Shown here: positions 1-64,000 of the stretch, piece after piece
Position numbering within the stretch: position 1 is the first letter of the stretch
How the letters are laid out: every line of letters begins with the position of its first letter
From: Schaalia odontolytica
GTDB lineage: Bacteria; Actinomycetota; Actinomycetes; Actinomycetales; Actinomycetaceae
Length of the DNA: 64,000 nucleotides
Direction: 5' to 3'
NCBI RefSeq assembly: GCF_009730335.1
Contig: NZ_CP046315.1
Location: 434,001 to 498,000 of the forward strand
The notes under the pieces: model-generated
What the model was told of the DNA's origin: nothing
Seen by the model: only the letters and a program-made list of their open reading frames with translations
Database searches by the model: none
Position numbers and translations under genes: made by a program

Positions 1-582
1 ACCGGCCACATGTACAACCTGGAGGCGACCCCCGCGGAGGGTACGACCTACCGCTTCGCGAAGGAGGACCGCAAGCGCTTCGCCGACATCATCCATGCGG
101 GCACGCCCGATGAGCCCTACTACACGAACTCCTCGCAGCTTCCCGTGGGATACACGGATGATCCGTTCCAGGCCCTCGAGGATCAGGAGGTCCTGCAGGG
201 CAAGTACACGGGCGGCACGGTCCTGCACCTGTACATGGGCGAGCGCGTGTCCTCGGGCGAGGCCTGCAAAGAGATGGTGCGCCGCTCGCTGACGGCCTTC
301 AAGGTCCCCTACATCACGATCACTCCGACCTTCTCGATCTGCCCGGTCCACGGCTACCTGGCTGGCGAGCACTTCACCTGTGAGAAGTGCGCGGCCGCCC
401 ACCCCCACGCGGAGCCGCAGGCCTGCGAGGTGTGGACGCGCGTCATGGGCTACTTCCGCCCGGTCCAGTCCTTCAACATCGGTAAGAAGGGCGAGTACCA
501 CGAGCGCCAGATGTTCTCCGAGAGCGCCGCGGATGCGCACGGTGAGCTCGTCAGCGCGTTCCCTCCCGCGGGGAGTCGCTGA
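1..582 (+). CDS. nrdD: Anaerobic ribonucleoside-triphosphate reductase, C-terminal part (start outside window)
   Basis: The frame is open from the first base, so only the last 193 residues are visible. NrdD is the O2-sensitive glycyl-radical enzyme that makes dNTPs from NTPs under anaerobiosis. Visible here are the C-terminal zinc-site pattern CPVHGYL followed by CEKC, and the glycyl-radical region RVMGYFRP with the radical Gly in MGY, followed by a FNIGKKGEY segment. The stop is one base before the GTG of the activase gene, so the two are probably co-translated. Family assignment rests on these motifs and on the nrdG neighbour. Confidence 0.93.
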   Translation, partial: TGHMYNLEATPAEGTTYRFAKEDRKRFADIIHAGTPDEPYYTNSSQLPVGYTDDPFQALEDQEVLQGKYTGGTVLHLYMGERVSSGEACKEMVRRSLTAFKVPYITITPTFSICPVHGYLAGEHFTCEKCAAAHPHAEPQACEVWTRVMGYFRPVQSFNIGKKGEYHERQMFSESAADAHGELVSAFPPAGSR

Positions 583-583
583 C

Positions 584-1396
584 GTGGGCGCCCGTCCCCA
601 TGACGACGATGCCGGGGCAACCCGGGAGGGCACGCCGAGCCTGGGCGTCCCCGGCCTCGTCGGGGGGCGGGATGCGCGCGAGTGGACGCCGGACGACCTG
701 CAGATCGCCGGCCTCGTGCCGATGTCGACCGTGGACTGGCCGGGGAGATTCGCGGCGTCCCTGTTCCTGCAGGGGTGCCCGTGGGCGTGCCCGTACTGCC
801 ACAACAGTGCGATTATCGACCCGCGCATCCCGGGCGTGGTCGCGTGGGGGGCGCTCGAGGATCTGCTGGCGCGCAGGCGAGGCCTCCTTGATGGCGTCGT
901 GTTTTCCGGCGGCGAGGCAACCCGCCAGATCGCGCTCGGGGCGGCGATGGCGCGCGTGCGCGAGCTCGGCTTTGGCGTGGGCTTGCATACCGCGGGACCC
1001 TACCCGCGGCGCCTCAAGGAGCTGCTCGGCGCGGGCCTCGTCGACTGGGTGGGCATCGACGTGAAGGCGACCCGGGGCAATTACGAGGCTGTGGCCGGGC
1101 GCAGCGGCGCGGGCGAGCGGGCGTGGGAGTCGCTGAGCATCGTTTTGGCCCACCCCGAGGTGGACCACGAGGTGCGCCTGACCGTCTACCCGGACGGCCC
1201 TGGAGACGGCTTCGAGGTGGCGGCGCGGGCACGCGAGATGGGGGTGAGGATCTTCGCCCTTCAGCAGGCGCGCGACATGGGGACGCCCGACGGCTTTTCC
1301 GCGACGAGGCCTGGGTGGGACGACCAGGTTCGTTCCCTCGCGCGGGACATCGAAACGCTGGACTTTGAGAGGTTTATCTTCCGTGGGGACTCGTAG
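584..1396 (+). CDS. nrdG: Anaerobic ribonucleotide reductase activating protein (radical SAM)
   Basis: This 270-residue radical-SAM activase would install the glycyl radical in NrdD using S-adenosylmethionine and a 4Fe-4S cluster. The cluster motif CPWACPYC (CxxxCxxC) lies near residue 64, and FSGGEA, the SAM-binding GGE motif, follows. I chose GTG 584 because it lies one base after the nrdD stop behind a GGGGAG-like ribosome site. ATG 720 is an internal alternative just before the conserved domain. The first 40 residues are low-complexity and contain VPGLVGG, encoded by a near-copy of the GGCCTCGTC repeat discussed in the findings. Confidence 0.9.
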   Translation: MGARPHDDDAGATREGTPSLGVPGLVGGRDAREWTPDDLQIAGLVPMSTVDWPGRFAASLFLQGCPWACPYCHNSAIIDPRIPGVVAWGALEDLLARRRGLLDGVVFSGGEATRQIALGAAMARVRELGFGVGLHTAGPYPRRLKELLGAGLVDWVGIDVKATRGNYEAVAGRSGAGERAWESLSIVLAHPEVDHEVRLTVYPDGPGDGFEVAARAREMGVRIFALQQARDMGTPDGFSATRPGWDDQVRSLARDIETLDFERFIFRGDS

Positions 1397-1512
1397 AGCA
1401 TTTGTCAAGTGACAGCGCCGCATGTTGGGAATAAATATGGGGAAGGTTTCACTTGTGACCACGGATCGCGGTATTGTGTAACAACCTCGTGACCGTGAAG
1501 TCTGGAGTTTCG

Positions 1513-2757
1513 ATGGCTGAAGAGCTGCACTTCGACGATCCTGCGGCGGCTGCCCAGGACCCGTCGACCGACGCCGAAGCGCTGCGCCAGCTGGCGTACC
1601 GCTACCCCGAGCTGCGCCCGGCCGTGGCCGCGCATCCGCACGCTTATCGCGGGCTGCTTGACTGGTTGCACCAGTTCAACGACCCGCAGGTCAACGCGGC
1701 CCTCGAGGCTCGCGACGACTATGACGGCTACATCGACTCCAACGGCTACCTCGTTATGCACGGAGACGTGTCCGGCGCGGTCGCCGGCTCGTCGATCCGT
1801 ACCTCCGAATCCGGCATGTACGTCCTCGGTCAGGGTGGCGTGAACTCCTACTCGCAGGTCGAGCGCACCACCCCCTACTCTGCGGTCGTCGGCACGAATG
1901 CTCCCGTCCCGCAGGTGGGTGCCCGCGAGCAGGTCGTCGCCCAGGTGCAGCGTCAGTCCATCATAGGCAGCAAGGGGGCTCAGGATCCCGAGGCGACCGC
2001 CGTCTACCCGAGCGCGTCCTCCGGCTCGTCCTACCCCAGCGCGTCGGCTACCCCCGCGCGCCCCCAGTACACGCCGCAGGCCTACCCGGGCGTCGGCGCC
2101 TCCCACCAGGTGCAGCCCACTGTCTCGCAGGAGGCTGCGCCGAAGGAAGAGAAGGAACGCCGTGGCTTCCCGATGATGGGCCTCGTCCTGGGCATCCTTG
2201 GCCTGATCGCAGTGATCCTTCTCGGCTTCGTCATCTACGTTTTCACGCGCGGATACGAGGGCCCGGCCACGAGCTCGGACGCGACCCCCTCGGCCTCCTC
2301 TTCGTCGCCCGCACACGCGACGCCCTCCCCGAGCGCGACCACGGAGGAACCCGTCAAGTACCCGGCGCCCGCCGGCGCGATCACCGTGGACTCTTTCTCG
2401 TCCCCGTCCGGCAACATCACCTGTTCCTTCACCGCTGATGGCGTCAGCTGCGGCATCAAGGAATCCGACTGGGCCGAGGACGGATACGCCTCCTGCTCCG
2501 GCGGCAGCCAGGTCGGCGTCCTCACCGCCTCGAAGGACAAGGCGGGCCAGTCCTGCGAGGCCGCGGTGCCGGGCGGCGGCAACGCCCTCGCGTACGGCGC
2601 CGCAGCGACCAAGGGTGACTACGCCTGCCACTCCACGCAGGATGGCATCAGCTGCTGGAACACGAAGACCGGCCAGTCCTTCGCGCTGGCACGCGGCGGC
2701 TGGATGACCGGTACGACCGGCGAGATCGGCCCCCAGAAGTTCAGCTGGAACGACTGA
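1513..2757 (+). CDS. Membrane protein with N-terminal variant leucine-rich-like repeat and extracellular Cys-containing domain
   Basis: The product is 414 residues, starting at ATG 1513 eight bases after a GGAG site. The first 60 residues (DPSTDAEALRQLAYRYPELR and so on) look like the short variant leucine-rich repeat of actinobacterial proteins. A Gln/Ser/Pro-rich stretch follows, then one hydrophobic segment (GLVLGILGLIAVILLGFVIY, near residue 225) and a Ser/Thr/Pro-rich stalk. The C-terminal domain begins SFSSPSGNITC and has several paired cysteines, consistent with an oxidised extracellular fold. Predicted topology is cytoplasmic repeat, single membrane pass and external domain. No enzymatic motif is seen and the function is unknown. 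Confidence 0.75.
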   Translation: MAEELHFDDPAAAAQDPSTDAEALRQLAYRYPELRPAVAAHPHAYRGLLDWLHQFNDPQVNAALEARDDYDGYIDSNGYLVMHGDVSGAVAGSSIRTSESGMYVLGQGGVNSYSQVERTTPYSAVVGTNAPVPQVGAREQVVAQVQRQSIIGSKGAQDPEATAVYPSASSGSSYPSASATPARPQYTPQAYPGVGASHQVQPTVSQEAAPKEEKERRGFPMMGLVLGILGLIAVILLGFVIYVFTRGYEGPATSSDATPSASSSSPAHATPSPSATTEEPVKYPAPAGAITVDSFSSPSGNITCSFTADGVSCGIKESDWAEDGYASCSGGSQVGVLTASKDKAGQSCEAAVPGGGNALAYGAAATKGDYACHSTQDGISCWNTKTGQSFALARGGWMTGTTGEIGPQKFSWND

Positions 2758-2786
2758 CCCCACGCGCATGACGCGCGCATAACGGA

Positions 2787-2818
2787 GGGCGGGCCCGAGG
2801 ACATCCTCGGGCCCGCCC
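2787..2818. terminator. Bidirectional terminator hairpin
   Basis: Perfect 15-bp arms (GGGCGGGCCCGAGGA / TCCTCGGGCCCGCCC) separated by 2 nt lie between two convergent genes. No long T-tract follows, so termination strength is inferred. Confidence 0.75.
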
Positions 2819-2835
2819 CTTAAGTCTGCGCAAGC

Positions 2836-3984
2836 CTACTGAGCCTTCTCGATGGGGCCCAGGATCAGGTTTGCCCACGCGGCGTGCAGGGACTCCTGAT
2901 CGGAGGGCTGGAAGAGGCCGGCGAGCGCGTCGCGGTACAGGCGCGAGAGCTCGTGCGTGTTGTAGTAGGCGCTGCCGCCGCATGCGCGCATGGCCTGCTC
3001 GACGGCGCGGAGCGTGGCCTCGGCGGCCGCGTTCTTCGCGGCGGACAGCTGCGGCATCCACGAGCGACCGCGGTCCACGCCCTCGTCGATGTCGCGCGCA
3101 AGCTCGCGGATCTGCGGGCCGACCGCATTCATGATGAGGGCGGCCTCGGCGATACGCCAGCGAATGTCGGGATCGTTGGAGTAGGTCGTCTGGTTCTTCA
3201 CCGAGCGGCGCGTTGCCACGTGCTCGGCGGCCACCTCGACCGCGCGCTCGCCGACGCCCTGGTAGGTGGCGGCCAGCAGGATCTCGAAGTGGGAGAAAAT
3301 GCCGAAGATGACCGGGTCGGCACTCGGTCCCGGATCCGTGATCGTGAGGATGCGCTCCTCGGGCACGGTCACGCCCTCGAGCAGGGTCGTCATGGACTGG
3401 GTGGCGCGCATACCCAGCGTGTTCCAGTCGTCCTTGATCGAATAACCCTCGTCGTCGCGGTGGACGATGCCGAACACGGACTTGGGGCCCTCCTCGGTCT
3501 CTGCGCGCCCGAAGATGAGCAGGCGCGTCCACACGGGGGACAGGGAGGTGAAGATCTTGGTGCCCTCGAAGGAGTAGCCGCCGTCTGCGGTCGCGATCGC
3601 GCGCGTTGTGGAGCCGAAGAGCACGAGGTCGTTGCCCGGCTCGGAGATGCCGAAGCCAAAGACCTCGCCGGCGACGGCGTCGCGCAGGATCTGCTCACCG
3701 CGCGCGTTGCCGTTGGCGACCAGGTAGCGACCGAGGCCGACGATGATCTGGTGCATGTTGATGCCCAGTGCCGTGCCGGGAGCCGCTTTGGCTAGCGCCG
3801 TCTGCTCGGCGGCGATCTCGGTCAGGCTCAGACCCGCGCCCCCGAATTCGGTGGGGACGAAGGCCGACAGGTATCCGGCCTCGCGCAGCTCCTCCAGATC
3901 CTTCTCGGGGTAGGTGTTGGCGGCGTCCGCGTCGGCGGCGCGCTCGTGGATGCGGGCGAGCAGGTCGGAATCCAGGAAGCTCAT
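2836..3984 (-). CDS. Acyl-CoA dehydrogenase family protein
   Basis: The 382-residue flavoprotein has the acyl-CoA dehydrogenase layout: an N-terminal helical domain (residues 1-110), a central FAD/beta domain with FGFGISEPGNDL and EGTKIFTSLSP, and a C-terminal helical domain ending in the HELSRLYRDALAG-type segment. Such enzymes oxidise acyl-CoA or related thioesters at the alpha-beta bond using FAD, but substrate cannot be read from sequence. I prefer ATG 3984 (MSFLDSDLL) because GAGGACC lies just upstream; 16 more in-frame codons exist. The upstream DNA carries a 13-of-14 match to the GGCCTCGTC repeat at 4009-4023. Confidence 0.85.
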   Translation of the reverse strand: MSFLDSDLLARIHERAADADAANTYPEKDLEELREAGYLSAFVPTEFGGAGLSLTEIAAEQTALAKAAPGTALGINMHQIIVGLGRYLVANGNARGEQILRDAVAGEVFGFGISEPGNDLVLFGSTTRAIATADGGYSFEGTKIFTSLSPVWTRLLIFGRAETEEGPKSVFGIVHRDDEGYSIKDDWNTLGMRATQSMTTLLEGVTVPEERILTITDPGPSADPVIFGIFSHFEILLAATYQGVGERAVEVAAEHVATRRSVKNQTTYSNDPDIRWRIAEAALIMNAVGPQIRELARDIDEGVDRGRSWMPQLSAAKNAAAEATLRAVEQAMRACGGSAYYNTHELSRLYRDALAGLFQPSDQESLHAAWANLILGPIEKAQ

Positions 3985-4188
3985 CGCGGTCCTCTCTTCG
4001 GTGGGGGTGAACGAGGCCGGGGCGCCTAGCACACGGCGGTGCCCTTCGAGGGGTGGTAGCGCGTGTAATGGCCCCGTTACTCAGGGTGACCTAACTGTAA
4101 CGCTGAGTGGGACGTGCTGGCGAGATGTAATGTGCCTGACGGGGCGTTGTCTGGCCTCGGGCCGCCCCTATTAGCTAGGGTGGATGCT

Positions 4189-4803
4189 GTGAGTACTCCG
4201 AACGCGCCCCGTCCTGCCCTCACTCCGCGTCAGCGTTTCCTGCGCGAGCGTCAGCAGCGCCAGAACACGACGTTCGCTATCATCGGCATTGCGATGATAG
4301 TGGCCGCGGTGGCGGCCGCCCTCGTGTTCACGGGAATCGTTCCCGTCCCGTTCGGCAATGACTTCTCCGTCAAGGTCAAGTACGCCGAGACCGGTGACAT
4401 CCCGTGTCCGAAGGTGGACGCGAAGCCCGTGGCCCCCTCGCAGGTCACTGTCACGGTCATCAACACCACCCAGCACCAGGGCCTGGCCTCCAAGGCCACG
4501 GATATGCTCTCAACCGCCGGCTTCCAGACCGAGGAACCGGCGAACTCGGACGTCGAATACACCGGCAAGGTGCGCATCACGGCACGCGCCGACTCGGTGG
4601 ACGCCGCCTATTCGGTGGCCCGATTCTTCCCCGGCTCCCACGTGCGCCTCAGCGACGCTGAGGATGCTACCGTCACGGTCGAACTTGGCACCTTCTATGA
4701 CGACACGATGAGCGCCGAGGACGTGCAGCGCGTCCTCAAGTCCAACGACTCGATCGAGCAGCCCGCGAAGTGCCGACCGATGTCGGGCACGAAGCAGGAC
4801 TAA
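4189..4803 (+). CDS. LytR C-terminal domain (LytR_C) membrane protein
   Basis: The product is 204 residues from GTG 4189, behind AGGGTGG. The N-terminus is basic and cytoplasmic (TPRQRFLRERQQRQN), followed by one membrane segment (FAIIGIAMIVAAVAAALVF) and an external domain. That domain has the LytR_C pattern: VTVTVINTTQHQGLASKATD, then GFQTEE, and later ARFFPGSHVRL. LytR_C domains occur on cell-wall-associated actinobacterial proteins. This one lacks a LCP catalytic domain, so it is probably accessory. A strong terminator follows. Confidence 0.8.
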   Translation: MSTPNAPRPALTPRQRFLRERQQRQNTTFAIIGIAMIVAAVAAALVFTGIVPVPFGNDFSVKVKYAETGDIPCPKVDAKPVAPSQVTVTVINTTQHQGLASKATDMLSTAGFQTEEPANSDVEYTGKVRITARADSVDAAYSVARFFPGSHVRLSDAEDATVTVELGTFYDDTMSAEDVQRVLKSNDSIEQPAKCRPMSGTKQD

Positions 4804-4811
4804 GACAGAAG

Positions 4812-4841
4812 AAAAGGCCGCCCCGAGTGGGCGGCCTTTTT
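4812..4841 (+). terminator. Rho-independent terminator
   Basis: AAAAGGCCGCCC, a 5-nt loop, then GGGCGGCCTTTTT: a GC stem with a T-run directly after the LytR_C gene. Confidence 0.9.
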
Positions 4842-4849
4842 ATGTCGAT

Positions 4850-5288
4850 GAGCATCGTTTTGTTCGCGGATTATAGGACGCTACGTGTTGCTGGAAGGGT
4901 GACTTTTCGGCTTTGTCGAGCAGGAAAGCCGCTATTTTAGTTGGTTGTATGTGCCTCGTTCCCGTGACTATGACATCGTGCCCAGTGCACGTGCCCTGAT
5001 AGCGCACGTGGGCCCGACAACTCGCACGTGGGCCCGATGACATGCGTGTGGGCAGCGCCGCCCACACGCATGTCTAGCGGTTCACGTGCGCATCAAGGGG
5101 TTTGCACGCACAATCAAGGGCTAACGTGCGAGCGCGCAACGTGGGCCCGAGTCACGAGAACCCCGGCCAGGCCCTCGACAGCGTGCGCATCAGAGTGGCC
5201 GGGCCCCTCGGCGGGGGGAATTGCATGCGAAATTGATGGGAGAGCGGCCCGTGGGGCCACAAGCAGCATCACACCGGCGGGCTTGCCC
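4850..5288. repeat. Gene-free stretch with 20-bp phased repeats and a 15-bp-arm palindrome
   Basis: No convincing gene is present. From about 4971 to 5053 the sequence falls into 20-bp units. GCACGTGGGCCCGA occurs exactly at 5004-5017 and 5024-5037, with degenerate units on both sides and a later partial copy at 5138-5150. A perfect inverted repeat (5039-5053 and 5060-5074, arms GACATGCGTGTGGGC) follows immediately. ATCAAGGG occurs at 5092 and 5113. GGAATTGCATGCGAAATTG at 5217-5235 recurs near 40.2 kb. The role is unknown. Confidence 0.7.
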
Positions 5289-5290
5289 GC

Positions 5291-6538
5291 TCAGCGGCTG
5301 GTCAGCGGCCCGGCTGTGCCACGGCCTCGTATGTTCTCCAGGAGCGCCTCGCCGTCCGACCCGTACCAGACGGGGACGGACTCAGGGACGGTCCACAGGG
5401 CGTCGGGCACCATGGCCTCGAAGCTGCCGTGTGCCATGAACTGCTCGATCTCGGACAGGGAACGAATCGCGATGCCGGCGACGCACTGCGGGAACTCGCG
5501 AGTGAACTCCGCGTAGATCTCCGGGTCGTGCTGCCCGTCGTCGCCGACGAGGAGCCAGCGCATGTGCGGGAACATGCGGGCCAGGCGGCGCAGCTCGCGG
5601 CGCTTGTGCTCAGGCCCCGAACGGAACCATCCCGTATTCGAGGGGCCGAAGTCCGTCATGAGGAAGCCGCCGGCCGGGTAGCCGGAGCGCTCCAGGAAGG
5701 AACGCACCGTCGGCACCACGTTCCACGCGCCGGTGGACAGGTACATGACGGGGGAGTGGGTGCCCTCGGGCACGCCCTCCGATGAGGCCGACGACGTCGT
5801 CAGCGTCGTCAGCAGGTGCGCCATGCCGGGGACGGCCTCGCGCGAAGACACACGGTCCAGGAAGGCGTGCTTCGCGGCCGTGACCAGGCGCGGCAGCATC
5901 GACACCATGACGGTGTCATCGATGTCAGAGACCACGCCGAAATGCTCGTGATCCGACACGATGCGCAGTCGAACGGAGGTGGGGCGGCCGGCGCGGATAT
6001 GGCCCTTGCGGGGGCGCTCGTACATCGCCGAGGCCGGGGCAGGCAGAGGGGTCGCCGTGCGCAGAGTGGTCGCGAGTTTGGTGGCGGTGTCCTCGGACAG
6101 GCCGAGTGCGCGCACGTCGCCCGCGTGCAGGACCTGGATGGTCGCGTCGTGCCAGCCGGGCTCGAGGCCGTGGCCCAGAACCGTCATGTCGACGAATCCG
6201 CCGCGGTCCGCGAAGGTGAGTCGGCGCGCGTTGCCGACCGTGATGAGCACGGGCTGGCGGGGGACCTGCGCGTTGAAGAACTGGCGCCATCCGCGCCGGG
6301 TCTGCAGCCAGGAACGACCGTCGTCGCCGCGCGCCATGAGGACGCGGCCGAGGATGCGGGCGCTGCGTTCAGAGCCGATGCCGCCGAATCCGACCACGCC
6401 CGGGTAGTACCAGCCCTGCGACATGGCGGCGACCAGCAGAGATGAGGCAAATTCACCCACGCCTGCCGTCAGGGCGAGCGCGAGCGAGGGTGATTCGTCG
6501 TCGATGAGGGGCGGTCGGAGGCGCATGATGGCAATCAT
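5291..6538 (-). CDS. App1-family phosphatidate phosphatase-like protein (DUF2183)
   Basis: The 415-residue product has the DUF2183/App1 catalytic signature of the HAD superfamily: SDIDDTV near residue 203 (DxDxT nucleophile and proton donor), YLSTGAWN around residue 270 and [10 protein letters not shown]. App1 of yeast is a phosphatidate phosphatase, but bacterial homologues are largely untested. The N-terminal half is the beta-rich region typical of the bacterial members. No signal peptide is evident. The start is ATG 6538, with ATG 6526 as an alternative. Confidence 0.82.
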
Positions 6539-6584
6539 AGGTCCTCGCGCCCGTGCGGGCGCAAGAATCGACGGGGTTGCGTCC

Positions 6585-7805
6585 TCAGTCGAGGGGCAGC
6601 GTGGGCTTGGGGGTGGCCGCGGTGCCCTTACGCAGCGCGGGCAGGCCGATGAGCATGAGGAGGACCATCGCCCACCCCGCGCCGGCCATGGTGAACAGGC
6701 CGCCGCGCGCGCCGATTGCGTCGATCGCGGGTCCGGCGATCGCCGTGCCCAGCGACGTGCCCAGGTTGATCGAGGTGGACATCCAGGTCAGGCCCTCGGT
6801 GAGCTTCGCGGGGGAGACGGAATTCTGGATAATGACGTTGACGTTCGTCATCGTGGGGGCGCAGGTGAGGCCCGTGATGAGGATGACGATGGCCATTGTC
6901 CAGACGCTGAATGCCACGGGGAACAGGCTCATGCCGATCGCCATCGCGATCACGCCGATGACGAAGAGCTGCCAGGTGGGGCGCCTCCACGTGCGGGCGC
7001 CGTACACGAGGGCGGCCGTCAGTGAGCCGATCGAGAAGAGGGCCAGGAGGATGCCGCCGAGTGCGGGGGCACCCAGCTCCTCGGTGAAGCTGACCATCGA
7101 CACTTCCATCGCGCCGAACGTCATACCCATGCCGATGTAGGTCGCGGCCATGACGAGGACGACGGGCTTGCGGATAACGGACTCGCGCGGGGCGCTCGGA
7201 TCGTAGGGGATGATCGCGGGCTCGGAGTCGCGGCGCGACAGGAAGAGAGCGCCGCCCACCGCCAGGCTGACGATTGAGATAATGAGGCCGGTGGCCGGGT
7301 GCAGGGCGGTGCCCAGGACCGTGGAGAGCACGGGGCCCACGATGTAGACAAACTCGTCGACCGCGGACTCGAGGGCGTAGGCGGTCGGCAGCTGGCCCGG
7401 TTTGTGCAGGATCGTCGACCAGCGCGAGCGCACGAGCGCACCGGGCGCTCCCCACGTGGCGCCCGCGAGGGCCGCCGGGATGAAGAGTAGCCACTCGGGG
7501 GCGTGCATGAAGACGGCGGCGACGAGGCCACACATCGACAGGGTCGCGATGATCCACGCGGGACCCATGACGCGCAGCTGCCCGTAGCGGTCGACGTGGC
7601 GCGCGAGAATGGGCGCGCATATCGCCATGACGATGATGTTGACTGCGGAAACCGCGCCGGCCAGCGTGTAGTTGCCGTACTCAGTGCGCACCATGAGGAT
7701 CGTTGACAGTCCCACCATGGACATCGGCATGCGTAGCACAAGTCCAGCCGCGGAGAATTTCCAGGACTGGCGGTAACGCAGAATGTCAAGATAGGTGCCG
7801 AGCAT
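6585..7805 (-). CDS. Major facilitator superfamily transporter
   Basis: The 406-residue protein has about 12 hydrophobic segments in two halves, joined by a hydrophilic loop around residues 185-215 ([20 protein letters not shown]). The loop after segment 2 has the MFS motif-A-like [12 protein letters not shown]. No substrate signature is visible. The YQX-type drug/sugar efflux MFS families of actinobacteria look similar, so efflux is a guess. It runs in the same direction as the App1 gene but 46 bp away, with a small hairpin (6547-6562) between. Confidence 0.85.
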
Positions 7806-7905
7806 CCATCCATTCTATCGCCGGGCAGCGTGCCGAAAGCCAAGTGGAATGGGGTGTTCGTAACCATTCGGGCCCTCCGCACGGGGAGGGGAGTCCGCGA
7901 ATAAA

Positions 7906-7937
7906 CCACGGCCTCGTCACAAAGGACGAGGCCGTGG
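7906..7937 (-). terminator. Terminator-like hairpin downstream of nirK, built from the dispersed GACGAGGCC repeat
   Basis: CCACGGCCTCGTC and GACGAGGCCGTGG form perfect 13-bp arms around ACAAAG. It lies 19 bp past the nirK stop. It is the most compact member of the inverted-repeat family described in the findings. Confidence 0.7.
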
Positions 7938-7956
7938 CCGGGGAACGGGGAAAGGT

Positions 7957-9477
7957 CTAGTCGGTCACCTCGAAGACGCCGACCTGGCCCTTTTCCGCCA
8001 GGGAGAGAGCGTGGTTGACGAAGGTGTAGTGGCCGGCCTCGAGCGGCGTGAACTCGACGAATCCGCCCTCGGCGGCGCCCAGTGTGAGGACCTGTCCCCA
8101 GCCGCCGCCGCTTCCGCCGCCTCGGATCACGTAGGCGCCCTCGCGCCACACGGTGTCGAACTGGGTACCCACGACGTGGAAGGTGGTTGCCAGGTTCGGG
8201 CCCGCGTCCATGACCCACACGCGCACGCGCTCGTTGGTCTTGATCTGGATCGGGTGCGCCTTGTACTGGAAGGGCACGCCGTTGAAGGCCATCGCGTTGG
8301 GCTGCAGGGCCGACAGGAGCGAGGCGTCAGCGGGCTGCCCGTCCGCGCCCAGGTAGAGCTCGGAGGCAACCATGATGTACTCGCGGTCGACCTTATCCAG
8401 GTCGGTCGGGTCGATGATGACGGCCCCGAACATGCCGTTTGCGATGTGCATCGACATGGGCGCGGTCGAGCAGTGGTAGAGCCAGATGCCCGCGTTCTTG
8501 GCGACGAAGGTGTACTCGAGCGTCTGCCCGGGCTCGATCGAGCGCATGACGTTGTCGGGGGCGACGAGGCCCGCGTGGAAGTCCAGCGAGTGGCTCATCG
8601 TCCCGTTGTTGACGAGCGTGATATGGAAGGTGTCGCCGATGTGTCCGCGCAGGATCGGGCCGGGAGCGTCCCCGTTGAAGGTCCACGACTCGCGCGTCAG
8701 TGAGCTTGTCACGTTGACGGTCTGCTCGGTGACCGTGAAGGTGTAGTGGCGCTCGGTCTCGTTCGTGGCGGGCGGCAGCACAGGGTCTCGCGCGTCGATG
8801 GTCTCCGCGTAGTCCGTCAGGGCCGTCGGGGTGGCGGGACCGGCGGCGGCGTCTTGGCCGTGGTCGTGCCCGTGGTGCGCGTGGCTGCCCGAGGCCGAGG
8901 TTCCCGAGGAGGACGAGGACGACGATGACGCGCCCGTGGCCTGCACGTGCAGGGTCATGCCGAGCTCACGGTGTCCCGGTAGGGAGCACCAGCCCTCGAC
9001 GTCGCCGGAGATGATGCCGAGGTCCAGTTCCTTTGTCTCACCCGACGCGAGCGACCCGGACGACACGCCCGTCTCAAATACCAGGTCATGGCGCTGGTCC
9101 CCCGAGTTCGTGAAGTCAATGACCAGGCGGTCGCCGACCGGCACCTCAATGTGGTTTGGTGTGAAAGCGATGCCCTCGACCCCCACCGACACGCGGGTCG
9201 TGTGTCCGGTCGGTGTCACAGACGAGGCCGTGGTCCCGGTCCCCGTTCCCGTGCTCTGCGTCGTGGGCGCGGACGGGTTGGACAGGAAGATCGCGAGAGC
9301 GAGCGCCACGACGGAGACGACGCCGACGATCGCTCCGGCCGTGCGGCTCACGGGCGAGTGATCGCCCGCAGGGCTCATGCGCAGCTTGGGGGTTCCCGTC
9401 GTGGGGACTTTCGGGGCGGGCGCCTTCGGCTTCTTGCCTCCCGACGACGGCGAAGCGGACAGGTTCAGGTCAGCCAC
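7957..9477 (-). CDS. nirK: Copper-containing nitrite reductase with an extra N-terminal cupredoxin domain
   Basis: The 506-residue product starts at GTG 9477 behind AAGGAGG. A cytoplasmic Lys/Pro-rich tail precedes one membrane segment near residues 45-65, so the enzyme is probably anchored outside the membrane. Residues about 85-180 form a single cupredoxin domain with type-1 copper ligands (WCSLPGHRELGM). The two following domains match NirK: SHSLDFH supplies the type-1 His, catalytic Asp and type-2 His. YHCSTAPMSMHIANGM supplies His-Cys-His-Met. FHVVGTQFD carries the second catalytic His, and YTFVNHA supplies the last type-2 His. NirK reduces nitrite to NO. All ligands are present, so activity is likely. 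It overlaps the upstream membrane gene by 8 bp. Confidence 0.88.
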   Translation of the reverse strand: MADLNLSASPSSGGKKPKAPAPKVPTTGTPKLRMSPAGDHSPVSRTAGAIVGVVSVVALALAIFLSNPSAPTTQSTGTGTGTTASSVTPTGHTTRVSVGVEGIAFTPNHIEVPVGDRLVIDFTNSGDQRHDLVFETGVSSGSLASGETKELDLGIISGDVEGWCSLPGHRELGMTLHVQATGASSSSSSSSGTSASGSHAHHGHDHGQDAAAGPATPTALTDYAETIDARDPVLPPATNETERHYTFTVTEQTVNVTSSLTRESWTFNGDAPGPILRGHIGDTFHITLVNNGTMSHSLDFHAGLVAPDNVMRSIEPGQTLEYTFVAKNAGIWLYHCSTAPMSMHIANGMFGAVIIDPTDLDKVDREYIMVASELYLGADGQPADASLLSALQPNAMAFNGVPFQYKAHPIQIKTNERVRVWVMDAGPNLATTFHVVGTQFDTVWREGAYVIRGGGSGGGWGQVLTLGAAEGGFVEFTPLEAGHYTFVNHALSLAEKGQVGVFEVTD

Positions 9478-10768
9478 GGCTGCCTCCTTGTGTGGTGGGG
9501 GATGAAGCGGCGGCGCGTTTGGCGCGCGCCTGGGCGACGCCGCAGCGGGCCATGAGGACGATGTCAACAAGGTAGGTGGCCAGCAGGACCACCCACGCGG
9601 CGATGGTGAGGCGTTCGGCGGAGGTTCCGCCCAGGGCCGCGACGGCGAGCGCGAGGACCGCGGCCACGTTGCGAGCGGTCTCCCGGATGGGCGCCCCGGC
9701 CTCGAGCACGCCGACGCCGACGCGCACCGCGGATGGGCCGCCGCCAATCACGACGGGCATCAGGTAGGTGAGCGCACCGACAAAGAGCTGGCCTAGCCCG
9801 GCCGCGCCCAGGATCGGCATCCACGCGAGGAAAGCCGAGCGCAGCCCGGTCGCGTCCGTCGCCTGGAAGGCGCGCAGGGACGTTCCCGCGCCGGCAACGA
9901 GGATCCATGCGGCGCCCAGCATGAGAGACCACGCACCGTATTCAGCCGGCCCCTTCTTAAGCGCCACGCGGACCAGCGGAATGCCCACGCCCAGGGTGGC
10001 CGCGCCCACGACGACGAGGAGACCCACGGAAGTCACGCGCATCGACCCGGCCACAGCGCCCGTGCCGGCGACGAGAAGCGCAGCCACCCACAGGGGCAGG
10101 GCGCTCGTCGCGAAGGACACGGCTCGCGGATCCATGCGCGTACGCATCGCGGTTGGCCCCAGCGTCACCAGGGTCCCGCCCATCGTCAAGCCCACCCATC
10201 CGGCGATCCCCGCCAGCGCGTGGGCGACCGTCAGGCGGTCCCGGGCCTTGGCCAACCACGTGGGAGCGTCCGCGTCGAACATGGCCGCCGTGACGAAACC
10301 CGCCAGCGTCGCGCCCACCACCAGGAAGAACGCGGCCGCGATGTAGTAGCGGATGATGACCGCGAAACGCGAGGCCAGGCGCTCGCGGGACGCGGTGAGC
10401 AGCGCCCACCCGTGCCAGGCCGCGATCGCGCCGACAACGGTCGCGCCCGTGACGGTCGCGTGCCACAAGCCCGACCACATGCCACCGATGAGGAGCAGGA
10501 GGGAGAGATTAAACGCCGTGATGCGCACGGTGTTGTCGCGCCCGGCCCGCCGATCGTCCGGGGCCAGGTGGGCGAGCGCGCGCGTGAAGTACCAGGACCA
10601 CTGGAAAATCCCGTTTGACAGGACGCCGAGGGTCACCAGGTGGATCATCGTCCACAGGTTCTGCGGGATGCGGCCTCGGGCGATGATCGTGATCGCCGCG
10701 GCGATCGCTGCCACGCACATCCAGACGGAGGTCGCGCGGTCGGTGCGGGGAACGCGAGGCTTGTTCAT
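9470..10768 (-). CDS. Polytopic membrane protein of the nirK operon
   Basis: This 432-residue, roughly 12-segment membrane protein starts at ATG 10768, overlapping the stop of the preceding gene in an ATGA junction. Membrane-embedded histidines (TMIHLVTLG, WHATV, WHGWALL, VAHALAG) resemble those of NnrS/heme-copper-type proteins linked to nitrite and NO handling. No copper-A motif or complete terminal-oxidase ligand set is apparent. Tight coupling to nirK suggests electron delivery, NO tolerance or copper supply. The specific role is inference. Confidence 0.75.
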   Translation of the reverse strand: MNKPRVPRTDRATSVWMCVAAIAAAITIIARGRIPQNLWTMIHLVTLGVLSNGIFQWSWYFTRALAHLAPDDRRAGRDNTVRITAFNLSLLLLIGGMWSGLWHATVTGATVVGAIAAWHGWALLTASRERLASRFAVIIRYYIAAAFFLVVGATLAGFVTAAMFDADAPTWLAKARDRLTVAHALAGIAGWVGLTMGGTLVTLGPTAMRTRMDPRAVSFATSALPLWVAALLVAGTGAVAGSMRVTSVGLLVVVGAATLGVGIPLVRVALKKGPAEYGAWSLMLGAAWILVAGAGTSLRAFQATDATGLRSAFLAWMPILGAAGLGQLFVGALTYLMPVVIGGGPSAVRVGVGVLEAGAPIRETARNVAAVLALAVAALGGTSAERLTIAAWVVLLATYLVDIVLMARCGVAQARAKRAAASSPTTQGGSRG

Positions 10769-12039
10769 CGGGCCTCCCGAGCATTGGCGCGCGCCCGGCG
10801 TATCGTCACCGTCAGCGTCGTCGCGACGAAGAGGAGCATGCCGACGACCCCGAGGGTGCCGCCCAGGCGCCACGGGTAGGCGGCCTCGCGCGCGCCCGCG
10901 AGGAGACGCAGCAGGAGGGAGACCTGCAGGAATGCGAAGGGGACCCACATGGCGCCGTGGTAGGGGACCTCGCGCCGGGCGACGGCCGGGATGATGACGG
11001 GAGCGTGGGCCAGCAGCATCGAGACGACGAAGCCGATCGTGATCGCGTGGACGCCCGCATCGTAGCCGTATCCGTCGAAAGCGGGCGGAGCGATGACCCA
11101 CATCAACGCGGGTACAAGCGCCCATGCGTAGCCGCTCAGCATGCACACGGCCGCCAGGCGAGGCAGGCCGCTCATGCGCACGGTGCCGCGCGCGACGTCG
11201 TGCCACGCGGTGTCCGCTGCGAGGACGCCGAGGGAGAGACCGATCAGGGGGTAACCGATCGTCGGGGAGTAGAGCGCGACGGTCAGGCCCACCATGAGCG
11301 CGGCGCTCTCGGCCGTGATGCGCCGCTCGGTCGAGCCGGACGCGAAGGCGAGGCGCGCGAGCTCGACGCGCTCGCCGACGATCGTGACGATCAGGAAGGC
11401 CAGCCACCAGGGCACCGCTCGCGGCGTCTCGAGGCCTCGCCACCACAGGAGGATGCCGCCCAGGCCAATGAGAGCGCCCATCAGCTGGATGAGGACCGCG
11501 TGGGTGGCCTGACGGCGCGCCCACACGTAGCAGTAGATCGCCGTCAGCAGCGCCATGCCGAGGGTGACGAGGAAACCGGGCATCATCCGCTCGGGCGCGA
11601 ATCCGGGCAGGTGGGCGGCCAGGAAGCGGGGGACCGGGAGGTTCGTGAGCACCTCGCGCACCCCCTCGTTCAGGGAGATGATGACCGCGCTGATTCCGCC
11701 GGCTCCGGTGAGTAGGGGAGCGGCGTACGCCCACGCGCGCCGCCCGTCGGACTGCAGGGCGACCGCGCGCTCGAGGCAGATCGCGGTGCCCAGGAACCCG
11801 TAGATCATGAGGAGTCCGTGCACGGTCCCCAGGCTCGTCGCGGCCACGGGTGCGAGCGCCCCCAGGCGCACGAGGGATGCGTCAAGGCCCGCCAGGAGCG
11901 CGGCGCCCGCGAGGAGCAGGAACGCGAGGCGGCCGGCGGGCAGCCGGGGGATGGGAGGCCTCGTCGTCGCTATCGACGAGGCCTGGGCTGGTGCATCCGG
12001 TCCCGCGTCGCGTGCGGGTGGGCGGGATGCCTCGCTCAT
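10765..12039 (-). CDS. NnrS-like polytopic membrane protein, first gene of the nirK operon
   Basis: The 424-residue protein has about 12 hydrophobic segments after a 35-residue polar N-terminus. GVHAITIGFVVSMLLAHAPV near the C-terminal third resembles the His-containing helix of NnrS, a family tied to denitrification and NO stress. It overlaps the next gene by 4 bp. Near the start the DNA has GGCCTCGTC and GACGAGGCC (11957-11983), an in-frame copy of the dispersed inverted repeat. No regulator gene is adjacent. Confidence 0.72.
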   Translation of the reverse strand: MSEASRPPARDAGPDAPAQASSIATTRPPIPRLPAGRLAFLLLAGAALLAGLDASLVRLGALAPVAATSLGTVHGLLMIYGFLGTAICLERAVALQSDGRRAWAYAAPLLTGAGGISAVIISLNEGVREVLTNLPVPRFLAAHLPGFAPERMMPGFLVTLGMALLTAIYCYVWARRQATHAVLIQLMGALIGLGGILLWWRGLETPRAVPWWLAFLIVTIVGERVELARLAFASGSTERRITAESAALMVGLTVALYSPTIGYPLIGLSLGVLAADTAWHDVARGTVRMSGLPRLAAVCMLSGYAWALVPALMWVIAPPAFDGYGYDAGVHAITIGFVVSMLLAHAPVIIPAVARREVPYHGAMWVPFAFLQVSLLLRLLAGAREAAYPWRLGGTLGVVGMLLFVATTLTVTIRRARANAREAR

Positions 12040-12246
12040 GTGGGCTCCTGGAGTAGGTGGGCGTTGCCGGTGTTCCCATCTGGGGACAGTGCCAAGGTAG
12101 CGACCTTGCTCGCAATTTTCTAGGGATGAAGGCGGTGAAATTGCGTGCTGGGACGGTTATGGTGGCCTTCGAAGGGAAAACGCACCTCGTGACTACCCGT
12201 CCGGTAATATTGTGCGGGTCACTATCAAGAGTCAATGGAGCAATTG

Positions 12247-12573
12247 ATGAGCGATCTTCATTTCGTCGCCGGCGAGTTTCGTCGTCTTGCGTCGACGGCC
12301 CGCGACGTGGCGGATGCTGTTCGGCAGGCTCGTCCTGATGGAGGGGCCAGCGCCTTTGCCTCCGCAATGCCGGGTGCGGAGCTCACGTCACTGATGCAGA
12401 GCGTCGAAGAGAAGTGCGTGGACACGTGCACGGTGCTCGGACGAAACTTGGATAATCACGCTGATTCCCTCGACGCTGCCGATAGGGACTTCATCGCTAC
12501 CGAAGAAGACAATGGTCAGCTCATGTCCTCGATCATTCGGGGACTTGGCTTTGGGGGCGTGAGCGAACGATGA
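12247..12573 (+). CDS. WXG100-like small helical protein
   Basis: The product is 108 residues from ATG 12247, six bases after GGAG. It is predicted all-helical with an ESAT-6/WXG100-like size and heptad pattern, but the canonical WxG is absent. Two cysteines sit close together (EKCVDTC). Its ATGA overlap with the next gene indicates translational coupling. Such proteins commonly precede DUF1023 hydrolases in actinobacteria and may be partners or targeting domains. No type VII secretion core gene is visible in the window. Confidence 0.6.
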   Translation: MSDLHFVAGEFRRLASTARDVADAVRQARPDGGASAFASAMPGAELTSLMQSVEEKCVDTCTVLGRNLDNHADSLDAADRDFIATEEDNGQLMSSIIRGLGFGGVSER

Positions 12574-14177
12574 AGTGGGCTGATCTGCGTCAGTGGCAGA
12601 TGGGGCCGCTCAGCGAGCAGGCTCGGTCTTATGCGGACAAGCAGCGGGTACTTGCGCAGGCCGGTGACGACCTGCGCGCCGGAGTGGATGCTCTGGGCGG
12701 CGTCGGTCGGACGGTTACCGCGGCTCAGGCTGCCCTTCGCCAGGACGCGGCCGAGATAGCGAAGCAGGAAGATAAGCTGGGCGCGCTGAGTGACGTCCTG
12801 TCGTTCGCCGCGCATGGAGTCGCGAGCATTTGTTCGGCAGTGGCGAGCGCGGAAGCAGCTGCCGCCCGCAATATGCTGGCCATTCACCCGGATGGTTCCA
12901 TCGGGTATGTCGGCCCCATGGAGGTCTCGAAAGACGACGCGCGCCGGATTCGCCAGTCGATGAAGCAGCTGGCCGATCGCGTCGCAGAGATCCTCCGTGC
13001 AGCGCGGGACATGGTGAGCGAGATACGGTCGAAACTGCTCGCCCTATCGATGCCCGGCGTAGCCGGAGCGCTGGGTGCAGTGGCGTCCATCGGCAAAGAC
13101 TCGTCGCCGAAGCTGCCCCCGCCGGGCGCAACGGCGAAGGAAGTCGCCAAGTGGTGGTCCTCGCTCACCCCGGAGCAAAAAGAAAAGCTCATCAATGAGC
13201 ACCCGTATGAGATCGGCAAGCTTGACGGTGTCGACGGGACGTCGAGGGATAAGGCAAATCGCCTCGTGCTCGACATCGAGCTGCCGAAACTCGAGGCTGA
13301 ATACGAGGAGTATAAGAAGAAGGTCGGCCTGATCATTGACCCGTTCGAGGCTGCAACTCTCAAGAAGCTCAAGGAGCGAGCAGAAGCCGTCAGGAACATC
13401 AGAACAACGCTGGATCGCTCGGACGAAGACGGTATGCCTCGTCAGCTTCTGGGGATCGACACCTCTAACCCGCGCGTGACGGCGATCGTCGCACAGGGAA
13501 ACGTCGATACTGCCAAGCACATTGGTGTCATCGTGCCGGGACTGTACTCGAACGTGGCCAACAACCTGGATGACTACGATGACAAGGCCTCCGTCATGGG
13601 TGCGAACGTCCGCAAGCATGCCCACGGCGAGGAGGTTGCGATGGTCTCTTACCTTGGCTACGACGCGCCACAGAATAAGATCGAGGCAGCGATGATCCGC
13701 AAAGCGGATGCTGGCGCCAAGCAGCTCGCTGGCTTCTTGAATGGCATGCACGCGTCGCGTGAATACGGTGCGGGCGACGCGCACGTGACCGCCGTGACCC
13801 ACTCCTACGGGTCGACGACTGCTGGAAAGGCGCTGACGATGACCGACAAGGGAGCCGTCGATGATCTCATCCAGTTTGGCTCCCCAGGGTCCGGCGTCCA
13901 GAGCGTCGACGAGTTCCATCTCGAAAAGGGGCACGCCTGGGTGAGCGCGGCGCCGTATCGAGAAGACATCGTTCAAGGCCTCGGTGATGACGGACGATAC
14001 GGTAAGAATCCTGCCAAAATGCCCGGCTACAACCACCTCTCTGGGGATGTCGGCCCCGGTGAGGGATGGTTTGTACCCTTCCGGAAACACAGTTCCTACT
14101 TCAACGAGGGGAGCGAGGCGCTCGACGACATTTCGAAGGTCGTTGCGGGGCGCGGCGTGCCAAGGAGTACGCGATGA
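12570..14177 (+). CDS. Alpha/beta hydrolase of the DUF1023 type with helical N-terminal domain
   Basis: The product is 535 residues. The first ~200 are helical and Ala-rich (SEQARSYADKQRVLAQAGDD). The C-terminal half is a DUF1023 alpha/beta hydrolase: IGVIVPGLYSNVANNL, then the nucleophile elbow THSYGSTTAGK near residue 415 and a late GYNHLSGD segment that can supply the catalytic His. Substrate is unknown. The helical-domain plus hydrolase arrangement is seen in secreted or surface toxin-like proteins, and the downstream gene would fit an immunity role. Secretion is inferred only; no signal peptide is present. Confidence 0.78.
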   Translation: MKWADLRQWQMGPLSEQARSYADKQRVLAQAGDDLRAGVDALGGVGRTVTAAQAALRQDAAEIAKQEDKLGALSDVLSFAAHGVASICSAVASAEAAAARNMLAIHPDGSIGYVGPMEVSKDDARRIRQSMKQLADRVAEILRAARDMVSEIRSKLLALSMPGVAGALGAVASIGKDSSPKLPPPGATAKEVAKWWSSLTPEQKEKLINEHPYEIGKLDGVDGTSRDKANRLVLDIELPKLEAEYEEYKKKVGLIIDPFEAATLKKLKERAEAVRNIRTTLDRSDEDGMPRQLLGIDTSNPRVTAIVAQGNVDTAKHIGVIVPGLYSNVANNLDDYDDKASVMGANVRKHAHGEEVAMVSYLGYDAPQNKIEAAMIRKADAGAKQLAGFLNGMHASREYGAGDAHVTAVTHSYGSTTAGKALTMTDKGAVDDLIQFGSPGSGVQSVDEFHLEKGHAWVSAAPYREDIVQGLGDDGRYGKNPAKMPGYNHLSGDVGPGEGWFVPFRKHSSYFNEGSEALDDISKVVAGRGVPRSTR

Positions 14178-14248
14178 GGGAGTCGATGAACGATATCCTG
14201 GCAGCTGTGGCGGCGCACGTATCTGGTGCCGCGTTTCGAGGAGAATAA
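14174..14248 (+). CDS. Possible 24-residue peptide between hydrolase and next gene
   Basis: ATG 14174 overlaps the hydrolase stop in an ATGA junction and the frame stops at 14248, three bases before the next ATG and in the same frame as it. It may be a coupling peptide, or the remnant N-terminus of the following protein cut off by a TAA. There is no independent evidence that it is translated. Confidence 0.3.
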   Translation: MRESMNDILAAVAAHVSGAAFRGE

Positions 14249-14251
14249 CGG

Positions 14252-14770
14252 ATGAATTCGGAACAGAAGGAACTGCTCGCTCGAGCGTCACGCATGGAGT
14301 CGATCGAGGCCTTCCAGCGCGACGTCGAGCCGGCGATCATTGCTGCCCGCGATCAGCTGATGACGCGGGAGAACTATCGCGGCTACTACCGCAACGATGT
14401 GATCACCAGGAACAACGTCGGCGACCATGTCCTGTACGCCTTCATCTCGCGCAGCTACGACTTCGACGAGCACGACCCTATTCGCGTTCGCGACGTGTTT
14501 GATGCCGCGCTGGCCCCTCGCGGTTTCGTGTGCAGTGAAAAGGCGGACGTCCTGCAGGACGGGACGACGGACACCGTGTTGATCTGGGGTAGCGAACGCT
14601 TCGGTGCGACCGTCCACGTCATGGTGTCCGAGAGCTGGCTGACGTCCGTCAACTACTACACGGATCCCCTGCTCAGCGACGGGTCCGTGGGTGACCCGAA
14701 GATGCTCATGGAGCTGCCCGGCCGCATTCCGCAGTGGTTCCTGGACGTTGCCGCAGGCACGCAGTCGTGA
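14252..14770 (+). CDS. Hypothetical protein, possible immunity protein of the hydrolase
   Basis: The 172-residue soluble acidic protein starts at ATG 14252, eight bases after GAGGAG. I recognise no named domain with confidence; DUF4853-type proteins of actinomycetes are a candidate. Visible blocks are SMESIEAFQRDVEP-like helices, GDHVLYAFISRSYDF and a C-terminal LPGRIPQWFLDVAA. It has no signal peptide or membrane segment. Its position directly after a toxin-like hydrolase is the only support for an immunity role. Confidence 0.5.
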   Translation: MNSEQKELLARASRMESIEAFQRDVEPAIIAARDQLMTRENYRGYYRNDVITRNNVGDHVLYAFISRSYDFDEHDPIRVRDVFDAALAPRGFVCSEKADVLQDGTTDTVLIWGSERFGATVHVMVSESWLTSVNYYTDPLLSDGSVGDPKMLMELPGRIPQWFLDVAAGTQS

Positions 14771-14801
14771 CGAGATCCAACTCAGCAACCTGCTAGATGA
14801 C

Positions 14802-14843
14802 GAAGGGGGGGGCGGCGCTCGATTGAGCGCCGCCCCCCCCTTC
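14802..14843. terminator. Bidirectional terminator, 19-bp perfect stem
   Basis: Arms at 14802-14820 and 14825-14843 include runs of eight G and eight C and enclose GATT. It separates two convergent genes. Confidence 0.85.
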
Positions 14844-14874
14844 GCAACCCGCGTGAGCGGGCACCATCAGAGCG

Positions 14875-16548
14875 TCAGCCGTTCAGGGCGTCGGACACGA
14901 CCTGCTTGGCGGCCTCCTGGACCTGGGCCAGGTGCTCGGCACCCTTGAAGGACTCGCCGTAGATCTTGTAGACGTCCTCGGTGCCCGACGGGCGAGCTGC
15001 GAACCACGCGGACTCGGTCGTCACCTTCAGGCCGCCGATGGGCGCGTCGTTGCCGGGCGCGCGCACCAGCTTCGCGACGATCGGGTCGCCGGCCAGCTCG
15101 GTCGCGGTCACGTCGTCCGCGGACAGGGCCGCCAGCTTCGCCTTCTCCTCGCGGGAGGCAGCCGCGTCGATGCGGGCGTAGGCGGAGGCGCCGAAACGCT
15201 CGACCTGCTCCTCGTGCAGCTGGGAGGGGGTCTTGCCGGTCACGGCCAGGATCTCCGAGGCGAGCAGCGCCAGGATGATGCCGTCCTTGTCGGTCGACCA
15301 CACGGTGCCGTCCTTGCGCAGGAACGAGGCTCCCGCGCTCTCCTCGCCGCCGAAACCGACGGTACCGGACAGCAGGCCGGGGACGAAGTACTTGAAGCCC
15401 ACGGGCACCTCGATGAGGTCGCGGCCCATGGTGGCGACGACGCGGTCGATGAGCGCGGAGGACACGAGGGTTTTGCCCACGGCCGCGTCGGCGTTCCAGC
15501 CGGGGCGGTGCGTGAACAGGTACTCGATGGCGACGGCCAGGAAGTGGTTCGGGTTCATCAGGCCGTCGGGGGTGACGATGCCGTGGCGGTCCGAATCCGC
15601 GTCGTTGCCGGTCGCGATGTCGTAGGGGGTGTTTCCCTCGGCGTCGGGGGTCATGGCCTCGCGCAGGGACGCCATCGCGTAGGGCGAGGAGCAGTCCATG
15701 CGGATCTTGCCGTCCCAGTCCAGGGTCATGAACGGCCACGCCGGGTCGACCTCGGGGTTGACGACGGTCAGGTCGAGGCCGTAGTGCTCACCGATGGCCG
15801 CCCAGTAGTCGATGGACGCGCCGCCGAGCGGGTCGGCGCCGATGCGCACGCCCGCGTTACGGATGGCCTCGATGTCGATGACCTGGTCGAGCTGCGAGAC
15901 GTAGTAGTCCAGGTAGTCAAAGGGCTTGATATTCGGGTCGTGCAGCAGATCGGAGCCGGTGACGCGGGGAACGTTCTTCCATTCACCCGAGTCGAGGAGC
16001 TCATTCGCGCGCGCAGCGATCCAGCCGGTTGCGTCGGTATCGGCGGGGCCGCCGTGAGGCGGGTTGTACTTGAAGCCGCCGTCGCGCGGGGGGTTGTGGC
16101 TGGGGGTGACGACGATGCCGTCGGCCAGGCCGTCGCCCTCGGTGCGCAGGTTACCCGGGGCGCCGTTCGCGCCGAGGATGGCGACGGACACGGCGGGGGT
16201 GGGCGTGTAGGAGCCGCGCGAGTCGATGCGCGTGTCGATGCCGGCGGCCGCGAGGACCTCCAGGGCGGTGCGCCACGCGGGCTCGCTCAGGGCGTGGGTG
16301 TCGCGGCCGATAAACAGAGGACCGTTGAAGCCCTGGGAGGCGCGGTACTCGATGATCGCAGCGGTGATGGCGATGATGTGCGCCTCGTTGAACTTGGCGT
16401 CCAGCGAGGATCCGCGGTGACCCGAGGTGCCGAACGCGACGCGCTGTCCCACGTCGGTCGGGTCGGGCACGATGTCGTAGTAAGCGGAGATGACATCGTC
16501 GACGTTGATGAGGTCTTCAGGTAGGGCACGTGTGCCAGCTCGTTCATG
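14875..16548 (-). CDS. pgm: Phosphoglucomutase (alpha-D-glucose-phosphate specific)
   Basis: The 557-residue enzyme interconverts glucose-1-phosphate and glucose-6-phosphate, linking glycogen or cell-envelope sugar synthesis to glycolysis. The catalytic phosphoserine loop TPSHNPP sits near residue 145. FGTSGHRG near residue 40, the metal-binding DxDxDRHG-type loop (NDADSDRHG) and the late phosphate-binding [11 protein letters not shown] are all present. Length is normal for the pgm2-type bacterial enzyme. ATG 16548 is preferred, although its ribosome site is weak. Confidence 0.95.
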
Positions 16549-16800
16549 CATAGGGACAGTGTTGCACGTTACGTCCCTTTGTGTGTAGCACCGTCCCACG
16601 GCGTGGACTTTTCCTTGTTTTCTCTTGTTCGAGGCCGTGGCTGGGAAGGTGAAAAAGGCCAGGTGAGAGCGGGGGCGGCCCCGGCCTCGTCCCCGGGGAA
16701 GAAATAGGGATATGCACGTTTTCCCAAAATCGGCGCCGAGCGACTATCCTATGAGATGTCGGTCACCGCAGACCGTGACTGTGTTGTCAGGAGGAACATC

Positions 16801-18141
16801 GTGGGATGGTTTGATTCCATCGAACATAACCGTTGGCTGAGCGGCCACATGCAGGCACTCATTGAAGAGGCAGAAGGCGCGATCGTCGCGACTGGTTTCG
16901 CGCACCTCGATGCCGATGGAAAGCCCGATCTGACCCGATCGATTGACCTGGCCGTCACTGGTCGCATGGCCTACGTGTTCTCGCTGGGCGCGCTCATGGG
17001 GCTGCCCGGCACTCGTCGCTACGCCGACCACGCCGTCAAGGCGCTCACCAACTGCTTCACGGACCCCGTCAACGGCGGCATGTGGTTCGCGATCAAGCCC
17101 GAGCCCGATGCCGACGGTCACGGCGTACCGTGGGACGAGGATGCGCGCGTCAAGTCGCAGTACCACACGGTGTACGCGCTACTGGGCGTCGCCGCTGCGA
17201 CGGTCGCAAACCGCCCCGGAGCCCACGAGTTGCTCAACCGCATGCTTGAGGAGCAGAAGGAGCTCTGGACCGACGACTTCGGCCTCGTGTGGGATCAGTA
17301 TGACGAGGCCTTCAACGAGCCCGTCCCCGTCCACACCCTCGGCACCCTCATCCACACGATCGAGGCCTACATGGCCGCGGCCGAGGCGACAACCGAGCCC
17401 GAATGGCTCGACCGCGCCGAGAAGATGACGGCCTTCGCCTACAAGATCGCCTCCAAGAATGGCTGGCGCATCCCCGAGTATTTTGACGAGAACTGGCAAC
17501 CCAGCCCCGAGGCCGGCAAGCTCCTCAACGACGGACGTCGCTACTACGAGGGCTACGTCACTGGCCACTCAATGCAGCTTGCGCGCTTCGCGCTGCAGGT
17601 GCGTGCCGGCCTGCGCTCAATGGGGTGGACCGTGCCCGACTACCTCCTCGAGATGGGAACCGAGCTCTTCGAGCGTGCCCGCGTCGACGGCTGGCGTCGC
17701 ACCGACGGCAATCCCGGCTTCTCCACAGGCGTCAACGACGAGGGCGACCCCGTACCCGGCGAGGACGAACATCAGCAGTGGGTCGTCTGCGAGGGCGTGT
17801 GTGCCACCGTCGCCGTGCGTCGCGCCATGCTGGACGACGGCGCGCGCGTCTCCGACGTCGAGCACTTCGAGCACTGCTACCGCTCCTTCGTCGACTACAT
17901 CCACGACTACCTCATCAGCCAGCCCGGTCGGTGGGTGCGTCGCCTCGGCCCCTGTAACGAGAACGTGCAGCCTGCGAAGTCGTCGCGCTGGGACGTCTAC
18001 CATGCCGTCCAGGCGACGCTCGCGATCCGCCTGCCGCTGTGGCCCCCGACGGCCCCCGCGCTCTCGCGCGGCCTCCTTGACCGCCCCGAGGAACCGGCCC
18101 CCGACAAGAAGTCCTGGAACTTCTTCGGGCTGCGCGGCTGA
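16801..18141 (+). CDS. AGE-family sugar epimerase/isomerase
   Basis: The 446-residue protein starts at GTG 16801 behind a strong AGGAGG. It has the (alpha/alpha)6-barrel signature of N-acylglucosamine 2-epimerase/mannose isomerase proteins: RMAYVFSLGALMG, an arginine-histidine pair set (VKSQYHTVYAL), GHSMQLARF and late EHQQWVVCEGV and RWDVYHAVQATLA segments. Members interconvert mannose/fructose, mannose/glucose or N-acyl hexosamines. Substrate cannot be assigned here. A repeat element (16628-16691) lies in its upstream region, shared with divergently oriented pgm. Confidence 0.82.
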   Translation: MGWFDSIEHNRWLSGHMQALIEEAEGAIVATGFAHLDADGKPDLTRSIDLAVTGRMAYVFSLGALMGLPGTRRYADHAVKALTNCFTDPVNGGMWFAIKPEPDADGHGVPWDEDARVKSQYHTVYALLGVAAATVANRPGAHELLNRMLEEQKELWTDDFGLVWDQYDEAFNEPVPVHTLGTLIHTIEAYMAAAEATTEPEWLDRAEKMTAFAYKIASKNGWRIPEYFDENWQPSPEAGKLLNDGRRYYEGYVTGHSMQLARFALQVRAGLRSMGWTVPDYLLEMGTELFERARVDGWRRTDGNPGFSTGVNDEGDPVPGEDEHQQWVVCEGVCATVAVRRAMLDDGARVSDVEHFEHCYRSFVDYIHDYLISQPGRWVRRLGPCNENVQPAKSSRWDVYHAVQATLAIRLPLWPPTAPALSRGLLDRPEEPAPDKKSWNFFGLRG

Positions 18142-18165
18142 CGCATCGGATCTCTGATGGGCTCG

Positions 18166-18198
18166 GGCCCGGGGATGCGAGGGTCGCATCCCCGGGCC
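18166..18198 (+). terminator. Terminator hairpin after the AGE-family gene
   Basis: Perfect 15-bp arms (GGCCCGGGGATGCGA / TCGCATCCCCGGGCC) around GGG, 24 bp past the stop and just before the tRNA genes. Confidence 0.7.
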
Positions 18199-18223
18199 TG
18201 GTCCTGTAGGATGTTCCGCGTCT

Positions 18224-18310
18224 GGAGGGCTGTCTGAGTGGCCGAAAGAGACGGTCTTGAAAACCGTTGTGTCAGCAATGGCACCGGGGGTTCGAATCCC
18301 TCGCCCTCCG
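18224..18310 (+). tRNA. tRNA-Ser (anticodon TGA)
   Basis: An 87-nt class II tRNA: acceptor GGAGGGC/GCCCTCC, anticodon loop CTTGAAA, long variable arm and T-loop GGTTCGAATCC. No CCA is encoded. Confidence 0.95.
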
Positions 18311-18388
18311 CCGAGCCGGCCGCCTTCGGGCGTCGCGGCGGGCGCACGTTCGCGCTCGCGGCGAAAATGCCCTAAAGTAGTCGGCACT

Positions 18389-18478
18389 GGAGACGTCGCA
18401 TAGTCCGGTCGAGTGCGCCTCCCTGCTAAGGAGGTAGGGGTGCATAGCCCCTCGCGGGTTCAAATCCCGCCGTCTCCG
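18389..18478 (+). tRNA. tRNA-Ser (anticodon GCT)
   Basis: A 90-nt class II tRNA: acceptor GGAGACG/CGTCTCC, anticodon loop CTGCTAA, long variable arm and T-loop GGTTCAAATCC. No CCA is encoded. Confidence 0.95.
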
Positions 18479-18483
18479 CGCAC

Positions 18484-18520
18484 AACCCCCGGGATTCCAT
18501 CGGAATTCCGGGGGTTTTCG
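18484..18520 (+). terminator. Rho-independent terminator after tRNA-Ser genes
   Basis: AACCCCCGGGATTCC pairs with GGAATTCCGGGGGTT (one G-U pair), followed by TTTTCGTT. Confidence 0.85.
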
Positions 18521-19252
18521 TTGCTTGTAGAGTGATTGTCACGGCCGTCATCAAGCGTCAGGGGTGGCACGAATAGCGGGACTGTTGGGCGACTTGTGAC
18601 GCTGGTACTCGTCGCCTCCTGGGGGCGTGGAGCTGCGTCACTATGTGGTCTTCCCGTCGTGTGGAGCCCACCGGAGTCCCGTGACTCGATGATGGGGCGC
18701 TTGGGTGCGACAGGGCGCTCCGGTGGGACAGGGTAGGTGCCGTGCGCCGAGGAGTGGGTGTTGAGAAGGATCTGAAGAGGGTTTGGTCAACATTGAGGCA
18801 CCCTCGTTGTGAACTGATGGACAGTGCACCGTTGTGTGTGGGGTGAGTGTTGCGTTGGTAGTTCATTGTTCCAGCAAGTAACAGATCGTTGTGTCGAGGC
18901 ATGCGCCTGTCTTGACCCGATGGTCATTGTGCGTGCAGCTTCAGGTGATAGTGGAGTGACTACTGTTGGAATTTAGGGCAATTAAAATCAGAGTGCCGGC
19001 GATTATTCACAGGGGTGCTTCTAATTCTGACCGAGATGATAAGTGTCAAGCCTGAAAGTAGTTTATAAAAGTGTTCTCGCAGGCCGCATGGGTCAGATGG
19101 TAAAGCTCACATCAATCATTATCATTCAGAAATTACATGGATAACGTTATTCAGTATCCTAATGAGTGGTGCGCGTCGCTGACTGTCCATAGTTTTCGGT
19201 ACAACGTCTCTGGTGTGATGCGCAAAGGGCTCAGACGAACAAAGAGGATAGT
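18521..19252. other. Gene-free 0.7-kb region upstream of the adhesin
   Basis: I see no credible gene. The right half is clearly richer in A+T than its surroundings. It holds a TATAAA at 19064-19069 and ATCAATCATTATCATT at 19111-19126, which partly resembles a Fur-type half-site. It probably contains the adhesin promoter and long leader, but no regulator site is certain. Confidence 0.5.
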
Positions 19253-22200
19253 ATGCAACGCCTACGCCCCCTGCACTCGCGGCATTCCAACAGAGCTGCT
19301 CGCTATGCCATGCTGTACGCAGTGATCGTCCTGTCATTCTTGGCTGGCTTCCTGACTCCCCTGACGACACCGGCTTTTGCGGCGCAGCAGGAAGCCGACG
19401 CTGCTCAGGTCGCCTCCGATGGCGCCGATGCACCTGAAGGAACTGTCGTCGGAGACTCCGACGGGGCAGGCGCCCCATCAGCGCAAGCAACAGCTGAGGA
19501 AGAAACGGCCGGGGACCCGGATGGAGATCAGAGCGGTGGTCAAACTGATGGGTCCGAGCAGCCGCGTGCCAGGTCACGTCGTTCAATAGACGAGGCGCAG
19601 GACACGGCGAATCTGACGATGACAATCGCCAATGATGCCGATCGAGTCAAGGTTCGCGACACGCAGATCACCACTGTTAACTTCGCGTGCTCATCGGTCA
19701 ACGTGCCGTGTCGCGGCGGCGTCATTACCGTGGATATCCCAGCTCCCACAACACCCGACGGGCAGGTCCTGACGACCCGGATGGCTGCGAGCGTGGTGTC
19801 GGGGAATAACGTGCAGCGTCTGGTGCCCTCCTACCCCTTCGCCGGATCCGGTCTGTACCGCCTCACCTTCTACATGAAAGAGCCCCTGGCTGCGGGCACT
19901 TCCGACCGGTTGCAGATCAACTGGTGGTACCCGAACAATGACGCCCCCGACGGGTCCACGGTCGATGTGACTGCCTCCTTCAGCGCGAAGAACGCTGAAT
20001 CTGTTGATGCGCGTGCAACCACCACATTGACGGCATCGTCGGATGTTGCCATCGAAAAGAAGAAGTTGGGTGCACCCCCTGCTTTCGGGTCGACGGCCTC
20101 CTACCAGCTGCGCTACGGATACCAACAGATTGATAACACCGATTCGAACTATGTGGGCATCCGCTGGAACGGCTCGGCATACAACGGCAATCAAAACGGC
20201 CTGGGTTTTGTTGAACTGCAAAACATCAAGGTCGTCGACCCGCTGCCCGACGGTGCCGAGTTCGTCTCCGCGACCGGCGGTGGCGTGTATGACTCGGCAA
20301 CGCGTACGGTGACGTGGAGCTACGATTCGTGGAGTTGGCAAAACCCCATCCAAAACACGGTTGTCCTGAGATACCCGCAGGGAAGCTACGACATTAGCGA
20401 TCAGGTGACCAACACGGCGACGATCACCGCTGAGCAAAAGAACAACCCCGCCGTCACCTACAGTAAGTCGTCGCACGCAACCCACGGATTCGCCCCGTCG
20501 AATCCTCGCGGCCAGATCTCTAAGCAGGGAGATGACTATAACGGGGCGTTCCGCAAGGGTACGTACCAGTGGCGTTTCGCCGTCAACAACTCAGGCAATA
20601 CAACCCTGCACCAGGTGTGGGACGATACCTTGCCGTGCACCTGGAGCACGCAGGATGCGGCAGCGGGTAACTGTGACACACCTTCCCTTGTGGGGCCCTA
20701 CGAGTTCTATATCTTCCGCCCCAATGGCAGTGAAGAAGGGTGGAACTGGGAGTACTGGACCAACACGGGCGAGCACGTGGTGCTCAACAACCAGACGGAA
20801 ACGAAACGTGTGGAACTCCCGGAGGGGCAGTACATTACGCGCATCCGTATTGAATCGGATGTTGCTCCAGGTAACGGTGCCACAGTGTGGTTCCGCGGAC
20901 ATGTTCCGGAAGACTTTCCGCGCGAGGAACCGTCTGATTTTGACTCACGGTACAACCCCGCCTCCAAGCCTGAATCCTACTTCAACTACGTGAAGTCGGA
21001 CGAATACGTTCGCGTGCAGAACTGCGCCTCTGCGACGTTGACGGACGTAGCAAGCGGACGGGTTCTAGCTTCCAACGACAACCTGTGTTCGTGGAATCGT
21101 GTCAAAACGGACTTCCCGTCGCTGCACCCGTCGGTGGACGCCCCGCGCGGTTTGGTAAAGGTGGGCGATCGCCTCCCCCTCACACTGAACGTTTCCATCA
21201 GGAATCCGGAGGATCGTGGCGTTGCTGCACCTTTTGTGGTGACGGATCTACTGCCGCTTGGCGTGGATATGGACGAGATCCCTGATTCGGCGTTTAGAGA
21301 AACCGCTCTGAAGAACCCTGATGGTTCCCCCTATGACGTCTCACAGATCAAGCGTGAGATCATCAAAGACTATGAGGGGACGGGGCGAACGCTGATTCGC
21401 CTGACTGTGCCCACCCCCGCCTACAATCTGCTGCGCGTGATTCTGGAGACGACGACTGACTCGCGCCTCAGCGCGGGCAAGGTTGAGAATCGGGTGCAGG
21501 CGAAGTTCGTCGACTCTGAGGTCGAGCCCTACACCAGAACCTCCTCGTTCCGCCTGAGGGAATATTGCCCCAGAGCGGTTGTCGCGCAAGATACTCTCGA
21601 TCTTAACGGGAGTGGGGGCACTACCGACTACATGTGCGAGACCCCCTCGTCCTTTGTCGTCGCTGTTTCGCCGGGCATGACCATTGAAAAAGAGGTGCGT
21701 GGAAACCGCGACGCCGACTTCGTCTCCTCCCCCAAGATTGCTCAGATTGATCCCGGATCAGACGGTGCATATCGCTTTACGATTTCCAACACCGGTAATG
21801 TGGCTCTGAAGCAGGCAGTGGCCTACGACCTGTTGCCTCACCTCGGCGACACTGGTGTCGGTCCAGCAGCCTCCCAGGAGCGAGGATCGAAGTGGAAGCC
21901 GCAGATTAACTCGACTCAGTGGACTTTTGAGTCCGTCACCGAAACGCCGGGTCAGGAGGCAACTGTCTCTGCAGTTCCGGCCTCCGACATCACTGTGCAG
22001 TACACGACTGCACTGAATCCGTGTCGCGGAGAGGTGCTCAGCGCTGGTGGCGCCATGAATCAGGCGCCCGCCGGATGTACCCCCAACGCATGGGGTGACG
22101 CTCCGGCAAACCTTGCCGATGTTACCGGTTTCCGACTGGTGATGAACCGCGATATCGCGCCGGGAGAGAAGATTCGCTTTGTTGCGCCTATAACCTCACC

Positions 22201-25200
22201 GGCAGACGCGAACTACACGGCGTGGAACTCTGCTGCGCTTTCCGGTGGCTACGATCAAAATGGCAAGACCCTCTACCTCTTGCCCTCTGAAGCGCCGAAG
22301 GTTGGTATTGAAGTCGTCACCGACCTGGCGCTGAGCAAGGATGCCGTCAAGGCCGTCGTGGACAGCGGCCAGCCGGTGCTGGGCGGGGACGGATTGCCGC
22401 AGACCGCCACACCACGACAGCTGCTGAGCGCTGGCGACTACGTTCTCTACAGGATTAGCGTCGTGAACAACGGTCCGGCTGCGGCTTCTGGCATTACAGT
22501 GAGCGACGCACTGCCCGAAGGGGTTGAGTACGTGGCGTCCTACACGCGCCTGTGCCCCCCGGGTGGTGATCAGCAACCCGTCGTCCCCTGCGCCGGGACG
22601 GTGGAGAACGGAAACTATGACCCCGCCTCGAGCACGTGGCAGGTGATGCCCTCGGAGCAGGCGGGTACCAACTTGCCCGTGTGGGCCAGCTCAACCCTTT
22701 ACATCCTCGCCAAGATCAGCGACACAACCAAGGGACGCACCATCAAGAATCGTGCGGAAATAGGTCAATACGATCAGATCGATCGTGACCCGTCCAACAA
22801 CGAGGCGTCCGCTGATATCTCCGTTGGCGGCACTATTTCGGGCCTCGTCTATAACGATGCCGACGCAGACTGGAATCGTGCGGATGATGGCGAGCCGCCG
22901 TTTGAGGGAGTGACGCTGACCCTGCTCGACAGCAATGGCCAGCCTGTCTTGGACGGCAGCGGAGCTGAAGTTACAACGACGACCGACGCTCACGGAGCAT
23001 ACAGCTTCCCGGGGCTGCCCATGGGAACCTACTCCGTCAGGATCACTCGAGGAACCGCTACAGTGGATGGCGCGCAGGTGTCTATGGATGACTACACCGC
23101 GACCTATGCGTGGGGCCGTTCGCCGGACCGCTCGTACGCTGGCGTTGATTCCTCGACCACGTCGCCGATCGCCTTGACGCAACAATCTCCCGATGCCTCG
23201 AACGTGGACTTTGGTTTCACGAAGCCGGCAAAAATCGGTAATCGCGTGTGGTTTGACGCGAATAAGAACGGACTCCAGGATGAGGGAGAACGAGGAGTCC
23301 CACACGTAGGCGTGTACGTCATGTATTCGGATGATCTGGGAGCGCTCGATGCGTCCGGAAATCCGGTGCAGCAGGTCTTTACCGATGAGAATGGCGAGTA
23401 TCATTTCGACAACTTGCTCCCGACTCCGAAGAACTCGGACGTCCAGTATCGACTCCTGTTCTTCCTTCCCGAAGGGTATTCGGCGACTACCAGCCAGGTG
23501 GGTGAGGATCGTGCTATCGACTCCAATGGGGACGATAGCTTGTTCTCGCTGAAGCAGGGCCAGGTGGATGACACCTTTGACCTGGGGCTGGTCGCTGACG
23601 GCCGCGTTGAGGGAACGCTGATCTGGGATATCAACAACCAGGGTGGAGCTGTTCCGACCTCCGTGGATCGTCCCCTCGCCGGCGTGACAGTGACACTGAC
23701 ACGCCGAGATGGCGGGACGGACACAACCATCGAAACACAGACGGACGCCGATGGACACTATTCCTTCAAGGACCTGGCTCCCGGCGACTACACGGTGACC
23801 GTTGATAGGGACTCGTTGGCGCGCATCTGCCCCGAGTGCACGGCTCAGACGCACGCGCCTTCGGGTGACATGGTTGCTTCTGTGGGGCAGCAGCTGTCCC
23901 TGACATCGAAAGTCAGCCTGGTGCCGACACACATGATGGTTGGATCGCAGGACTTTGCGTTCACCGGACCGGCGAATACATCGGTCGAAAAGGCAATCAC
24001 CAGCCCTGCGACAGAGCCTGACGGTGGCTTCGAACCCGGTGCCGAAGTGACCTACACGCTGACGATGACGAACCGCGGACCCAGCCCGGTCACCGGGTGG
24101 AGTGCCAACGATCCATTGCCCGCCGGCGTTGAGTTCGTCAGGTCGGCCGGAGACGGGACGTATTCTGCCGACACAGGACTGTGGGATCTGTCCGGTCAGC
24201 TGATTGAGAAGGACGCGACGCGGTCCCTGACCATCACTGTGCGGGTCACGGCTGAGGCAGCTGGACGCGTCGTCACCAACACCGTGACGGTGGCCCGGCA
24301 AGACCAGATCGGTGACGACGCATCCGATAACACCGCGTCTGCGGACCTGAGCGCCGGATACGTGCTCTCCGGCAAGGTGTACAACGATGCCGACGCCTCG
24401 TTCAGCGCTGGCAACAATGAGACTCCGTACGCGGGAGTGCGCCTGACACTGACGCATCCGGATGGGACGCCGGTCCTGGGCAGCGACTCTCAACCGGTGA
24501 CGGCTGAGACGAAGGCGGATGGAACATATTCTTTCACGCGCCTGCCCCTGGGCGACTACCGGGTGAGCATCATGAATCCTGACGGCGGAGCGCTGCAGGG
24601 AACAAAGCCCACCGAGGCATACAACAGCCGCTACAAGAACACCGCGGACGTGTCGATTGCCAAGGCCACGGGCTCGGTCGTTGACGTCAACTTCGGTCGA
24701 GTCAAGCCCGCTTCGATCGGCGACTCCACCTGGATCGACGTGAACCGTGATGGCCTGCAAGGTGCCGACGAACCGAAACTTCCCGGTGTCCGCGTCCGGC
24801 TCACAGACGTCAACGGCAGCCCCGTCACCGATGCTGACGGCCACGACGTGGCCGATGCCGTGACGGATGAGCAGGGGCATTACACCTTCGAGAACCTCTT
24901 GCCGGGCACCTACAAGGTGTCCTTCCAGGCGCCGGCCGGATACACCCCAACTCAGGTGAGTGCGGGCAGTGACCCGAAGGCAGACTCGAATGGGGACAAC
25001 GCTGACGTGACGCTCGAGCAGGGCAGCAGCGAGGACACCATCGACTTCGGCGCCGTCGGCACCGGAGTGGTCGGTGACCGCATCTTCGTCGACGTCAACC
25101 ACAACGGTGGATCTGAGCCTGATCGGGCAGATCGCCCGCTGAGTGGTGTCACCGTGAAACTCACCTGGCGCGGCCCGGCGGGTGCTACGGCAACCTACGA

Positions 25201-26629
25201 AGCGGTGACGGACGCACAGGGTGCCTACCGCTTCAACGACCTGTTGCCCGGAGACTACACAATCGAGGTTGACCGCGATTCGTTGACGAAGGCCGAGGCT
25301 CTGCTGAATGTCCAGACACACGCGCCAGGCGGCGACACCGATCGCACACCTGGGAATGAGTGGACCCTCACCAATGAGTTCACGCTGACCGGCGACCACA
25401 TGACCCGCACTGATCAGGATTGGGCATTCGCGATCTCGGCCGACGCCGCCATCGCGAAGGCGATCACCAACCCCAGCGCTGACGAACAGGAGAACTTCCA
25501 GTTCACGCCGGGGAAGCAGATCAGCTACACGCTGACCGTCACCAACAACGGTCCCGGACCTGCCACCGGCGTGACCGCCTCGGACCCGCTGCCCGCGGGG
25601 GTGTCCTTCGTGTCAGCAACCGGTGACGGCACCTTCGACCAGGCCTCGGGGGCGTGGGATCTGTCCGATCAGGTCATTGCCTCGGGAGAGTCGCGGACCC
25701 TGGTGATTACTGTTCGCATCAAGTCCGAAAGTGCGGGAACCCTCGTGTCGAATGTCGCTCAGATAACCCATCAGGACCAGTCGGGCGACGACACGACCAA
25801 CAACCGGGCGTCTGCCCACTTTAAGGGGGGATACAACCTGGGTGGGCTCGTCTACCGAGACTCCGATGGCTCGTACACGAAGGGTGAGCAGGAAACCCCC
25901 TTCGCGGGAGTTACGGTGGCCTTGCTGGACGCGGATGGACAACCGGTGACCGGACAGGACGGCCAGCCTCTGACTGCGGCGACCGATCAGGATGGCCGCT
26001 ACCAGTTCGTCGGAATCGCTCTGGGGACCTACCGCGTGAGCGTCGTCGGTACCGATTCGGGTGACCTAGCTGGCCTCCTACCCACGCAGGCCTACAAGGG
26101 ACGCGGACAGATCAACGAAAAGTCCGTTGCCGCGCAGGTGAGCGTGTCGGCTGAGACCGGTTCCGTCGAAGGCGTTGACTTTGGTTTCGTGTCCCCGGCC
26201 TCCGTCGGAGACCGCGTCTGGATTGACGCCAATCGTAACGGGACGCAGGACCCCGGCGAGGCTAGCCTGGGCGGAGTCGTCGTCATCCTGAGTGACGGAT
26301 CCGGGACGGAGATTGCCCGGCAAACCAGCGATGCCAACGGTTCATACCGCTTTGACGGGCTGCTTCCCGGCACCTACACCGTCGCCATTGAGGTACCTAC
26401 CGGGTACGAGGCAGTAGCTACGACGACCCTCGAAGTGACCTTGTCTGAGGGTGAGGTCAAGGACGATGTGGACTTCCCGTTGGCCCCCATCGTCATCCCC
26501 TCGAATCCGATTCTTCCCTCTGCGGCGGGAGCGTTGGCGCGCACCGGTGCAGACACGGTGGTTGGTTGGGCCGCGTTGCTCGCCATGGCGGGTGTCACCG
26601 CCGTGCACGCCAGACGGCGCAGGAAGTGA
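19253..26629 (+). CDS. Giant surface adhesin with DUF11 and SdrD-B-like repeats and LAXTG-type sorting signal
   Basis: The product is 2458 residues from ATG 19253 behind AAGAGG. An extended signal peptide (hydrophobic AMLYAVIVLSFLAGFL, then TPAFAA) is followed by an acidic low-complexity stretch and a ~950-residue N-terminal region of putative adhesive domains. From about residue 1022 there are three DUF11-type modules (near 1022, 1574 and 2062; pattern SDALPEGVEYV, NDPLPAGVEFV, SDPLPAGVSFV). Each is followed by SdrD-B/Cna-B-like modules starting GLVYNDAD, GNRVWFDANKNG or LIWDINNQGG. The C-terminus has LARTG near 2426, a hydrophobic helix and RRRRK. It should be anchored to peptidoglycan by sortase. 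The ligand is unknown and no sortase gene is in the window. Confidence 0.9.
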   Translation: MQRLRPLHSRHSNRAARYAMLYAVIVLSFLAGFLTPLTTPAFAAQQEADAAQVASDGADAPEGTVVGDSDGAGAPSAQATAEEETAGDPDGDQSGGQTDGSEQPRARSRRSIDEAQDTANLTMTIANDADRVKVRDTQITTVNFACSSVNVPCRGGVITVDIPAPTTPDGQVLTTRMAASVVSGNNVQRLVPSYPFAGSGLYRLTFYMKEPLAAGTSDRLQINWWYPNNDAPDGSTVDVTASFSAKNAESVDARATTTLTASSDVAIEKKKLGAPPAFGSTASYQLRYGYQQIDNTDSNYVGIRWNGSAYNGNQNGLGFVELQNIKVVDPLPDGAEFVSATGGGVYDSATRTVTWSYDSWSWQNPIQNTVVLRYPQGSYDISDQVTNTATITAEQKNNPAVTYSKSSHATHGFAPSNPRGQISKQGDDYNGAFRKGTYQWRFAVNNSGNTTLHQVWDDTLPCTWSTQDAAAGNCDTPSLVGPYEFYIFRPNGSEEGWNWEYWTNTGEHVVLNNQTETKRVELPEGQYITRIRIESDVAPGNGATVWFRGHVPEDFPREEPSDFDSRYNPASKPESYFNYVKSDEYVRVQNCASATLTDVASGRVLASNDNLCSWNRVKTDFPSLHPSVDAPRGLVKVGDRLPLTLNVSIRNPEDRGVAAPFVVTDLLPLGVDMDEIPDSAFRETALKNPDGSPYDVSQIKREIIKDYEGTGRTLIRLTVPTPAYNLLRVILETTTDSRLSAGKVENRVQAKFVDSEVEPYTRTSSFRLREYCPRAVVAQDTLDLNGSGGTTDYMCETPSSFVVAVSPGMTIEKEVRGNRDADFVSSPKIAQIDPGSDGAYRFTISNTGNVALKQAVAYDLLPHLGDTGVGPAASQERGSKWKPQINSTQWTFESVTETPGQEATVSAVPASDITVQYTTALNPCRGEVLSAGGAMNQAPAGCTPNAWGDAPANLADVTGFRLVMNRDIAPGEKIRFVAPITSPADANYTAWNSAALSGGYDQNGKTLYLLPSEAPKVGIEVVTDLALSKDAVKAVVDSGQPVLGGDGLPQTATPRQLLSAGDYVLYRISVVNNGPAAASGITVSDALPEGVEYVASYTRLCPPGGDQQPVVPCAGTVENGNYDPASSTWQVMPSEQAGTNLPVWASSTLYILAKISDTTKGRTIKNRAEIGQYDQIDRDPSNNEASADISVGGTISGLVYNDADADWNRADDGEPPFEGVTLTLLDSNGQPVLDGSGAEVTTTTDAHGAYSFPGLPMGTYSVRITRGTATVDGAQVSMDDYTATYAWGRSPDRSYAGVDSSTTSPIALTQQSPDASNVDFGFTKPAKIGNRVWFDANKNGLQDEGERGVPHVGVYVMYSDDLGALDASGNPVQQVFTDENGEYHFDNLLPTPKNSDVQYRLLFFLPEGYSATTSQVGEDRAIDSNGDDSLFSLKQGQVDDTFDLGLVADGRVEGTLIWDINNQGGAVPTSVDRPLAGVTVTLTRRDGGTDTTIETQTDADGHYSFKDLAPGDYTVTVDRDSLARICPECTAQTHAPSGDMVASVGQQLSLTSKVSLVPTHMMVGSQDFAFTGPANTSVEKAITSPATEPDGGFEPGAEVTYTLTMTNRGPSPVTGWSANDPLPAGVEFVRSAGDGTYSADTGLWDLSGQLIEKDATRSLTITVRVTAEAAGRVVTNTVTVARQDQIGDDASDNTASADLSAGYVLSGKVYNDADASFSAGNNETPYAGVRLTLTHPDGTPVLGSDSQPVTAETKADGTYSFTRLPLGDYRVSIMNPDGGALQGTKPTEAYNSRYKNTADVSIAKATGSVVDVNFGRVKPASIGDSTWIDVNRDGLQGADEPKLPGVRVRLTDVNGSPVTDADGHDVADAVTDEQGHYTFENLLPGTYKVSFQAPAGYTPTQVSAGSDPKADSNGDNADVTLEQGSSEDTIDFGAVGTGVVGDRIFVDVNHNGGSEPDRADRPLSGVTVKLTWRGPAGATATYEAVTDAQGAYRFNDLLPGDYTIEVDRDSLTKAEALLNVQTHAPGGDTDRTPGNEWTLTNEFTLTGDHMTRTDQDWAFAISADAAIAKAITNPSADEQENFQFTPGKQISYTLTVTNNGPGPATGVTASDPLPAGVSFVSATGDGTFDQASGAWDLSDQVIASGESRTLVITVRIKSESAGTLVSNVAQITHQDQSGDDTTNNRASAHFKGGYNLGGLVYRDSDGSYTKGEQETPFAGVTVALLDADGQPVTGQDGQPLTAATDQDGRYQFVGIALGTYRVSVVGTDSGDLAGLLPTQAYKGRGQINEKSVAAQVSVSAETGSVEGVDFGFVSPASVGDRVWIDANRNGTQDPGEASLGGVVVILSDGSGTEIARQTSDANGSYRFDGLLPGTYTVAIEVPTGYEAVATTTLEVTLSEGEVKDDVDFPLAPIVIPSNPILPSAAGALARTGADTVVGWAALLAMAGVTAVHARRRRK

Positions 26630-26633
26630 GTGA

Positions 26634-26673
26634 CGTGTGAGGGCCCGAGGCTTGAGTCTCGGGCCCTCACACG
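26634..26673 (+). terminator. Strong terminator hairpin after the adhesin
   Basis: Perfect 16-bp arms (CGTGTGAGGGCCCGAG / CTCGGGCCCTCACACG) with an 8-nt loop start 5 bp past the stop. No T-run follows. Confidence 0.8.
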
Positions 26674-26846
26674 TGCGGGGCGCGCAGCCGGATGCGGGCA
26701 GTGTCAGCATCGACGCGCGTTGCCTCACGATTCATGCGAGAATCCCGGCACAGGCTTCCCGGTTGCGCGTCATCCCCTTCCGGGTCATCAGATAGGGGCG
26801 TGAGCTGCGTGCGCCTCCGGCTGGCAGACCCCGAGCGCCGGGGCGC

Positions 26847-28298
26847 TCAGTAGATCGTCACGTAAGTCCCCGAGGGGATCGTGTCGTGGAGCCACTTGGC
26901 ATCCTCGTAGCGCAAGCGCACGCACCCGTGCGAGACGTGTCCACCCAGGGTTCCATCCATGATGGTGTAGGTGCCCTCGTAGTAGAGGACCGAGTGGAAA
27001 AGGTAGTCTCCCGAGAATTGCGTCCACCAGTAGGCGGTGTAGCCGTGCCCGAAGGAGCGACCTCGGTTCTTGATGGTGAACGTTCCCGTGATCGTCGGCG
27101 TTGAGGGTTTGCCCACGGAGCACGGCATGTCGGTAAGCGGCTGCCACGATCCGTCGGCCCAGTAGAAGGTCATGCAGTGGGGGGCGTTGGTGTCCACCAC
27201 GACCAGGTAGTTCGTGGGGCTGTACAGGCTCTTGGCGTAGTTCCAGTCGGCCTCAAACCCCGTCCGATCGCTCACCCAGAAACCCTTCCAACGGTCGAAG
27301 TAGTTCCACGTTCCGCCGACCTGGGACCACCCGGTGGCCATCGCGCCGCCTCGGGCTGAATCCAGGTAGTACCAGCTCCCGCCCCCGTCGCGCAGCCAGC
27401 CGGTGGAGAGCGCGCCAGAGGAATCCAGGTGGTACCAGGAGCCGTCGGAGAGAACCCACCCGGTGGTCATCGCTCCGTTCCATTCCGCGTAGTACCACCT
27501 GCCTCCGGCGATGAACCAACCGGTTGCCATCGCACCGCTGTCCCCCAGGTAGTACCACGAACCCGAACGCACCCATTTCGAGGCGTTCATCGCCCCGGAT
27601 GCATCGAAGTAGTACCAGGAGCCGTCAATGTGGGACCAGCCGGTGACCATCTGTCCGCCTGCCGACAGGTAGTACCAGGAACCGCCCGAGGAAAGCCAGC
27701 CGGTCGTCATTGTGCCGCCGTCACCGAGGTGGTACCACGAACCTCCCTCGTGGTACCAGCCTGTGCGCACGCCGTTCTCGGTCGACGCATACCATGCGCC
27801 ACTTGGGTCCTTGTACCATCCGACCGGGACGTAGCCCCGAACGTCGAACGCGTAGCGGCGTCCCTCCACGTCGAAGATGCCGTCCTTCATCCACGTTCCG
27901 TCCACTAGCTCGTAGCGCCAGCCGGCCTCGTGGCGAACCCAATGGCCGGAGGTTGCCTCCGGACTCGTCGGTTCTCTCTCTGCGTCAGCCGAGGTGGAAT
28001 CGTGATCTAAGGAGGGGGTTTCCACCGAATCGGTGGCCGCGTCGGCCTGGGAGGTCGCTTGGCGTTCCGAGGTCGGCCCGGAAGCATCGGCCGCGGGGGA
28101 TGAATCCTCGTGGCCGCTTGGATCGGGTGCCTCGGAGCCGACGTCGGGACTGGCCGCCGCGGAAGGCGAGGAGGCATCGACCGACGGGATATCGTTCGCG
28201 CCCGAGGCTGTTGCGGCCAGCGGAAATAGGCCGATGCAAGCGATCGTGGCTGCCGATGCGCCGATGCATCGTAGGAGGCGGACACTGATGTTTCTCAT
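26847..28298 (-). CDS. Secreted L,D-transpeptidase with cell-wall-binding (choline/glucan-type) repeats
   Basis: The 483-residue protein has a signal peptide (LRCIGASAATIACIGLFPLA, then ATASGA) and a Ser/Asp/Ala-rich linker to about residue 125. About ten ~20-residue aromatic repeats follow (GSWYYL, GAMATGW, GGSWYH), the CW_binding/glucan-binding type. A C-terminal YkuD domain ends the protein, with the catalytic motif SHGCVRL around residue 458, Cys as nucleophile. YkuD enzymes make 3-3 peptidoglycan crosslinks or attach proteins to peptidoglycan. The repeats would hold it on wall polysaccharide or teichoic acid. It is convergent with the adhesin, so partnership with surface-protein display is possible but unproven. 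Confidence 0.9.
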   Translation of the reverse strand: MRNISVRLLRCIGASAATIACIGLFPLAATASGANDIPSVDASSPSAAASPDVGSEAPDPSGHEDSSPAADASGPTSERQATSQADAATDSVETPSLDHDSTSADAEREPTSPEATSGHWVRHEAGWRYELVDGTWMKDGIFDVEGRRYAFDVRGYVPVGWYKDPSGAWYASTENGVRTGWYHEGGSWYHLGDGGTMTTGWLSSGGSWYYLSAGGQMVTGWSHIDGSWYYFDASGAMNASKWVRSGSWYYLGDSGAMATGWFIAGGRWYYAEWNGAMTTGWVLSDGSWYHLDSSGALSTGWLRDGGGSWYYLDSARGGAMATGWSQVGGTWNYFDRWKGFWVSDRTGFEADWNYAKSLYSPTNYLVVVDTNAPHCMTFYWADGSWQPLTDMPCSVGKPSTPTITGTFTIKNRGRSFGHGYTAYWWTQFSGDYLFHSVLYYEGTYTIMDGTLGGHVSHGCVRLRYEDAKWLHDTIPSGTYVTIY

Positions 28299-28533
28299 GA
28301 TTGCACCTCATTCACGTGTGATGACCAATTCTTCACTGTGATGAATCAATGGTAAGCGTCGGGGGTTTGCGAGGAGGGCGTTTGGGTGCCGTCGTTGGTG
28401 TCATCTTTTCTTGCCCGGCGTTACGCTGGTGACGTCGATGGCGACGGGTAAGGACGACTGAATCCGTGGACCGCATGTGAGCGTGAGGGGGCGGTGATAC
28501 GCAAACGACGACGTCACCCACTACCCTGGAGGG

Positions 28534-31437
28534 GTGACCACAGCTCTGTATCGCCGGTATCGCCCCGACACCTTTGATCAGGTGATCGGCCAGGAACACG
28601 TGACGGAGCCGCTCAAGGCGGCGCTCCGCGCGAATCGCGTGACGCACGCGTACCTGTTCTCCGGGCCGCGCGGATGCGGCAAGACCACCTCAGCGCGCAT
28701 CCTGGCGCGCTGCCTGAACTGCGCGCAGGGCCCCACGGACACCCCGTGCGGCCAGTGCGAATCGTGTCGTGAGCTGGCCACCGGCGGCCCCGGTTCGCTC
28801 GACGTCGTCGAGATCGACGCGGCCTCGCACGGCGGCGTCGACGACGCGCGCGACCTGCGCGAGCGCGCCACCTTCGCGCCGGTGCGCGACCGCTACAAGA
28901 TCTTCATCATCGACGAGGCCCACATGGTCACGAACCAGGGCTTCAACGCGCTGCTCAAGCTCGTCGAGGAGCCGCCCGAGCACGTCAAGTTCGTTTTCGC
29001 GACGACGGAACCCGAGCGCGTCATCGGCACGATCCGTTCGCGTACCCACCACTACCCGTTCCGCCTGGTGCCGCCGGATGTCCTCGGCCCTTACCTGACG
29101 GGCCTGTGCTCCGAGGAGCACATCGGCGTGGGCGAGGGCGTCCTGACCCTCGTGATGCGCGCGGGCGGCGGCTCGGTGCGCGACACCCTGTCGGTGCTCG
29201 ACCAGCTGATGGCCGGCGCGATCGATGGCCAGGTCACCTATCAGACGGCCGTCGCGCTGCTCGGCTACACGGACTCCGCGCTGCTGGATGAATCCGTCGA
29301 TGCTCTTGCGGGTGGCGACGGCGCCGCGGCCTTCCGCGTCGTCGAGCGCATGGTCGAGTCCGGCCACGACCCGCGCCGCTTCGTCGAGGACCTCCTGCAA
29401 CGTCTGCGCGACCTCCTCATCATCGCGGTCGCCGGCGACGGCGCGCGCGACGTCCTGGTGGACACCCCGCACGACCAGTTCGAGCGCATGCAGCGCCAGG
29501 CGCAGAACTGGGGGCCGCACGGCCTCTCCCGTGCCGCCGACCTGACCGACGAGGCCCTGCGCGCCATGACGGGTGCGACCTCGCCTCGCCTGCAGCTTGA
29601 GCTCCTCGTCGGCCGCATCCTCGTGCCTTCCCCCGGCCCCGCCCAGGCCCCCGTGCAGGGCACGGTTGGCATGACCGGTGGGGGAGCGCCGCGAGAGGCT
29701 TCCGCGCCATCGTCGTCCGAGGCCTCCTCGGGTCGTTTCGGCGCCCGCGAGGCCCGCGAGGCCCTGGCTCGCAAGAAGCAGGAGCGCGCCGAGGTTTCGG
29801 CCCCGGCCGCTCAGGCGCCCGCATCGTCTGCCGCGCCTGCTCCCCAGGGCATGCCCGCGTGGGGGAGCGGCCCCGACTGGTCCGCTCAGAAGCCTGTGGC
29901 CCCGGAGCCGAGCTCCGCTCCGGCGCAGGCCGCGCGACAGGAGGCTCCGCGCCACGAGGCCGCCCACGAAACGGCACCCGCCCGCGAGGCCACGCCCGTC
30001 CAAGCCGAGCCGCGCCCCGCCGCGCCTCCGCAGCAGCGCCACGAATCCAGCGCGCCGCAGCGCTCGGAGGCGCCCGCCCGCGCAGAGGCCCCTGCTTCGG
30101 GCCGCGACGCCGACATGCTCCGTGGCCGCTGGAACGAGGTCGTCGAGCGCCTGTCCTCCATCAGCCGCGTCACGTGGTCGATGGTCGGCGGCAACGCCCA
30201 GCTCGGTGCCGTTGACGGCCCCCAGGTGGTCCTCCTCTTCCCCGTCGAGGCCATGGTCAACGCCTTCTCGCGGGGCCCCCGCGCGGCCGACGTCGAAAAG
30301 GCCATCAACGAGGTCACCGGCCTGACCGTGAGCGTATCCGCGCAGGTCGGGCAGGCCTCGGGCGGAGCCGCGACGACCGGACCGTCGGCGCAGGCATCGC
30401 ACCCCGGCCCTGCCGCGCAACACTTTCAGCCTGGCAGCTGGGTTTCGGAGCCGCCCCCTTTTGATGAGGCCGCCGCGCAGGCGGCACCCCAGGGCGACCT
30501 CGAGCCGGCTGACACCGGTTGGCCCGAGCCCGTGCTCCCGCCGGAGCCCGCACAATCCGGTTGGCCCACAACCGCTCGCGCCCCCGAACCCGCTCTCGAG
30601 CCGGAGCCGGTGGAATCCGCCTGGCCCGAGCCTGCGACGGTGACGCCGATCCGACGCGATGAACCCGTCGCGCCCGCACCGGCACCGATTACCCGCGCCC
30701 CAGACCCGCAGCCCGCCGAGCGCCCCGCGCTACCCGAGCGAGCTGCCCGTGCCCTCGCACAGGCTCCCGCCGATACGCCCGAGGCCGCCCAGGCCTCGTC
30801 CCCGAACGGTGACGCGGCCCCGCGCAAGCGTTCCTTCACGGTCTTCCGCTACCCGGGCGACCCGGAGCCCGCCGACGATCCGGCGGACGCACCCGTGCAG
30901 CCCGAGCCGGCCCCGGCCTCGTCCCCTGTCTTCGATGATGCGCCCATCGAGCCCGCCGCGCACACGCCGTCGACCCCGACGGGATGGGGAGACCCGGTCG
31001 TCATCTCCGGGGGTGCGTCCGTGAACTTCGACGACGGTGCCGACTCGTGGGCCCCGCCGGAGTCCACAGCCCCCGCCGACGTGACCCCGATCAGTGCGGC
31101 CCCGAGCGCTCCCGCGCACGCCCCCGCCTGGCTGGCGGCAGCCCCTGAGCCGACGTCGGATCCCGCGCCCGGATTCGGCGCCCCGGAACCCCAGCGCGAC
31201 GCCACAGCTGCGCCCGACGGGCCGCTGACCGGACGCGCCGCCGCCGAGGCCGCCCTGCGCGAGAAGGCTCAGCGTGAGGCTGCCGTCGACTCGACCCGCA
31301 CTCACGCAGCCGACGACGATAGCGCCAGCATCGACGACGAAAATATCGAAAACTCGCAGATGATCGGCCTGGCAGCGGTCCTGGAGATCCTCGGCGGACG
31401 CGTCATCGAAGAAAAGATGACCGAGGGAGGATACTGA
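28534..31437 (+). CDS. dnaX: DNA polymerase III subunit gamma/tau with very long Pro/Ala tail
   Basis: The 967-residue clamp-loader ATPase loads the sliding clamp during replication. N-terminal features are canonical: [20 protein letters not shown], Walker [11 protein letters not shown] near residue 45, a four-cysteine zinc site (CLNC through CGQCESC), DEAH at about 128 and the SRC-like TIRSRTHHY arginine-finger segment. From roughly residue 370 the chain is disordered and rich in Ala, Pro and Glu, apart from a short folded piece around 525-610 ([20 protein letters not shown]). The tail includes APASS encoded by a perfect copy of the dispersed repeat (30910-30923). GTG 28534 abuts GGAGGG, unusually close for a ribosome site. 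Confidence 0.95.
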
Positions 31438-31438
31438 C

Positions 31439-32032
31439 ATGTACGACGGCGCCCTGGCCGACCTCATCGACCAGTTTGGGCAGCTGCCCGGCATCGGCCC
31501 GAAGTCCGCGCAGCGCATGGCCATGCACGTCCTGGACGCGGAGCCCGAGGACGTCGCGCGCCTCGTCGACGCGATCAACGCCGTGCGCGGGCGTGTGCGT
31601 CACTGCGACATCTGCGGCAATCTCACGGAAGAGGACGAGTGCTCCATCTGCCGCGACGTGCGCCGCGACCCCAGCGTGATCTGCGTCGTCCAGGAGCCCA
31701 AGGACATCCAGGCGATCGAGGGCGCGCGCGTATTCCGCGGTCGCTACCACGTCCTCGGCGGCGTCATCGATCCGATTCACGGGGTGGGGCCCGACCAGCT
31801 GAACATCGCCTCGCTCATGAGCCGCCTCGCGGACGGCACCGTCGTCGAGGTTATCCTGGCGACCAACCCGAACGTCGAGGGCGAGGCGACGGCCGCCTAC
31901 CTCGCGCGCATGCTCTCCACGATGGGTGTCGAGACCTCGCGCTTGGCGATGGGCCTGCCCATGGGCGGCGACCTGGAGTACGCGGACTCGGTGACGCTGG
32001 GCCGCGCGCTCGAGGGGCGCCGCCGCCTCTAG
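31439..32032 (+). CDS. recR: Recombination mediator RecR
   Basis: The 197-residue protein acts with RecF/RecO to load RecA at gaps. It has the helix-hairpin-helix [13 protein letters not shown] near the N-terminus, a zinc finger CDICGN through CSIC (residues ~57-72) and a Toprim segment (ICVVQEPKD). It starts 1 bp after the dnaX stop, the usual dnaX-recR arrangement. A repeat element begins 9 bp past its stop. Confidence 0.96.
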
Positions 32033-32244
32033 GCTCTCATCGACGAGGCCGTGGCTGCCTCGCGTTCTCAACGCGCGGGTGGGTACGGCCTCGCGTTGTG
32101 TTCGAGCGGGCACCCCAGGCGCCGCGGCACCCGTCCTGCCCGCGACCTGCGGAGTTTGTCGCGCTGCGGGCCGCGCGTCCCCCTGTCGATGACGCACGTG
32201 TGACACAATCGGAGGGTAACGCTCCGACACGTGAGGAGGCCATG

Positions 32245-32952
32245 ATGGCGACCCAGGCGAGCTCAGACGCGCCCCGAGTACTGGTTGTTGACGACGAGGC
32301 GATGCTGGCGGACCTGCTGTCGCAGGCCTTGCGCCACGAGGGCTGGGAGACGGCAACGGCGAAGGACGGCCTGGACGCCCTGGCGAAGGCGACGAGCTTC
32401 CACCCGGACGTCGTGATCCTCGACGTGCAGATGCCGCGCATGGATGGTCTGGAGACGCTGGAGCGCCTGCGCGCTCGCGACCCGGAGCTGCCGGTCCTCT
32501 TCCTCACTGCCCGCGATGCGGTCGCGGATCGCGTGCAGGGATTGCGCGCGGGCGCGGATGACTACGTGACGAAGCCCTTCGACCTGGACGAAGTGGCGGC
32601 CCGCGTGGAGGGGCTGCTGCGCCGGGCGGGGCGCACCCAGCAGGCGGCGTCGACGGTGCTGCAGGTCGCCGATCTGACTCTCGATATGGATTCTCACGAC
32701 GTTCGCCGTGGCGGGGAAGAAATCACGTTAACGAACACTGAGTTCGAATTGCTCCGGTATCTCATGGAAAACGCTGGAATTGTGCTGTCCAAGCAGAAGA
32801 TTCTGGACGCCGTGTGGAGCTACGACTTCGGCGGCCAGGTCAACGTCGTTGAGCTGTATATCTCCTACCTGCGTAAGAAGATCGACGCGGATCGCCCGGC
32901 CCTCATTCGCACGGTGCGCGGCGCCGGTTACATCATGCGGGAGCCCCAGTGA
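32245..32952 (+). CDS. OmpR-family response regulator
   Basis: The 235-residue regulator has a receiver domain with phospho-acceptor Asp in ILDVQMPRMDG (near residue 59), the acidic pair in VVDDEA and switch Lys in VTKPFD. A C-terminal winged helix follows (LTNTEFELLRYLMENAG, VELYISYLRKKID). It resembles MprA/TcrA-type actinobacterial regulators. ATG 32245 is favoured over ATG 32242 by spacing from GAGGAGG. It overlaps the kinase start by 4 bp. Confidence 0.93.
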   Translation: MATQASSDAPRVLVVDDEAMLADLLSQALRHEGWETATAKDGLDALAKATSFHPDVVILDVQMPRMDGLETLERLRARDPELPVLFLTARDAVADRVQGLRAGADDYVTKPFDLDEVAARVEGLLRRAGRTQQAASTVLQVADLTLDMDSHDVRRGGEEITLTNTEFELLRYLMENAGIVLSKQKILDAVWSYDFGGQVNVVELYISYLRKKIDADRPALIRTVRGAGYIMREPQ

Positions 32953-34511
32953 CGCGGCGTCGGTCCCTCGCCGGGCGCCTGTCGCGAGCGTTGGCCGCGT
33001 GCGTGGCTCTCGCGCTCATTGTCATGGTGGCCGCGTCCACCCTGGTGATGCGCTCCTGGATGCTCGGGAACATGGACTCCGAGCTGCATCGCCTTGCCCA
33101 GCGCGCGGGAGAGCATCTGGATGTTGATGATGCGCCGGACCCGAAAGTGGAGGGGGGCGACGCGGACGCGAGCGCTGACGGCGACGACGGCACACGAACG
33201 ATGTCCCAGTCTGGCGGCCGTGGGCCACGTCCTGGCGGGCCGGTCATTCCCGGTGGACCCACGGGACCCGGCTTCGGCGGGTCTGGCATTTCCGAGGGCA
33301 CACTCCAGTATGTGAGCGAGGATGGGGAGGCAGCCGGCGCGGTCATCTCCAACTTCTCGGTGAAGTACCTGGATGAGCGTGCGCTGGCGATCCTTGCCGA
33401 TGTGCCGACGGATGGCGCCCCGCACACCGTGCGCCTGAAGGGGCTGGGCACGTTCCGAGTGACCTCCCAGGTTGTCGATGGCAAGACTGTTCTCGTGGGC
33501 GTGCAGATGGACAGCGTCGACGACGTCATCTTCATGCTTGTTGCGGTTGAGGTGGGCCTGTCCCTCGTCGTCGCTATCGCGGCGGGTTTCGCTGGTCGCG
33601 CGTGGGTGCGCCGCGAGCTGCGTCCCCTCGGTGTCGTGCGCGCGGCGGCCGCGGATATCGCGAGCCGCGACCTGGCTGACGATGCCGAGGAGCTGACCCG
33701 CGTCGGCGAGGAGGCCACCTCCGGCCCCGTTGAGGTCGCGGACGTTGCGGGGGCCCTGAACTCGATGATCGACGCGGTCGAAGACGGTATGGAACGTCGC
33801 GCCCGCAGCGAGGTGAAGCTGCGCCAGTTCGTCGCCGACGCCTCGCACGAGTTGCGCACGCCGCTGGCCTCCGTGCAGGGCTACGCGCAGCTCGCGCGCC
33901 GCGACATTGACGACGCCTCACGGACCCAGGCGCTCGAGCGCATCTCCTCGGAGGGGGCGCGGATGGCGTCCCTCGTGGAGGAGATGCTGACGCTGGCCCG
34001 CCTGGACGGAGACCGCGCTCTCAAACGGGAGAATGTCGACGTTATCCCGCTGATACTGGACGCTCTGTCAGATGCCCACGTGGTCGCTCCCGACCATGCG
34101 TGGGCGCTCGGCGAGGCAGTCGACGTGCAAGTCCTCGGCGACGAGGCTGCACTGCGCCAGATCCTCACGAACCTCCTCGCGAACGCTCGCGTGCACACGC
34201 CCGCTGGCACACGCGTGACCGTCTCGCTGACCCGCGTACCCCAGGGGGCGGAACCCGCGAAGGGCGCCCCGGCCTCGTCGATGGTGACCCTGCGCATCGC
34301 GGACGACGGTCCCGGCATCCCGGCCGAGATCCGCGACCGCGTCTTCGACCGTTTCGTGCGTGGCGACTCCTCGCGGACGCGCGACGGCCGCGGCTCCTCC
34401 GGCCTGGGAATGTCGATCGTCGAGTCGCTCGCCCGTGCGATGGGTGGGGCCGTTCGGCTGGTCGACTCCGAGAAGGGGACCGTCATCGACGTGACATTGC
34501 CCGCCGCCTGA
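32949..34511 (+). CDS. Sensor histidine kinase
   Basis: The 520-residue kinase starts at GTG 32949 inside the regulator stop. It has a membrane segment at about 12-33, an extracellular loop to about 190 with an Asp/Gly/Pro-rich part, a second membrane segment (LVAVEVGLSLVVAIAAGFAG), HAMP, and HisKA with the phospho-His in ASHELRTPLASV (near 299). HATPase boxes DDGPGIP and SGLGMSIV follow. The signal is unknown. GAPASS at about 440 is encoded by an exact copy of the dispersed 14-mer (34266-34279), inserted between two HATPase boxes. Confidence 0.93.
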   Translation: MTRRRSLAGRLSRALAACVALALIVMVAASTLVMRSWMLGNMDSELHRLAQRAGEHLDVDDAPDPKVEGGDADASADGDDGTRTMSQSGGRGPRPGGPVIPGGPTGPGFGGSGISEGTLQYVSEDGEAAGAVISNFSVKYLDERALAILADVPTDGAPHTVRLKGLGTFRVTSQVVDGKTVLVGVQMDSVDDVIFMLVAVEVGLSLVVAIAAGFAGRAWVRRELRPLGVVRAAAADIASRDLADDAEELTRVGEEATSGPVEVADVAGALNSMIDAVEDGMERRARSEVKLRQFVADASHELRTPLASVQGYAQLARRDIDDASRTQALERISSEGARMASLVEEMLTLARLDGDRALKRENVDVIPLILDALSDAHVVAPDHAWALGEAVDVQVLGDEAALRQILTNLLANARVHTPAGTRVTVSLTRVPQGAEPAKGAPASSMVTLRIADDGPGIPAEIRDRVFDRFVRGDSSRTRDGRGSSGLGMSIVESLARAMGGAVRLVDSEKGTVIDVTLPAA

Positions 34512-34733
34512 GCGCGCCAGCGCGGACGAGGGCTTCGCGCGCTGATCAGGATCGTTGCATTTCCGGGCGTCACGGGCCCGTGTGTCCTGGGTCGCCCCGG
34601 CGCGTCCCATGTCACCTGTGCCCACATGCCGGTCGTTCCCGGCGCGATGCCGGGCGGGCCGTAGGATTGTTGTGGTGGCGTGCGCCACTCGAAGGCGTGC
34701 GAATCGGCACGTACCGATAGAAATGAGGCTCTA

Positions 34734-36050
34734 GTGGCACTGATCGTGCAAAAGTACGGCGGTTCTTCCGTCGCCGACACCGAAGCCATGAAGCGCGTCG
34801 CCCAGCGCATCGTGGACACGCACAACGCGGGACACCGCGTCGTTGTCGTCGTATCGGCGATGGGTGACACGACCGACGACCTGCTCGACTCCGCCGCAGC
34901 CCTCACGGACGCCCCGCCCGAGCGCGAAATGGACATCCTCCTGTCGGCCGGCGAACGCATCTCGATGGCCCTCCTCGCGATGGCCGTCAACGAGCTCGGC
35001 GTCGAAGCGCGCGCGTACACCGGCGCGCAGGCCGGCATCCAGACCGACAGTCACTTCGGCGCCGCCCAGATCGTCGGCATGGTGCCCGAGCGCGTCGCCC
35101 GCGCCGTCAAGGACGGACAGGTCGCCATCGTCGCCGGTTTCCAGGGCATCTCCAAGGACGACGACGTGACCACGCTGGGCCGAGGAGGCTCCGACACGAC
35201 CGCCGTCGCCCTCGCAGCCGCCCTCCACGCCGACGTGTGCGAAATCTACACGGACGTCGACGGCCTCTTCTCCGCCGACCCGCGCATCGTCCCCAAGGCC
35301 CACCGCCTGCGCACCCTCACCCAGGAAGAAACCCTGGAAATGGCCGCGCACGGCGCCAAGATCCTCCACCTGCGCGCCGTCGAATTCGCGCGCCGCTACG
35401 GGGTCCCCCTGCACGTGCGCTCATCGTTCTCCGAAAAGAACGGCACCTGGATCTCCGACTCCCCCGCAAACCCTGAACTCAAGGGCCTCGTGCCCGACGC
35501 AGCCCTGAAGTCTCCCGAGGAAAACGCCATGGAAAAGCCCGTCATCTCCGGTATCGCTCACGACCGCTCCCAGGACAAGATCACCGTCACCGACGTGCCG
35601 AACAGCCCCGGAGTCGCCGCCCGCGTCTTCGCCGTCGTCGCCGAGGTCGGCGCCAACATCGACATGATCGTCCAGAACCTGCCGATCTCCGACCCCACGA
35701 AGGCCAACATCACCTTCACCCTGCCCGAAGGAGATGCGCGCAAGGCCCTCGACGCTCTCGAAGCCCACCACGACGAGATCGGCTTCAACGAGCTGCGCTA
35801 CAACCCCAACATCGGCAAGCTCAGCCTCGTCGGCGTCGGCATGCGCACCAACCCCGGCGTCTCCGCGCGCCTCTTCAGCGCCCTGTCCGACGCGGGCATC
35901 AACATCGACCTGATCTCCACCTCCGAGATCCGCATCTCCGTCGTCACCCGCCTCGACGACCTCGATCGCGCCGTCCAGGCTGTCCATACCGCCTTCGGCC
36001 TCGACGCGTCCGAAACCGAGGCCGTCGTCTACGGCGGCACCGGCCGCTGA
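34734..36050 (+). CDS. lysC: Aspartate kinase
   Basis: The 438-residue enzyme phosphorylates aspartate, the first step toward lysine, diaminopimelate, threonine and methionine. GTG 34734 follows TGAGG by 6 nt. The kinase domain shows VQKYGGSSVAD, LSAGERISMALLA and LGRGGSDTTAVALA, and two ACT domains form the C-terminus (VTDVPNSPGVAARVF, GVGMRTNPGVSARLF). MEKPVISGIAHD at 35529 is preceded by GAGGAAAACGCC and corresponds to the internal start of the regulatory beta subunit known in Corynebacterium. asd follows after 144 bp containing a repeat element. Confidence 0.95.
   Translation: MALIVQKYGGSSVADTEAMKRVAQRIVDTHNAGHRVVVVVSAMGDTTDDLLDSAAALTDAPPEREMDILLSAGERISMALLAMAVNELGVEARAYTGAQAGIQTDSHFGAAQIVGMVPERVARAVKDGQVAIVAGFQGISKDDDVTTLGRGGSDTTAVALAAALHADVCEIYTDVDGLFSADPRIVPKAHRLRTLTQEETLEMAAHGAKILHLRAVEFARRYGVPLHVRSSFSEKNGTWISDSPANPELKGLVPDAALKSPEENAMEKPVISGIAHDRSQDKITVTDVPNSPGVAARVFAVVAEVGANIDMIVQNLPISDPTKANITFTLPEGDARKALDALEAHHDEIGFNELRYNPNIGKLSLVGVGMRTNPGVSARLFSALSDAGINIDLISTSEIRISVVTRLDDLDRAVQAVHTAFGLDASETEAVVYGGTGR
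35529..36050 (+). CDS. lysC: Predicted internal translation product: aspartate kinase beta subunit
   Basis: This is the in-frame internal ATG of lysC with its own GAGG, eight bases upstream. The product would be the 173-residue double-ACT regulatory chain. The arrangement is established for corynebacterial and Bacillus aspartate kinases. Here it is inferred from position and ribosome-site spacing. Confidence 0.5.
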   Translation: MEKPVISGIAHDRSQDKITVTDVPNSPGVAARVFAVVAEVGANIDMIVQNLPISDPTKANITFTLPEGDARKALDALEAHHDEIGFNELRYNPNIGKLSLVGVGMRTNPGVSARLFSALSDAGINIDLISTSEIRISVVTRLDDLDRAVQAVHTAFGLDASETEAVVYGGTGR

Positions 36051-37241
<1,191 letters not shown>

Positions 37242-37260
37242 GTGTTCCACTGACTGTGTG

Positions 37261-37293
37261 AACGCGCGGCGGCCCGGCGGGCTGCCGCGCGTT
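37261..37293 (+). terminator. Terminator hairpin after asd
   Basis: AACGCGCGGC and GCCGCGCGTT form 10-bp arms starting 20 bp past the stop, followed by TGCGTTGCG rather than a clean T-run. Confidence 0.6.
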
Positions 37294-37558
37294 TGCGTTG
37301 CGTGTTGCGTCGCTGCTGTTCCGGGTGCCGGAGAGCCGGCCGCTGTGTGTGCCGGTGGGCGGCGGCCCGCCCGCGAGCCGTCCGCGCTGCGAGCTTCGCT
37401 CGGCGCGTCGGCTCGTTGTCCGGTCAGGCCCCGCCGCCGCCCACCGGCACTGCGGCAGGTCCCTCCGGCGCCCTCCACACCGGCGGCACCTGGCGTGCTG
37501 GCGTGTGGCCCGGTGCGCCGTCTCGAAGCCTGGCCTGGTCCTGCCGCCACCGCTGCTG
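37294..37558. other. Gene-free GC-rich stretch before the prophage remnant
   Basis: Several open frames cross this stretch, but none shows recognisable protein features. Recognisable phage homology starts only at about 37559. The left boundary of the remnant may lie here. No copy of the tRNA-Gly 3' end is evident. Confidence 0.4.
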
Positions 37559-37711
37559 GGCCCTGTCGGAAACATCAAACCCGATAGAGCCAAATCCACC
37601 GAGACAATCGACGGAGTCGTCGCCACCATCATGGCCCTCGACCGAGCTAACCGAAACGGCGGACAACACAACGAATCCGTCTACGACTCGCGCGGCATGT
37701 TGGTGCTGTAA
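37559..37711 (+). pseudogene. Phage terminase large subunit, C-terminal fragment
   Basis: The last ~50 codons read GNIKPDRAKSTETIDGVVAT, then IMALDRA and a terminal VYDSRGMLVL. This is the typical C-terminus of actinophage large terminases (nuclease-domain end). The upstream ATPase and nuclease motifs are absent, so the gene is a remnant. It is 5 bp from the EXLDI-type gene on the other strand. Confidence 0.7.
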
Positions 37712-37716
37712 GCGGG

Positions 37717-38097
37717 CTAGAGGTCGAGGTGTTCGACCGGGACGGGCTCGGCTTTGCCCTGTAGCTTGGCGACGATCTCGGCATCGAGCTGCGTGCGGAG
37801 TTCTTCCCACGTGTCAGCGACGAAGAGTGCGTAGGTGGGCTGCCACCACTCATTGCCGTTCGCGATGCCGGCCCAGGTTTCTTCGTTCAGGTGAGCGCTT
37901 GCCTGCCACGCCACCGCGGAGCGCTTGGTGACCGCGATCTTGTCTTTCGGGGTGGCGTAGGCACGGTAGACGGTTTCTCGACCGTCACGCACGTATGCGA
38001 CGCGACTCAAGCGGCGCCCTTGGAAGGCAACGACAACAGGCTTTCCGTCTCGTTCGATTTCAACACGAACTTCCTCGAATTCAGTGCTGCCTGACAT
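37717..38097 (-). CDS. EXLDI-family small protein
   Basis: The 126-residue protein matches the actinobacterial EXLDI family: central GRRLSRVAYVRDGRETVYRA, then KDKIAVT, and a C-terminus ending VPVEHLDL (the EXLDI-type end). Function of the family is unknown. It is encoded against the phage genes and is intact, so it may be a morphon-like cargo gene or a host acquisition. Confidence 0.65.
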   Translation of the reverse strand: MSGSTEFEEVRVEIERDGKPVVVAFQGRRLSRVAYVRDGRETVYRAYATPKDKIAVTKRSAVAWQASAHLNEETWAGIANGNEWWQPTYALFVADTWEELRTQLDAEIVAKLQGKAEPVPVEHLDL

Positions 38098-38141
38098 GTC
38101 GTACCTCGCTAACTGCTGCTTATTTCTCCGAGGAGCACCCT

Positions 38142-38981
38142 ATGGGCCTGAATACATGGATACGAAACAATGCTACGCACAAGGCCACCGACCAGACCCT
38201 GGGTTCATCCTACAGCTTCCTGTTCGGGCCCGCGAGTAGCGGCCGTGCGGTGACCGAGCGCTCCGCTATGCAGATGACCGCGGTGTACTCGTGTGTGTGG
38301 ATTCTGGCCGAGGCGATCGGGGGCCTGCCGTTGCACGTGTACCGGGTGCGTGCAGATGGTGGGAAAGAGAAAGCCCCCGACCATCCGCTCTACCGGCTCC
38401 TGCACGACGAACCCAACCCGGAGATGACGAGCTTCGTGTTCCGGGAAACGCTCATGACCTACCTGCTGCTGTGGGGCAACGCCTACGCCCAGGTCATCCG
38501 CAACGGGCGCGGCGAGGTCATTGGCTTGTATCCGCTCATGCCAAACCGCATGGCCGTGGGGCGCGACAGCGCGGGCCGGCTGTATTGCGAGTATCAGCGC
38601 ACCACAGACGAACCACCCAACGCCCAATACGAGCGAGTGGTCCTGTCATCGTCTGAGGTCCTGCACATCCCAGGCCTCGGCTTCGACGGACTGGTCGGGT
38701 ACTCACCGATTGCGATGGCGACAAACGCGATCAGCATGGCCCAAGCCTGCGAAGACTACGGGGGCAGCTTCTTCGCCAACGGTGCAGCACCCGGAGGCGT
38801 CTTGGAGCCCCCAGGTGTCATCAGTGACCCAGCCAGAGTACGCGAATCATGGACCCAGACTTTCGGTGGGGCAAGGAACGGCAACAAAATCGCTGTCCTG
38901 GAAGAGGGCATGAAGTACACGCCCATCTCGGTGGAGGGGTCTGGGTTTTTCGGTCCGTTTGTTGTGAGAGGGTTGTTCTGA
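38142..38981 (+). pseudogene. Phage portal protein, truncated
   Basis: ATG 38142 follows GAGGAG. The first ~265 residues are HK97-type portal: AVTERSAMQMTAVYSCVWIL, LLHDEPNPEMTSF, LLLWGNAYAQVIRNGRGEV, then GLGFDGLVGYSPI and VLEEGMKYTPISV. After position ~38936 homology stops and the frame ends in GFFGPFVVRGLF, non-portal sequence from the adjacent IS. Normal portals run about 400 residues or more, so the C-terminal third is lost. Confidence 0.85.
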
Positions 38982-39020
38982 GTAGTCCCGGCTGCTTGTT
39001 GCCGGGCAGAATGGATGACC

Positions 39021-39168
39021 ATGAGGAAGTTCTCGAAGCACACGCCTGAGTAGATTGTCGTGAAGCTGGAGAAGGCCGAGGCGTTGGGAGGTGAGGGCAT
39101 GAGTACGGCCCAGGCCTGCCGCGTGCTGGGTATCAGCGAGGCGACGTTGTGTCGGCGGATTCAAACCC
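39021..39168 (+). pseudogene. IS3-family transposase OrfA fragment with internal stop
   Basis: The frame reads MRKFSKHTPE, then TAG at 39051, then IVVKLEKAEALGGEGMSTAQ and ACRVLGISEATLCRR. This is the N-terminal helix-turn-helix of an IS3-type OrfA in which the expected Gln codon has become amber. Homology ends near 39168, before the leucine zipper. The IS left end probably lies near 38936, where portal homology breaks. Confidence 0.75.
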
Positions 39169-39190
39169 GAACTACACCCTCAATTATGAG

Positions 39191-39314
39191 GAGCCAGAAA
39201 ACTGGCTCTTCAGAGTTGAGTGTGGGTGAGTGGGTGTTGGTCGGGGGTTGCGGGTTGAGGTCGAGGTCCTTGATGATGAGCGGACTTGTACCCCCGCTGT
39301 CTTCAAGGACCTCG
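39191..39314. repeat. Two inverted repeats between the IS fragments
   Basis: GAGCCAG-AAAA-CTGGCTC at 39191-39208 and CGAGGTCCTTGA (39262-39273) with TCAAGGACCTCG (39303-39314). They may be element ends or terminators. Their assignment to an IS is inference. Confidence 0.5.
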
Positions 39315-39406
39315 GGCGGTGTCTCACCCTACCTGTGGGCTTTGGCTGGTGTTGTTGACTCTTCGTAAAGCGGGTGTGTGTGCCTGCGGAGCGTGGGGTG
39401 CCTGGT

Positions 39407-40035
39407 ATGGGATCTCGTCGTCGTTTGACGCCGGGGTATCGTCGTGATGTTGCGACTCTCGAGTTGGATACGGGGTCTGCGATCGCGTCTGTGGCTCGGG
39501 ATTGAGGGCTGGGTGGAGTCGGTGGTGGGCCGGTGGGTCACACTCGAGCGCGTGCGGCGCCAGGCTGTGCGTGAGGGCCGTCCTGATCCACGCGAGATGG
39601 AAGCTGAGATCACTGCTGTGCGTCGGCGGGTGCGCGAGCTGGAGAAGGAGAATGAGTTTGTGGGAAAGCCAGCGCCTTCTTCGCGTCGCATCACCACAAC
39701 ACCAGCGGTTTGAACTGCTGAACTTGCAGAAGGCTTCCTCCTCGATCGCTGTGATGGCTCAGGTTTGAGGGGGCACGCGCGCAGGCTATGACGCGTGGAA
39801 ATACCGAGCGTCCTACACGGGGTGAGCGTGCGCTGGCGGGCAGGCGTGTGGATGAGGCGGTGGCCTGGGAACACGAGGTGTCGGGTGGCACGTATGGGGC
39901 TCCTCGCATCCGCCATGCTCTCATGCGCGGCGGTGTGGATGTGGGTGTGCGGGCGGTTACCACATCGATGCGCCGCCTGGGCCTCACAGGCCTGAACACG
40001 CGCCCGCGCCCGGCCAGGCCCCGGCGCGGCCTCAT
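39407..40035 (+). pseudogene. Second IS3-family transposase remnant (OrfA and start of OrfB, multiple frameshifts)
   Basis: OrfA begins MGSRRRLTPGYRRDVATLEL and meets TGA at 39503. It resumes in another frame (WVTLERVRRQAVREGRPDP, then VRELEKENEFVGK) and shifts again at about 39663 to read KASAFFASHHH. OrfB is detectable as FELLNLQKASSSIAVM, then AWKYRASYTG and GGTYGAPRIRHALMRGGVDV in three different frames, and ends by 40035 before any DDE catalytic domain. At least four disruptions make it inactive. Confidence 0.8.
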
Positions 40036-40757
40036 TGATTTCGCACGTAATTTGCCTGCGACTGTTTCAAACTATGAATTCATGTTGTTGGAATTCCAAT
40101 GTTTCGGTGCTTTGTTGAAAGCTCAGGCAATCGAATTACGTGCGACTATCTGGGGGTCTGGCCCCGCCGCCCCAGTAAGTTCGCATGCAATTCCTTCACG
40201 GGTGTTTCATAGTGTGAGGCTTGATTATTGGAATTGCATGCGGAATTGGGGAGGTCTTTTTTCCGTGGTTGAGCTTGTTGCTCAGGGGTATTGCACTACA
40301 TGCGCGGGCGATGCACTGCTTAGTTGCCAGTGCACTGCTGCGCTATCTGGTGCATTGGTTCTGTATCTAGTGCATCGCTTCGCTGTGGTGAAACTGGTGA
40401 CGCCTTTGCGACCTTGTGTGAGCGCTGGCTTGAAACCGGTGACGCCTTTGCGCGGGGAAAATGCTGGTTTTCCAGCTGTTGAGGGCTTGCAAAGGTGCTG
40501 GCGGTTTCATTGGTGAGCTCGGGGAAGCGAGCAGTGGTGTTGTTGGTTTCAATCTCGCCATGTTTGTACGTCCTGTGCGCGAAGTTTTTCGCGCCAAACG
40601 GCGCGTCCAGGTTTTGTAGCTGACGTGCGCCCTTCATGCCGGCAGGGGGTACGACACGAAGCCGTCGCACAGCGTGTCGCCGGTGTGTCGGACCCTCATG
40701 TAGTGCAAATCCCCAGCACAGGCATAACAAAACCGCCCGGCGCGCGGCTGGGCGGGG
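40036..40757. repeat. Gene-free, relatively A+T-rich region with short tandem and dispersed repeats
   Basis: No gene is supported. GGAATTGCATGCG motifs occur at 40181-40194 (inverted) and 40230-40248. About 40289-40388 contains five imperfect ~20-bp units each centred on TGCAC/TGCAT. AAACTGGTGACGCCTTTGCG at 40391-40410 recurs with one change at 40433-40452. It lies between the prophage/IS remnant and tRNA-Gly and may be prophage edge. Confidence 0.6.
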
Positions 40758-40760
40758 TGG

Positions 40761-40831
40761 AGCGGGCGACGGGAATCGAACCCGCCTCTGAAGCTTGGGA
40801 AGCTTCCATTCTACCGATGAACTACGCCCGC
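40761..40831 (-). tRNA. tRNA-Gly (anticodon TCC)
   Basis: A 71-nt tRNA: acceptor GCGGGCG/CGCCCGC, anticodon loop CTTCCCA, T-loop GGTTCGAATCC. CCA is encoded at 40758-40760. Its 3' end faces the prophage remnant. Confidence 0.95.
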
Positions 40832-41083
40832 AACTCATCGTCCCGAAGGAATCGACCTGTCGATCATATCGTCACGCCGGATAACAGTGCAACCTGCGTT
40901 GCTTGGGCATGGCGTGGGAGTGCTGGGCGGAGGGTGCGATGACGAGTCGTGGTGGCGGCGTCGGGAGGGGTGGGTGCGGCGTCGGGAGGGGGTGGGTGCG
41001 GCGTCGCCCGGCACTCAGCCTCTGTCCCATCCGCACGCTACCAGGCCCGATACACTGGGTTCGCCTGACTGATTGGAGTTCCC

Positions 41084-41503
41084 ATGCCTCGTCCCGTGGT
41101 GGCGGCCGCGATCGTTGATTCCCTGAGCGACCCCACGATGCTGCTCGCCTGCTCACGCGCCTACCCGCAGGAGCTGCGCGGCCAGTTCGAGCTGCCCGGC
41201 GGCAAGATTGAGGAAGGTGAGGACCCAACAGCCGCCCTCACGCGCGAGATCGCCGAGGAGCTTGGCGCCCGCCTGACGATCGGCGAACGCGTGTGCCCCG
41301 AGGGCGGTCAGTGGTGGCCGATCCTGGGCGGGCGCATCATGGGCGTATGGCTCGCCGAGGTGGCGGCCGGCTCGCCCGCACCGCGCGCGAGTGCGTCGCA
41401 CCTTGAGGCCAGGTGGGTGCCCCTCGCGGACCTCGCTGCGCTTCCGTGGATCGTCGCCGACCTGCCGATTGTCGAGGCCGTGGTCGCCCGCTGCGCTCGC
41501 TGA
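41084..41503 (+). CDS. NUDIX hydrolase (MutT-like)
   Basis: The 139-residue protein has the Nudix box GGKIEEGEDP then TAALTREIAEELGA (GX5EX7REUXEEXGU intact, residues ~39-61). Such enzymes hydrolyse nucleoside diphosphate derivatives. MutT-type sanitising of oxidised nucleotides is likely from the size and the WVPLADLAALPW-type C-terminus, but is not proven. GGAG precedes ATG 41084. Confidence 0.88.
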   Translation: MPRPVVAAAIVDSLSDPTMLLACSRAYPQELRGQFELPGGKIEEGEDPTAALTREIAEELGARLTIGERVCPEGGQWWPILGGRIMGVWLAEVAAGSPAPRASASHLEARWVPLADLAALPWIVADLPIVEAVVARCAR

Positions 41504-41646
41504 CAGTGCGGCGTTGCGCTTGGGGTGTGGGACCCGGCAACGGGTGTACGTGCGCGTCGTGAGCAGTGTCGTTGCGTGAACATGCAGTTCACTCCGCACG
41601 CTCTCCCATTTGACGACACATAGGGGCAAGATGTCAGAATAAGCGC

Positions 41647-42285
41647 ATGCCGAAGATTATTGGCGAGTCCCTCGCCTCTCACCGCGAGCTGACTCGCACG
41701 CGCCTGTTTGAGGCGCTCGGGTCGTTGATGGCCGAGCAGGCCTTCGAGTCGATCACCATGAGTCAGATCGCTGAGCGTGCGGGCGTTGGTCGCACGGCCG
41801 TCTATAACCATTTTGCGGACAAGGAAGTGCTCCTGCTGGCCTACATGCGGCAGGTGACCGAAGAGTTCGCGCGGGTGCTGACGGAACGTCTCGACTCTGA
41901 GCCGGATCCGCTCATGCGTCTGCGCCTCTACATCCGCGCGCACCTGCAGATGATTAGCCGCTACCACGTCAAGGCCGGGACGGGCCTGCGTCGTCAGATG
42001 TCGGGCCAGGGCGCCTCGCATCTGCATGATCACGCGGGGATCGTCGGAGAGCTCCTCATTGGGATCCTCGACGAGGCCATGGAGCGCGGGCTGATCGTCG
42101 AGCAGAACACACTGGGCGCGGTGCACCTGATTCATGCGACGCTGCAGGGGCAGCGTCTGCCTCAGGATCCGGCGCATCGTGAGTCTGCACTATTGTTGGT
42201 TGAGACCTTCATCTTGCGAGGCCTGGGCGCTTCAGAGGAGAATGTGCATCAGGTCACCGCTTCCTCTCTCGTTTTGGGGGAATAG
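41647..42285 (+). CDS. TetR-family transcriptional regulator
   Basis: The 212-residue protein has an N-terminal TetR helix-turn-helix (LMAEQAFESITMSQIAERAG then VGRTAVYNHFADKEVLL) and a helical ligand/dimer domain. TTGACG at about 41611 with CAGAAT 18 bp downstream could be its promoter, leaving almost no leader. Targets are unknown. The next gene is trxA in the same direction. Confidence 0.9.
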   Translation: MPKIIGESLASHRELTRTRLFEALGSLMAEQAFESITMSQIAERAGVGRTAVYNHFADKEVLLLAYMRQVTEEFARVLTERLDSEPDPLMRLRLYIRAHLQMISRYHVKAGTGLRRQMSGQGASHLHDHAGIVGELLIGILDEAMERGLIVEQNTLGAVHLIHATLQGQRLPQDPAHRESALLLVETFILRGLGASEENVHQVTASSLVLGE

Positions 42286-42379
42286 AGGACGCGTCGCGCC
42301 CGTTGAATCGTATAGTTCACTCAGGGGCTTTTGCCCCGACCAACAGACCGGTGACAGTGCCGGCGATAATAGGAGAAAC

Positions 42380-42757
42380 ATGGCTACCGTTACCCTCACA
42401 CAGGAGAACTTCGAGCAGACCGTTTCCGCCGGCGGTATCGTCCTGGTGGATTTCTGGGCGACTTGGTGCGGCCCGTGCCGTCAGTTCGGCCCCATCTTCG
42501 AAGAGGCCTCCGAGAAGTACCCGGACATCGTGTTCGGCAAGGTCGATACGGATGATCAGCAGCAGATGGCGATGGCCGCTCAGATCACCTCGATCCCGAC
42601 CCTGATGGTCTTCCGCGACGGCATCGTCGTGTTCCGTCAGTCTGGCGCTCTGCCGCTGTCCGCGCTCGAGGACCTGATTTCCCAGGTGCAGAACCTCGAC
42701 ATGGATGAGGTTCGCAAGCAGATCGCCGAGATTGAGGCTGAAGAATCTGCCGAGTGA
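42380..42757 (+). CDS. trxA: Thioredoxin
   Basis: The 125-residue protein has the redox motif WATWCGPCRQF and the cis-Pro segment ITSIPTLMVF. AGGAGAAAC precedes ATG 42380. A ~20-residue acidic C-terminal extension (MDEVRKQIAEIEAEE) goes beyond the usual ~105-110 residues. It reduces disulfides in cytoplasmic proteins. Confidence 0.95.
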   Translation: MATVTLTQENFEQTVSAGGIVLVDFWATWCGPCRQFGPIFEEASEKYPDIVFGKVDTDDQQQMAMAAQITSIPTLMVFRDGIVVFRQSGALPLSALEDLISQVQNLDMDEVRKQIAEIEAEESAE

Positions 42758-42767
42758 TGAGCTCGTG

Positions 42768-42802
42768 AAAAGGCCCCGAGGCGCGTTGCTTCGGGGCCTT
42801 TT
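42768..42802 (+). terminator. Rho-independent terminator after trxA
   Basis: AAAAGGCCCCGA pairs with TCGGGGCCTTTT. The symmetric A/T flanks also serve the convergent acetyltransferase gene. Confidence 0.9.
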
Positions 42803-42818
42803 CGTTTGTGGTAGCGGT

Positions 42819-43373
42819 TCATTCGCTTGGGAGATGCGCCGGTCGGCGGGTGATCAGTTCGTAGTCGGCGTGGTCTCCCACCATGAACGAGTAGTCGCCG
42901 ACGATCTCAAATCCGTGGCGCGCGTAGAAGCGTTGTGCCCCGTAGTTTTCGCTCCACACGCCGATCCACAGGGTGCGCGGACCGTCGCGTTCGAGCCACT
43001 CAAGCGCTGTGGTGAGCAGAGCTGTCCCGCGGCCGCCGCCCTGGTGTCCCTGCAGGATGTAGAGGCGCTGAATTTCCCCGTCGCCGGGCGCGACCTCGGG
43101 GTGGGGTAGGTGCGCGGGGCATGCGGTCACGTAGCCGATCGGGGCTTGGGGCGCCGACGAGGCCGGGGCTTCGTCGCTCGGATCGTCGAAGAGGAGCCAC
43201 GTCGCCCGGTGTGGGTCCTCGAGTTCGGCGCGCAGGACGGTGGGGGAGTAGGCCTCGTCGAGGAAGGCCTCCAGGTCACCGGGATCGTAGAGGTGCCCGA
43301 AGGTCTGCGTGAAGCAGGTGCGCGAGAGGGTGGAGAGTGCCTCGGCGTCTGCGGGGGTGGCGCGGCGGATCAT
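42819..43373 (-). CDS. GNAT-family N-acetyltransferase
   Basis: The 184-residue protein starts MIRRATPADAEAL at ATG 43373, behind AAAGG. It has the acetyl-CoA-binding loop LQGHQGGGRGTALL and the late GAQRFYARHGFEIVGD of GNAT enzymes. Residues ~73-85 (SDEAPASSAPQAP) form a linker encoded partly by an exact copy of the dispersed repeat (43156-43169). Substrate is unknown. Confidence 0.87.
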   Translation of the reverse strand: MIRRATPADAEALSTLSRTCFTQTFGHLYDPGDLEAFLDEAYSPTVLRAELEDPHRATWLLFDDPSDEAPASSAPQAPIGYVTACPAHLPHPEVAPGDGEIQRLYILQGHQGGGRGTALLTTALEWLERDGPRTLWIGVWSENYGAQRFYARHGFEIVGDYSFMVGDHADYELITRRPAHLPSE

Positions 43374-43536
43374 GGCTGCCTTTCGTCGGTTTGTTACCCA
43401 TCGTAGGGGCGAGGGGGCGCGGCGCCCAGCCGGCGGGACAGAACCTGAGAAAACCCTGAAAGGACGGGGGTAGCGTTGCTGCATGAATGAGGCGCACCTT
43501 ACAATCGAGTGACGCCGTTCATCAAAGGAGACGCAC

Positions 43537-44613
43537 GTGGCACACAAGACCCGCACCGCCCAGGTGCTCGACATTGTCAAGGTTCTCGCGTGGGTAGTCA
43601 TCGCGGTGGCCTTGGTGAAGTTCGCGTTCTTCCCCGCCGTTCAAGAGGATGAGGGCAGCGACGGGATGGACCCGGGCGGTAACTTCGGGCAGATGACGAT
43701 CGAGGTGGGCCGCGCGGACATCACGAATACAGTGAGCGTGACGGGGACGATCCAGGCCGATGAGCCGGTAGTGGCGCGCGCGACCTTGGACGGCAACGTC
43801 GTGCGCACATTCGTCAACGACGGCGACAAGATTGCCAAGGGTGACGCCATCGTCCAGATCCGCAAGGACTTCCCCGGCGAGACCCGCCAGGTCACCGACG
43901 AGGAAGGCAACGTGAGCGTCGAGACCGCGGAGCCGACCTACAAGTTCGAGACCGTCGTGTCCCCCGGTGACGGCACGGTGTCGACGGGCGTGCTGGTCGG
44001 CCAGCAGTTCGCGATCGGCGACACGGTCGCGACTGTCGCCCCCGCGACCTTCTCTGCGGTCGCCTCCCTGAGCGCGGACCAGATGTACCGCCTCCAGGAT
44101 GCCCCGTCGACCGCGACCGTCACCATTAAGAACGGCCCCGCACCCTTCGAGTGCACGGGTGTCAAGCTGGTGAGCCCGACCGGCAAGGCGCAGGACCCGA
44201 AGTCGAACGCTGGGTCCGATAACGGGGCCTCGTCCTCGACGGACCTGAAGGCTCGCTGCGCGATCCCTTCCGATCAGACGGTGTTCGCTGGCCTGCAGGT
44301 GACCCTCGAGATGACGGCCGGCTCGGCGACGGGCGTCCTCGCGGTGCCGATCTCCGCGGTCGAGGGACGCTACCAGTCCGGCACCGTCTACCTGCCGACC
44401 TCCGACCCCTCCAAGCCTGAAAAGCGTGCGGTGACCCTGGGGATCACGGACGGAAAGATGGTCGAGGTGAAGGAAGGGCTCACGGAGGGCGAGGAGATCC
44501 TTGAGTTCACCCCGACCTCGAACAAGGACAACCAGGACGGTCAGACCGGCCCCTATGGCGGCATGGACTCCGGCATGGCCGGGGGCTCGGGCGACTCGGC
44601 GGGCACGCAATGA
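43537..44613 (+). CDS. Membrane-fusion (MacA/HlyD-type) efflux adaptor
   Basis: The 358-residue protein starts at GTG 43537 after AAAGGAG. A membrane segment (VLAWVVIAVALVKFAFF) is followed by an extracytoplasmic lipoyl/beta-barrel adaptor (TVSVTGTIQADEPVVARATL, NDGDKIAKGDAIVQIRK, VVSPGDGTVSTGVLVGQQ). It ends in a Gly/Asp-rich tail. It is translationally coupled (ATGA) to the ATPase gene, so it forms a MacAB-like tripartite-type exporter without an outer-membrane part. Confidence 0.85.
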   Translation: MAHKTRTAQVLDIVKVLAWVVIAVALVKFAFFPAVQEDEGSDGMDPGGNFGQMTIEVGRADITNTVSVTGTIQADEPVVARATLDGNVVRTFVNDGDKIAKGDAIVQIRKDFPGETRQVTDEEGNVSVETAEPTYKFETVVSPGDGTVSTGVLVGQQFAIGDTVATVAPATFSAVASLSADQMYRLQDAPSTATVTIKNGPAPFECTGVKLVSPTGKAQDPKSNAGSDNGASSSTDLKARCAIPSDQTVFAGLQVTLEMTAGSATGVLAVPISAVEGRYQSGTVYLPTSDPSKPEKRAVTLGITDGKMVEVKEGLTEGEEILEFTPTSNKDNQDGQTGPYGGMDSGMAGGSGDSAGTQ

Positions 44614-45371
44614 GTCTCGTGTGCCTGCGGGATGTCATCCGCACGGTGACCCTGCCTGACGGGGACGACTTGCACATTCTGCGCGGCGTCAACCTGGACG
44701 TCGCCCAGGGCGAGCACGTCTCCATCGTGGGCCGCTCGGGCACGGGCAAGTCCACGATGCTCAACATCATCGGTCTCCTGGACGCCCCCACTTCGGGCAC
44801 GTACGAGCTGGACGGCGTGGACACGACGCGCCTGGGGGAGGGGCGCCGCGCGCGGATGCGCGGAGAAGATTTCGGCTTCGTGTTCCAGCAGTTCAACATC
44901 TTTTCGGCGCGCACGGCCGCCGAAAACGTCGAGGTTCCCCTCCTGTACGCACCCGGCCCGCAGCTGCTGCGTCGGCGTTCGATCGCCGTCGACATGCTCG
45001 AGCGCGTGGGCCTGGGTGAGCGCGCAGACTCCTACCCGGGAGAGATGAGTGGCGGCGAGCAGCAGCGCATCGCGATCGCGCGCGCCCTCGTGCGCCGCCC
45101 GCGCGTCATCCTCGCCGACGAGCCGACGGGTGCCCTCGACCCGGACACAGGCGGCGTCGTCATGGCCCTCCTCGAGGAGGTCGCCCGCGAGTCCAACGCT
45201 GCCCTCATCGTTATCACGCACGACATGGCCGTGGCAGTGCGGGCGCAGCGCGCCTACGAGCTCTACGACGGCACGCTGCACGAGGTCGAGGATCCCTCCG
45301 CGCTCACCCAACGCGCGGAGGCCGGGCACTCGGGTGACGAGGCTGTGGCTGGGCAGGAGGGTGAGCAGTGA
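44610..45371 (+). CDS. ABC transporter ATP-binding protein (MacB/LolD type)
   Basis: The 253-residue ATPase has Walker A GRSGTGKSTM, the Q-loop FVFQQFN, signature MSGGEQQRIAIARAL, Walker B VILADEPTGALD and H-loop VITHD. These are all intact. It belongs to the MacB/LolD/FtsE-like family. It overlaps both neighbours by 4 bp. A variant GACGAGGCTGTGGC repeat lies near its end (45334). Confidence 0.93.
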   Translation: MSLVCLRDVIRTVTLPDGDDLHILRGVNLDVAQGEHVSIVGRSGTGKSTMLNIIGLLDAPTSGTYELDGVDTTRLGEGRRARMRGEDFGFVFQQFNIFSARTAAENVEVPLLYAPGPQLLRRRSIAVDMLERVGLGERADSYPGEMSGGEQQRIAIARALVRRPRVILADEPTGALDPDTGGVVMALLEEVARESNAALIVITHDMAVAVRAQRAYELYDGTLHEVEDPSALTQRAEAGHSGDEAVAGQEGEQ

Positions 45372-46699
45372 ACGCTGTCAGTCAGATCCTGGGCGCTCTC
45401 ATCGAGGCCTGGGGCGAGGTCAAAGTACAGAAGGCGCGCGTCGTCCTCTCCCTCGTAGGCGTGGTCGCGGCTGTGGCCGCCATGACGATCGTTATCGCGC
45501 TCGGTGACCTGCTCCTGCAGTCCTCGCGCGAATTGGCGGAACTGTACGAGGGTCGCTCCGTTACCCTGCGCCTAACCCCCGAAAGCTCCTCGGCCTCCTT
45601 GGAGGGGCCGTCAGCGAACGGCTCGTACCAGGACGCCTCTGATCCCGCCGCGGCCACTGGCGCGCAGACCGCGAAGCGTCCCGACGAGAAGGACACGCTC
45701 GGTGAGGCCATGGGCACCCTGGCCGAGCGCGCGGACATTCACTACTGGTCGCGTTTTTCCAGTGGTGGTGGGGATATCGTCGAGACTCGACAGGCCCGCT
45801 CCAGCGGACAATTCCGCGGCTATCCCCTGACGAAGATCGGCGACATGGTTGACGGCGTCGCGTTCCAGGGCGTGGACCCCTCCTATGCGGTCATCTACCG
45901 CACCCGCATGCTTGCGGGACGCTGGGTCGAGAGCAGTGATGCCGACCAGCGCCTGATTCCTGTCGTCATTTCGCAGACTCTCTGGGATCAGCTGGGGCGC
46001 GCCCCTATCGATCAGGTGCCGATCGTCCTGCATACGAGCGACGGCATCGCGATGCGCGTCGTCGGTGTCACCAAGTCGAAGAGCTCCTTCGACATGCCGA
46101 CCGTGTTCGCGCATTACGACGCGGCGCGCGTCTCCTTCCCGCAGATGAACTCCCCTGCCATGATTGCGTGGGTGGGCACCGAGAATGCCGACCAGGCTCG
46201 CGAGACCCTGCCGCGCGCCCTGGCCTCGATCCTCGGCGAGGGGTGGAAGGTCTCCATCTCCGGCGGTGAGCATGAGGATATCGGCGAGGAACAGCTCGGC
46301 ACGATCTCCAACGTCATCATGGTGATCGGCGGCATCATTGTGTTCCTGGGTGCCCTGGGCCTGCTCAACGTCGCGATCGTGACCGTGCGCCAGCGTGTGC
46401 GCGAGATCGGCATCCGCCGCGCCGTCGGTGCCTCCGCGGCGCGTGTCTTCTTCGCCGTCTTCATGGAGTCGGTCGTCGCCACCTTCGTCGCGGGCGTCAT
46501 TGGCGTGGGTATCGCGGTCGTCGTCGTCCGATTCCTGCCCCTGGAGGCGCTCGGCATCACCCTGAGCGACACCCCGGCCTTCCCCGCCGGCGCCGCCATC
46601 GCCGGCGTCGCCATCTCCACGAGCATCGGCGCCCTGTGCGGCATCATCCCGGCACTCGCGGCCGTGCGCATCAAGCCGATCGACGCGATCCGCTACTGA
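45368..46699 (+). CDS. ABC transporter permease (MacB/FtsX-like)
   Basis: The 443-residue protein starts at GTG 45368. It has an N-terminal membrane helix (VVLSLVGVVAAVAAMTIVIA), a large periplasmic-type domain, and three C-terminal helices containing ALGLLNVAIVTVRQRVREIG and RRAVGASAARVFFAV, the FtsX/MacB permease signature. With the preceding genes it would export a peptide, lipid or antibiotic. No cargo gene is adjacent. A repeat element starts just after the stop. Confidence 0.9.
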   Translation: MNAVSQILGALIEAWGEVKVQKARVVLSLVGVVAAVAAMTIVIALGDLLLQSSRELAELYEGRSVTLRLTPESSSASLEGPSANGSYQDASDPAAATGAQTAKRPDEKDTLGEAMGTLAERADIHYWSRFSSGGGDIVETRQARSSGQFRGYPLTKIGDMVDGVAFQGVDPSYAVIYRTRMLAGRWVESSDADQRLIPVVISQTLWDQLGRAPIDQVPIVLHTSDGIAMRVVGVTKSKSSFDMPTVFAHYDAARVSFPQMNSPAMIAWVGTENADQARETLPRALASILGEGWKVSISGGEHEDIGEEQLGTISNVIMVIGGIIVFLGALGLLNVAIVTVRQRVREIGIRRAVGASAARVFFAVFMESVVATFVAGVIGVGIAVVVVRFLPLEALGITLSDTPAFPAGAAIAGVAISTSIGALCGIIPALAAVRIKPIDAIRY

Positions 46700-46776
46700 T
46701 TCACTGACGAGGTCGTGGGTGCCTCCCGGGTCCGCGCGCGGTGGGCATGGGGTGCCCCGGCCCCGTCCTATGAGTG

Positions 46777-47700
46777 TTAGCGGGGGAGCGTGACGCGCTT
46801 GGTGTCCTCGTTGTAGACGATCATGCCTTCCTTCAGGAGTGCCCGGTAGACGCGGGTGGGCTGGTAGCGGTCGCCCCCATCGATGTGGGCGGCGTCGAGG
46901 ACTTTGCGTTTGGTGAGGCCGTCGGTGCCCTCGAAGTGGGCGGTGCGCAGTGCCTTCATGATGCGTCCGCGCGCCTGGCGGTCGGTGCCCGCGTAGGGCT
47001 GGGGCGTGGGACGCTTCTCGTCCTTGGGGAATCCGGCGGCGGCCCACGCGCAGTTGTCGTGGATCGTGCATTCGTCGCAGGAGGGACTGAGCTGCGAGCA
47101 GACCAGGGCCCCGAATTCCATGAGAGACAAACTGACCTCGGCCGCTTTGTGCCCATCTTCGGGCAACATTGCGTCGGCCCGCATCGTTTCCGCTTTCGAG
47201 GGCGTGGTATGGGGAGGAAACTCCCGGCCGTCCAGAAATCTGACCAGCACGCGACGCACGTTCGTGTCTAGGACCGGCACTCGGATTCCGTGGCGGAAAG
47301 CGAGCAGCGCGGATGCGGTGTAGGTGCCGACGCCCGGCAGGAGCGTCAGCTCCTTGAGGGAGAGGGGGACCTCGCCGCCGTGCTTCTCAACGATCGCGGC
47401 TGCGCAGGCCTTGAGACGCAGGGCGCGGGAAGGGTATCCGAGGTTTGCCCAGGCAACGATGATGTCGGCGGAGGAAGCGGCCGCCACGTCCGCCGGCGTG
47501 GGCCAGCGTTCCATCCATTCGAGCCAGATCGGCTGGACGCGCGCGATGGGTGTCTGCTGGCTCATGATCTCAAAGACGAGGGTCCCCCAGTCAGAGACGT
47601 CGGCTGCGCGCATTGGTAGGTCGCGCTTGTGCGTCGCGAACCAATGGGGCAGGTCGCAGTGGAGTGCTCGTGTGGCCTCCGCCGATGGATTTATGAACAC
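46777..47700 (-). CDS. mutY: A/G-specific adenine glycosylase (MutY-like)
   Basis: The 307-residue base-excision enzyme removes A opposite 8-oxoG. The catalytic Glu is in EIMSQQTPIARV, the helix-hairpin-helix is LPGVGTYTASALLAF and the catalytic Asp is in PVLDTNVRRVL. The 4Fe-4S cluster is CSQLSPSCDECTIHDNC (Cx6Cx2Cx5C). The C-terminal 8-oxoG-recognition domain is short or degenerate, as in other actinobacterial MutY. It is divergent from the TM2 gene across a markedly A+T-rich 166-bp gap. Confidence 0.9.
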   Translation of the reverse strand: MFINPSAEATRALHCDLPHWFATHKRDLPMRAADVSDWGTLVFEIMSQQTPIARVQPIWLEWMERWPTPADVAAASSADIIVAWANLGYPSRALRLKACAAAIVEKHGGEVPLSLKELTLLPGVGTYTASALLAFRHGIRVPVLDTNVRRVLVRFLDGREFPPHTTPSKAETMRADAMLPEDGHKAAEVSLSLMEFGALVCSQLSPSCDECTIHDNCAWAAAGFPKDEKRPTPQPYAGTDRQARGRIMKALRTAHFEGTDGLTKRKVLDAAHIDGGDRYQPTRVYRALLKEGMIVYNEDTKRVTLPR

Positions 47701-47866
47701 TCAGTCAGTCTATGGAACAAAACTTCATCGTGATGAACGAAAGGAATTATGCTGTGATCTGCTCCATAATAACGGATGGATATTGTACAAAATCAGAAGG
47801 TTCCGCTAGTCTTACCATGCTTTCAAAAATGCCCTTATGGGCTCCCATCAACGCATAGGAGGCACT

Positions 47867-48181
47867 ATGTCCGCTCCTCAGCAGCCCGTCTTCAATCAGC
47901 CTGCGCAGGGCAAGTCCCGTATCGTCGCCGGCCTGCTCAACCTGTTCCTCGGCGCCCTCGGCGCCGGTGAGTTCTTCCTCGGCTACACCCAGTACGGCAT
48001 CTACAAGCTCGTCATCTCCATCGCGTTCATCGTGCTGGGCTTCCTGGATCTCGGCTTCATCTCGACCCTTATCGGCCTGCTCAACTACGTGTGGTGGGTC
48101 GCTCTGCTCGCCATGGCCGTCCTGACCTTCATGGGCAAGTGGATCTACGAGAAGGACGCCAGCGGCGTTCCTACCGTCTGA
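47867..48181 (+). CDS. TM2 domain protein
   Basis: The 104-residue protein starts at ATG 47867 after AGGAGG. It has a TM2 domain: RIVAGLLNLFLGALGAGEFF, LGYTQYGIYK, then a second hydrophobic stretch and a third helix. Function of bacterial TM2 proteins is poorly known. A second TM2 gene follows. Confidence 0.85.
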   Translation: MSAPQQPVFNQPAQGKSRIVAGLLNLFLGALGAGEFFLGYTQYGIYKLVISIAFIVLGFLDLGFISTLIGLLNYVWWVALLAMAVLTFMGKWIYEKDASGVPTV

Positions 48182-48225
48182 GTTGTGTTCATGCGCACAG
48201 TGGGTGCGCGTGAGTAACCTCGAGC

Positions 48226-48254
48226 GCGGGGCCCGGCATTATGCCGGGCCCCGC
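48226..48254 (+). terminator. Terminator hairpin between the TM2 genes
   Basis: GCGGGGCCCGGCAT and ATGCCGGGCCCCGC are complementary across a single T, followed by ACCTTTTCT. Confidence 0.85.
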
Positions 48255-48396
48255 ACCTTTTCTCCGACCGGGTGGTGTTCTCCGGGATTGATCAGGGGGG
48301 TATCGGGGATGGACTGGGTATCGCCAAGTGCCGACCGCACGCTACCCTGTACCGGTACGGCCATTTCGGCCCCCACGTCTATCGAAAGGCTTTCCC

Positions 48397-48957
48397 ATGA
48401 CGACGCCCGATCCGCAGGCCACCCCCTTCCAGCCCGAGGACGCCGCTGAGGCTCCCGCCTTCCCCCAGGCCTCGACCCCCGGCTACGACGAGGCCACGGC
48501 GACCCCCGGCGCGACGACCTACGGCACTGCGTACGACGCGCCCGCGGCCGACCCCTACGCCCAGCAGGGCTACGGTGTCCCCGGCCCAGATGCGAACGCC
48601 CAGGGTGCCTACGGTGCGGAAGCCTACGGTCAGCCCGGCTACGAGCAGGCTGCCTATGCAGCCGGTCAGCAGGCTTACGGCCAGCCCGCCTACGGTCAGC
48701 CCGCCTACGGTCAGCCCTTCGCCGCTGGTGCTCCCAAGCAGTGGATCGTCGCGCTGCTCCTGGCGTTCTTCCTGGGTGCCCTGGGTATCCACAACTTCTA
48801 CCTTGGTTACACCACCAAGGGCATCATTCAGCTGATTCTGACGATCACCATGATTGGTGCGCCTATCGCCGCCATCTGGGCGTTCATTGAGTTCATCATG
48901 ATCATCGCTCGCTCAGGCTCGTACGCATACGACGCTCAGGGCCAGCCCCTGCAGTGA
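48397..48957 (+). CDS. TM2 domain protein with Tyr/Gln/Pro-rich N-terminus
   Basis: The 186-residue protein has a ~110-residue low-complexity N-terminus with repeats of AYGQP and GYGVP type, then the TM2 unit (ALLLAFFLGALGIHNFYLGY, TTKGIIQLIL). The repeats resemble prion-like cytoplasmic tails. It starts at ATG 48397 after GAAAGG. Function is unknown. Confidence 0.85.
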   Translation: MTTPDPQATPFQPEDAAEAPAFPQASTPGYDEATATPGATTYGTAYDAPAADPYAQQGYGVPGPDANAQGAYGAEAYGQPGYEQAAYAAGQQAYGQPAYGQPAYGQPFAAGAPKQWIVALLLAFFLGALGIHNFYLGYTTKGIIQLILTITMIGAPIAAIWAFIEFIMIIARSGSYAYDAQGQPLQ

Positions 48958-49003
48958 TCCCCTGAGGCTGTTGTCGCGGCGCTGAGTATGCGACAATCGA
49001 GTC

Positions 49004-49585
49004 ATGCTGCTCAGTGACCGCGACATCAAGGCCTCTCTGGATTCTGGACGTATCCAGCTCGACCCGCTCGACCGGGACCTGGTCCAGCCGGCCAGTATCG
49101 ACGTGCGCCTGGATCGCCTGTTCCGGCTCTTCGATAACCACCGCTACCCGGTGATCGACCCGGCGGCGGACCAGTCGGACCTCACTCATCAGGTCGACGT
49201 GGGCCCCGATCAGCCCTTCGTGCTGCACCCCGGCGAGTTCGTCCTGGGCGCCACCTACGAGCTGGTGACCCTCGGCAACGACATTGCCGCGCGCCTTGAG
49301 GGCAAGTCCTCCCTTGGCCGCCTCGGCCTGCTCACCCACTCGACGGCGGGCTTTATTGACCCCGGCTTCTCGGGCCACGTGACTCTGGAGCTGTCGAACA
49401 CGGCGACGATGCCGATCCTGCTCTACCCCGGCATGAAGATCGGGCAGCTGTGCTTCTTCGACCTGTCCTCCCCGGCTGAGCACCCCTACGGTTCTAGCGG
49501 CCTCGGCTCTCATTACCAGGGCCAGCGCGGGCCGACTCCCTCGCGCACCCACGAGCGCTTTACGCGCACCCGCATCGAACGGTGA
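49004..49585 (+). CDS. dcd: dCTP deaminase
   Basis: The 193-residue enzyme has the dCTP deaminase/dUTPase-fold signature: [20 protein letters not shown] with catalytic Glu in the following segment, then [15 protein letters not shown] and a C-terminal [11 protein letters not shown]. It makes dUTP (or dUMP in bifunctional forms) for dTTP synthesis. It is 6 bp upstream of an unknown gene. Confidence 0.95.
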
Positions 49586-49591
49586 TACCCG

Positions 49592-51199
49592 ATGTCGGCT
49601 CTTCCTCCTCCAACGCCCTCCCGGCTTGAACGCATGCGCGCCGAGCGTGCCGAGCGTGCGGCCCGCGAGGCGAGCTATCCGCCAGCACCGGATTCCGCCG
49701 ACCTGCCGGAGCCTCCCGCTCCCGAGCCGGCTGACTTGCAGGCACCGCCCCCGCCGGAGCCACCTGAGCCGACGCCGGTCATGGGTGTTCCTCAGGTGCA
49801 GGTCGCGCCGCAGCGAAGCGCCGGTCACGAGGTTGAGGCCGGCATCCCACCGGTGGCTCCCAGTCAGACGCGCACGGGCGTCATTCAGGGCGTTGCTCTG
49901 CCCGGTATGACGCCGCGTGAGCAGGTCACCAACAGGGACGAGGCCCCTCAGGCCGCGCCGGTGAGGCGTTCCCTCAAGGAGCGCATGGCCTCGGCCCCCC
50001 ATTCGTTCGCGGACCCGACGCCGATGAGCGTGACGGACAACCCGCTCACCCAGACGAACGTCGGCCTGACGACGATGACCTCGACGGACGCTGCCTTCCA
50101 GATCGCGGCCGACGGTGAAGTCACGAGCGCTGAGGCCACCATCCCGATCGCCGCCGCCATCGAGGTGAGCGAACCCGCCGGCGTCCTCGACTTGGACGTT
50201 GCGCGCGAGCATCACCTGTTCCTTGTCTCCGACGCGGTTGATCCCGCCGAGCTCGAGGCCCTCGCGATTTCCATGTGGGACGAGGCCGGATGGATCGCCC
50301 CGGGACGCCTGCGCCTCTCCTCCGACGCCGAGCTGGAAGGCCCGTGGACCCTCGACCAGCCGACGCGCGCGGCGCTGGGCACCCCGGCCTCGCTGTCCAA
50401 CGCGTGGGTCCTGCACTGCCCGCAGGCGCCCGCCCGCCAGCACAACAACGGCGTCATGGGCGAGTGGGACAAGGCGTTCCCCGACGGCCTGCCCACGGGC
50501 CTGGAGTACCGCGTGCTCGAGGCGCTGCGCCGCATGGCCCGCCGCCTCGCGGGCGGACTGCGCATCGCGGGCAGCGGCTACGTCATGGTCCCCGACGCCG
50601 ACTCGGCCGTGAACCTGACGGTGTACTCGCCGCGCTGGATCAACCCCGAGGATCTGCTCTCCGCGATGCGTGAGCGCGCCGGTTTCGAGCAGATGAAGGA
50701 TGCGCGTGACATCACGCCCGAGGCCCCCAAGCCCGTCCCGCTGACCCCCGCGCAGATCGCCCAGATCGAGAAGCTGAAGGCCGAGCTGGGCCCGGTGCGC
50801 AAGGACATCGCCTCCAAGATCGCCAAGGCCCGCGAGGAGCACGAGGCACAGCGCGACAAGCCGCAGGTCGTCGACGGCTACGCCCTCATGAGTCCGATCG
50901 GCCATCGCTCGGACATGATGATCGAGGTCCACGCCGTGCCCACGCCGCCGCGCGTCCTGCGCTGGGAGCCGTGGACGGCCGGAGCCATCATCGAATACCA
51001 GGTCCGCTGGCTGCCCACCTCCGCGCCGACGCCCGGCGTTGGCGCGATAAGCCGCACCGCTCGCCTCGAGCGCCTGCGCTCGACCCAGGACGTGGAGAAG
51101 GCCGCCGGCATGATCGCGACCCTGGTGGGCGGCAACGTCATCGACGAGGACGGCTTCCTCGTCGGCCTTGAGGAAATCTCCCCTGAGGACGGGGAATAG
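49592..51199 (+). CDS. Hypothetical protein downstream of dcd
   Basis: I do not recognise this 535-residue protein. The first ~170 residues are basic, then Pro/Glu-rich and probably disordered. Residues ~190-345 look globular (LDLDVAREHHLFLVSDAVDP, GLEYRVLEALRRMARRLAGG). A charged helix or coiled coil follows at ~385-425 (AQIAQIEKLKAELGPVRKDI), then a beta-rich C-terminus with RWEPWTAGAIIEYQVRW. There is no signal peptide or membrane segment. Close spacing to dcd suggests co-expression only. Confidence 0.7.
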   Translation: MSALPPPTPSRLERMRAERAERAAREASYPPAPDSADLPEPPAPEPADLQAPPPPEPPEPTPVMGVPQVQVAPQRSAGHEVEAGIPPVAPSQTRTGVIQGVALPGMTPREQVTNRDEAPQAAPVRRSLKERMASAPHSFADPTPMSVTDNPLTQTNVGLTTMTSTDAAFQIAADGEVTSAEATIPIAAAIEVSEPAGVLDLDVAREHHLFLVSDAVDPAELEALAISMWDEAGWIAPGRLRLSSDAELEGPWTLDQPTRAALGTPASLSNAWVLHCPQAPARQHNNGVMGEWDKAFPDGLPTGLEYRVLEALRRMARRLAGGLRIAGSGYVMVPDADSAVNLTVYSPRWINPEDLLSAMRERAGFEQMKDARDITPEAPKPVPLTPAQIAQIEKLKAELGPVRKDIASKIAKAREEHEAQRDKPQVVDGYALMSPIGHRSDMMIEVHAVPTPPRVLRWEPWTAGAIIEYQVRWLPTSAPTPGVGAISRTARLERLRSTQDVEKAAGMIATLVGGNVIDEDGFLVGLEEISPEDGE

Positions 51200-51275
51200 G
51201 CCATCCGTAGACGGTGGGGGTGTCACCCGCTAAGGTGAATGTGTTTTCATATCCACACGAAGGAAAGGACACGCC

Positions 51276-51488
51276 ATGAAGCTCTCTGCACGCAACCAGC
51301 TCCCCGGCACCGTCGTTGAGGTCTCTCAGGGCGCCGTGAACGGCATCGTCAAGATCGAGGTCGCCCCCGGCCTGGTCATCTCTTCGTCGATCACGAACGC
51401 CGCCATCGAAGAACTTGGCCTGACCGTCGGCTCCAAGGCTGTCGCCGTCATCAAGGCCTCCAACGTCATCGTCGGCGTCGAGGACTGA
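51276..51488 (+). CDS. Molbindin (single Mop/TOBE domain)
   Basis: The 70-residue protein is a single molybdenum-pterin-binding domain: MKLSARNQLPGTVVEVSQGA, VNGIVKIEV, SITNAAIEELGL, then VGSKAVAVIKASNVIVGV. Free-standing Mop proteins bind molybdate oxyanion and buffer it. GAAAGGA lies upstream. No molybdate transporter is adjacent. Confidence 0.92.
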   Translation: MKLSARNQLPGTVVEVSQGAVNGIVKIEVAPGLVISSSITNAAIEELGLTVGSKAVAVIKASNVIVGVED

Positions 51489-51502
51489 TTTTCTTTCGTT
51501 AA

Positions 51503-51538
51503 AGGGTGGCCCCGCAGGTTTTCCTGCGGGGCCACCCT
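51503..51538. terminator. Bidirectional terminator
   Basis: AGGGTGGCCCCGCAGG, TTTT loop, CCTGCGGGGCCACCCT (16-bp perfect), between convergent genes. Confidence 0.88.
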
Positions 51539-51556
51539 CTTGTCTGTGTGCGTGCG

Positions 51557-54064
51557 TTACTGGCCGCGCTTGACGGACTCAAGCAGCATGACGGCTACGT
51601 CCCGCACCTCTGGGAGCTTCCCACCCGACGAGGCTGTGGCGGCGTCGTTGTTCGCGCCGCCCTGGTCGGCGTCGGAGGAGACGAAGCCGGCGGACGTGCC
51701 CGAGGCGGAGCCGAGCATCTGGGAGCAGAAGGGGCAGGCCGTCGCGACGACGTCCGCGCCCGTGGAGGCGGCCTCGACGATGCGGGCGTCCGCGATCCGG
51801 GTCCCGCGCGTCTCCTCGAACCAGGCGTGCGCGCCGCCCGCGCCGCAGCACATCGCGCGGTCGCGGTTGCGCGGCATCTCGACGAGCTCCACGTTCGGCA
51901 GGGAGCCCACGAGCTCGCGCGGCGGCTCGTAGACGCGGTTGTGGCGTCCCAGGAAGCACGCGTCGTGGTAGGTGACCTTCAGGGGCGCGCCGACCGAGGG
52001 AGCGCTGTCCGCGGACTGTGCCCCGGCCTCGTCCGTGGAGTCCGTGCCCGCGGAGGCAGGCGAGGCGGTGGGGGCCACCGGCGTGAGGAGGCCGTCGCGC
52101 ACCAGGCGGTTGAGGAGCTGCGTGTGGTGGACGACGTCGAAGGAGCCGCCCAGCTCCGGGTACTCGCCGGCGATCGTGTTGAAGCAGTGCGCGCAGGACA
52201 CGACGATCTTCTGAGGCTTGGCTTCCTTGAGCGTGTCGATCGCCTGGGCGGCCAGCATCTGGAAGAGGGCCTCGTTTCCGGCGCGGCGGGCCGGGTCGCC
52301 CGTGCAGGACTCGCCCGATCCGAGGACCGCGAAGGACACGCCCGCCGTGTGCAGCAGCTCGGCGACGGCCGCGCTGGTCTTCTTCGCCGTGTCATCGTAG
52401 GCGCCCGCGCAGCCCACCCAGAACAGGTAGTCAACCTCGGAGGCGTCCTCGATGTCCTCGCCGACGACGGGGATGTCGAAGTCCAGCTTCTTCGCCCAGT
52501 CCATGCGCTTGCGGGCCGCCTGGTTGTAGGGGTTCGCCTTGGATTCCATGCCGCGGAACGCGCGGCCCAGCTCGCGGGGGAACGCGCCCTCCATGAGGAC
52601 CTGGTGGCGGCGCAGGTCAAGGATGTGGTCGATGTGCTCGATGTCGACGGGGCACTGCTCGACGCAGGCGCCGCAGTTCGTGCAGTCCCACAGGACCTCT
52701 TCGGAGACGACCTCGGGGACCAGGGGAGCGGTGACCGCGGAGACGCCCTCGGGACCGGTCGCGCCCGACAGGGACAGAGCGGACACCAGGTCGAAAGAGT
52801 GCGGCGAGGCCGGCACGCCCTTGTCGAGGAGGACCTCCCCATCCTCGAGCTTCTGGTGGCCCTCTTCCTGCTCGACGATCTGCACGTTAGAGGCGGACTC
52901 CATGTGGTCCCGCAGGCCCATGATGAGCAGCTTCGGGGAGAGAGGCTTCTGCGTGTTCCACGCGGGGCACAGCTCCTGGCAGCGGCCGCACTCGGTGCAC
53001 GAGTACAGGTCCAGGCGGGCCTTCCACGAGAAGTCGTCGATCGTGCCCACGCCGAGGACCGTGTCCTCGGGGAGGTCGTCGAAGTCGTCCTCGCTGGTCA
53101 CGGGCTTGCCGTCAATGAGCATGTGGTCGGCTGGTCCCAGGGACTTCGTGCCGTCCGCGTTGCGACGCGTGTACAGGTTGAGGATCGCGACGAAGCGGTG
53201 CCAGGCGACGCCCATGCCCGTCTGGATGCCGACGACCGTCAGCCAGGTCATGGAGGTGAGGACCTTGAGGGCGCTGACCAGCACGATCGCGTTGGCCAGC
53301 GAGGCGGCCGAGGAGGAGACAGCGGCCGCGAAGAGCGCGCCCAGCCAGCCGGTGAGGGGGAAGTGCAGGACGGTCGCGTGGGCCTCGAGGCCCGGGGTGG
53401 CGCTGAACAGCGCGTATTCGAGGCCGCGCAGGGCCACGACACACGCGCACACGATGAGGATGACCCACTCGACGAAGAGCGCCTGCCAGCGGGTCGAGCC
53501 CAGGAAGCGGGAGGCCAGGCCGCGCGGGGAGGAGTCACGCGGGTGGGGCTTGGCCAGGGACGAGGGCGGGGTGCCTTCCGGGTCGGCCGCGGCAGCAGCG
53601 GCGTCGGGGTCGTCGTTCGAGAGGGCCGCCTCGGCGGCCGTGCCGCGCCCGGCGCGCTGGCGCACGACCATCAGGGCGATGATGCCTGCCAGGCCGCCCC
53701 AGGCGAAGACCTCGGTGAGCCACTCCCACGGCGCGAAGTGGCCGAGGAGGGGCAGCGTGAAGGTCTGGACGCGCAGCTGTGCGTAGCCTGTGATCAGGGT
53801 GAGGAAGAGGATCGGGAAGGACACCATGACCAGCCAGTGGGCGGCCTTGATCCAGGGGCGGCCCTTGAACTCGCGGTGCGTGAGGGCTGCGGAGACGACG
53901 CCCCAGAGGCGTTTGCCGACGGGACCTAGGCGCCCCGGGTCGGGCGTGCCCGCCGAGACCGTGCGCCACATGTGTGTCAGGCCTCGTGCGAACGACAGGA
54001 CGGCCACAGCGCTCACTAGCAGGGCGAGTCCCCACATGATGGCGCTCAGCGTCGGATTGGCCAC
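51557..54064 (-). CDS. Membrane-bound Fe-S oxidoreductase (heterodisulfide reductase-like, CCG domains)
   Basis: The 835-residue protein starts at GTG 54064 after GAGGAGG. The N-terminal ~300 residues have about six membrane helices (NarI-like). Two 4Fe-4S motifs follow (CTECGRCQELCP, CTNCGACVEQCP), then two CCG-type segments (SCAHCFNT, and DACFLGRHN with MCCGAGGAHAW). This architecture suggests electron transfer between the quinone pool and a thiol or flavin partner, possibly with an electron-transfer flavoprotein. A low-complexity insert near 670-690 (TDEAGAQSADS) is encoded by the dispersed repeat (52020-52033). Confidence 0.85.
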   Translation of the reverse strand: MANPTLSAIMWGLALLVSAVAVLSFARGLTHMWRTVSAGTPDPGRLGPVGKRLWGVVSAALTHREFKGRPWIKAAHWLVMVSFPILFLTLITGYAQLRVQTFTLPLLGHFAPWEWLTEVFAWGGLAGIIALMVVRQRAGRGTAAEAALSNDDPDAAAAAADPEGTPPSSLAKPHPRDSSPRGLASRFLGSTRWQALFVEWVILIVCACVVALRGLEYALFSATPGLEAHATVLHFPLTGWLGALFAAAVSSSAASLANAIVLVSALKVLTSMTWLTVVGIQTGMGVAWHRFVAILNLYTRRNADGTKSLGPADHMLIDGKPVTSEDDFDDLPEDTVLGVGTIDDFSWKARLDLYSCTECGRCQELCPAWNTQKPLSPKLLIMGLRDHMESASNVQIVEQEEGHQKLEDGEVLLDKGVPASPHSFDLVSALSLSGATGPEGVSAVTAPLVPEVVSEEVLWDCTNCGACVEQCPVDIEHIDHILDLRRHQVLMEGAFPRELGRAFRGMESKANPYNQAARKRMDWAKKLDFDIPVVGEDIEDASEVDYLFWVGCAGAYDDTAKKTSAAVAELLHTAGVSFAVLGSGESCTGDPARRAGNEALFQMLAAQAIDTLKEAKPQKIVVSCAHCFNTIAGEYPELGGSFDVVHHTQLLNRLVRDGLLTPVAPTASPASAGTDSTDEAGAQSADSAPSVGAPLKVTYHDACFLGRHNRVYEPPRELVGSLPNVELVEMPRNRDRAMCCGAGGAHAWFEETRGTRIADARIVEAASTGADVVATACPFCSQMLGSASGTSAGFVSSDADQGGANNDAATASSGGKLPEVRDVAVMLLESVKRGQ

Positions 54065-54240
54065 GTTTCCTCCTCAAGATTGCTGCACTCCATTGTGTCA
54101 TCTCGACACTGGAGAGAACGGTTCTGCCCCGCAAAGCGTGCGCAATTACGCGCTGCGCGTCATGTTTGCGGGGCCTGCGTGTGTGCGCCACAACGTGGAT
54201 ACATGCCACGGTCTGGGGAAAAGTGTGGGAGAGTGAGAGC

Positions 54241-55812
54241 GTGCTTCCCGTCTCGCAGCCAGACACGACACTGTCCGACCAGGAACTCTTCGGAGACGAT
54301 CACCCGCACGATCACTGCGGGGTCTTCGGAGTATGGGCCCCGGGTGAGGACGTTTCCCGCCTGACCTACTTCTCCCTCTACGCCTTGCAACACCGCGGCC
54401 AACAGAGCGCCGGTATTGCGACGTCGAATGGCAAGCAGATCCTCGTGTACAAGGATCAGGGCCTCGTCTCGCAGGTGTTCTCCGAGCAGTCCCTCCAGGG
54501 CCTGCGCGGCCACATCGCCCTGGGACACGTCCGCTACGCGACGACCGGCGCGGACGTGTGGCGCAACGCCCAGCCGACGCTGGGCCCCACCCCCACGGGC
54601 ACGCTCGCCCTGGCCCACAACGGCAACCTCACCAACACGGCCGAGCTGCGCGAGCTGGCCGTCGAGATCGCCGATGACGGCGAGGACTTCGAACGCGGCG
54701 CCTCCACCGACACCTCTCTCGTGACCGCGCTGCTGGGTATGGCCGACCGTATCCCGGGGCCGACCCCCTTCATCGCGTCCCCGTCCGTGACTCCGTCCGA
54801 GACCGATGGGGACGAGGCCGCCCCGGCCTCGTCGCTTGCTGAGGACCTTGAGCCCGCACCCCTCGTCGGCGCCGCCCTGAAGGTCCTGCCGCGCATCAAG
54901 GGCGCGTTCTCCCTGGTCTTCATGGACGAGAACACGCTGTACGCCGCGCGCGACCCGCACGGCTACCGCCCGCTCGTGCTGGGCCGCCTGGCCTCCGGCT
55001 GGGTCGTCGCCTCCGAGACTGCTGCCCTGGACCTGTGTGGCGCGACCTTCGTGCGCGAGGTCGAGCCCGGCGAGCTCATCTCGATCGACGCGTCGGGCGT
55101 GCACTCGCGCCGCTTCGCCGTGCGCCGCTCCAACACCTGCGTCTTCGAGTACGTGTACCTGGCCCGCCCCGACACGACGATCGGCGGGCGCCGGATCGTC
55201 GCCGCGCGCCACGAGATGGGTGCCGCGCTGGCGCGCGAAAACCCCATTGAGGCGGATCTGGTGATCCCCACGCCCGACTCGGGTACGCCGGCCGCGATCG
55301 GCTACGCGCAGGAGTCCGGGATTCCCTTCGCCCAGGGCCTCGTGAAGAACGCGTACGTGGGCCGAACCTTCATCCAGCCCACGCAGTCCCTGCGCCAGCT
55401 GGGCATCCGCCTCAAGCTCAACCCGCTGCGTGAGGTCATCGAAGGCAAGCGCCTGGTCGTCATCGACGACTCGATCGTTCGCGGCAACACGCAGCGCGCG
55501 CTCGTCAAGATGCTGCGCGAGGCCGGGGCCGCCGAGGTGCACATCCGCATCTCGTCCCCGCCGGTGCTGTGGCCGTGCTTCTTCGGTATCGATTTCCCGA
55601 CGCGCGCCGAGCTCATCGCCTCGTCCATGAGCGTCGAACAGGTCCGCGAATCCATCGGCGCCGACTCGCTGGCCTACCTGTCGATCTACGGCATGGTTGG
55701 TGCCACCGGACAGGGCACGTCCCTGTGCATCGGCTGCTTCACCGGCGAATACCCTGAGACGATCCCCGCCGGGACCCCCGTGCCCGGAACCCCCGATGCC
55801 ACCCCCTGCTAA
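54241..55812 (+). CDS. purF: Amidophosphoribosyltransferase
   Basis: The 523-residue enzyme makes phosphoribosylamine from PRPP and glutamine. A short propeptide precedes the glutaminase Cys in DHCGVFGVW, so N-terminal processing is expected. HRGQQSAGIA, RYATTG and the PRPP loop VVIDDSIVRGNT are intact, as are four C-terminal cysteine candidates for the Fe-S cluster. An Asp/Ala/Pro/Ser insert (DEAAPASS) inside the glutaminase domain comes from a palindromic repeat copy at 54811-54833. GTG 54241 is preferred over upstream frame codons. Confidence 0.95.
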   Translation: MLPVSQPDTTLSDQELFGDDHPHDHCGVFGVWAPGEDVSRLTYFSLYALQHRGQQSAGIATSNGKQILVYKDQGLVSQVFSEQSLQGLRGHIALGHVRYATTGADVWRNAQPTLGPTPTGTLALAHNGNLTNTAELRELAVEIADDGEDFERGASTDTSLVTALLGMADRIPGPTPFIASPSVTPSETDGDEAAPASSLAEDLEPAPLVGAALKVLPRIKGAFSLVFMDENTLYAARDPHGYRPLVLGRLASGWVVASETAALDLCGATFVREVEPGELISIDASGVHSRRFAVRRSNTCVFEYVYLARPDTTIGGRRIVAARHEMGAALARENPIEADLVIPTPDSGTPAAIGYAQESGIPFAQGLVKNAYVGRTFIQPTQSLRQLGIRLKLNPLREVIEGKRLVVIDDSIVRGNTQRALVKMLREAGAAEVHIRISSPPVLWPCFFGIDFPTRAELIASSMSVEQVRESIGADSLAYLSIYGMVGATGQGTSLCIGCFTGEYPETIPAGTPVPGTPDATPC

Positions 55813-55911
55813 CCTCCACGCCCGCGACGCCACCCGGCGCCGCGGGCGTTGTTCTCAACCCGACCACCCAGACACGGCCTCGTCGAGCGCCATCCGCGAA
55901 AGGCACCACCC

Positions 55912-57072
55912 ATGACCGACATCCCCCTGGACTACGCGACCGCTGGCGTCGACACCGCTGCGGGCGACCGTGCCGTCGAGCTGATGAAGAGTGCCGTCGC
56001 CGCCACCCACGACTCCACCGTCCTGGGCGCGACCGGCGGATTTGCCGGCATGGTTGACGCGTCGGCGCTGCTGGGCATGCAGAAGCCGCTGCTCGCGACC
56101 TCCACGGACGGCGTGGGCACGAAGATAGCGATCGCGCAGGCCATGGACGTGCACGACACGATCGGCCAGGACCTGGTCGGCATGGTCGTCGACGACATCG
56201 TCGTGATCGGCGCGCGCCCCGTCCTCATGACCGACTACATCGCTTGCGGGCACGTCGTCCCCGAGCGCATCGCCTCCATCGTCACCGGCATCGCGCGCGC
56301 CTGCGAGGCCACGGGCACGCCCCTCATCGGCGGCGAGACCGCCGAGCACCCGGGCGTCATGGAACCCGACGACTACGACATCGCGGGCGCCGCGACCGGC
56401 GTCGTGGACGCCTCCAAGCTGCTGGGCCCCGAGCGCGTGGCCGACGGCGACGTCGTCATCGCCATGGCCTCCTCCGGCCTGCACTCCAACGGCTACTCGC
56501 TGGTGCGCTCCGTCGTCTCCCGCGTCGGCGCCTCGCTGGAGTCCCACGTGGCCGAGTTCGGCCGCACCCTCGGCGAGGAGCTCCTCGAGCCCACGCGCCT
56601 GTACACGCGCCCGTGCCTCGACCTGGTCGAGCGCTTCGGCGTCGGCGGTATCCACGCCTACTCGCACGTGACCGGCGGCGGCCTGGCCGCGAACCTGTCG
56701 CGCGTCCTGCCCCAGGGCGCCATCGCCACCGTCGACCGCTCCACGTGGACCATCCCCGCCGTGTTCGACTGGGTGCGCCGCGGCGGCGATGTCACCTGGG
56801 TCGGAATGGAGGACTCCCTGAATCTGGGCGTCGGCATGGTCGCCGTCGTCTCGGCCTCCGTGGCCTCCGAGGTCCTCTCCGCGATCAATGAGTCCGGGGT
56901 GGCCGCGTGGGTCCTGGGCTCCGTCACGTCGGCCGGCGCCGACGGAACCGTGGCTGGCTTCGGGTCGGTTTCGGACCTCGGCGCGGATTCCTCCGGCGTG
57001 CGCCTCATCTCCGGTACGAAGGGCGTCCAGGCGGGCGCCGTGCTGCTGCACGGCGAATACCGCGTCGGCTGA
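55912..57072 (+). CDS. purM: Phosphoribosylformylglycinamidine cyclo-ligase (AIR synthetase)
   Basis: The 386-residue enzyme catalyses the ATP-dependent closure of the imidazole ring in purine synthesis. Characteristic parts are DYATAGVD, ATSTDGVGTKIAIA, DLVGMVVDDIVVIGARP, PLIGGETAEHPG, SSGLHSNGYSLVR and HVTGGGLAANL. It follows purF by 99 bp containing a GGCCTCGTC half-element. Confidence 0.96.
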   Translation: MTDIPLDYATAGVDTAAGDRAVELMKSAVAATHDSTVLGATGGFAGMVDASALLGMQKPLLATSTDGVGTKIAIAQAMDVHDTIGQDLVGMVVDDIVVIGARPVLMTDYIACGHVVPERIASIVTGIARACEATGTPLIGGETAEHPGVMEPDDYDIAGAATGVVDASKLLGPERVADGDVVIAMASSGLHSNGYSLVRSVVSRVGASLESHVAEFGRTLGEELLEPTRLYTRPCLDLVERFGVGGIHAYSHVTGGGLAANLSRVLPQGAIATVDRSTWTIPAVFDWVRRGGDVTWVGMEDSLNLGVGMVAVVSASVASEVLSAINESGVAAWVLGSVTSAGADGTVAGFGSVSDLGADSSGVRLISGTKGVQAGAVLLHGEYRVG

Positions 57073-57140
57073 GCGTTACGTGGCTTGAGCTGAGCTGAGC
57101 TGAGCTTCGCTGAGCGGTGCGCCTGCTCTGAGTGCGTGAG

Positions 57141-57170
57141 AGGGGTCGAGGCCTGCGGGCCTCGGCCCCT
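57141..57170 (+). terminator. Terminator after purM
   Basis: AGGGGTCGAGGCC and GGCCTCGGCCCCT pair with one mismatch around a 4-nt loop, followed by TTG. Confidence 0.65.
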
Positions 57171-57196
57171 TGTCGTGCGGGTGCCCTTCTGCGGGC

Positions 57197-57258
57197 GTGC
57201 GAGTGGGTGCGGGTGTGCGAGTGGGTGCGGGCGTGCGAGTGGGTGCGGGTGTGCGGGG
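57197..57258. repeat. 18-bp tandem repeat, 3.4 copies
   Basis: GTGCGAGTGGGTGCGGGT units at 57197, 57215 and 57233, then a partial unit. Units differ only at the last base. TGAGC x4 at 57086-57105 is a separate small repeat. Confidence 0.85.
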
Positions 57259-57356
57259 TGGCGCGTGCGGGCCCGAGCGTGCGCGTGCGTCAGAAATAGT
57301 GTTTCGGGTACGCCAAAGCGGCGGACCGGTTCTCGGTCCGCCGTGTGGCTGAGCCG

Positions 57357-57635
57357 TTACTTAGTGGAGGATCCACCCGTCCAGAAGGACTCATCGAGCT
57401 GTTCCGGATCGATGTCGTCTTCTTCCGCGGGCATCTCGGCGAAGTCGGCGTATTTCGAGTAGAGGTCGTCGTCGATCGCATCGTCCTCTTCGGGCTCGTC
57501 CGCCGGCACGTGTGCCAGGTACGAGTCCTCATCCGCCAGCTCGCGCTGAAGTGCGTTTAGGTCGGTGTCGGGGCTGAAATACTTCAGCTTCCGAGCGACT
57601 TTCATCTGCTTAGCCTTTTGACGGCCGCGCCCCAT
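57357..57635 (-). CDS. DUF3073 family protein
   Basis: The 92-residue protein has the conserved start MGRGRQKAKQMKVARKLKYF then SPDTDLNALQREL of actinobacterial DUF3073, with a strongly acidic second half. Function is unknown. The basic head and acidic tail suggest nucleic-acid contact. Confidence 0.9.
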   Translation of the reverse strand: MGRGRQKAKQMKVARKLKYFSPDTDLNALQRELADEDSYLAHVPADEPEEDDAIDDDLYSKYADFAEMPAEEDDIDPEQLDESFWTGGSSTK

Positions 57636-57810
57636 GGCGTCGACCCCCTCCGCGTCGTTCGGGTCCGCGTGAAGCGGTTCCCTGGGTGTTCAAAATGTTT
57701 CGTGGGACCATCATAGCTAATGACGGGCCTTGACCTCACCTTGGATTGGGTTTTGCGCGCTCAGCGGAGCGGGTGAAGGGGCGCGGATGCCCACGAAACC
57801 GGGGAAATAG

Positions 57811-57854
57811 AACCGGCGCAACCCTCGGCCAGTGTGGCCGGAGTTACGCCGGTT
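57811..57854 (-). terminator. Two-level hairpin downstream of the holin-X/DUF3618 pair
   Basis: AACCGGCG/CGCCGGTT outer arms enclose CGGCC-AGTGT-GGCCG. It lies 16 bp past the DUF3618 stop. Confidence 0.6.
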
Positions 57855-57869
57855 CGCGTCAGTTGGTGC

Positions 57870-58298
57870 TTACAGGGCCTCGGTCACGTCGGACTTGAGA
57901 GCCTGAAGCGTATGCGCGGCGGCCTCACGGGCAGCGCGGCGGGCCTCGCGACGGGAACGACGCGACGAGCGGGTCGCCAGCAGGACGATCACGCCGATAG
58001 CGCCGACTGCGGACAGGGCGACGACGCCGATCTTCTTGAGGGCCTCGGCGTTACCGCCGGCGGCGTCCTGCAGGGTCAGCGACGCGGACTCCTTGAAGGA
58101 CGCGAAGCGGGCGCTGGCCTCTTCCTTCGCCTCCTGGGCGAGGGCTGCGGGCTGCACGCGCGCGTACAGCTGGTCGATCGTGGCGGCCAGTTCGGCGCGC
58201 TGACGCTCGAGGTCGGCGGTGATCTGGGCTTCTGTGCGCGGCTCGGCGGGTGCGGCCTCGCCGACGGTCACGTTACGCGTATCGAGGTTGGTGCTCAC
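57870..58298 (-). CDS. DUF3618 family membrane protein
   Basis: The 142-residue protein starts at GTG 58298, overlapping the upstream stop by 4 bp. It has the DUF3618 segment TEAQITADLERQRAELAATI followed by a helical region, one membrane helix (IGVVALSAVGAIGVIVLLA) and a basic tail. DUF3618 and holin-X genes are commonly paired in actinobacteria. Role unknown. Confidence 0.8.
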   Translation of the reverse strand: MSTNLDTRNVTVGEAAPAEPRTEAQITADLERQRAELAATIDQLYARVQPAALAQEAKEEASARFASFKESASLTLQDAAGGNAEALKKIGVVALSAVGAIGVIVLLATRSSRRSRREARRAAREAAAHTLQALKSDVTEAL

Positions 58299-58741
58299 TT
58301 GCCCAGTCCCTTCTCGATGGCTTCCTTGGTGGCGGCGACCGACGCGGCCGGGTCGGGGCGGTGGGCCTGCGCGCTCTTCAGGGAGCTGACGCCCACGAGA
58401 GCCAGGATCAGCACGATCAGGAGGAGGATGCCGACGACGATCAGCGACGCCGCCCACGCGGGGACGACGAGTTTGAGGGCGACCTCGATCGTGTGGAAGA
58501 CCCAGCCCAGCAGGTAGAGCGCGAAGACCGCGGCGGCCACGAGAAGGCCGATGCCCTTACCGCTCTTGGACGCGAAGGCGCGCAGCTTCGCCTTATTCAG
58601 CTCGACCTCGTCGCGGATGATGCTGGAGATCTGGCCGGTGACCGACGCGAAGAGGGCGCCGATGCTGGGACGCGCCTCGCCGGCGGCGGGTGCGGGGGCA
58701 GCGGGCGGGTACTGCCCGGGCTGAGGGGTGGGCTGAGTCAT
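58295..58741 (-). CDS. Actinobacterial holin-X / DUF1469 family membrane protein
   Basis: The 148-residue protein has a Pro-rich start, then SIGALFASVTGQISSIIRDE and VELNKAKLRAFASKSGKG, and two membrane helices. This is the Phage_holin_3_6 pattern, which is a chromosomal family despite its name. AGGAG precedes ATG 58741. Confidence 0.82.
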   Translation of the reverse strand: MTQPTPQPGQYPPAAPAPAAGEARPSIGALFASVTGQISSIIRDEVELNKAKLRAFASKSGKGIGLLVAAAVFALYLLGWVFHTIEVALKLVVPAWAASLIVVGILLLIVLILALVGVSSLKSAQAHRPDPAASVAATKEAIEKGLGK

Positions 58742-58833
58742 GGATGCTCCTGCGCGTACGGGTGAACGAGGCGATGCCTCGCCTGATACGCCTAGTGTCT
58801 CACGAAGAATGGCGGCTCGCAGTGACCGTTACG

Positions 58834-60519
58834 TTACTCCTGCGGGGCGATCGAGCCGGGCAGGTCGGAGAGGATCTTGCGGGCGCGCACGACCAGGTCG
58901 GAGACCTCGGGCTCGGCCAGGGCCGGGTCCTCAGCTTCGACGACGGGGATGCCGCGCATCGCGGTCTCGGTGCGGGGTTCGGGCGAGGCCTGGGGGACCT
59001 CGGTCGACTGGGTTGTTTGGGCGGGGGCGGCCTCCACGCGGGTGGTCGCCGCGTCGAGGGCGGCCTCGGCCGGGTCGGTTTCCTCGGGTTCGGAGGCCTG
59101 CTGAGCGTCCGAGGTCTGCGCCCCGGCCTCGTCGGAGGTGCCGAGTGGGTGCCACGCGGGGGCCGAGGCGGACCCGGTGGGGGAGATGACCTCGTCGAAG
59201 GAGGCGGGCAGCGCCGAGGGGATCGGGCCGAGGAGGGCCTTCGGGTCCTCGGGGTTGGCTTCCAGGGAGGCGGCGATGATCGCGGCCGAGGGGTTGGGTG
59301 CGTCGAGCGCGACCCGGCCGTTCGTCAGGAGGATTGCGCGGTCGGAGGCAGCCGCGACCTCGGCGTTCGGGGTCGCGATGACGACCGCGCAGCCCGCGTC
59401 CGCGAGGGAACGCAGGAGGGGGCCGAGTTCTTCGCGCGCAGCGGCGGGCAGGGAGACCGGGTCTTCGATGAGGAAGACCTCGGCGCCGGACACGATCGCG
59501 CGGGCGATGAGGGCCTTGAAGCGCTCCCACTCGGAGAGCTCGGAGGGGTGGACCTCGACGCGCTGGGCGAGGCCCGTGATCTGCAGGGCGCCCACGAGGT
59601 TATCCCAGTCGGCGACGGAGCCCGTCGCGGACAGGGGCGCGAGGATGTTCTGGCGGATCGTCAGGGACTCGTCGAGCGGGGAGTCCGCGCGGATCAGCGC
59701 GACCGAGCCGATGCGGCCGGCGAGGCGCGCGGCCAGCGAGCGCGAGGGGGCGGCCACGATGCGGCCGGCCTGCGGCTCCTCGAGGCCCGCGAGGATCAGG
59801 AAGAGAGCGCGGGCGCGGCGGCCCGTCGGGTCCAGGATCGCGCTCAGCGAGCGGGCGCGGAAGCCCAGGTCGATGTTCGCCAGGAGGACCGCGCCGGTCA
59901 CATGGTCCGTGTAGGTCAGGCCCAGGCCGGCGACCTGGACGCGGCCGCCGCTGCCCTTCGCGGAGAAAGAACGACGCGAGCGGTACCAGGGGCGAGGCTC
60001 GGCGGGCGGCAGGTGCACGGGGGCGGCGATGGCGTTGTTGACGTTCGTTGATGCGGTGTTGCCCGTGGTGTTGGTGCTGTTGGCGGGCGTGAGCTCCTGG
60101 GCAGGCTGCTCGGGATCGGCCTGCGGGGTCGCGGTCTCGGGCGCGATGTCGCTGGCGGTCTCCGCTGTGGTCTGTGCTGCTGCCGCCGCGTCGGTGGTGA
60201 GCGCGGCGGGGGAGGCCTCGGCCTCGTCGGTTGTGACGAGGGGAGTGGAGGACGCGAGGGGCTCCTGCAGGTCCTGCGCGCCGTCGTCGGCGAGCGTCTC
60301 TGCGGGGGTGTCGGCGGTGGGGGCGTCGGCCTCGTGGGTGGTGCCGCTGAGGATCTCCTCGAACGACGAGAGGGCGCTGCGTGGGGCGGGCGCCTCGTCG
60401 GAGGTGTGGGCGGGGGTCGAGGCGGCTCGCTCGGCGCCGGCGCGCGCGGCGTCGGCCGTCACGTCGGCCAGCTCCTGGCTGTCCGAGCCATGCAGGTTTT
60501 CACGCGGGTCATTCGACAT
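58834..60519 (-). CDS. ABC-ATPase-like protein with degenerate catalytic motifs and long disordered arms
   Basis: The 561-residue protein has ~185 disordered residues, a ~240-residue domain resembling an ABC ATPase, and a disordered C-terminal arm. The fold is recognisable (VQVAGLGLTYTDHVTGAVLL, PQAGRIVAAP, ITGLAQRVEVHPSELSEWER then FKALIARAIV). Walker A is ILDPTGRRARALF, without GK[ST]. The signature is LSEWE, and Walker B ends FLIEDPV rather than DEP. ATP hydrolysis is therefore unlikely, and a structural or regulatory role is more plausible. There is no membrane segment. TSDEAGAQ in the C-terminal arm is encoded by a dispersed repeat copy (59120-59133). Confidence 0.65.
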   Translation of the reverse strand: MSNDPRENLHGSDSQELADVTADAARAGAERAASTPAHTSDEAPAPRSALSSFEEILSGTTHEADAPTADTPAETLADDGAQDLQEPLASSTPLVTTDEAEASPAALTTDAAAAAQTTAETASDIAPETATPQADPEQPAQELTPANSTNTTGNTASTNVNNAIAAPVHLPPAEPRPWYRSRRSFSAKGSGGRVQVAGLGLTYTDHVTGAVLLANIDLGFRARSLSAILDPTGRRARALFLILAGLEEPQAGRIVAAPSRSLAARLAGRIGSVALIRADSPLDESLTIRQNILAPLSATGSVADWDNLVGALQITGLAQRVEVHPSELSEWERFKALIARAIVSGAEVFLIEDPVSLPAAAREELGPLLRSLADAGCAVVIATPNAEVAAASDRAILLTNGRVALDAPNPSAAIIAASLEANPEDPKALLGPIPSALPASFDEVISPTGSASAPAWHPLGTSDEAGAQTSDAQQASEPEETDPAEAALDAATTRVEAAPAQTTQSTEVPQASPEPRTETAMRGIPVVEAEDPALAEPEVSDLVVRARKILSDLPGSIAPQE

Positions 60520-60582
60520 GCCCCCATTGTTTCAGGATCGTGTCGATTGTGTCGTAATGGCACGCGGAAGTGGGTGGGGTGA

Positions 60583-60588
60583 TACGTT
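60583..60588 (+). promoter_or_regulatory. Candidate extended -10 (TGATACGTT) for the CRISPR-repeat-like RNA
   Basis: TGA precedes TACGTT, matching an extended -10. No good -35 is seen. Transcription from here would start near 60595 and read through a GCGACCGCGGTCGC palindrome (60613-60626) into the first repeat-like hairpin. Confidence 0.3.
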
Positions 60589-60627
60589 TGTGAGGTCCTG
60601 CGAGTGCTCGACGCGACCGCGGTCGCG

Positions 60628-60652
60628 GTGTTCCCCGACAGGGGATGATCCC
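60628..60652 (+). repeat. Degenerate type I-E CRISPR-repeat-like unit 1
   Basis: GTGTTCCCCGACAGGGGATGATCCC-type sequence, 25 nt. It matches the type I-E repeat plan: a GTGTT start, a CCCC/GGGG stem and the 8-nt handle ATGATCCC common in actinobacteria. The loop region is 4 nt shorter than in a 29-nt repeat. Confidence 0.6.
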
Positions 60653-60672
60653 GTGTAGTGCATCAGGAGGAC

Positions 60673-60700
60673 GTATTCCCCGCGAAAGCGGGGATTTTTC
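60673..60700 (+). repeat. Degenerate type I-E CRISPR-repeat-like unit 2 / intrinsic terminator
   Basis: GTATT, then CCCCGC-GAAA-GCGGGG, then ATTTTTC. It has the full 8-nt inner region of an I-E repeat, but the 3' handle is replaced by a T-run. Confidence 0.65.
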
Positions 60701-60745
60701 TATTTGAAGACGGGTGAATGAAATCCTGTCTGCAATATCGAGAAC

Positions 60746-60759
60746 GTGTATTGTATAAT
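60746..60759 (+). promoter_or_regulatory. cas operon promoter -10 (TATAAT) overlapping the pseudo-spacer match
   Basis: TATAAT at 60754-60759 is a perfect -10. No clear -35 lies 17 bp upstream (TGCAAT). The pseudo-spacer match starts at 60746. A guide-directed Cascade here would block RNA polymerase. Confidence 0.55.
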
Positions 60760-60776
60760 AGAATTTCTTCTGTTAT

Positions 60777-60850
60777 GGTTACTCCATCACCTCCGAGGGG
60801 GTGGTGACAGCTCCGCTGGTGCTGTCGGGCTCAACATTTTCAGAGTAACC
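60777..60850 (+). other. Structured 5' leader of cas3
   Basis: GGTTACTC (60777-60784) and GAGTAACC (60843-60850) form an 8-bp closing stem. Inside are a hairpin with TCACC/GGTGA arms (60787-60807) and CAGC/GCTG (60808-60824), a three-way-junction layout. Whether it regulates translation is unknown. Confidence 0.45.
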
Positions 60851-60913
60851 GCATGAGCTCATGCTAGTGCGCATGCCGTACTCAGAGGATGGTTTCGACT
60901 CAAGGAAGAGGAA

Positions 60914-63907
60914 ATGGCCCGAAAAGACAGGCAGAGAGTTTCGTTATCGACGCCAGCAACTGCGGAACCCCCAGTTTTCCCTGCCGCCCAGCCTGGCCTC
61001 GGTGCTGCTGATCTCTCCGAAATGGCCAGGAGTTTCTGGGCGAAGAGTGGAGACTCCGGCAGCTGGCTATCCGTCGTCCAGCATCTGATGGATGCCGCTG
61101 ACGTTGCTGGATTCCTCTTCGATGACTACCTGAGCGAGCATCATCGCAGGCTCATGGCCTCGGTCTGGGGAGGAGATCGCGCCAAGGCTCGGGCCTCGTT
61201 TGTGTTCCTCGCAGGGGTGCACGATGCGGGCAAAGTGAGTCCCCAGTTCGCATGCCAGCGCCAAGATCTGGCTCAGCTGATCCGCAGCGAGGGGCTGGTC
61301 GTCATGCGCAAAGCCGACTACGCTGAACGTTCCTTCCTTCCCCATGGCCTCGTCAGTCAGTTTGCGCTTCAGGAGGAAATAGCTGCGGGTGGCGGTGATG
61401 GATCCCGGGCTCTCCAATGGGCGATCCTCGTTGGGGTGCACCACGGTCGATACCCGGACGCAGGTGCCGTGTATGTCGCACGACAGCAGTACAAGACGCA
61501 AGAAGGTTCGCGTGAGGATGATCCCCGTTGGGGTCAGGTTCGCTCGGAGATTCTTCGATGGATGGCTGCGCGCAGCGGTTTCCCGCTCGTTGCACCCGGA
61601 ACTGCCCTGCCGGAGCTGCCCATCGCAGTGGCATCCGCCTATGCCTCGGCCCTCGTGATCGCAGACTGGCTCGCTTCCAACGAGGATTACTTCCAGCTTC
61701 GACCTCGACCGGTCGATGAGGCTGGAAAGCTGTCGATCGATGGGTACCCCGAGCTCACTGCGAATCAGCAGCGCGATCGTGTCCGGCGCGCATGGAAGCG
61801 AGCGGCCTTCCCAACCCCTCTGCGTATTCCTACAACGCCGAGCGATGAGGTCACAGACTTCTACCGTCACCGTTTCGGGTGGCCGGCCTCGTACTGTCCG
61901 ACCGAGGCCCAGCGCGCCGCCATTGAGATTGCAACACACGAGGACCCGGATCTCATGATCGTCGAGGCTCCGCCGGGGTCCGGGAAGACTGAGCTAGCCT
62001 TCGCGGCCGCCGAGGTTCTCATGCGCGCTCGGGGGCTGCAGGGGGTGTTTGTTGCGCTGCCCACGCAGGCCACGACGAACGCGATGTTTGAGCGCGTCAC
62101 CGCCTGGCTGACGAGCATTCTGGGCGATGAACCGCAGAAGCTTGGCATCCAGCTCGCGCACGGAAAAAACAGCCTCAATGAGTCCTTCGTGAAGCTCCTC
62201 GCGCGCGGCAAGAGCCCCCTTGAGGTGCATGATGATGAGGAAGACCTCGGTCTATATGCGAGCCGATGGATGGGTCAGCGGTGGCGCTCGACGCTGTCGC
62301 CGGTTGTGGTTGGCACGATCGACCAGGTGTTGCTCGCAGCCCTGAAGTCGCGTCACGTGCTGGTGCGTCACCTCGGGCTCATGGGCAAGGTCGTCGTCAT
62401 CGACGAGGTGCACGCCGCCGACGAATACATGGAGACGTACCTGGAAGCCGCCCTCACATGGCTCGGTATGTACGGGATCCCCGTCGTGCTGCTGTCGGCT
62501 ACCCTGCCGCCCGCGCGGCGTCTTGCTCTCCTGAACGCGTATCGCCGCGGCCGTGGTTCGTCGGGCGTGAGCGCTGAGTCGGTCGATGTCATGATCGGCT
62601 ATCCGGCTATTTCAACGGTCTCCGCCGCAGGCGTGCGTGTTCATGAAATTGTTGGTGAGGCTGAGGTCCCCAAGCGGATCATCCCGACCTCGCTCGGCTC
62701 GCCGCTGGAGATCGCGGAGCTTCTGGACCGCGAGCTCGCCTACGGTGGATGCGCAGTCGTCATCCGCAATACGGTCCGTGAGGCCCAGGAAACATACGAG
62801 GCTGTGAGGTCCGTGTTTGGTCGTGAGCAGTCGACCCTGTTGCACTCGCGTTTCCTGGCCGCCGAACGTGCCGCCCGCGATCGCCGCATGCTCGAACTTT
62901 TCGGGAAAGATAGTCAGCAACGCCCCTTCAGGCACGTTGTCGTGGCAACGCAGGTGATCGAGCAAAGCCTTGACGTCGACTTCGATCTAATGCTCACCGA
63001 CCCCGCGCCCATGGACCTCGTGCTGCAGCGTATCGGGCGGCTTCACAGGCACGACAGAGCCGAGCGGCCAAGTGGGCTTCGTGGTGCCAGGTGCCTCTTG
63101 ATTATTGAAGACATGACTTCCGATCCCTGGGCATACTCTCGTGGCACCGACTACGTGTACGCGCGCTACGCCGTCCTGCGGACCCTGGGGATCATCGCTG
63201 GTCGCGGAGAAATACTCGTCCGTGAACCGCGGGACTACGCGGAATTGACAACTCTGGCGTATGACGATGATACGCAGGTCGGTCCCACGCCGTGGCGCGA
63301 GGCCTTCGATGCGGCGTTGGAAGAGCGAGATAAAGCACGCGCCCAAGCGCAAGCGAAGGCGACCACCTGGTGTCTCGGCGAAGAGAACACACCCTCCTGG
63401 CAGTCCCTCGAACTCGAAGAAAAATTCCTCGGCAATGCCACGACCGGTGACGAATCAAAGGGACCGGGAGTCGCAGCTGCCCGCGCTGCCGTGCGCGATG
63501 GAGAAGACCAGATCCCCGTCCTCGTTGTCGCCCTCGACCCCGAGCTGGGCAACGTACCAATGGCTCCTCCCATCAGCGGGGCGCCAGAAGGTGACACGCC
63601 TCTCGCAGTCGGTGAATACAACGCACGAGGGCGTATCGCCGACATCTGCTCGTGGAGCATCTCACTGCCGCCGTGGGCATTGCGCGCTCGCGGGCAGAGC
63701 ATCGACGAGGCGGTGGACGCAGTTGCAGGTGCTATCTGGGATGATCCCATCACGACGGAATGGTCGTGTCGCGAGCATCCGTTCCTGGCGGGGGAACTGA
63801 TCCTCGCGATGTACAAAACTCCCGACGGGGAGCGCCTCACGCGCGACCTGTGCGGACACACATTCACATACTCTCTCGAAAGAGGAATGGAGGTGCAGGG
63901 CCAATGA
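60914..63907 (+). CDS. cas3: CRISPR-associated helicase/nuclease Cas3 (type I-E)
   Basis: The 997-residue protein starts at ATG 60914 after AAGGAAGAGG. The N-terminal HD nuclease shows GVHDAGK near residue 101 and VGVHHGRYP further on. The SF2 helicase follows: Walker A APPGSGKTE near 352, DEVH (VVIDEVHAADEYME) near 495, LSATLPP near 527 and motif VI QRIGRLHRHDR near 704. A C-terminal domain follows. Cas3 is recruited by Cascade bound to target DNA and degrades it. It overlaps the next gene in ATGA and belongs to a canonical I-E order (cas3-cse1...). Confidence 0.96.
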   Translation: MARKDRQRVSLSTPATAEPPVFPAAQPGLGAADLSEMARSFWAKSGDSGSWLSVVQHLMDAADVAGFLFDDYLSEHHRRLMASVWGGDRAKARASFVFLAGVHDAGKVSPQFACQRQDLAQLIRSEGLVVMRKADYAERSFLPHGLVSQFALQEEIAAGGGDGSRALQWAILVGVHHGRYPDAGAVYVARQQYKTQEGSREDDPRWGQVRSEILRWMAARSGFPLVAPGTALPELPIAVASAYASALVIADWLASNEDYFQLRPRPVDEAGKLSIDGYPELTANQQRDRVRRAWKRAAFPTPLRIPTTPSDEVTDFYRHRFGWPASYCPTEAQRAAIEIATHEDPDLMIVEAPPGSGKTELAFAAAEVLMRARGLQGVFVALPTQATTNAMFERVTAWLTSILGDEPQKLGIQLAHGKNSLNESFVKLLARGKSPLEVHDDEEDLGLYASRWMGQRWRSTLSPVVVGTIDQVLLAALKSRHVLVRHLGLMGKVVVIDEVHAADEYMETYLEAALTWLGMYGIPVVLLSATLPPARRLALLNAYRRGRGSSGVSAESVDVMIGYPAISTVSAAGVRVHEIVGEAEVPKRIIPTSLGSPLEIAELLDRELAYGGCAVVIRNTVREAQETYEAVRSVFGREQSTLLHSRFLAAERAARDRRMLELFGKDSQQRPFRHVVVATQVIEQSLDVDFDLMLTDPAPMDLVLQRIGRLHRHDRAERPSGLRGARCLLIIEDMTSDPWAYSRGTDYVYARYAVLRTLGIIAGRGEILVREPRDYAELTTLAYDDDTQVGPTPWREAFDAALEERDKARAQAQAKATTWCLGEENTPSWQSLELEEKFLGNATTGDESKGPGVAAARAAVRDGEDQIPVLVVALDPELGNVPMAPPISGAPEGDTPLAVGEYNARGRIADICSWSISLPPWALRARGQSIDEAVDAVAGAIWDDPITTEWSCREHPFLAGELILAMYKTPDGERLTRDLCGHTFTYSLERGMEVQGQ

Positions 63908-64000
63908 AGAACCCTGAGTACAACCTACTCGATGAGCCGTGGATACCCGTGCGGCTCGTCGATGGGACCATCACCGATGTCGGCCTGCTGGAGCTACTCC
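63904..64000 (+). CDS. cse1: Cascade large subunit Cse1/CasA, N-terminal part (runs off window)
   Basis: ATG 63904 overlaps the cas3 stop. The first residues, NPEYNLLDEPWIPVRLVDG, match the conserved NLLDEPWIPV start of Cse1, the PAM-sensing large subunit. About 32 codons are visible. Confidence 0.92.
   Translation, partial: MKNPEYNLLDEPWIPVRLVDGTITDVGLLELL

Follow-up and report, generated by a model that had tools for sequence, protein, structure and literature searches.

Cas-regulating crRNA-like RNAs (CreRs; Liu et al., 2023) are presented in the pertinent passages of three reviews, either for type I and type V-A systems or in general terms (PMC12737573; PMC12948488), and as mediators of autorepression in types I-B, I-E, and V-A (PMC13131331). 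For archaeal CreA, the passages on pairing in PMC8501985 describe an experimental mapping in which base pairing was needed at guide positions 1–5 and 7–11, positions 6 and 12 were idle, and any change among the ten seed bases abolished function. For the type I-E system of E. coli, the corresponding passages of PMC5904413 state that 5 bp are enough for Cascade binding and that more than 18 bp are needed for interference; as a caution, limited Cascade binding in that study left the expression of nearby genes unaltered. A 2025 review of actinomycete CRISPR-Cas systems does not use the term CreR in its text (PMC12231136), and a Schaalia genome paper, in the part concerned, reports arrays and cas genes and nothing further (PMC11131293). 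Among literature titles and the opening lines of abstracts, a scope outside which the tables of the primary CreR paper fall, no actinobacterial CreR appears.

Here we analyze the region upstream of cas3 in a 64,000-nucleotide stretch of the Schaalia odontolytica genome (the window) and describe a mini-CRISPR whose guide is very probably aimed at the cas3 promoter, forming a brake that Cascade would apply to its own operon through limited pairing of the CreR/CreA type (Table 1). As in described CreRs, a degenerate repeat, a pseudo-spacer, and a second degenerate repeat adjoin a cas operon that shares their CRISPR type, here a type I-E operon (cas3-cas8e-cse2-cas7e-cas5e-cas6e-cas1e-cas2e by NCBIfam) that lies nearly entirely past the window edge. 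The type I-E array repeat of the host genome is GTTTTCCCCGCGTGAGCGGGGATGAGCC, and 88 array units, each with 21 or more of the 28 bases identical, follow one another at a 61-nt period on the same strand, past the cas operon and outside the window, 9.5 kb downstream of the two upstream repeat-like units and with spacers mostly of 33 nt. This array, at 12244–17578 of locus L002, contains 88 repeats and 87 spacers, 71 of them distinct, indicating that blocks of spacers were duplicated.

Table 1. Features of the guide locus and the cas3 promoter region, in window coordinates.
Feature	Position	Strand	Remarks
Putative extended −10 of the guide RNA (TGATACGTT)	60580..60588	+	Predicted transcript start near 60594
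PsiR1, first repeat-like unit	60628..60651	+	GTGTT-CCCC-GACA-GGGG-ATGATCC; Cas6e-type hairpin and 5′ handle
Pseudo-spacer	60652..60672	+	21 nt including the variable eighth base of the handle; guide position 1 is 60653
PsiR2, second repeat-like unit	60673..60699	+	T-run at end; also terminator-like
PAM of the target site (AAC)	60743..60745	+	
Target, protospacer seed GTGTATTGTATAA	60746..60758	+	Covaries with the pseudo-spacer
Probable −35 of the cas3 promoter (TTGTAT)	60751..60756	+	Within the target; TTGYAT-17-TATSGT conservation, by eye
Probable −10 of the cas3 promoter (TATGGT)	60774..60779	+	Deduced from conservation and spacing
cas3 mRNA leader	60786..60913	+	Two adjoining hairpins; conserved GGGCTCAACAtTTTCAGAGTAACC segment
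cas3, 997 aa	60914..63907	+	First gene of the operon; NCBIfam

Comparison with the array repeat confirms both units, which the original prediction had placed at the correct coordinates, as degenerate type I-E repeat copies, each related to the genomic repeat. By eye, PsiR1 retains GTGTTCCCC-loop-GGGGATGATCC with a four-base GC stem, 2 bp shorter than that of the array repeat; it keeps the handle ATGATCC, and its hairpin is present in the predicted fold. PsiR2 is identical to the array repeat at 21 of 28 positions and carries a complete hairpin (CCCCGC-GAAA-GCGGGG) followed by a T-run, making it the sole terminator-like site of 60500–60920, where shuffled sequences lead to an expectation of 0.4. 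The gap between the units is short, as had been claimed, but amounts to 21 nt rather than 20 when the eighth handle base is counted. Folding of the predicted RNA (60592–60701), in which both hairpins form, was beaten by 1 of 200 shuffles (z = −3.6), and GTGATACGTT and the adjoining GGTCCTGC are conserved in five aligned close genomes.

The guide GTGTAGTGCATCA and its target are identical at positions 1–5, 7, 8, 10, 11, and 13 behind the AAC PAM, in agreement with the positions originally listed; the mismatches claimed at 6 and 12 are present, but position 9 is a true mismatch as well. The pattern GTGTANTGNATNA occurs at four sites in the genome, two of which are the pseudo-spacer and the target; the other two have no AA PAM. 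Dinucleotide-shuffled versions of the region upstream of cas3 reach 10 matches in 14 positions in 9 of 300 cases, so the window match is by itself weak evidence, and it is the relatives that decide. The guide reads as the sense strand ahead of the inferred transcription start, and so would pair with template DNA and not with cas3 mRNA. Such a partial, PAM-flanked match of the guide 5′ portion to a cas promoter, here a promoter recognized by conservation and left unmatched at position 9 in the window, is what characterizes a CreR. With respect to the PAM, comparison of the 5.4-kb array with 50,697 phage records yielded no match to its spacers, and the first base after the repeat-like units is biased (G 42, C 31, T 14, and A 1 over 88 intervals, including the 9.5-kb gap after PsiR2), which lends the PAM only indirect support. 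The region upstream of cas3 had no match among plasmid records.

The original prediction had placed the target over a TATAAT −10. This hexamer (60754–60759) was rejected as the cas3 −10 because it is unconserved among relatives. Since the arrangement TTG(T/C)AT, 17 nt, TAT(G/C)GT is common by eye to the window, G038, G011, and G042, the target most likely overlies the −35 hexamer of cas3. No site passed a sigma-70 scan. Judged by eye, the match in G007 and G009 starts about 25–30 nt 5′ of TTGACG or TTGACA, a distance at which a Cascade-sized footprint would still reach these hexamers, and the best −35 candidate in G008 starts some 40 nt past guide position 1. In the hairpins of the cas3 leader, three pairs are changed on both sides across four sequences, a count made without a control, and a 24-nt leader segment occurs in 4 of 35 genus genomes, one copy each, when up to 3 mismatches are allowed. 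At the gathering score Rfam recognizes no family in L002, the cas3 leader included, and its sole match on 60500–60930 is RsmY, far below the cut-off.

A Cas3 search of the 35 genus genomes gave matches in 18 at E ≤ 1e-30 and in 11 at 53% identity or above, the window's own genome included. Nine of these 11 close genomes (the window, G038 from the same species, G011, G042, G022, G006, G008, G007, and G009) carry a repeat-like hairpin and handle and, behind them, a guide matching and covarying with its own downstream site, before cas3 in seven and before a small ORF in two. The nine are partly dependent, four of them forming one close group, so that the following counts are not independent. All 81 cells for positions 1–5, 7, 8, 10, and 11 are matches, mismatches fill 14 of the 18 cells for positions 6 and 12, about as unconstrained bases would give, and position 9 is mismatched in four genomes (the window, G042, G008, and G009). 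Sites were picked as the best over 14 positions, a choice that biases toward matches overall and not toward mismatches at 6 or 12. Apart from position 9 in these four of the nine genomes, the loci obey the pairing rule of archaeal CreA; the exception speaks against a working guide, given that CreA tolerated no seed change. The target PAM is AAC in seven genomes, AAG in one, and TAC in one.

When the guides and regions of the nine genomes and of the targetless G044 are crossed in a 10 × 10 table, own pairings in the nine reach 10–13 of 14, pairings between different lineages 6–9, and those inside the close group (the window, G038, G011, G042, and G044) 7–11. In all nine the own pairing gives the highest score of its column, tied solely with sister guides, and the own score is equalled in 0 of 300 shuffles for seven genomes and in 1 of 300 for G038, with the window at the 9 given above. 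Guides diverge widely between lineages and the match to the own region persists. Within the window, G038, G011, and G042, guide and promoter change in concert at positions 1, 4, and 5 (positions 1–5 read GTGTA in the window and G038, ATGCG in G011, and ATGTA in G042), while at position 9 the promoter base varies and the guide base stays constant. The pseudo-spacer does vary among relatives, and the target changes along with it. Repeat relationship, register, PAM, limited pairing, and co-variation are evident at the sequence level, and the repeat kinship and co-variation support the originally proposed CreR-type self-repressing guide, an idea that is largely right. Its proposed aim at the cas promoter holds in seven close genomes and not in two of the 11 (G022 and G006), where another site is matched.

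Counted with the eighth handle base, the interval between the units is 21 nt in the window, G011, and G042, 22 nt in G009, 23 nt in G007, 33 nt in G038, G022, and G006, and 34 nt in G008. The G038 interval differs from that of the window by one 12-nt block and one base; 12 nt corresponds to two 6-nt Cas7 steps, a step size that may be relevant. A T-rich tail 3′ of the second hairpin is present in four genomes (the window, G038, G011, and G042) and absent from the remaining five of the nine guide-bearing genomes, so that termination at the second repeat would be a trait of the close group. The handle-plus-hairpin scan covered 33 loci, 11 close and 22 more distant (two of the latter with less than 400 nt to scan); it missed G011, which has an A/T-richer stem and whose unit was found by eye, and under the strict handle it returned no full-seed own match in the 22 distant loci. 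A Cas3 match at E ≤ 1e-60 is present in 72 of 213 family genomes, most of them outside the unit scan.

Several genomes depart from this arrangement. In Actinomyces sp. HPA0247 (G044, L048) the first unit and guide persist, but second unit and target have been lost, and the best site is no better than chance (equalled in 203 of 300 shuffles). Schaalia suimastitidis (G048, L051) has no repeat-like unit upstream of cas3. In G022 and G006 (L005 and L006) some 500 nt separate the target from cas3, and the target precedes a small ORF that has a good ribosome site; in G006 there are two targets in tandem. This part of the two loci covers roughly the stretch between 500 and 130 nt ahead of cas3. The encoded products are of 67 aa and of 30–31 aa, the latter hydrophobic; against Pfam, the 67-aa ORF shows a weak Ada zinc-binding resemblance below the cut-off (E 0.02) and the 30–31-aa ORF gives no match. 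These ORFs are candidates for CRISPR-guarded small genes. G020, whose genome yields no Cas3 match, keeps the guide and both repeat-like units (L142, G020:C3, around 189362–189457), with the TG of the guide-RNA extended −10 replaced by AG. Its second unit is intermediate between PsiR2 of the window and an array repeat, and because it resembles a fusion with an array repeat, the cas operon looks to have been deleted by recombination of the second unit with the array. Over a 3.1-kb stretch of G020 there is no further full-seed match, and sites with an AA PAM reach at most 5 of 10.

Beyond these genomes, 6 of 79 named loci with a Cas3 relative, some of them from genus genomes already counted, contain a hairpin-handle candidate with a guide that has a match beside an AA PAM in its own region, compared with a mean of 0.65 loci (range 0–3) in 20 replicates with permuted regions. 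The six belong to Lentzea, Amycolatopsis, two Actinokineospora, Gordonia, and a Kineosporiaceae MAG. By eye, a small membrane-protein-like ORF follows the unit in the Lentzea, Amycolatopsis, and Actinokineospora loci (L055, L059, L066, and L098); the target precedes the unit in L055, L059, and L098 and in L066 follows it on the other strand. A Pfam scan of the small ORFs in L055 and L059 gave no match. In L094 (Gordonia asplenii) and L102 (the Kineosporiaceae MAG), the guide match is upstream of the unit on the opposite strand.

We propose the following course of transcription, processing, loading, repression, and release of repression. The segment 60590–60700 would encode a short crRNA-like guide RNA, transcribed toward cas3, which Cas6e would cut at the first repeat-like hairpin, after GGGG, leaving the predicted 5′ end ATGATCCC; its 3′ end would lie at the second hairpin, here also terminator-like, or be produced by a cut within it. 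Cascade loaded with this RNA would be led to the cas3 promoter and, by pairing over about ten bases beside the AAC PAM, across the −35, could block RNA polymerase. Pairing of this order would let Cascade bind but be too short to engage Cas3, so that the chromosome would stay uncut. The cas operon would thereby repress itself, and ordinary crRNAs or anti-CRISPRs that draw off Cascade would lift the repression.

Other explanations account for parts of these data. The window locus could be a dead relic of a former array with a match that no longer functions, and the mismatch at position 9, a guide of 21 nt that is 12 nt shorter than that of G038, the 33 nt and full pairing at 1–5 and 7–11 in G038 itself, and the decay seen in G044 are what such a history would leave. 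A relic is nevertheless improbable, as guides of 21–23 nt are found in five of the nine genomes, position 9 is mismatched in four of the nine, and the window guide matches at ten other positions. That the promoter site and pseudo-spacer form a direct repeat could also mean that they are paired operators of a DNA-binding protein, yet a protein site should stay constant, and here the sequence changes and the match persists. The match, moreover, always lies 8 nt behind a repeat hairpin, the handle CC precedes the guide in all nine genomes, and the target has an AA PAM in eight of nine, rendering the operator explanation highly improbable.

A CreTA-like arrangement, in which the guide mainly restrains a toxic leader (a rare-codon mini-ORF plus hairpins) and cas3 is simply co-transcribed, would make sense of a frame that ends in GSTFSE or GSTISE before the stop in the window, G038, and G011 and in SSTFSE in G042. 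The mini-ORF consists of minor codons (TCA 3.4, ACA 5.8, and TTT 3.4 per 1000 in 25 long window ORFs), the cas3 leader does contain hairpins, and the targets of G022 and G006 precede a small ORF. However, the start is inconsistent (GTG in the window and G038, GTG or ATG in G011, and solely an inner TTG in G042), the mini-ORF has no pair of adjacent minor Arg or Ile codons such as known CreT carries, and in G008, G007, and G009 a promoter candidate lies, by eye, close before cas3, and we consider this arrangement quite improbable. The preferred and very probable reading is a self-brake on the cas operon. A wider proposal holds that one module has been re-aimed within the genus, serving at the cas3 promoter as a self-brake and at promoters of small, possibly toxic ORFs as a guard, and that the window combines both; the module would then act in type I-E actinobacteria as a general Cascade-guided repressor that can be re-targeted. 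This proposal seems rather unlikely to us; if it were true, the repressed transcript of the window would open with a minor-codon mini-ORF leader before cas3.

A natural series of guides and targets that co-vary across one genus makes the evolution of Cascade autoregulation directly testable. The series covers a same-species pair with 21 and 33 nt, a decaying case, a guide keeper without Cas3, and re-aimed cases, and it bears on the minimal guide length and on the interconversion of cas self-control and CRISPR-guarded small genes. Its mismatch pattern also displays the pairing rule of Cascade from sequence alone.

Among known systems, the loci resemble CrePA, a CRISPR-repressed protein toxin, in the passages available on it, through the proposed Cas-guided gene repression by a crRNA-like RNA; they differ in that no protein toxin gene is recognized between the target and cas3 in the window, and among the nine genomes a small ORF behind the target is seen solely in G022 and G006. 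With CreA, as portrayed in parts of PMC8501985, they share two divergent degenerate repeats, PAM-side pairing at 1–5 and 7–11, and, as proposed here, Cascade-mediated transcriptional repression, and a terminator in place of the second repeat is likewise described there; CreA, however, represses the small RNA toxin of CreTA, whereas the promoter targeted in the window leads to cas3. Compared with CreRs, the second repeat is terminator-like in the close group of the window, the guide is 21–23 nt in five of nine genomes, and another promoter is targeted in two relatives. None of this amounts to a decisive difference, and a Schaalia or Actinomyces host is absent from the CreR passages of the reviews. 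As in the CreRs those passages describe, a predicted mini-CRISPR RNA partially matches a cas promoter, and with CreRs of type I-E already reported, the loci described here join a known kind.
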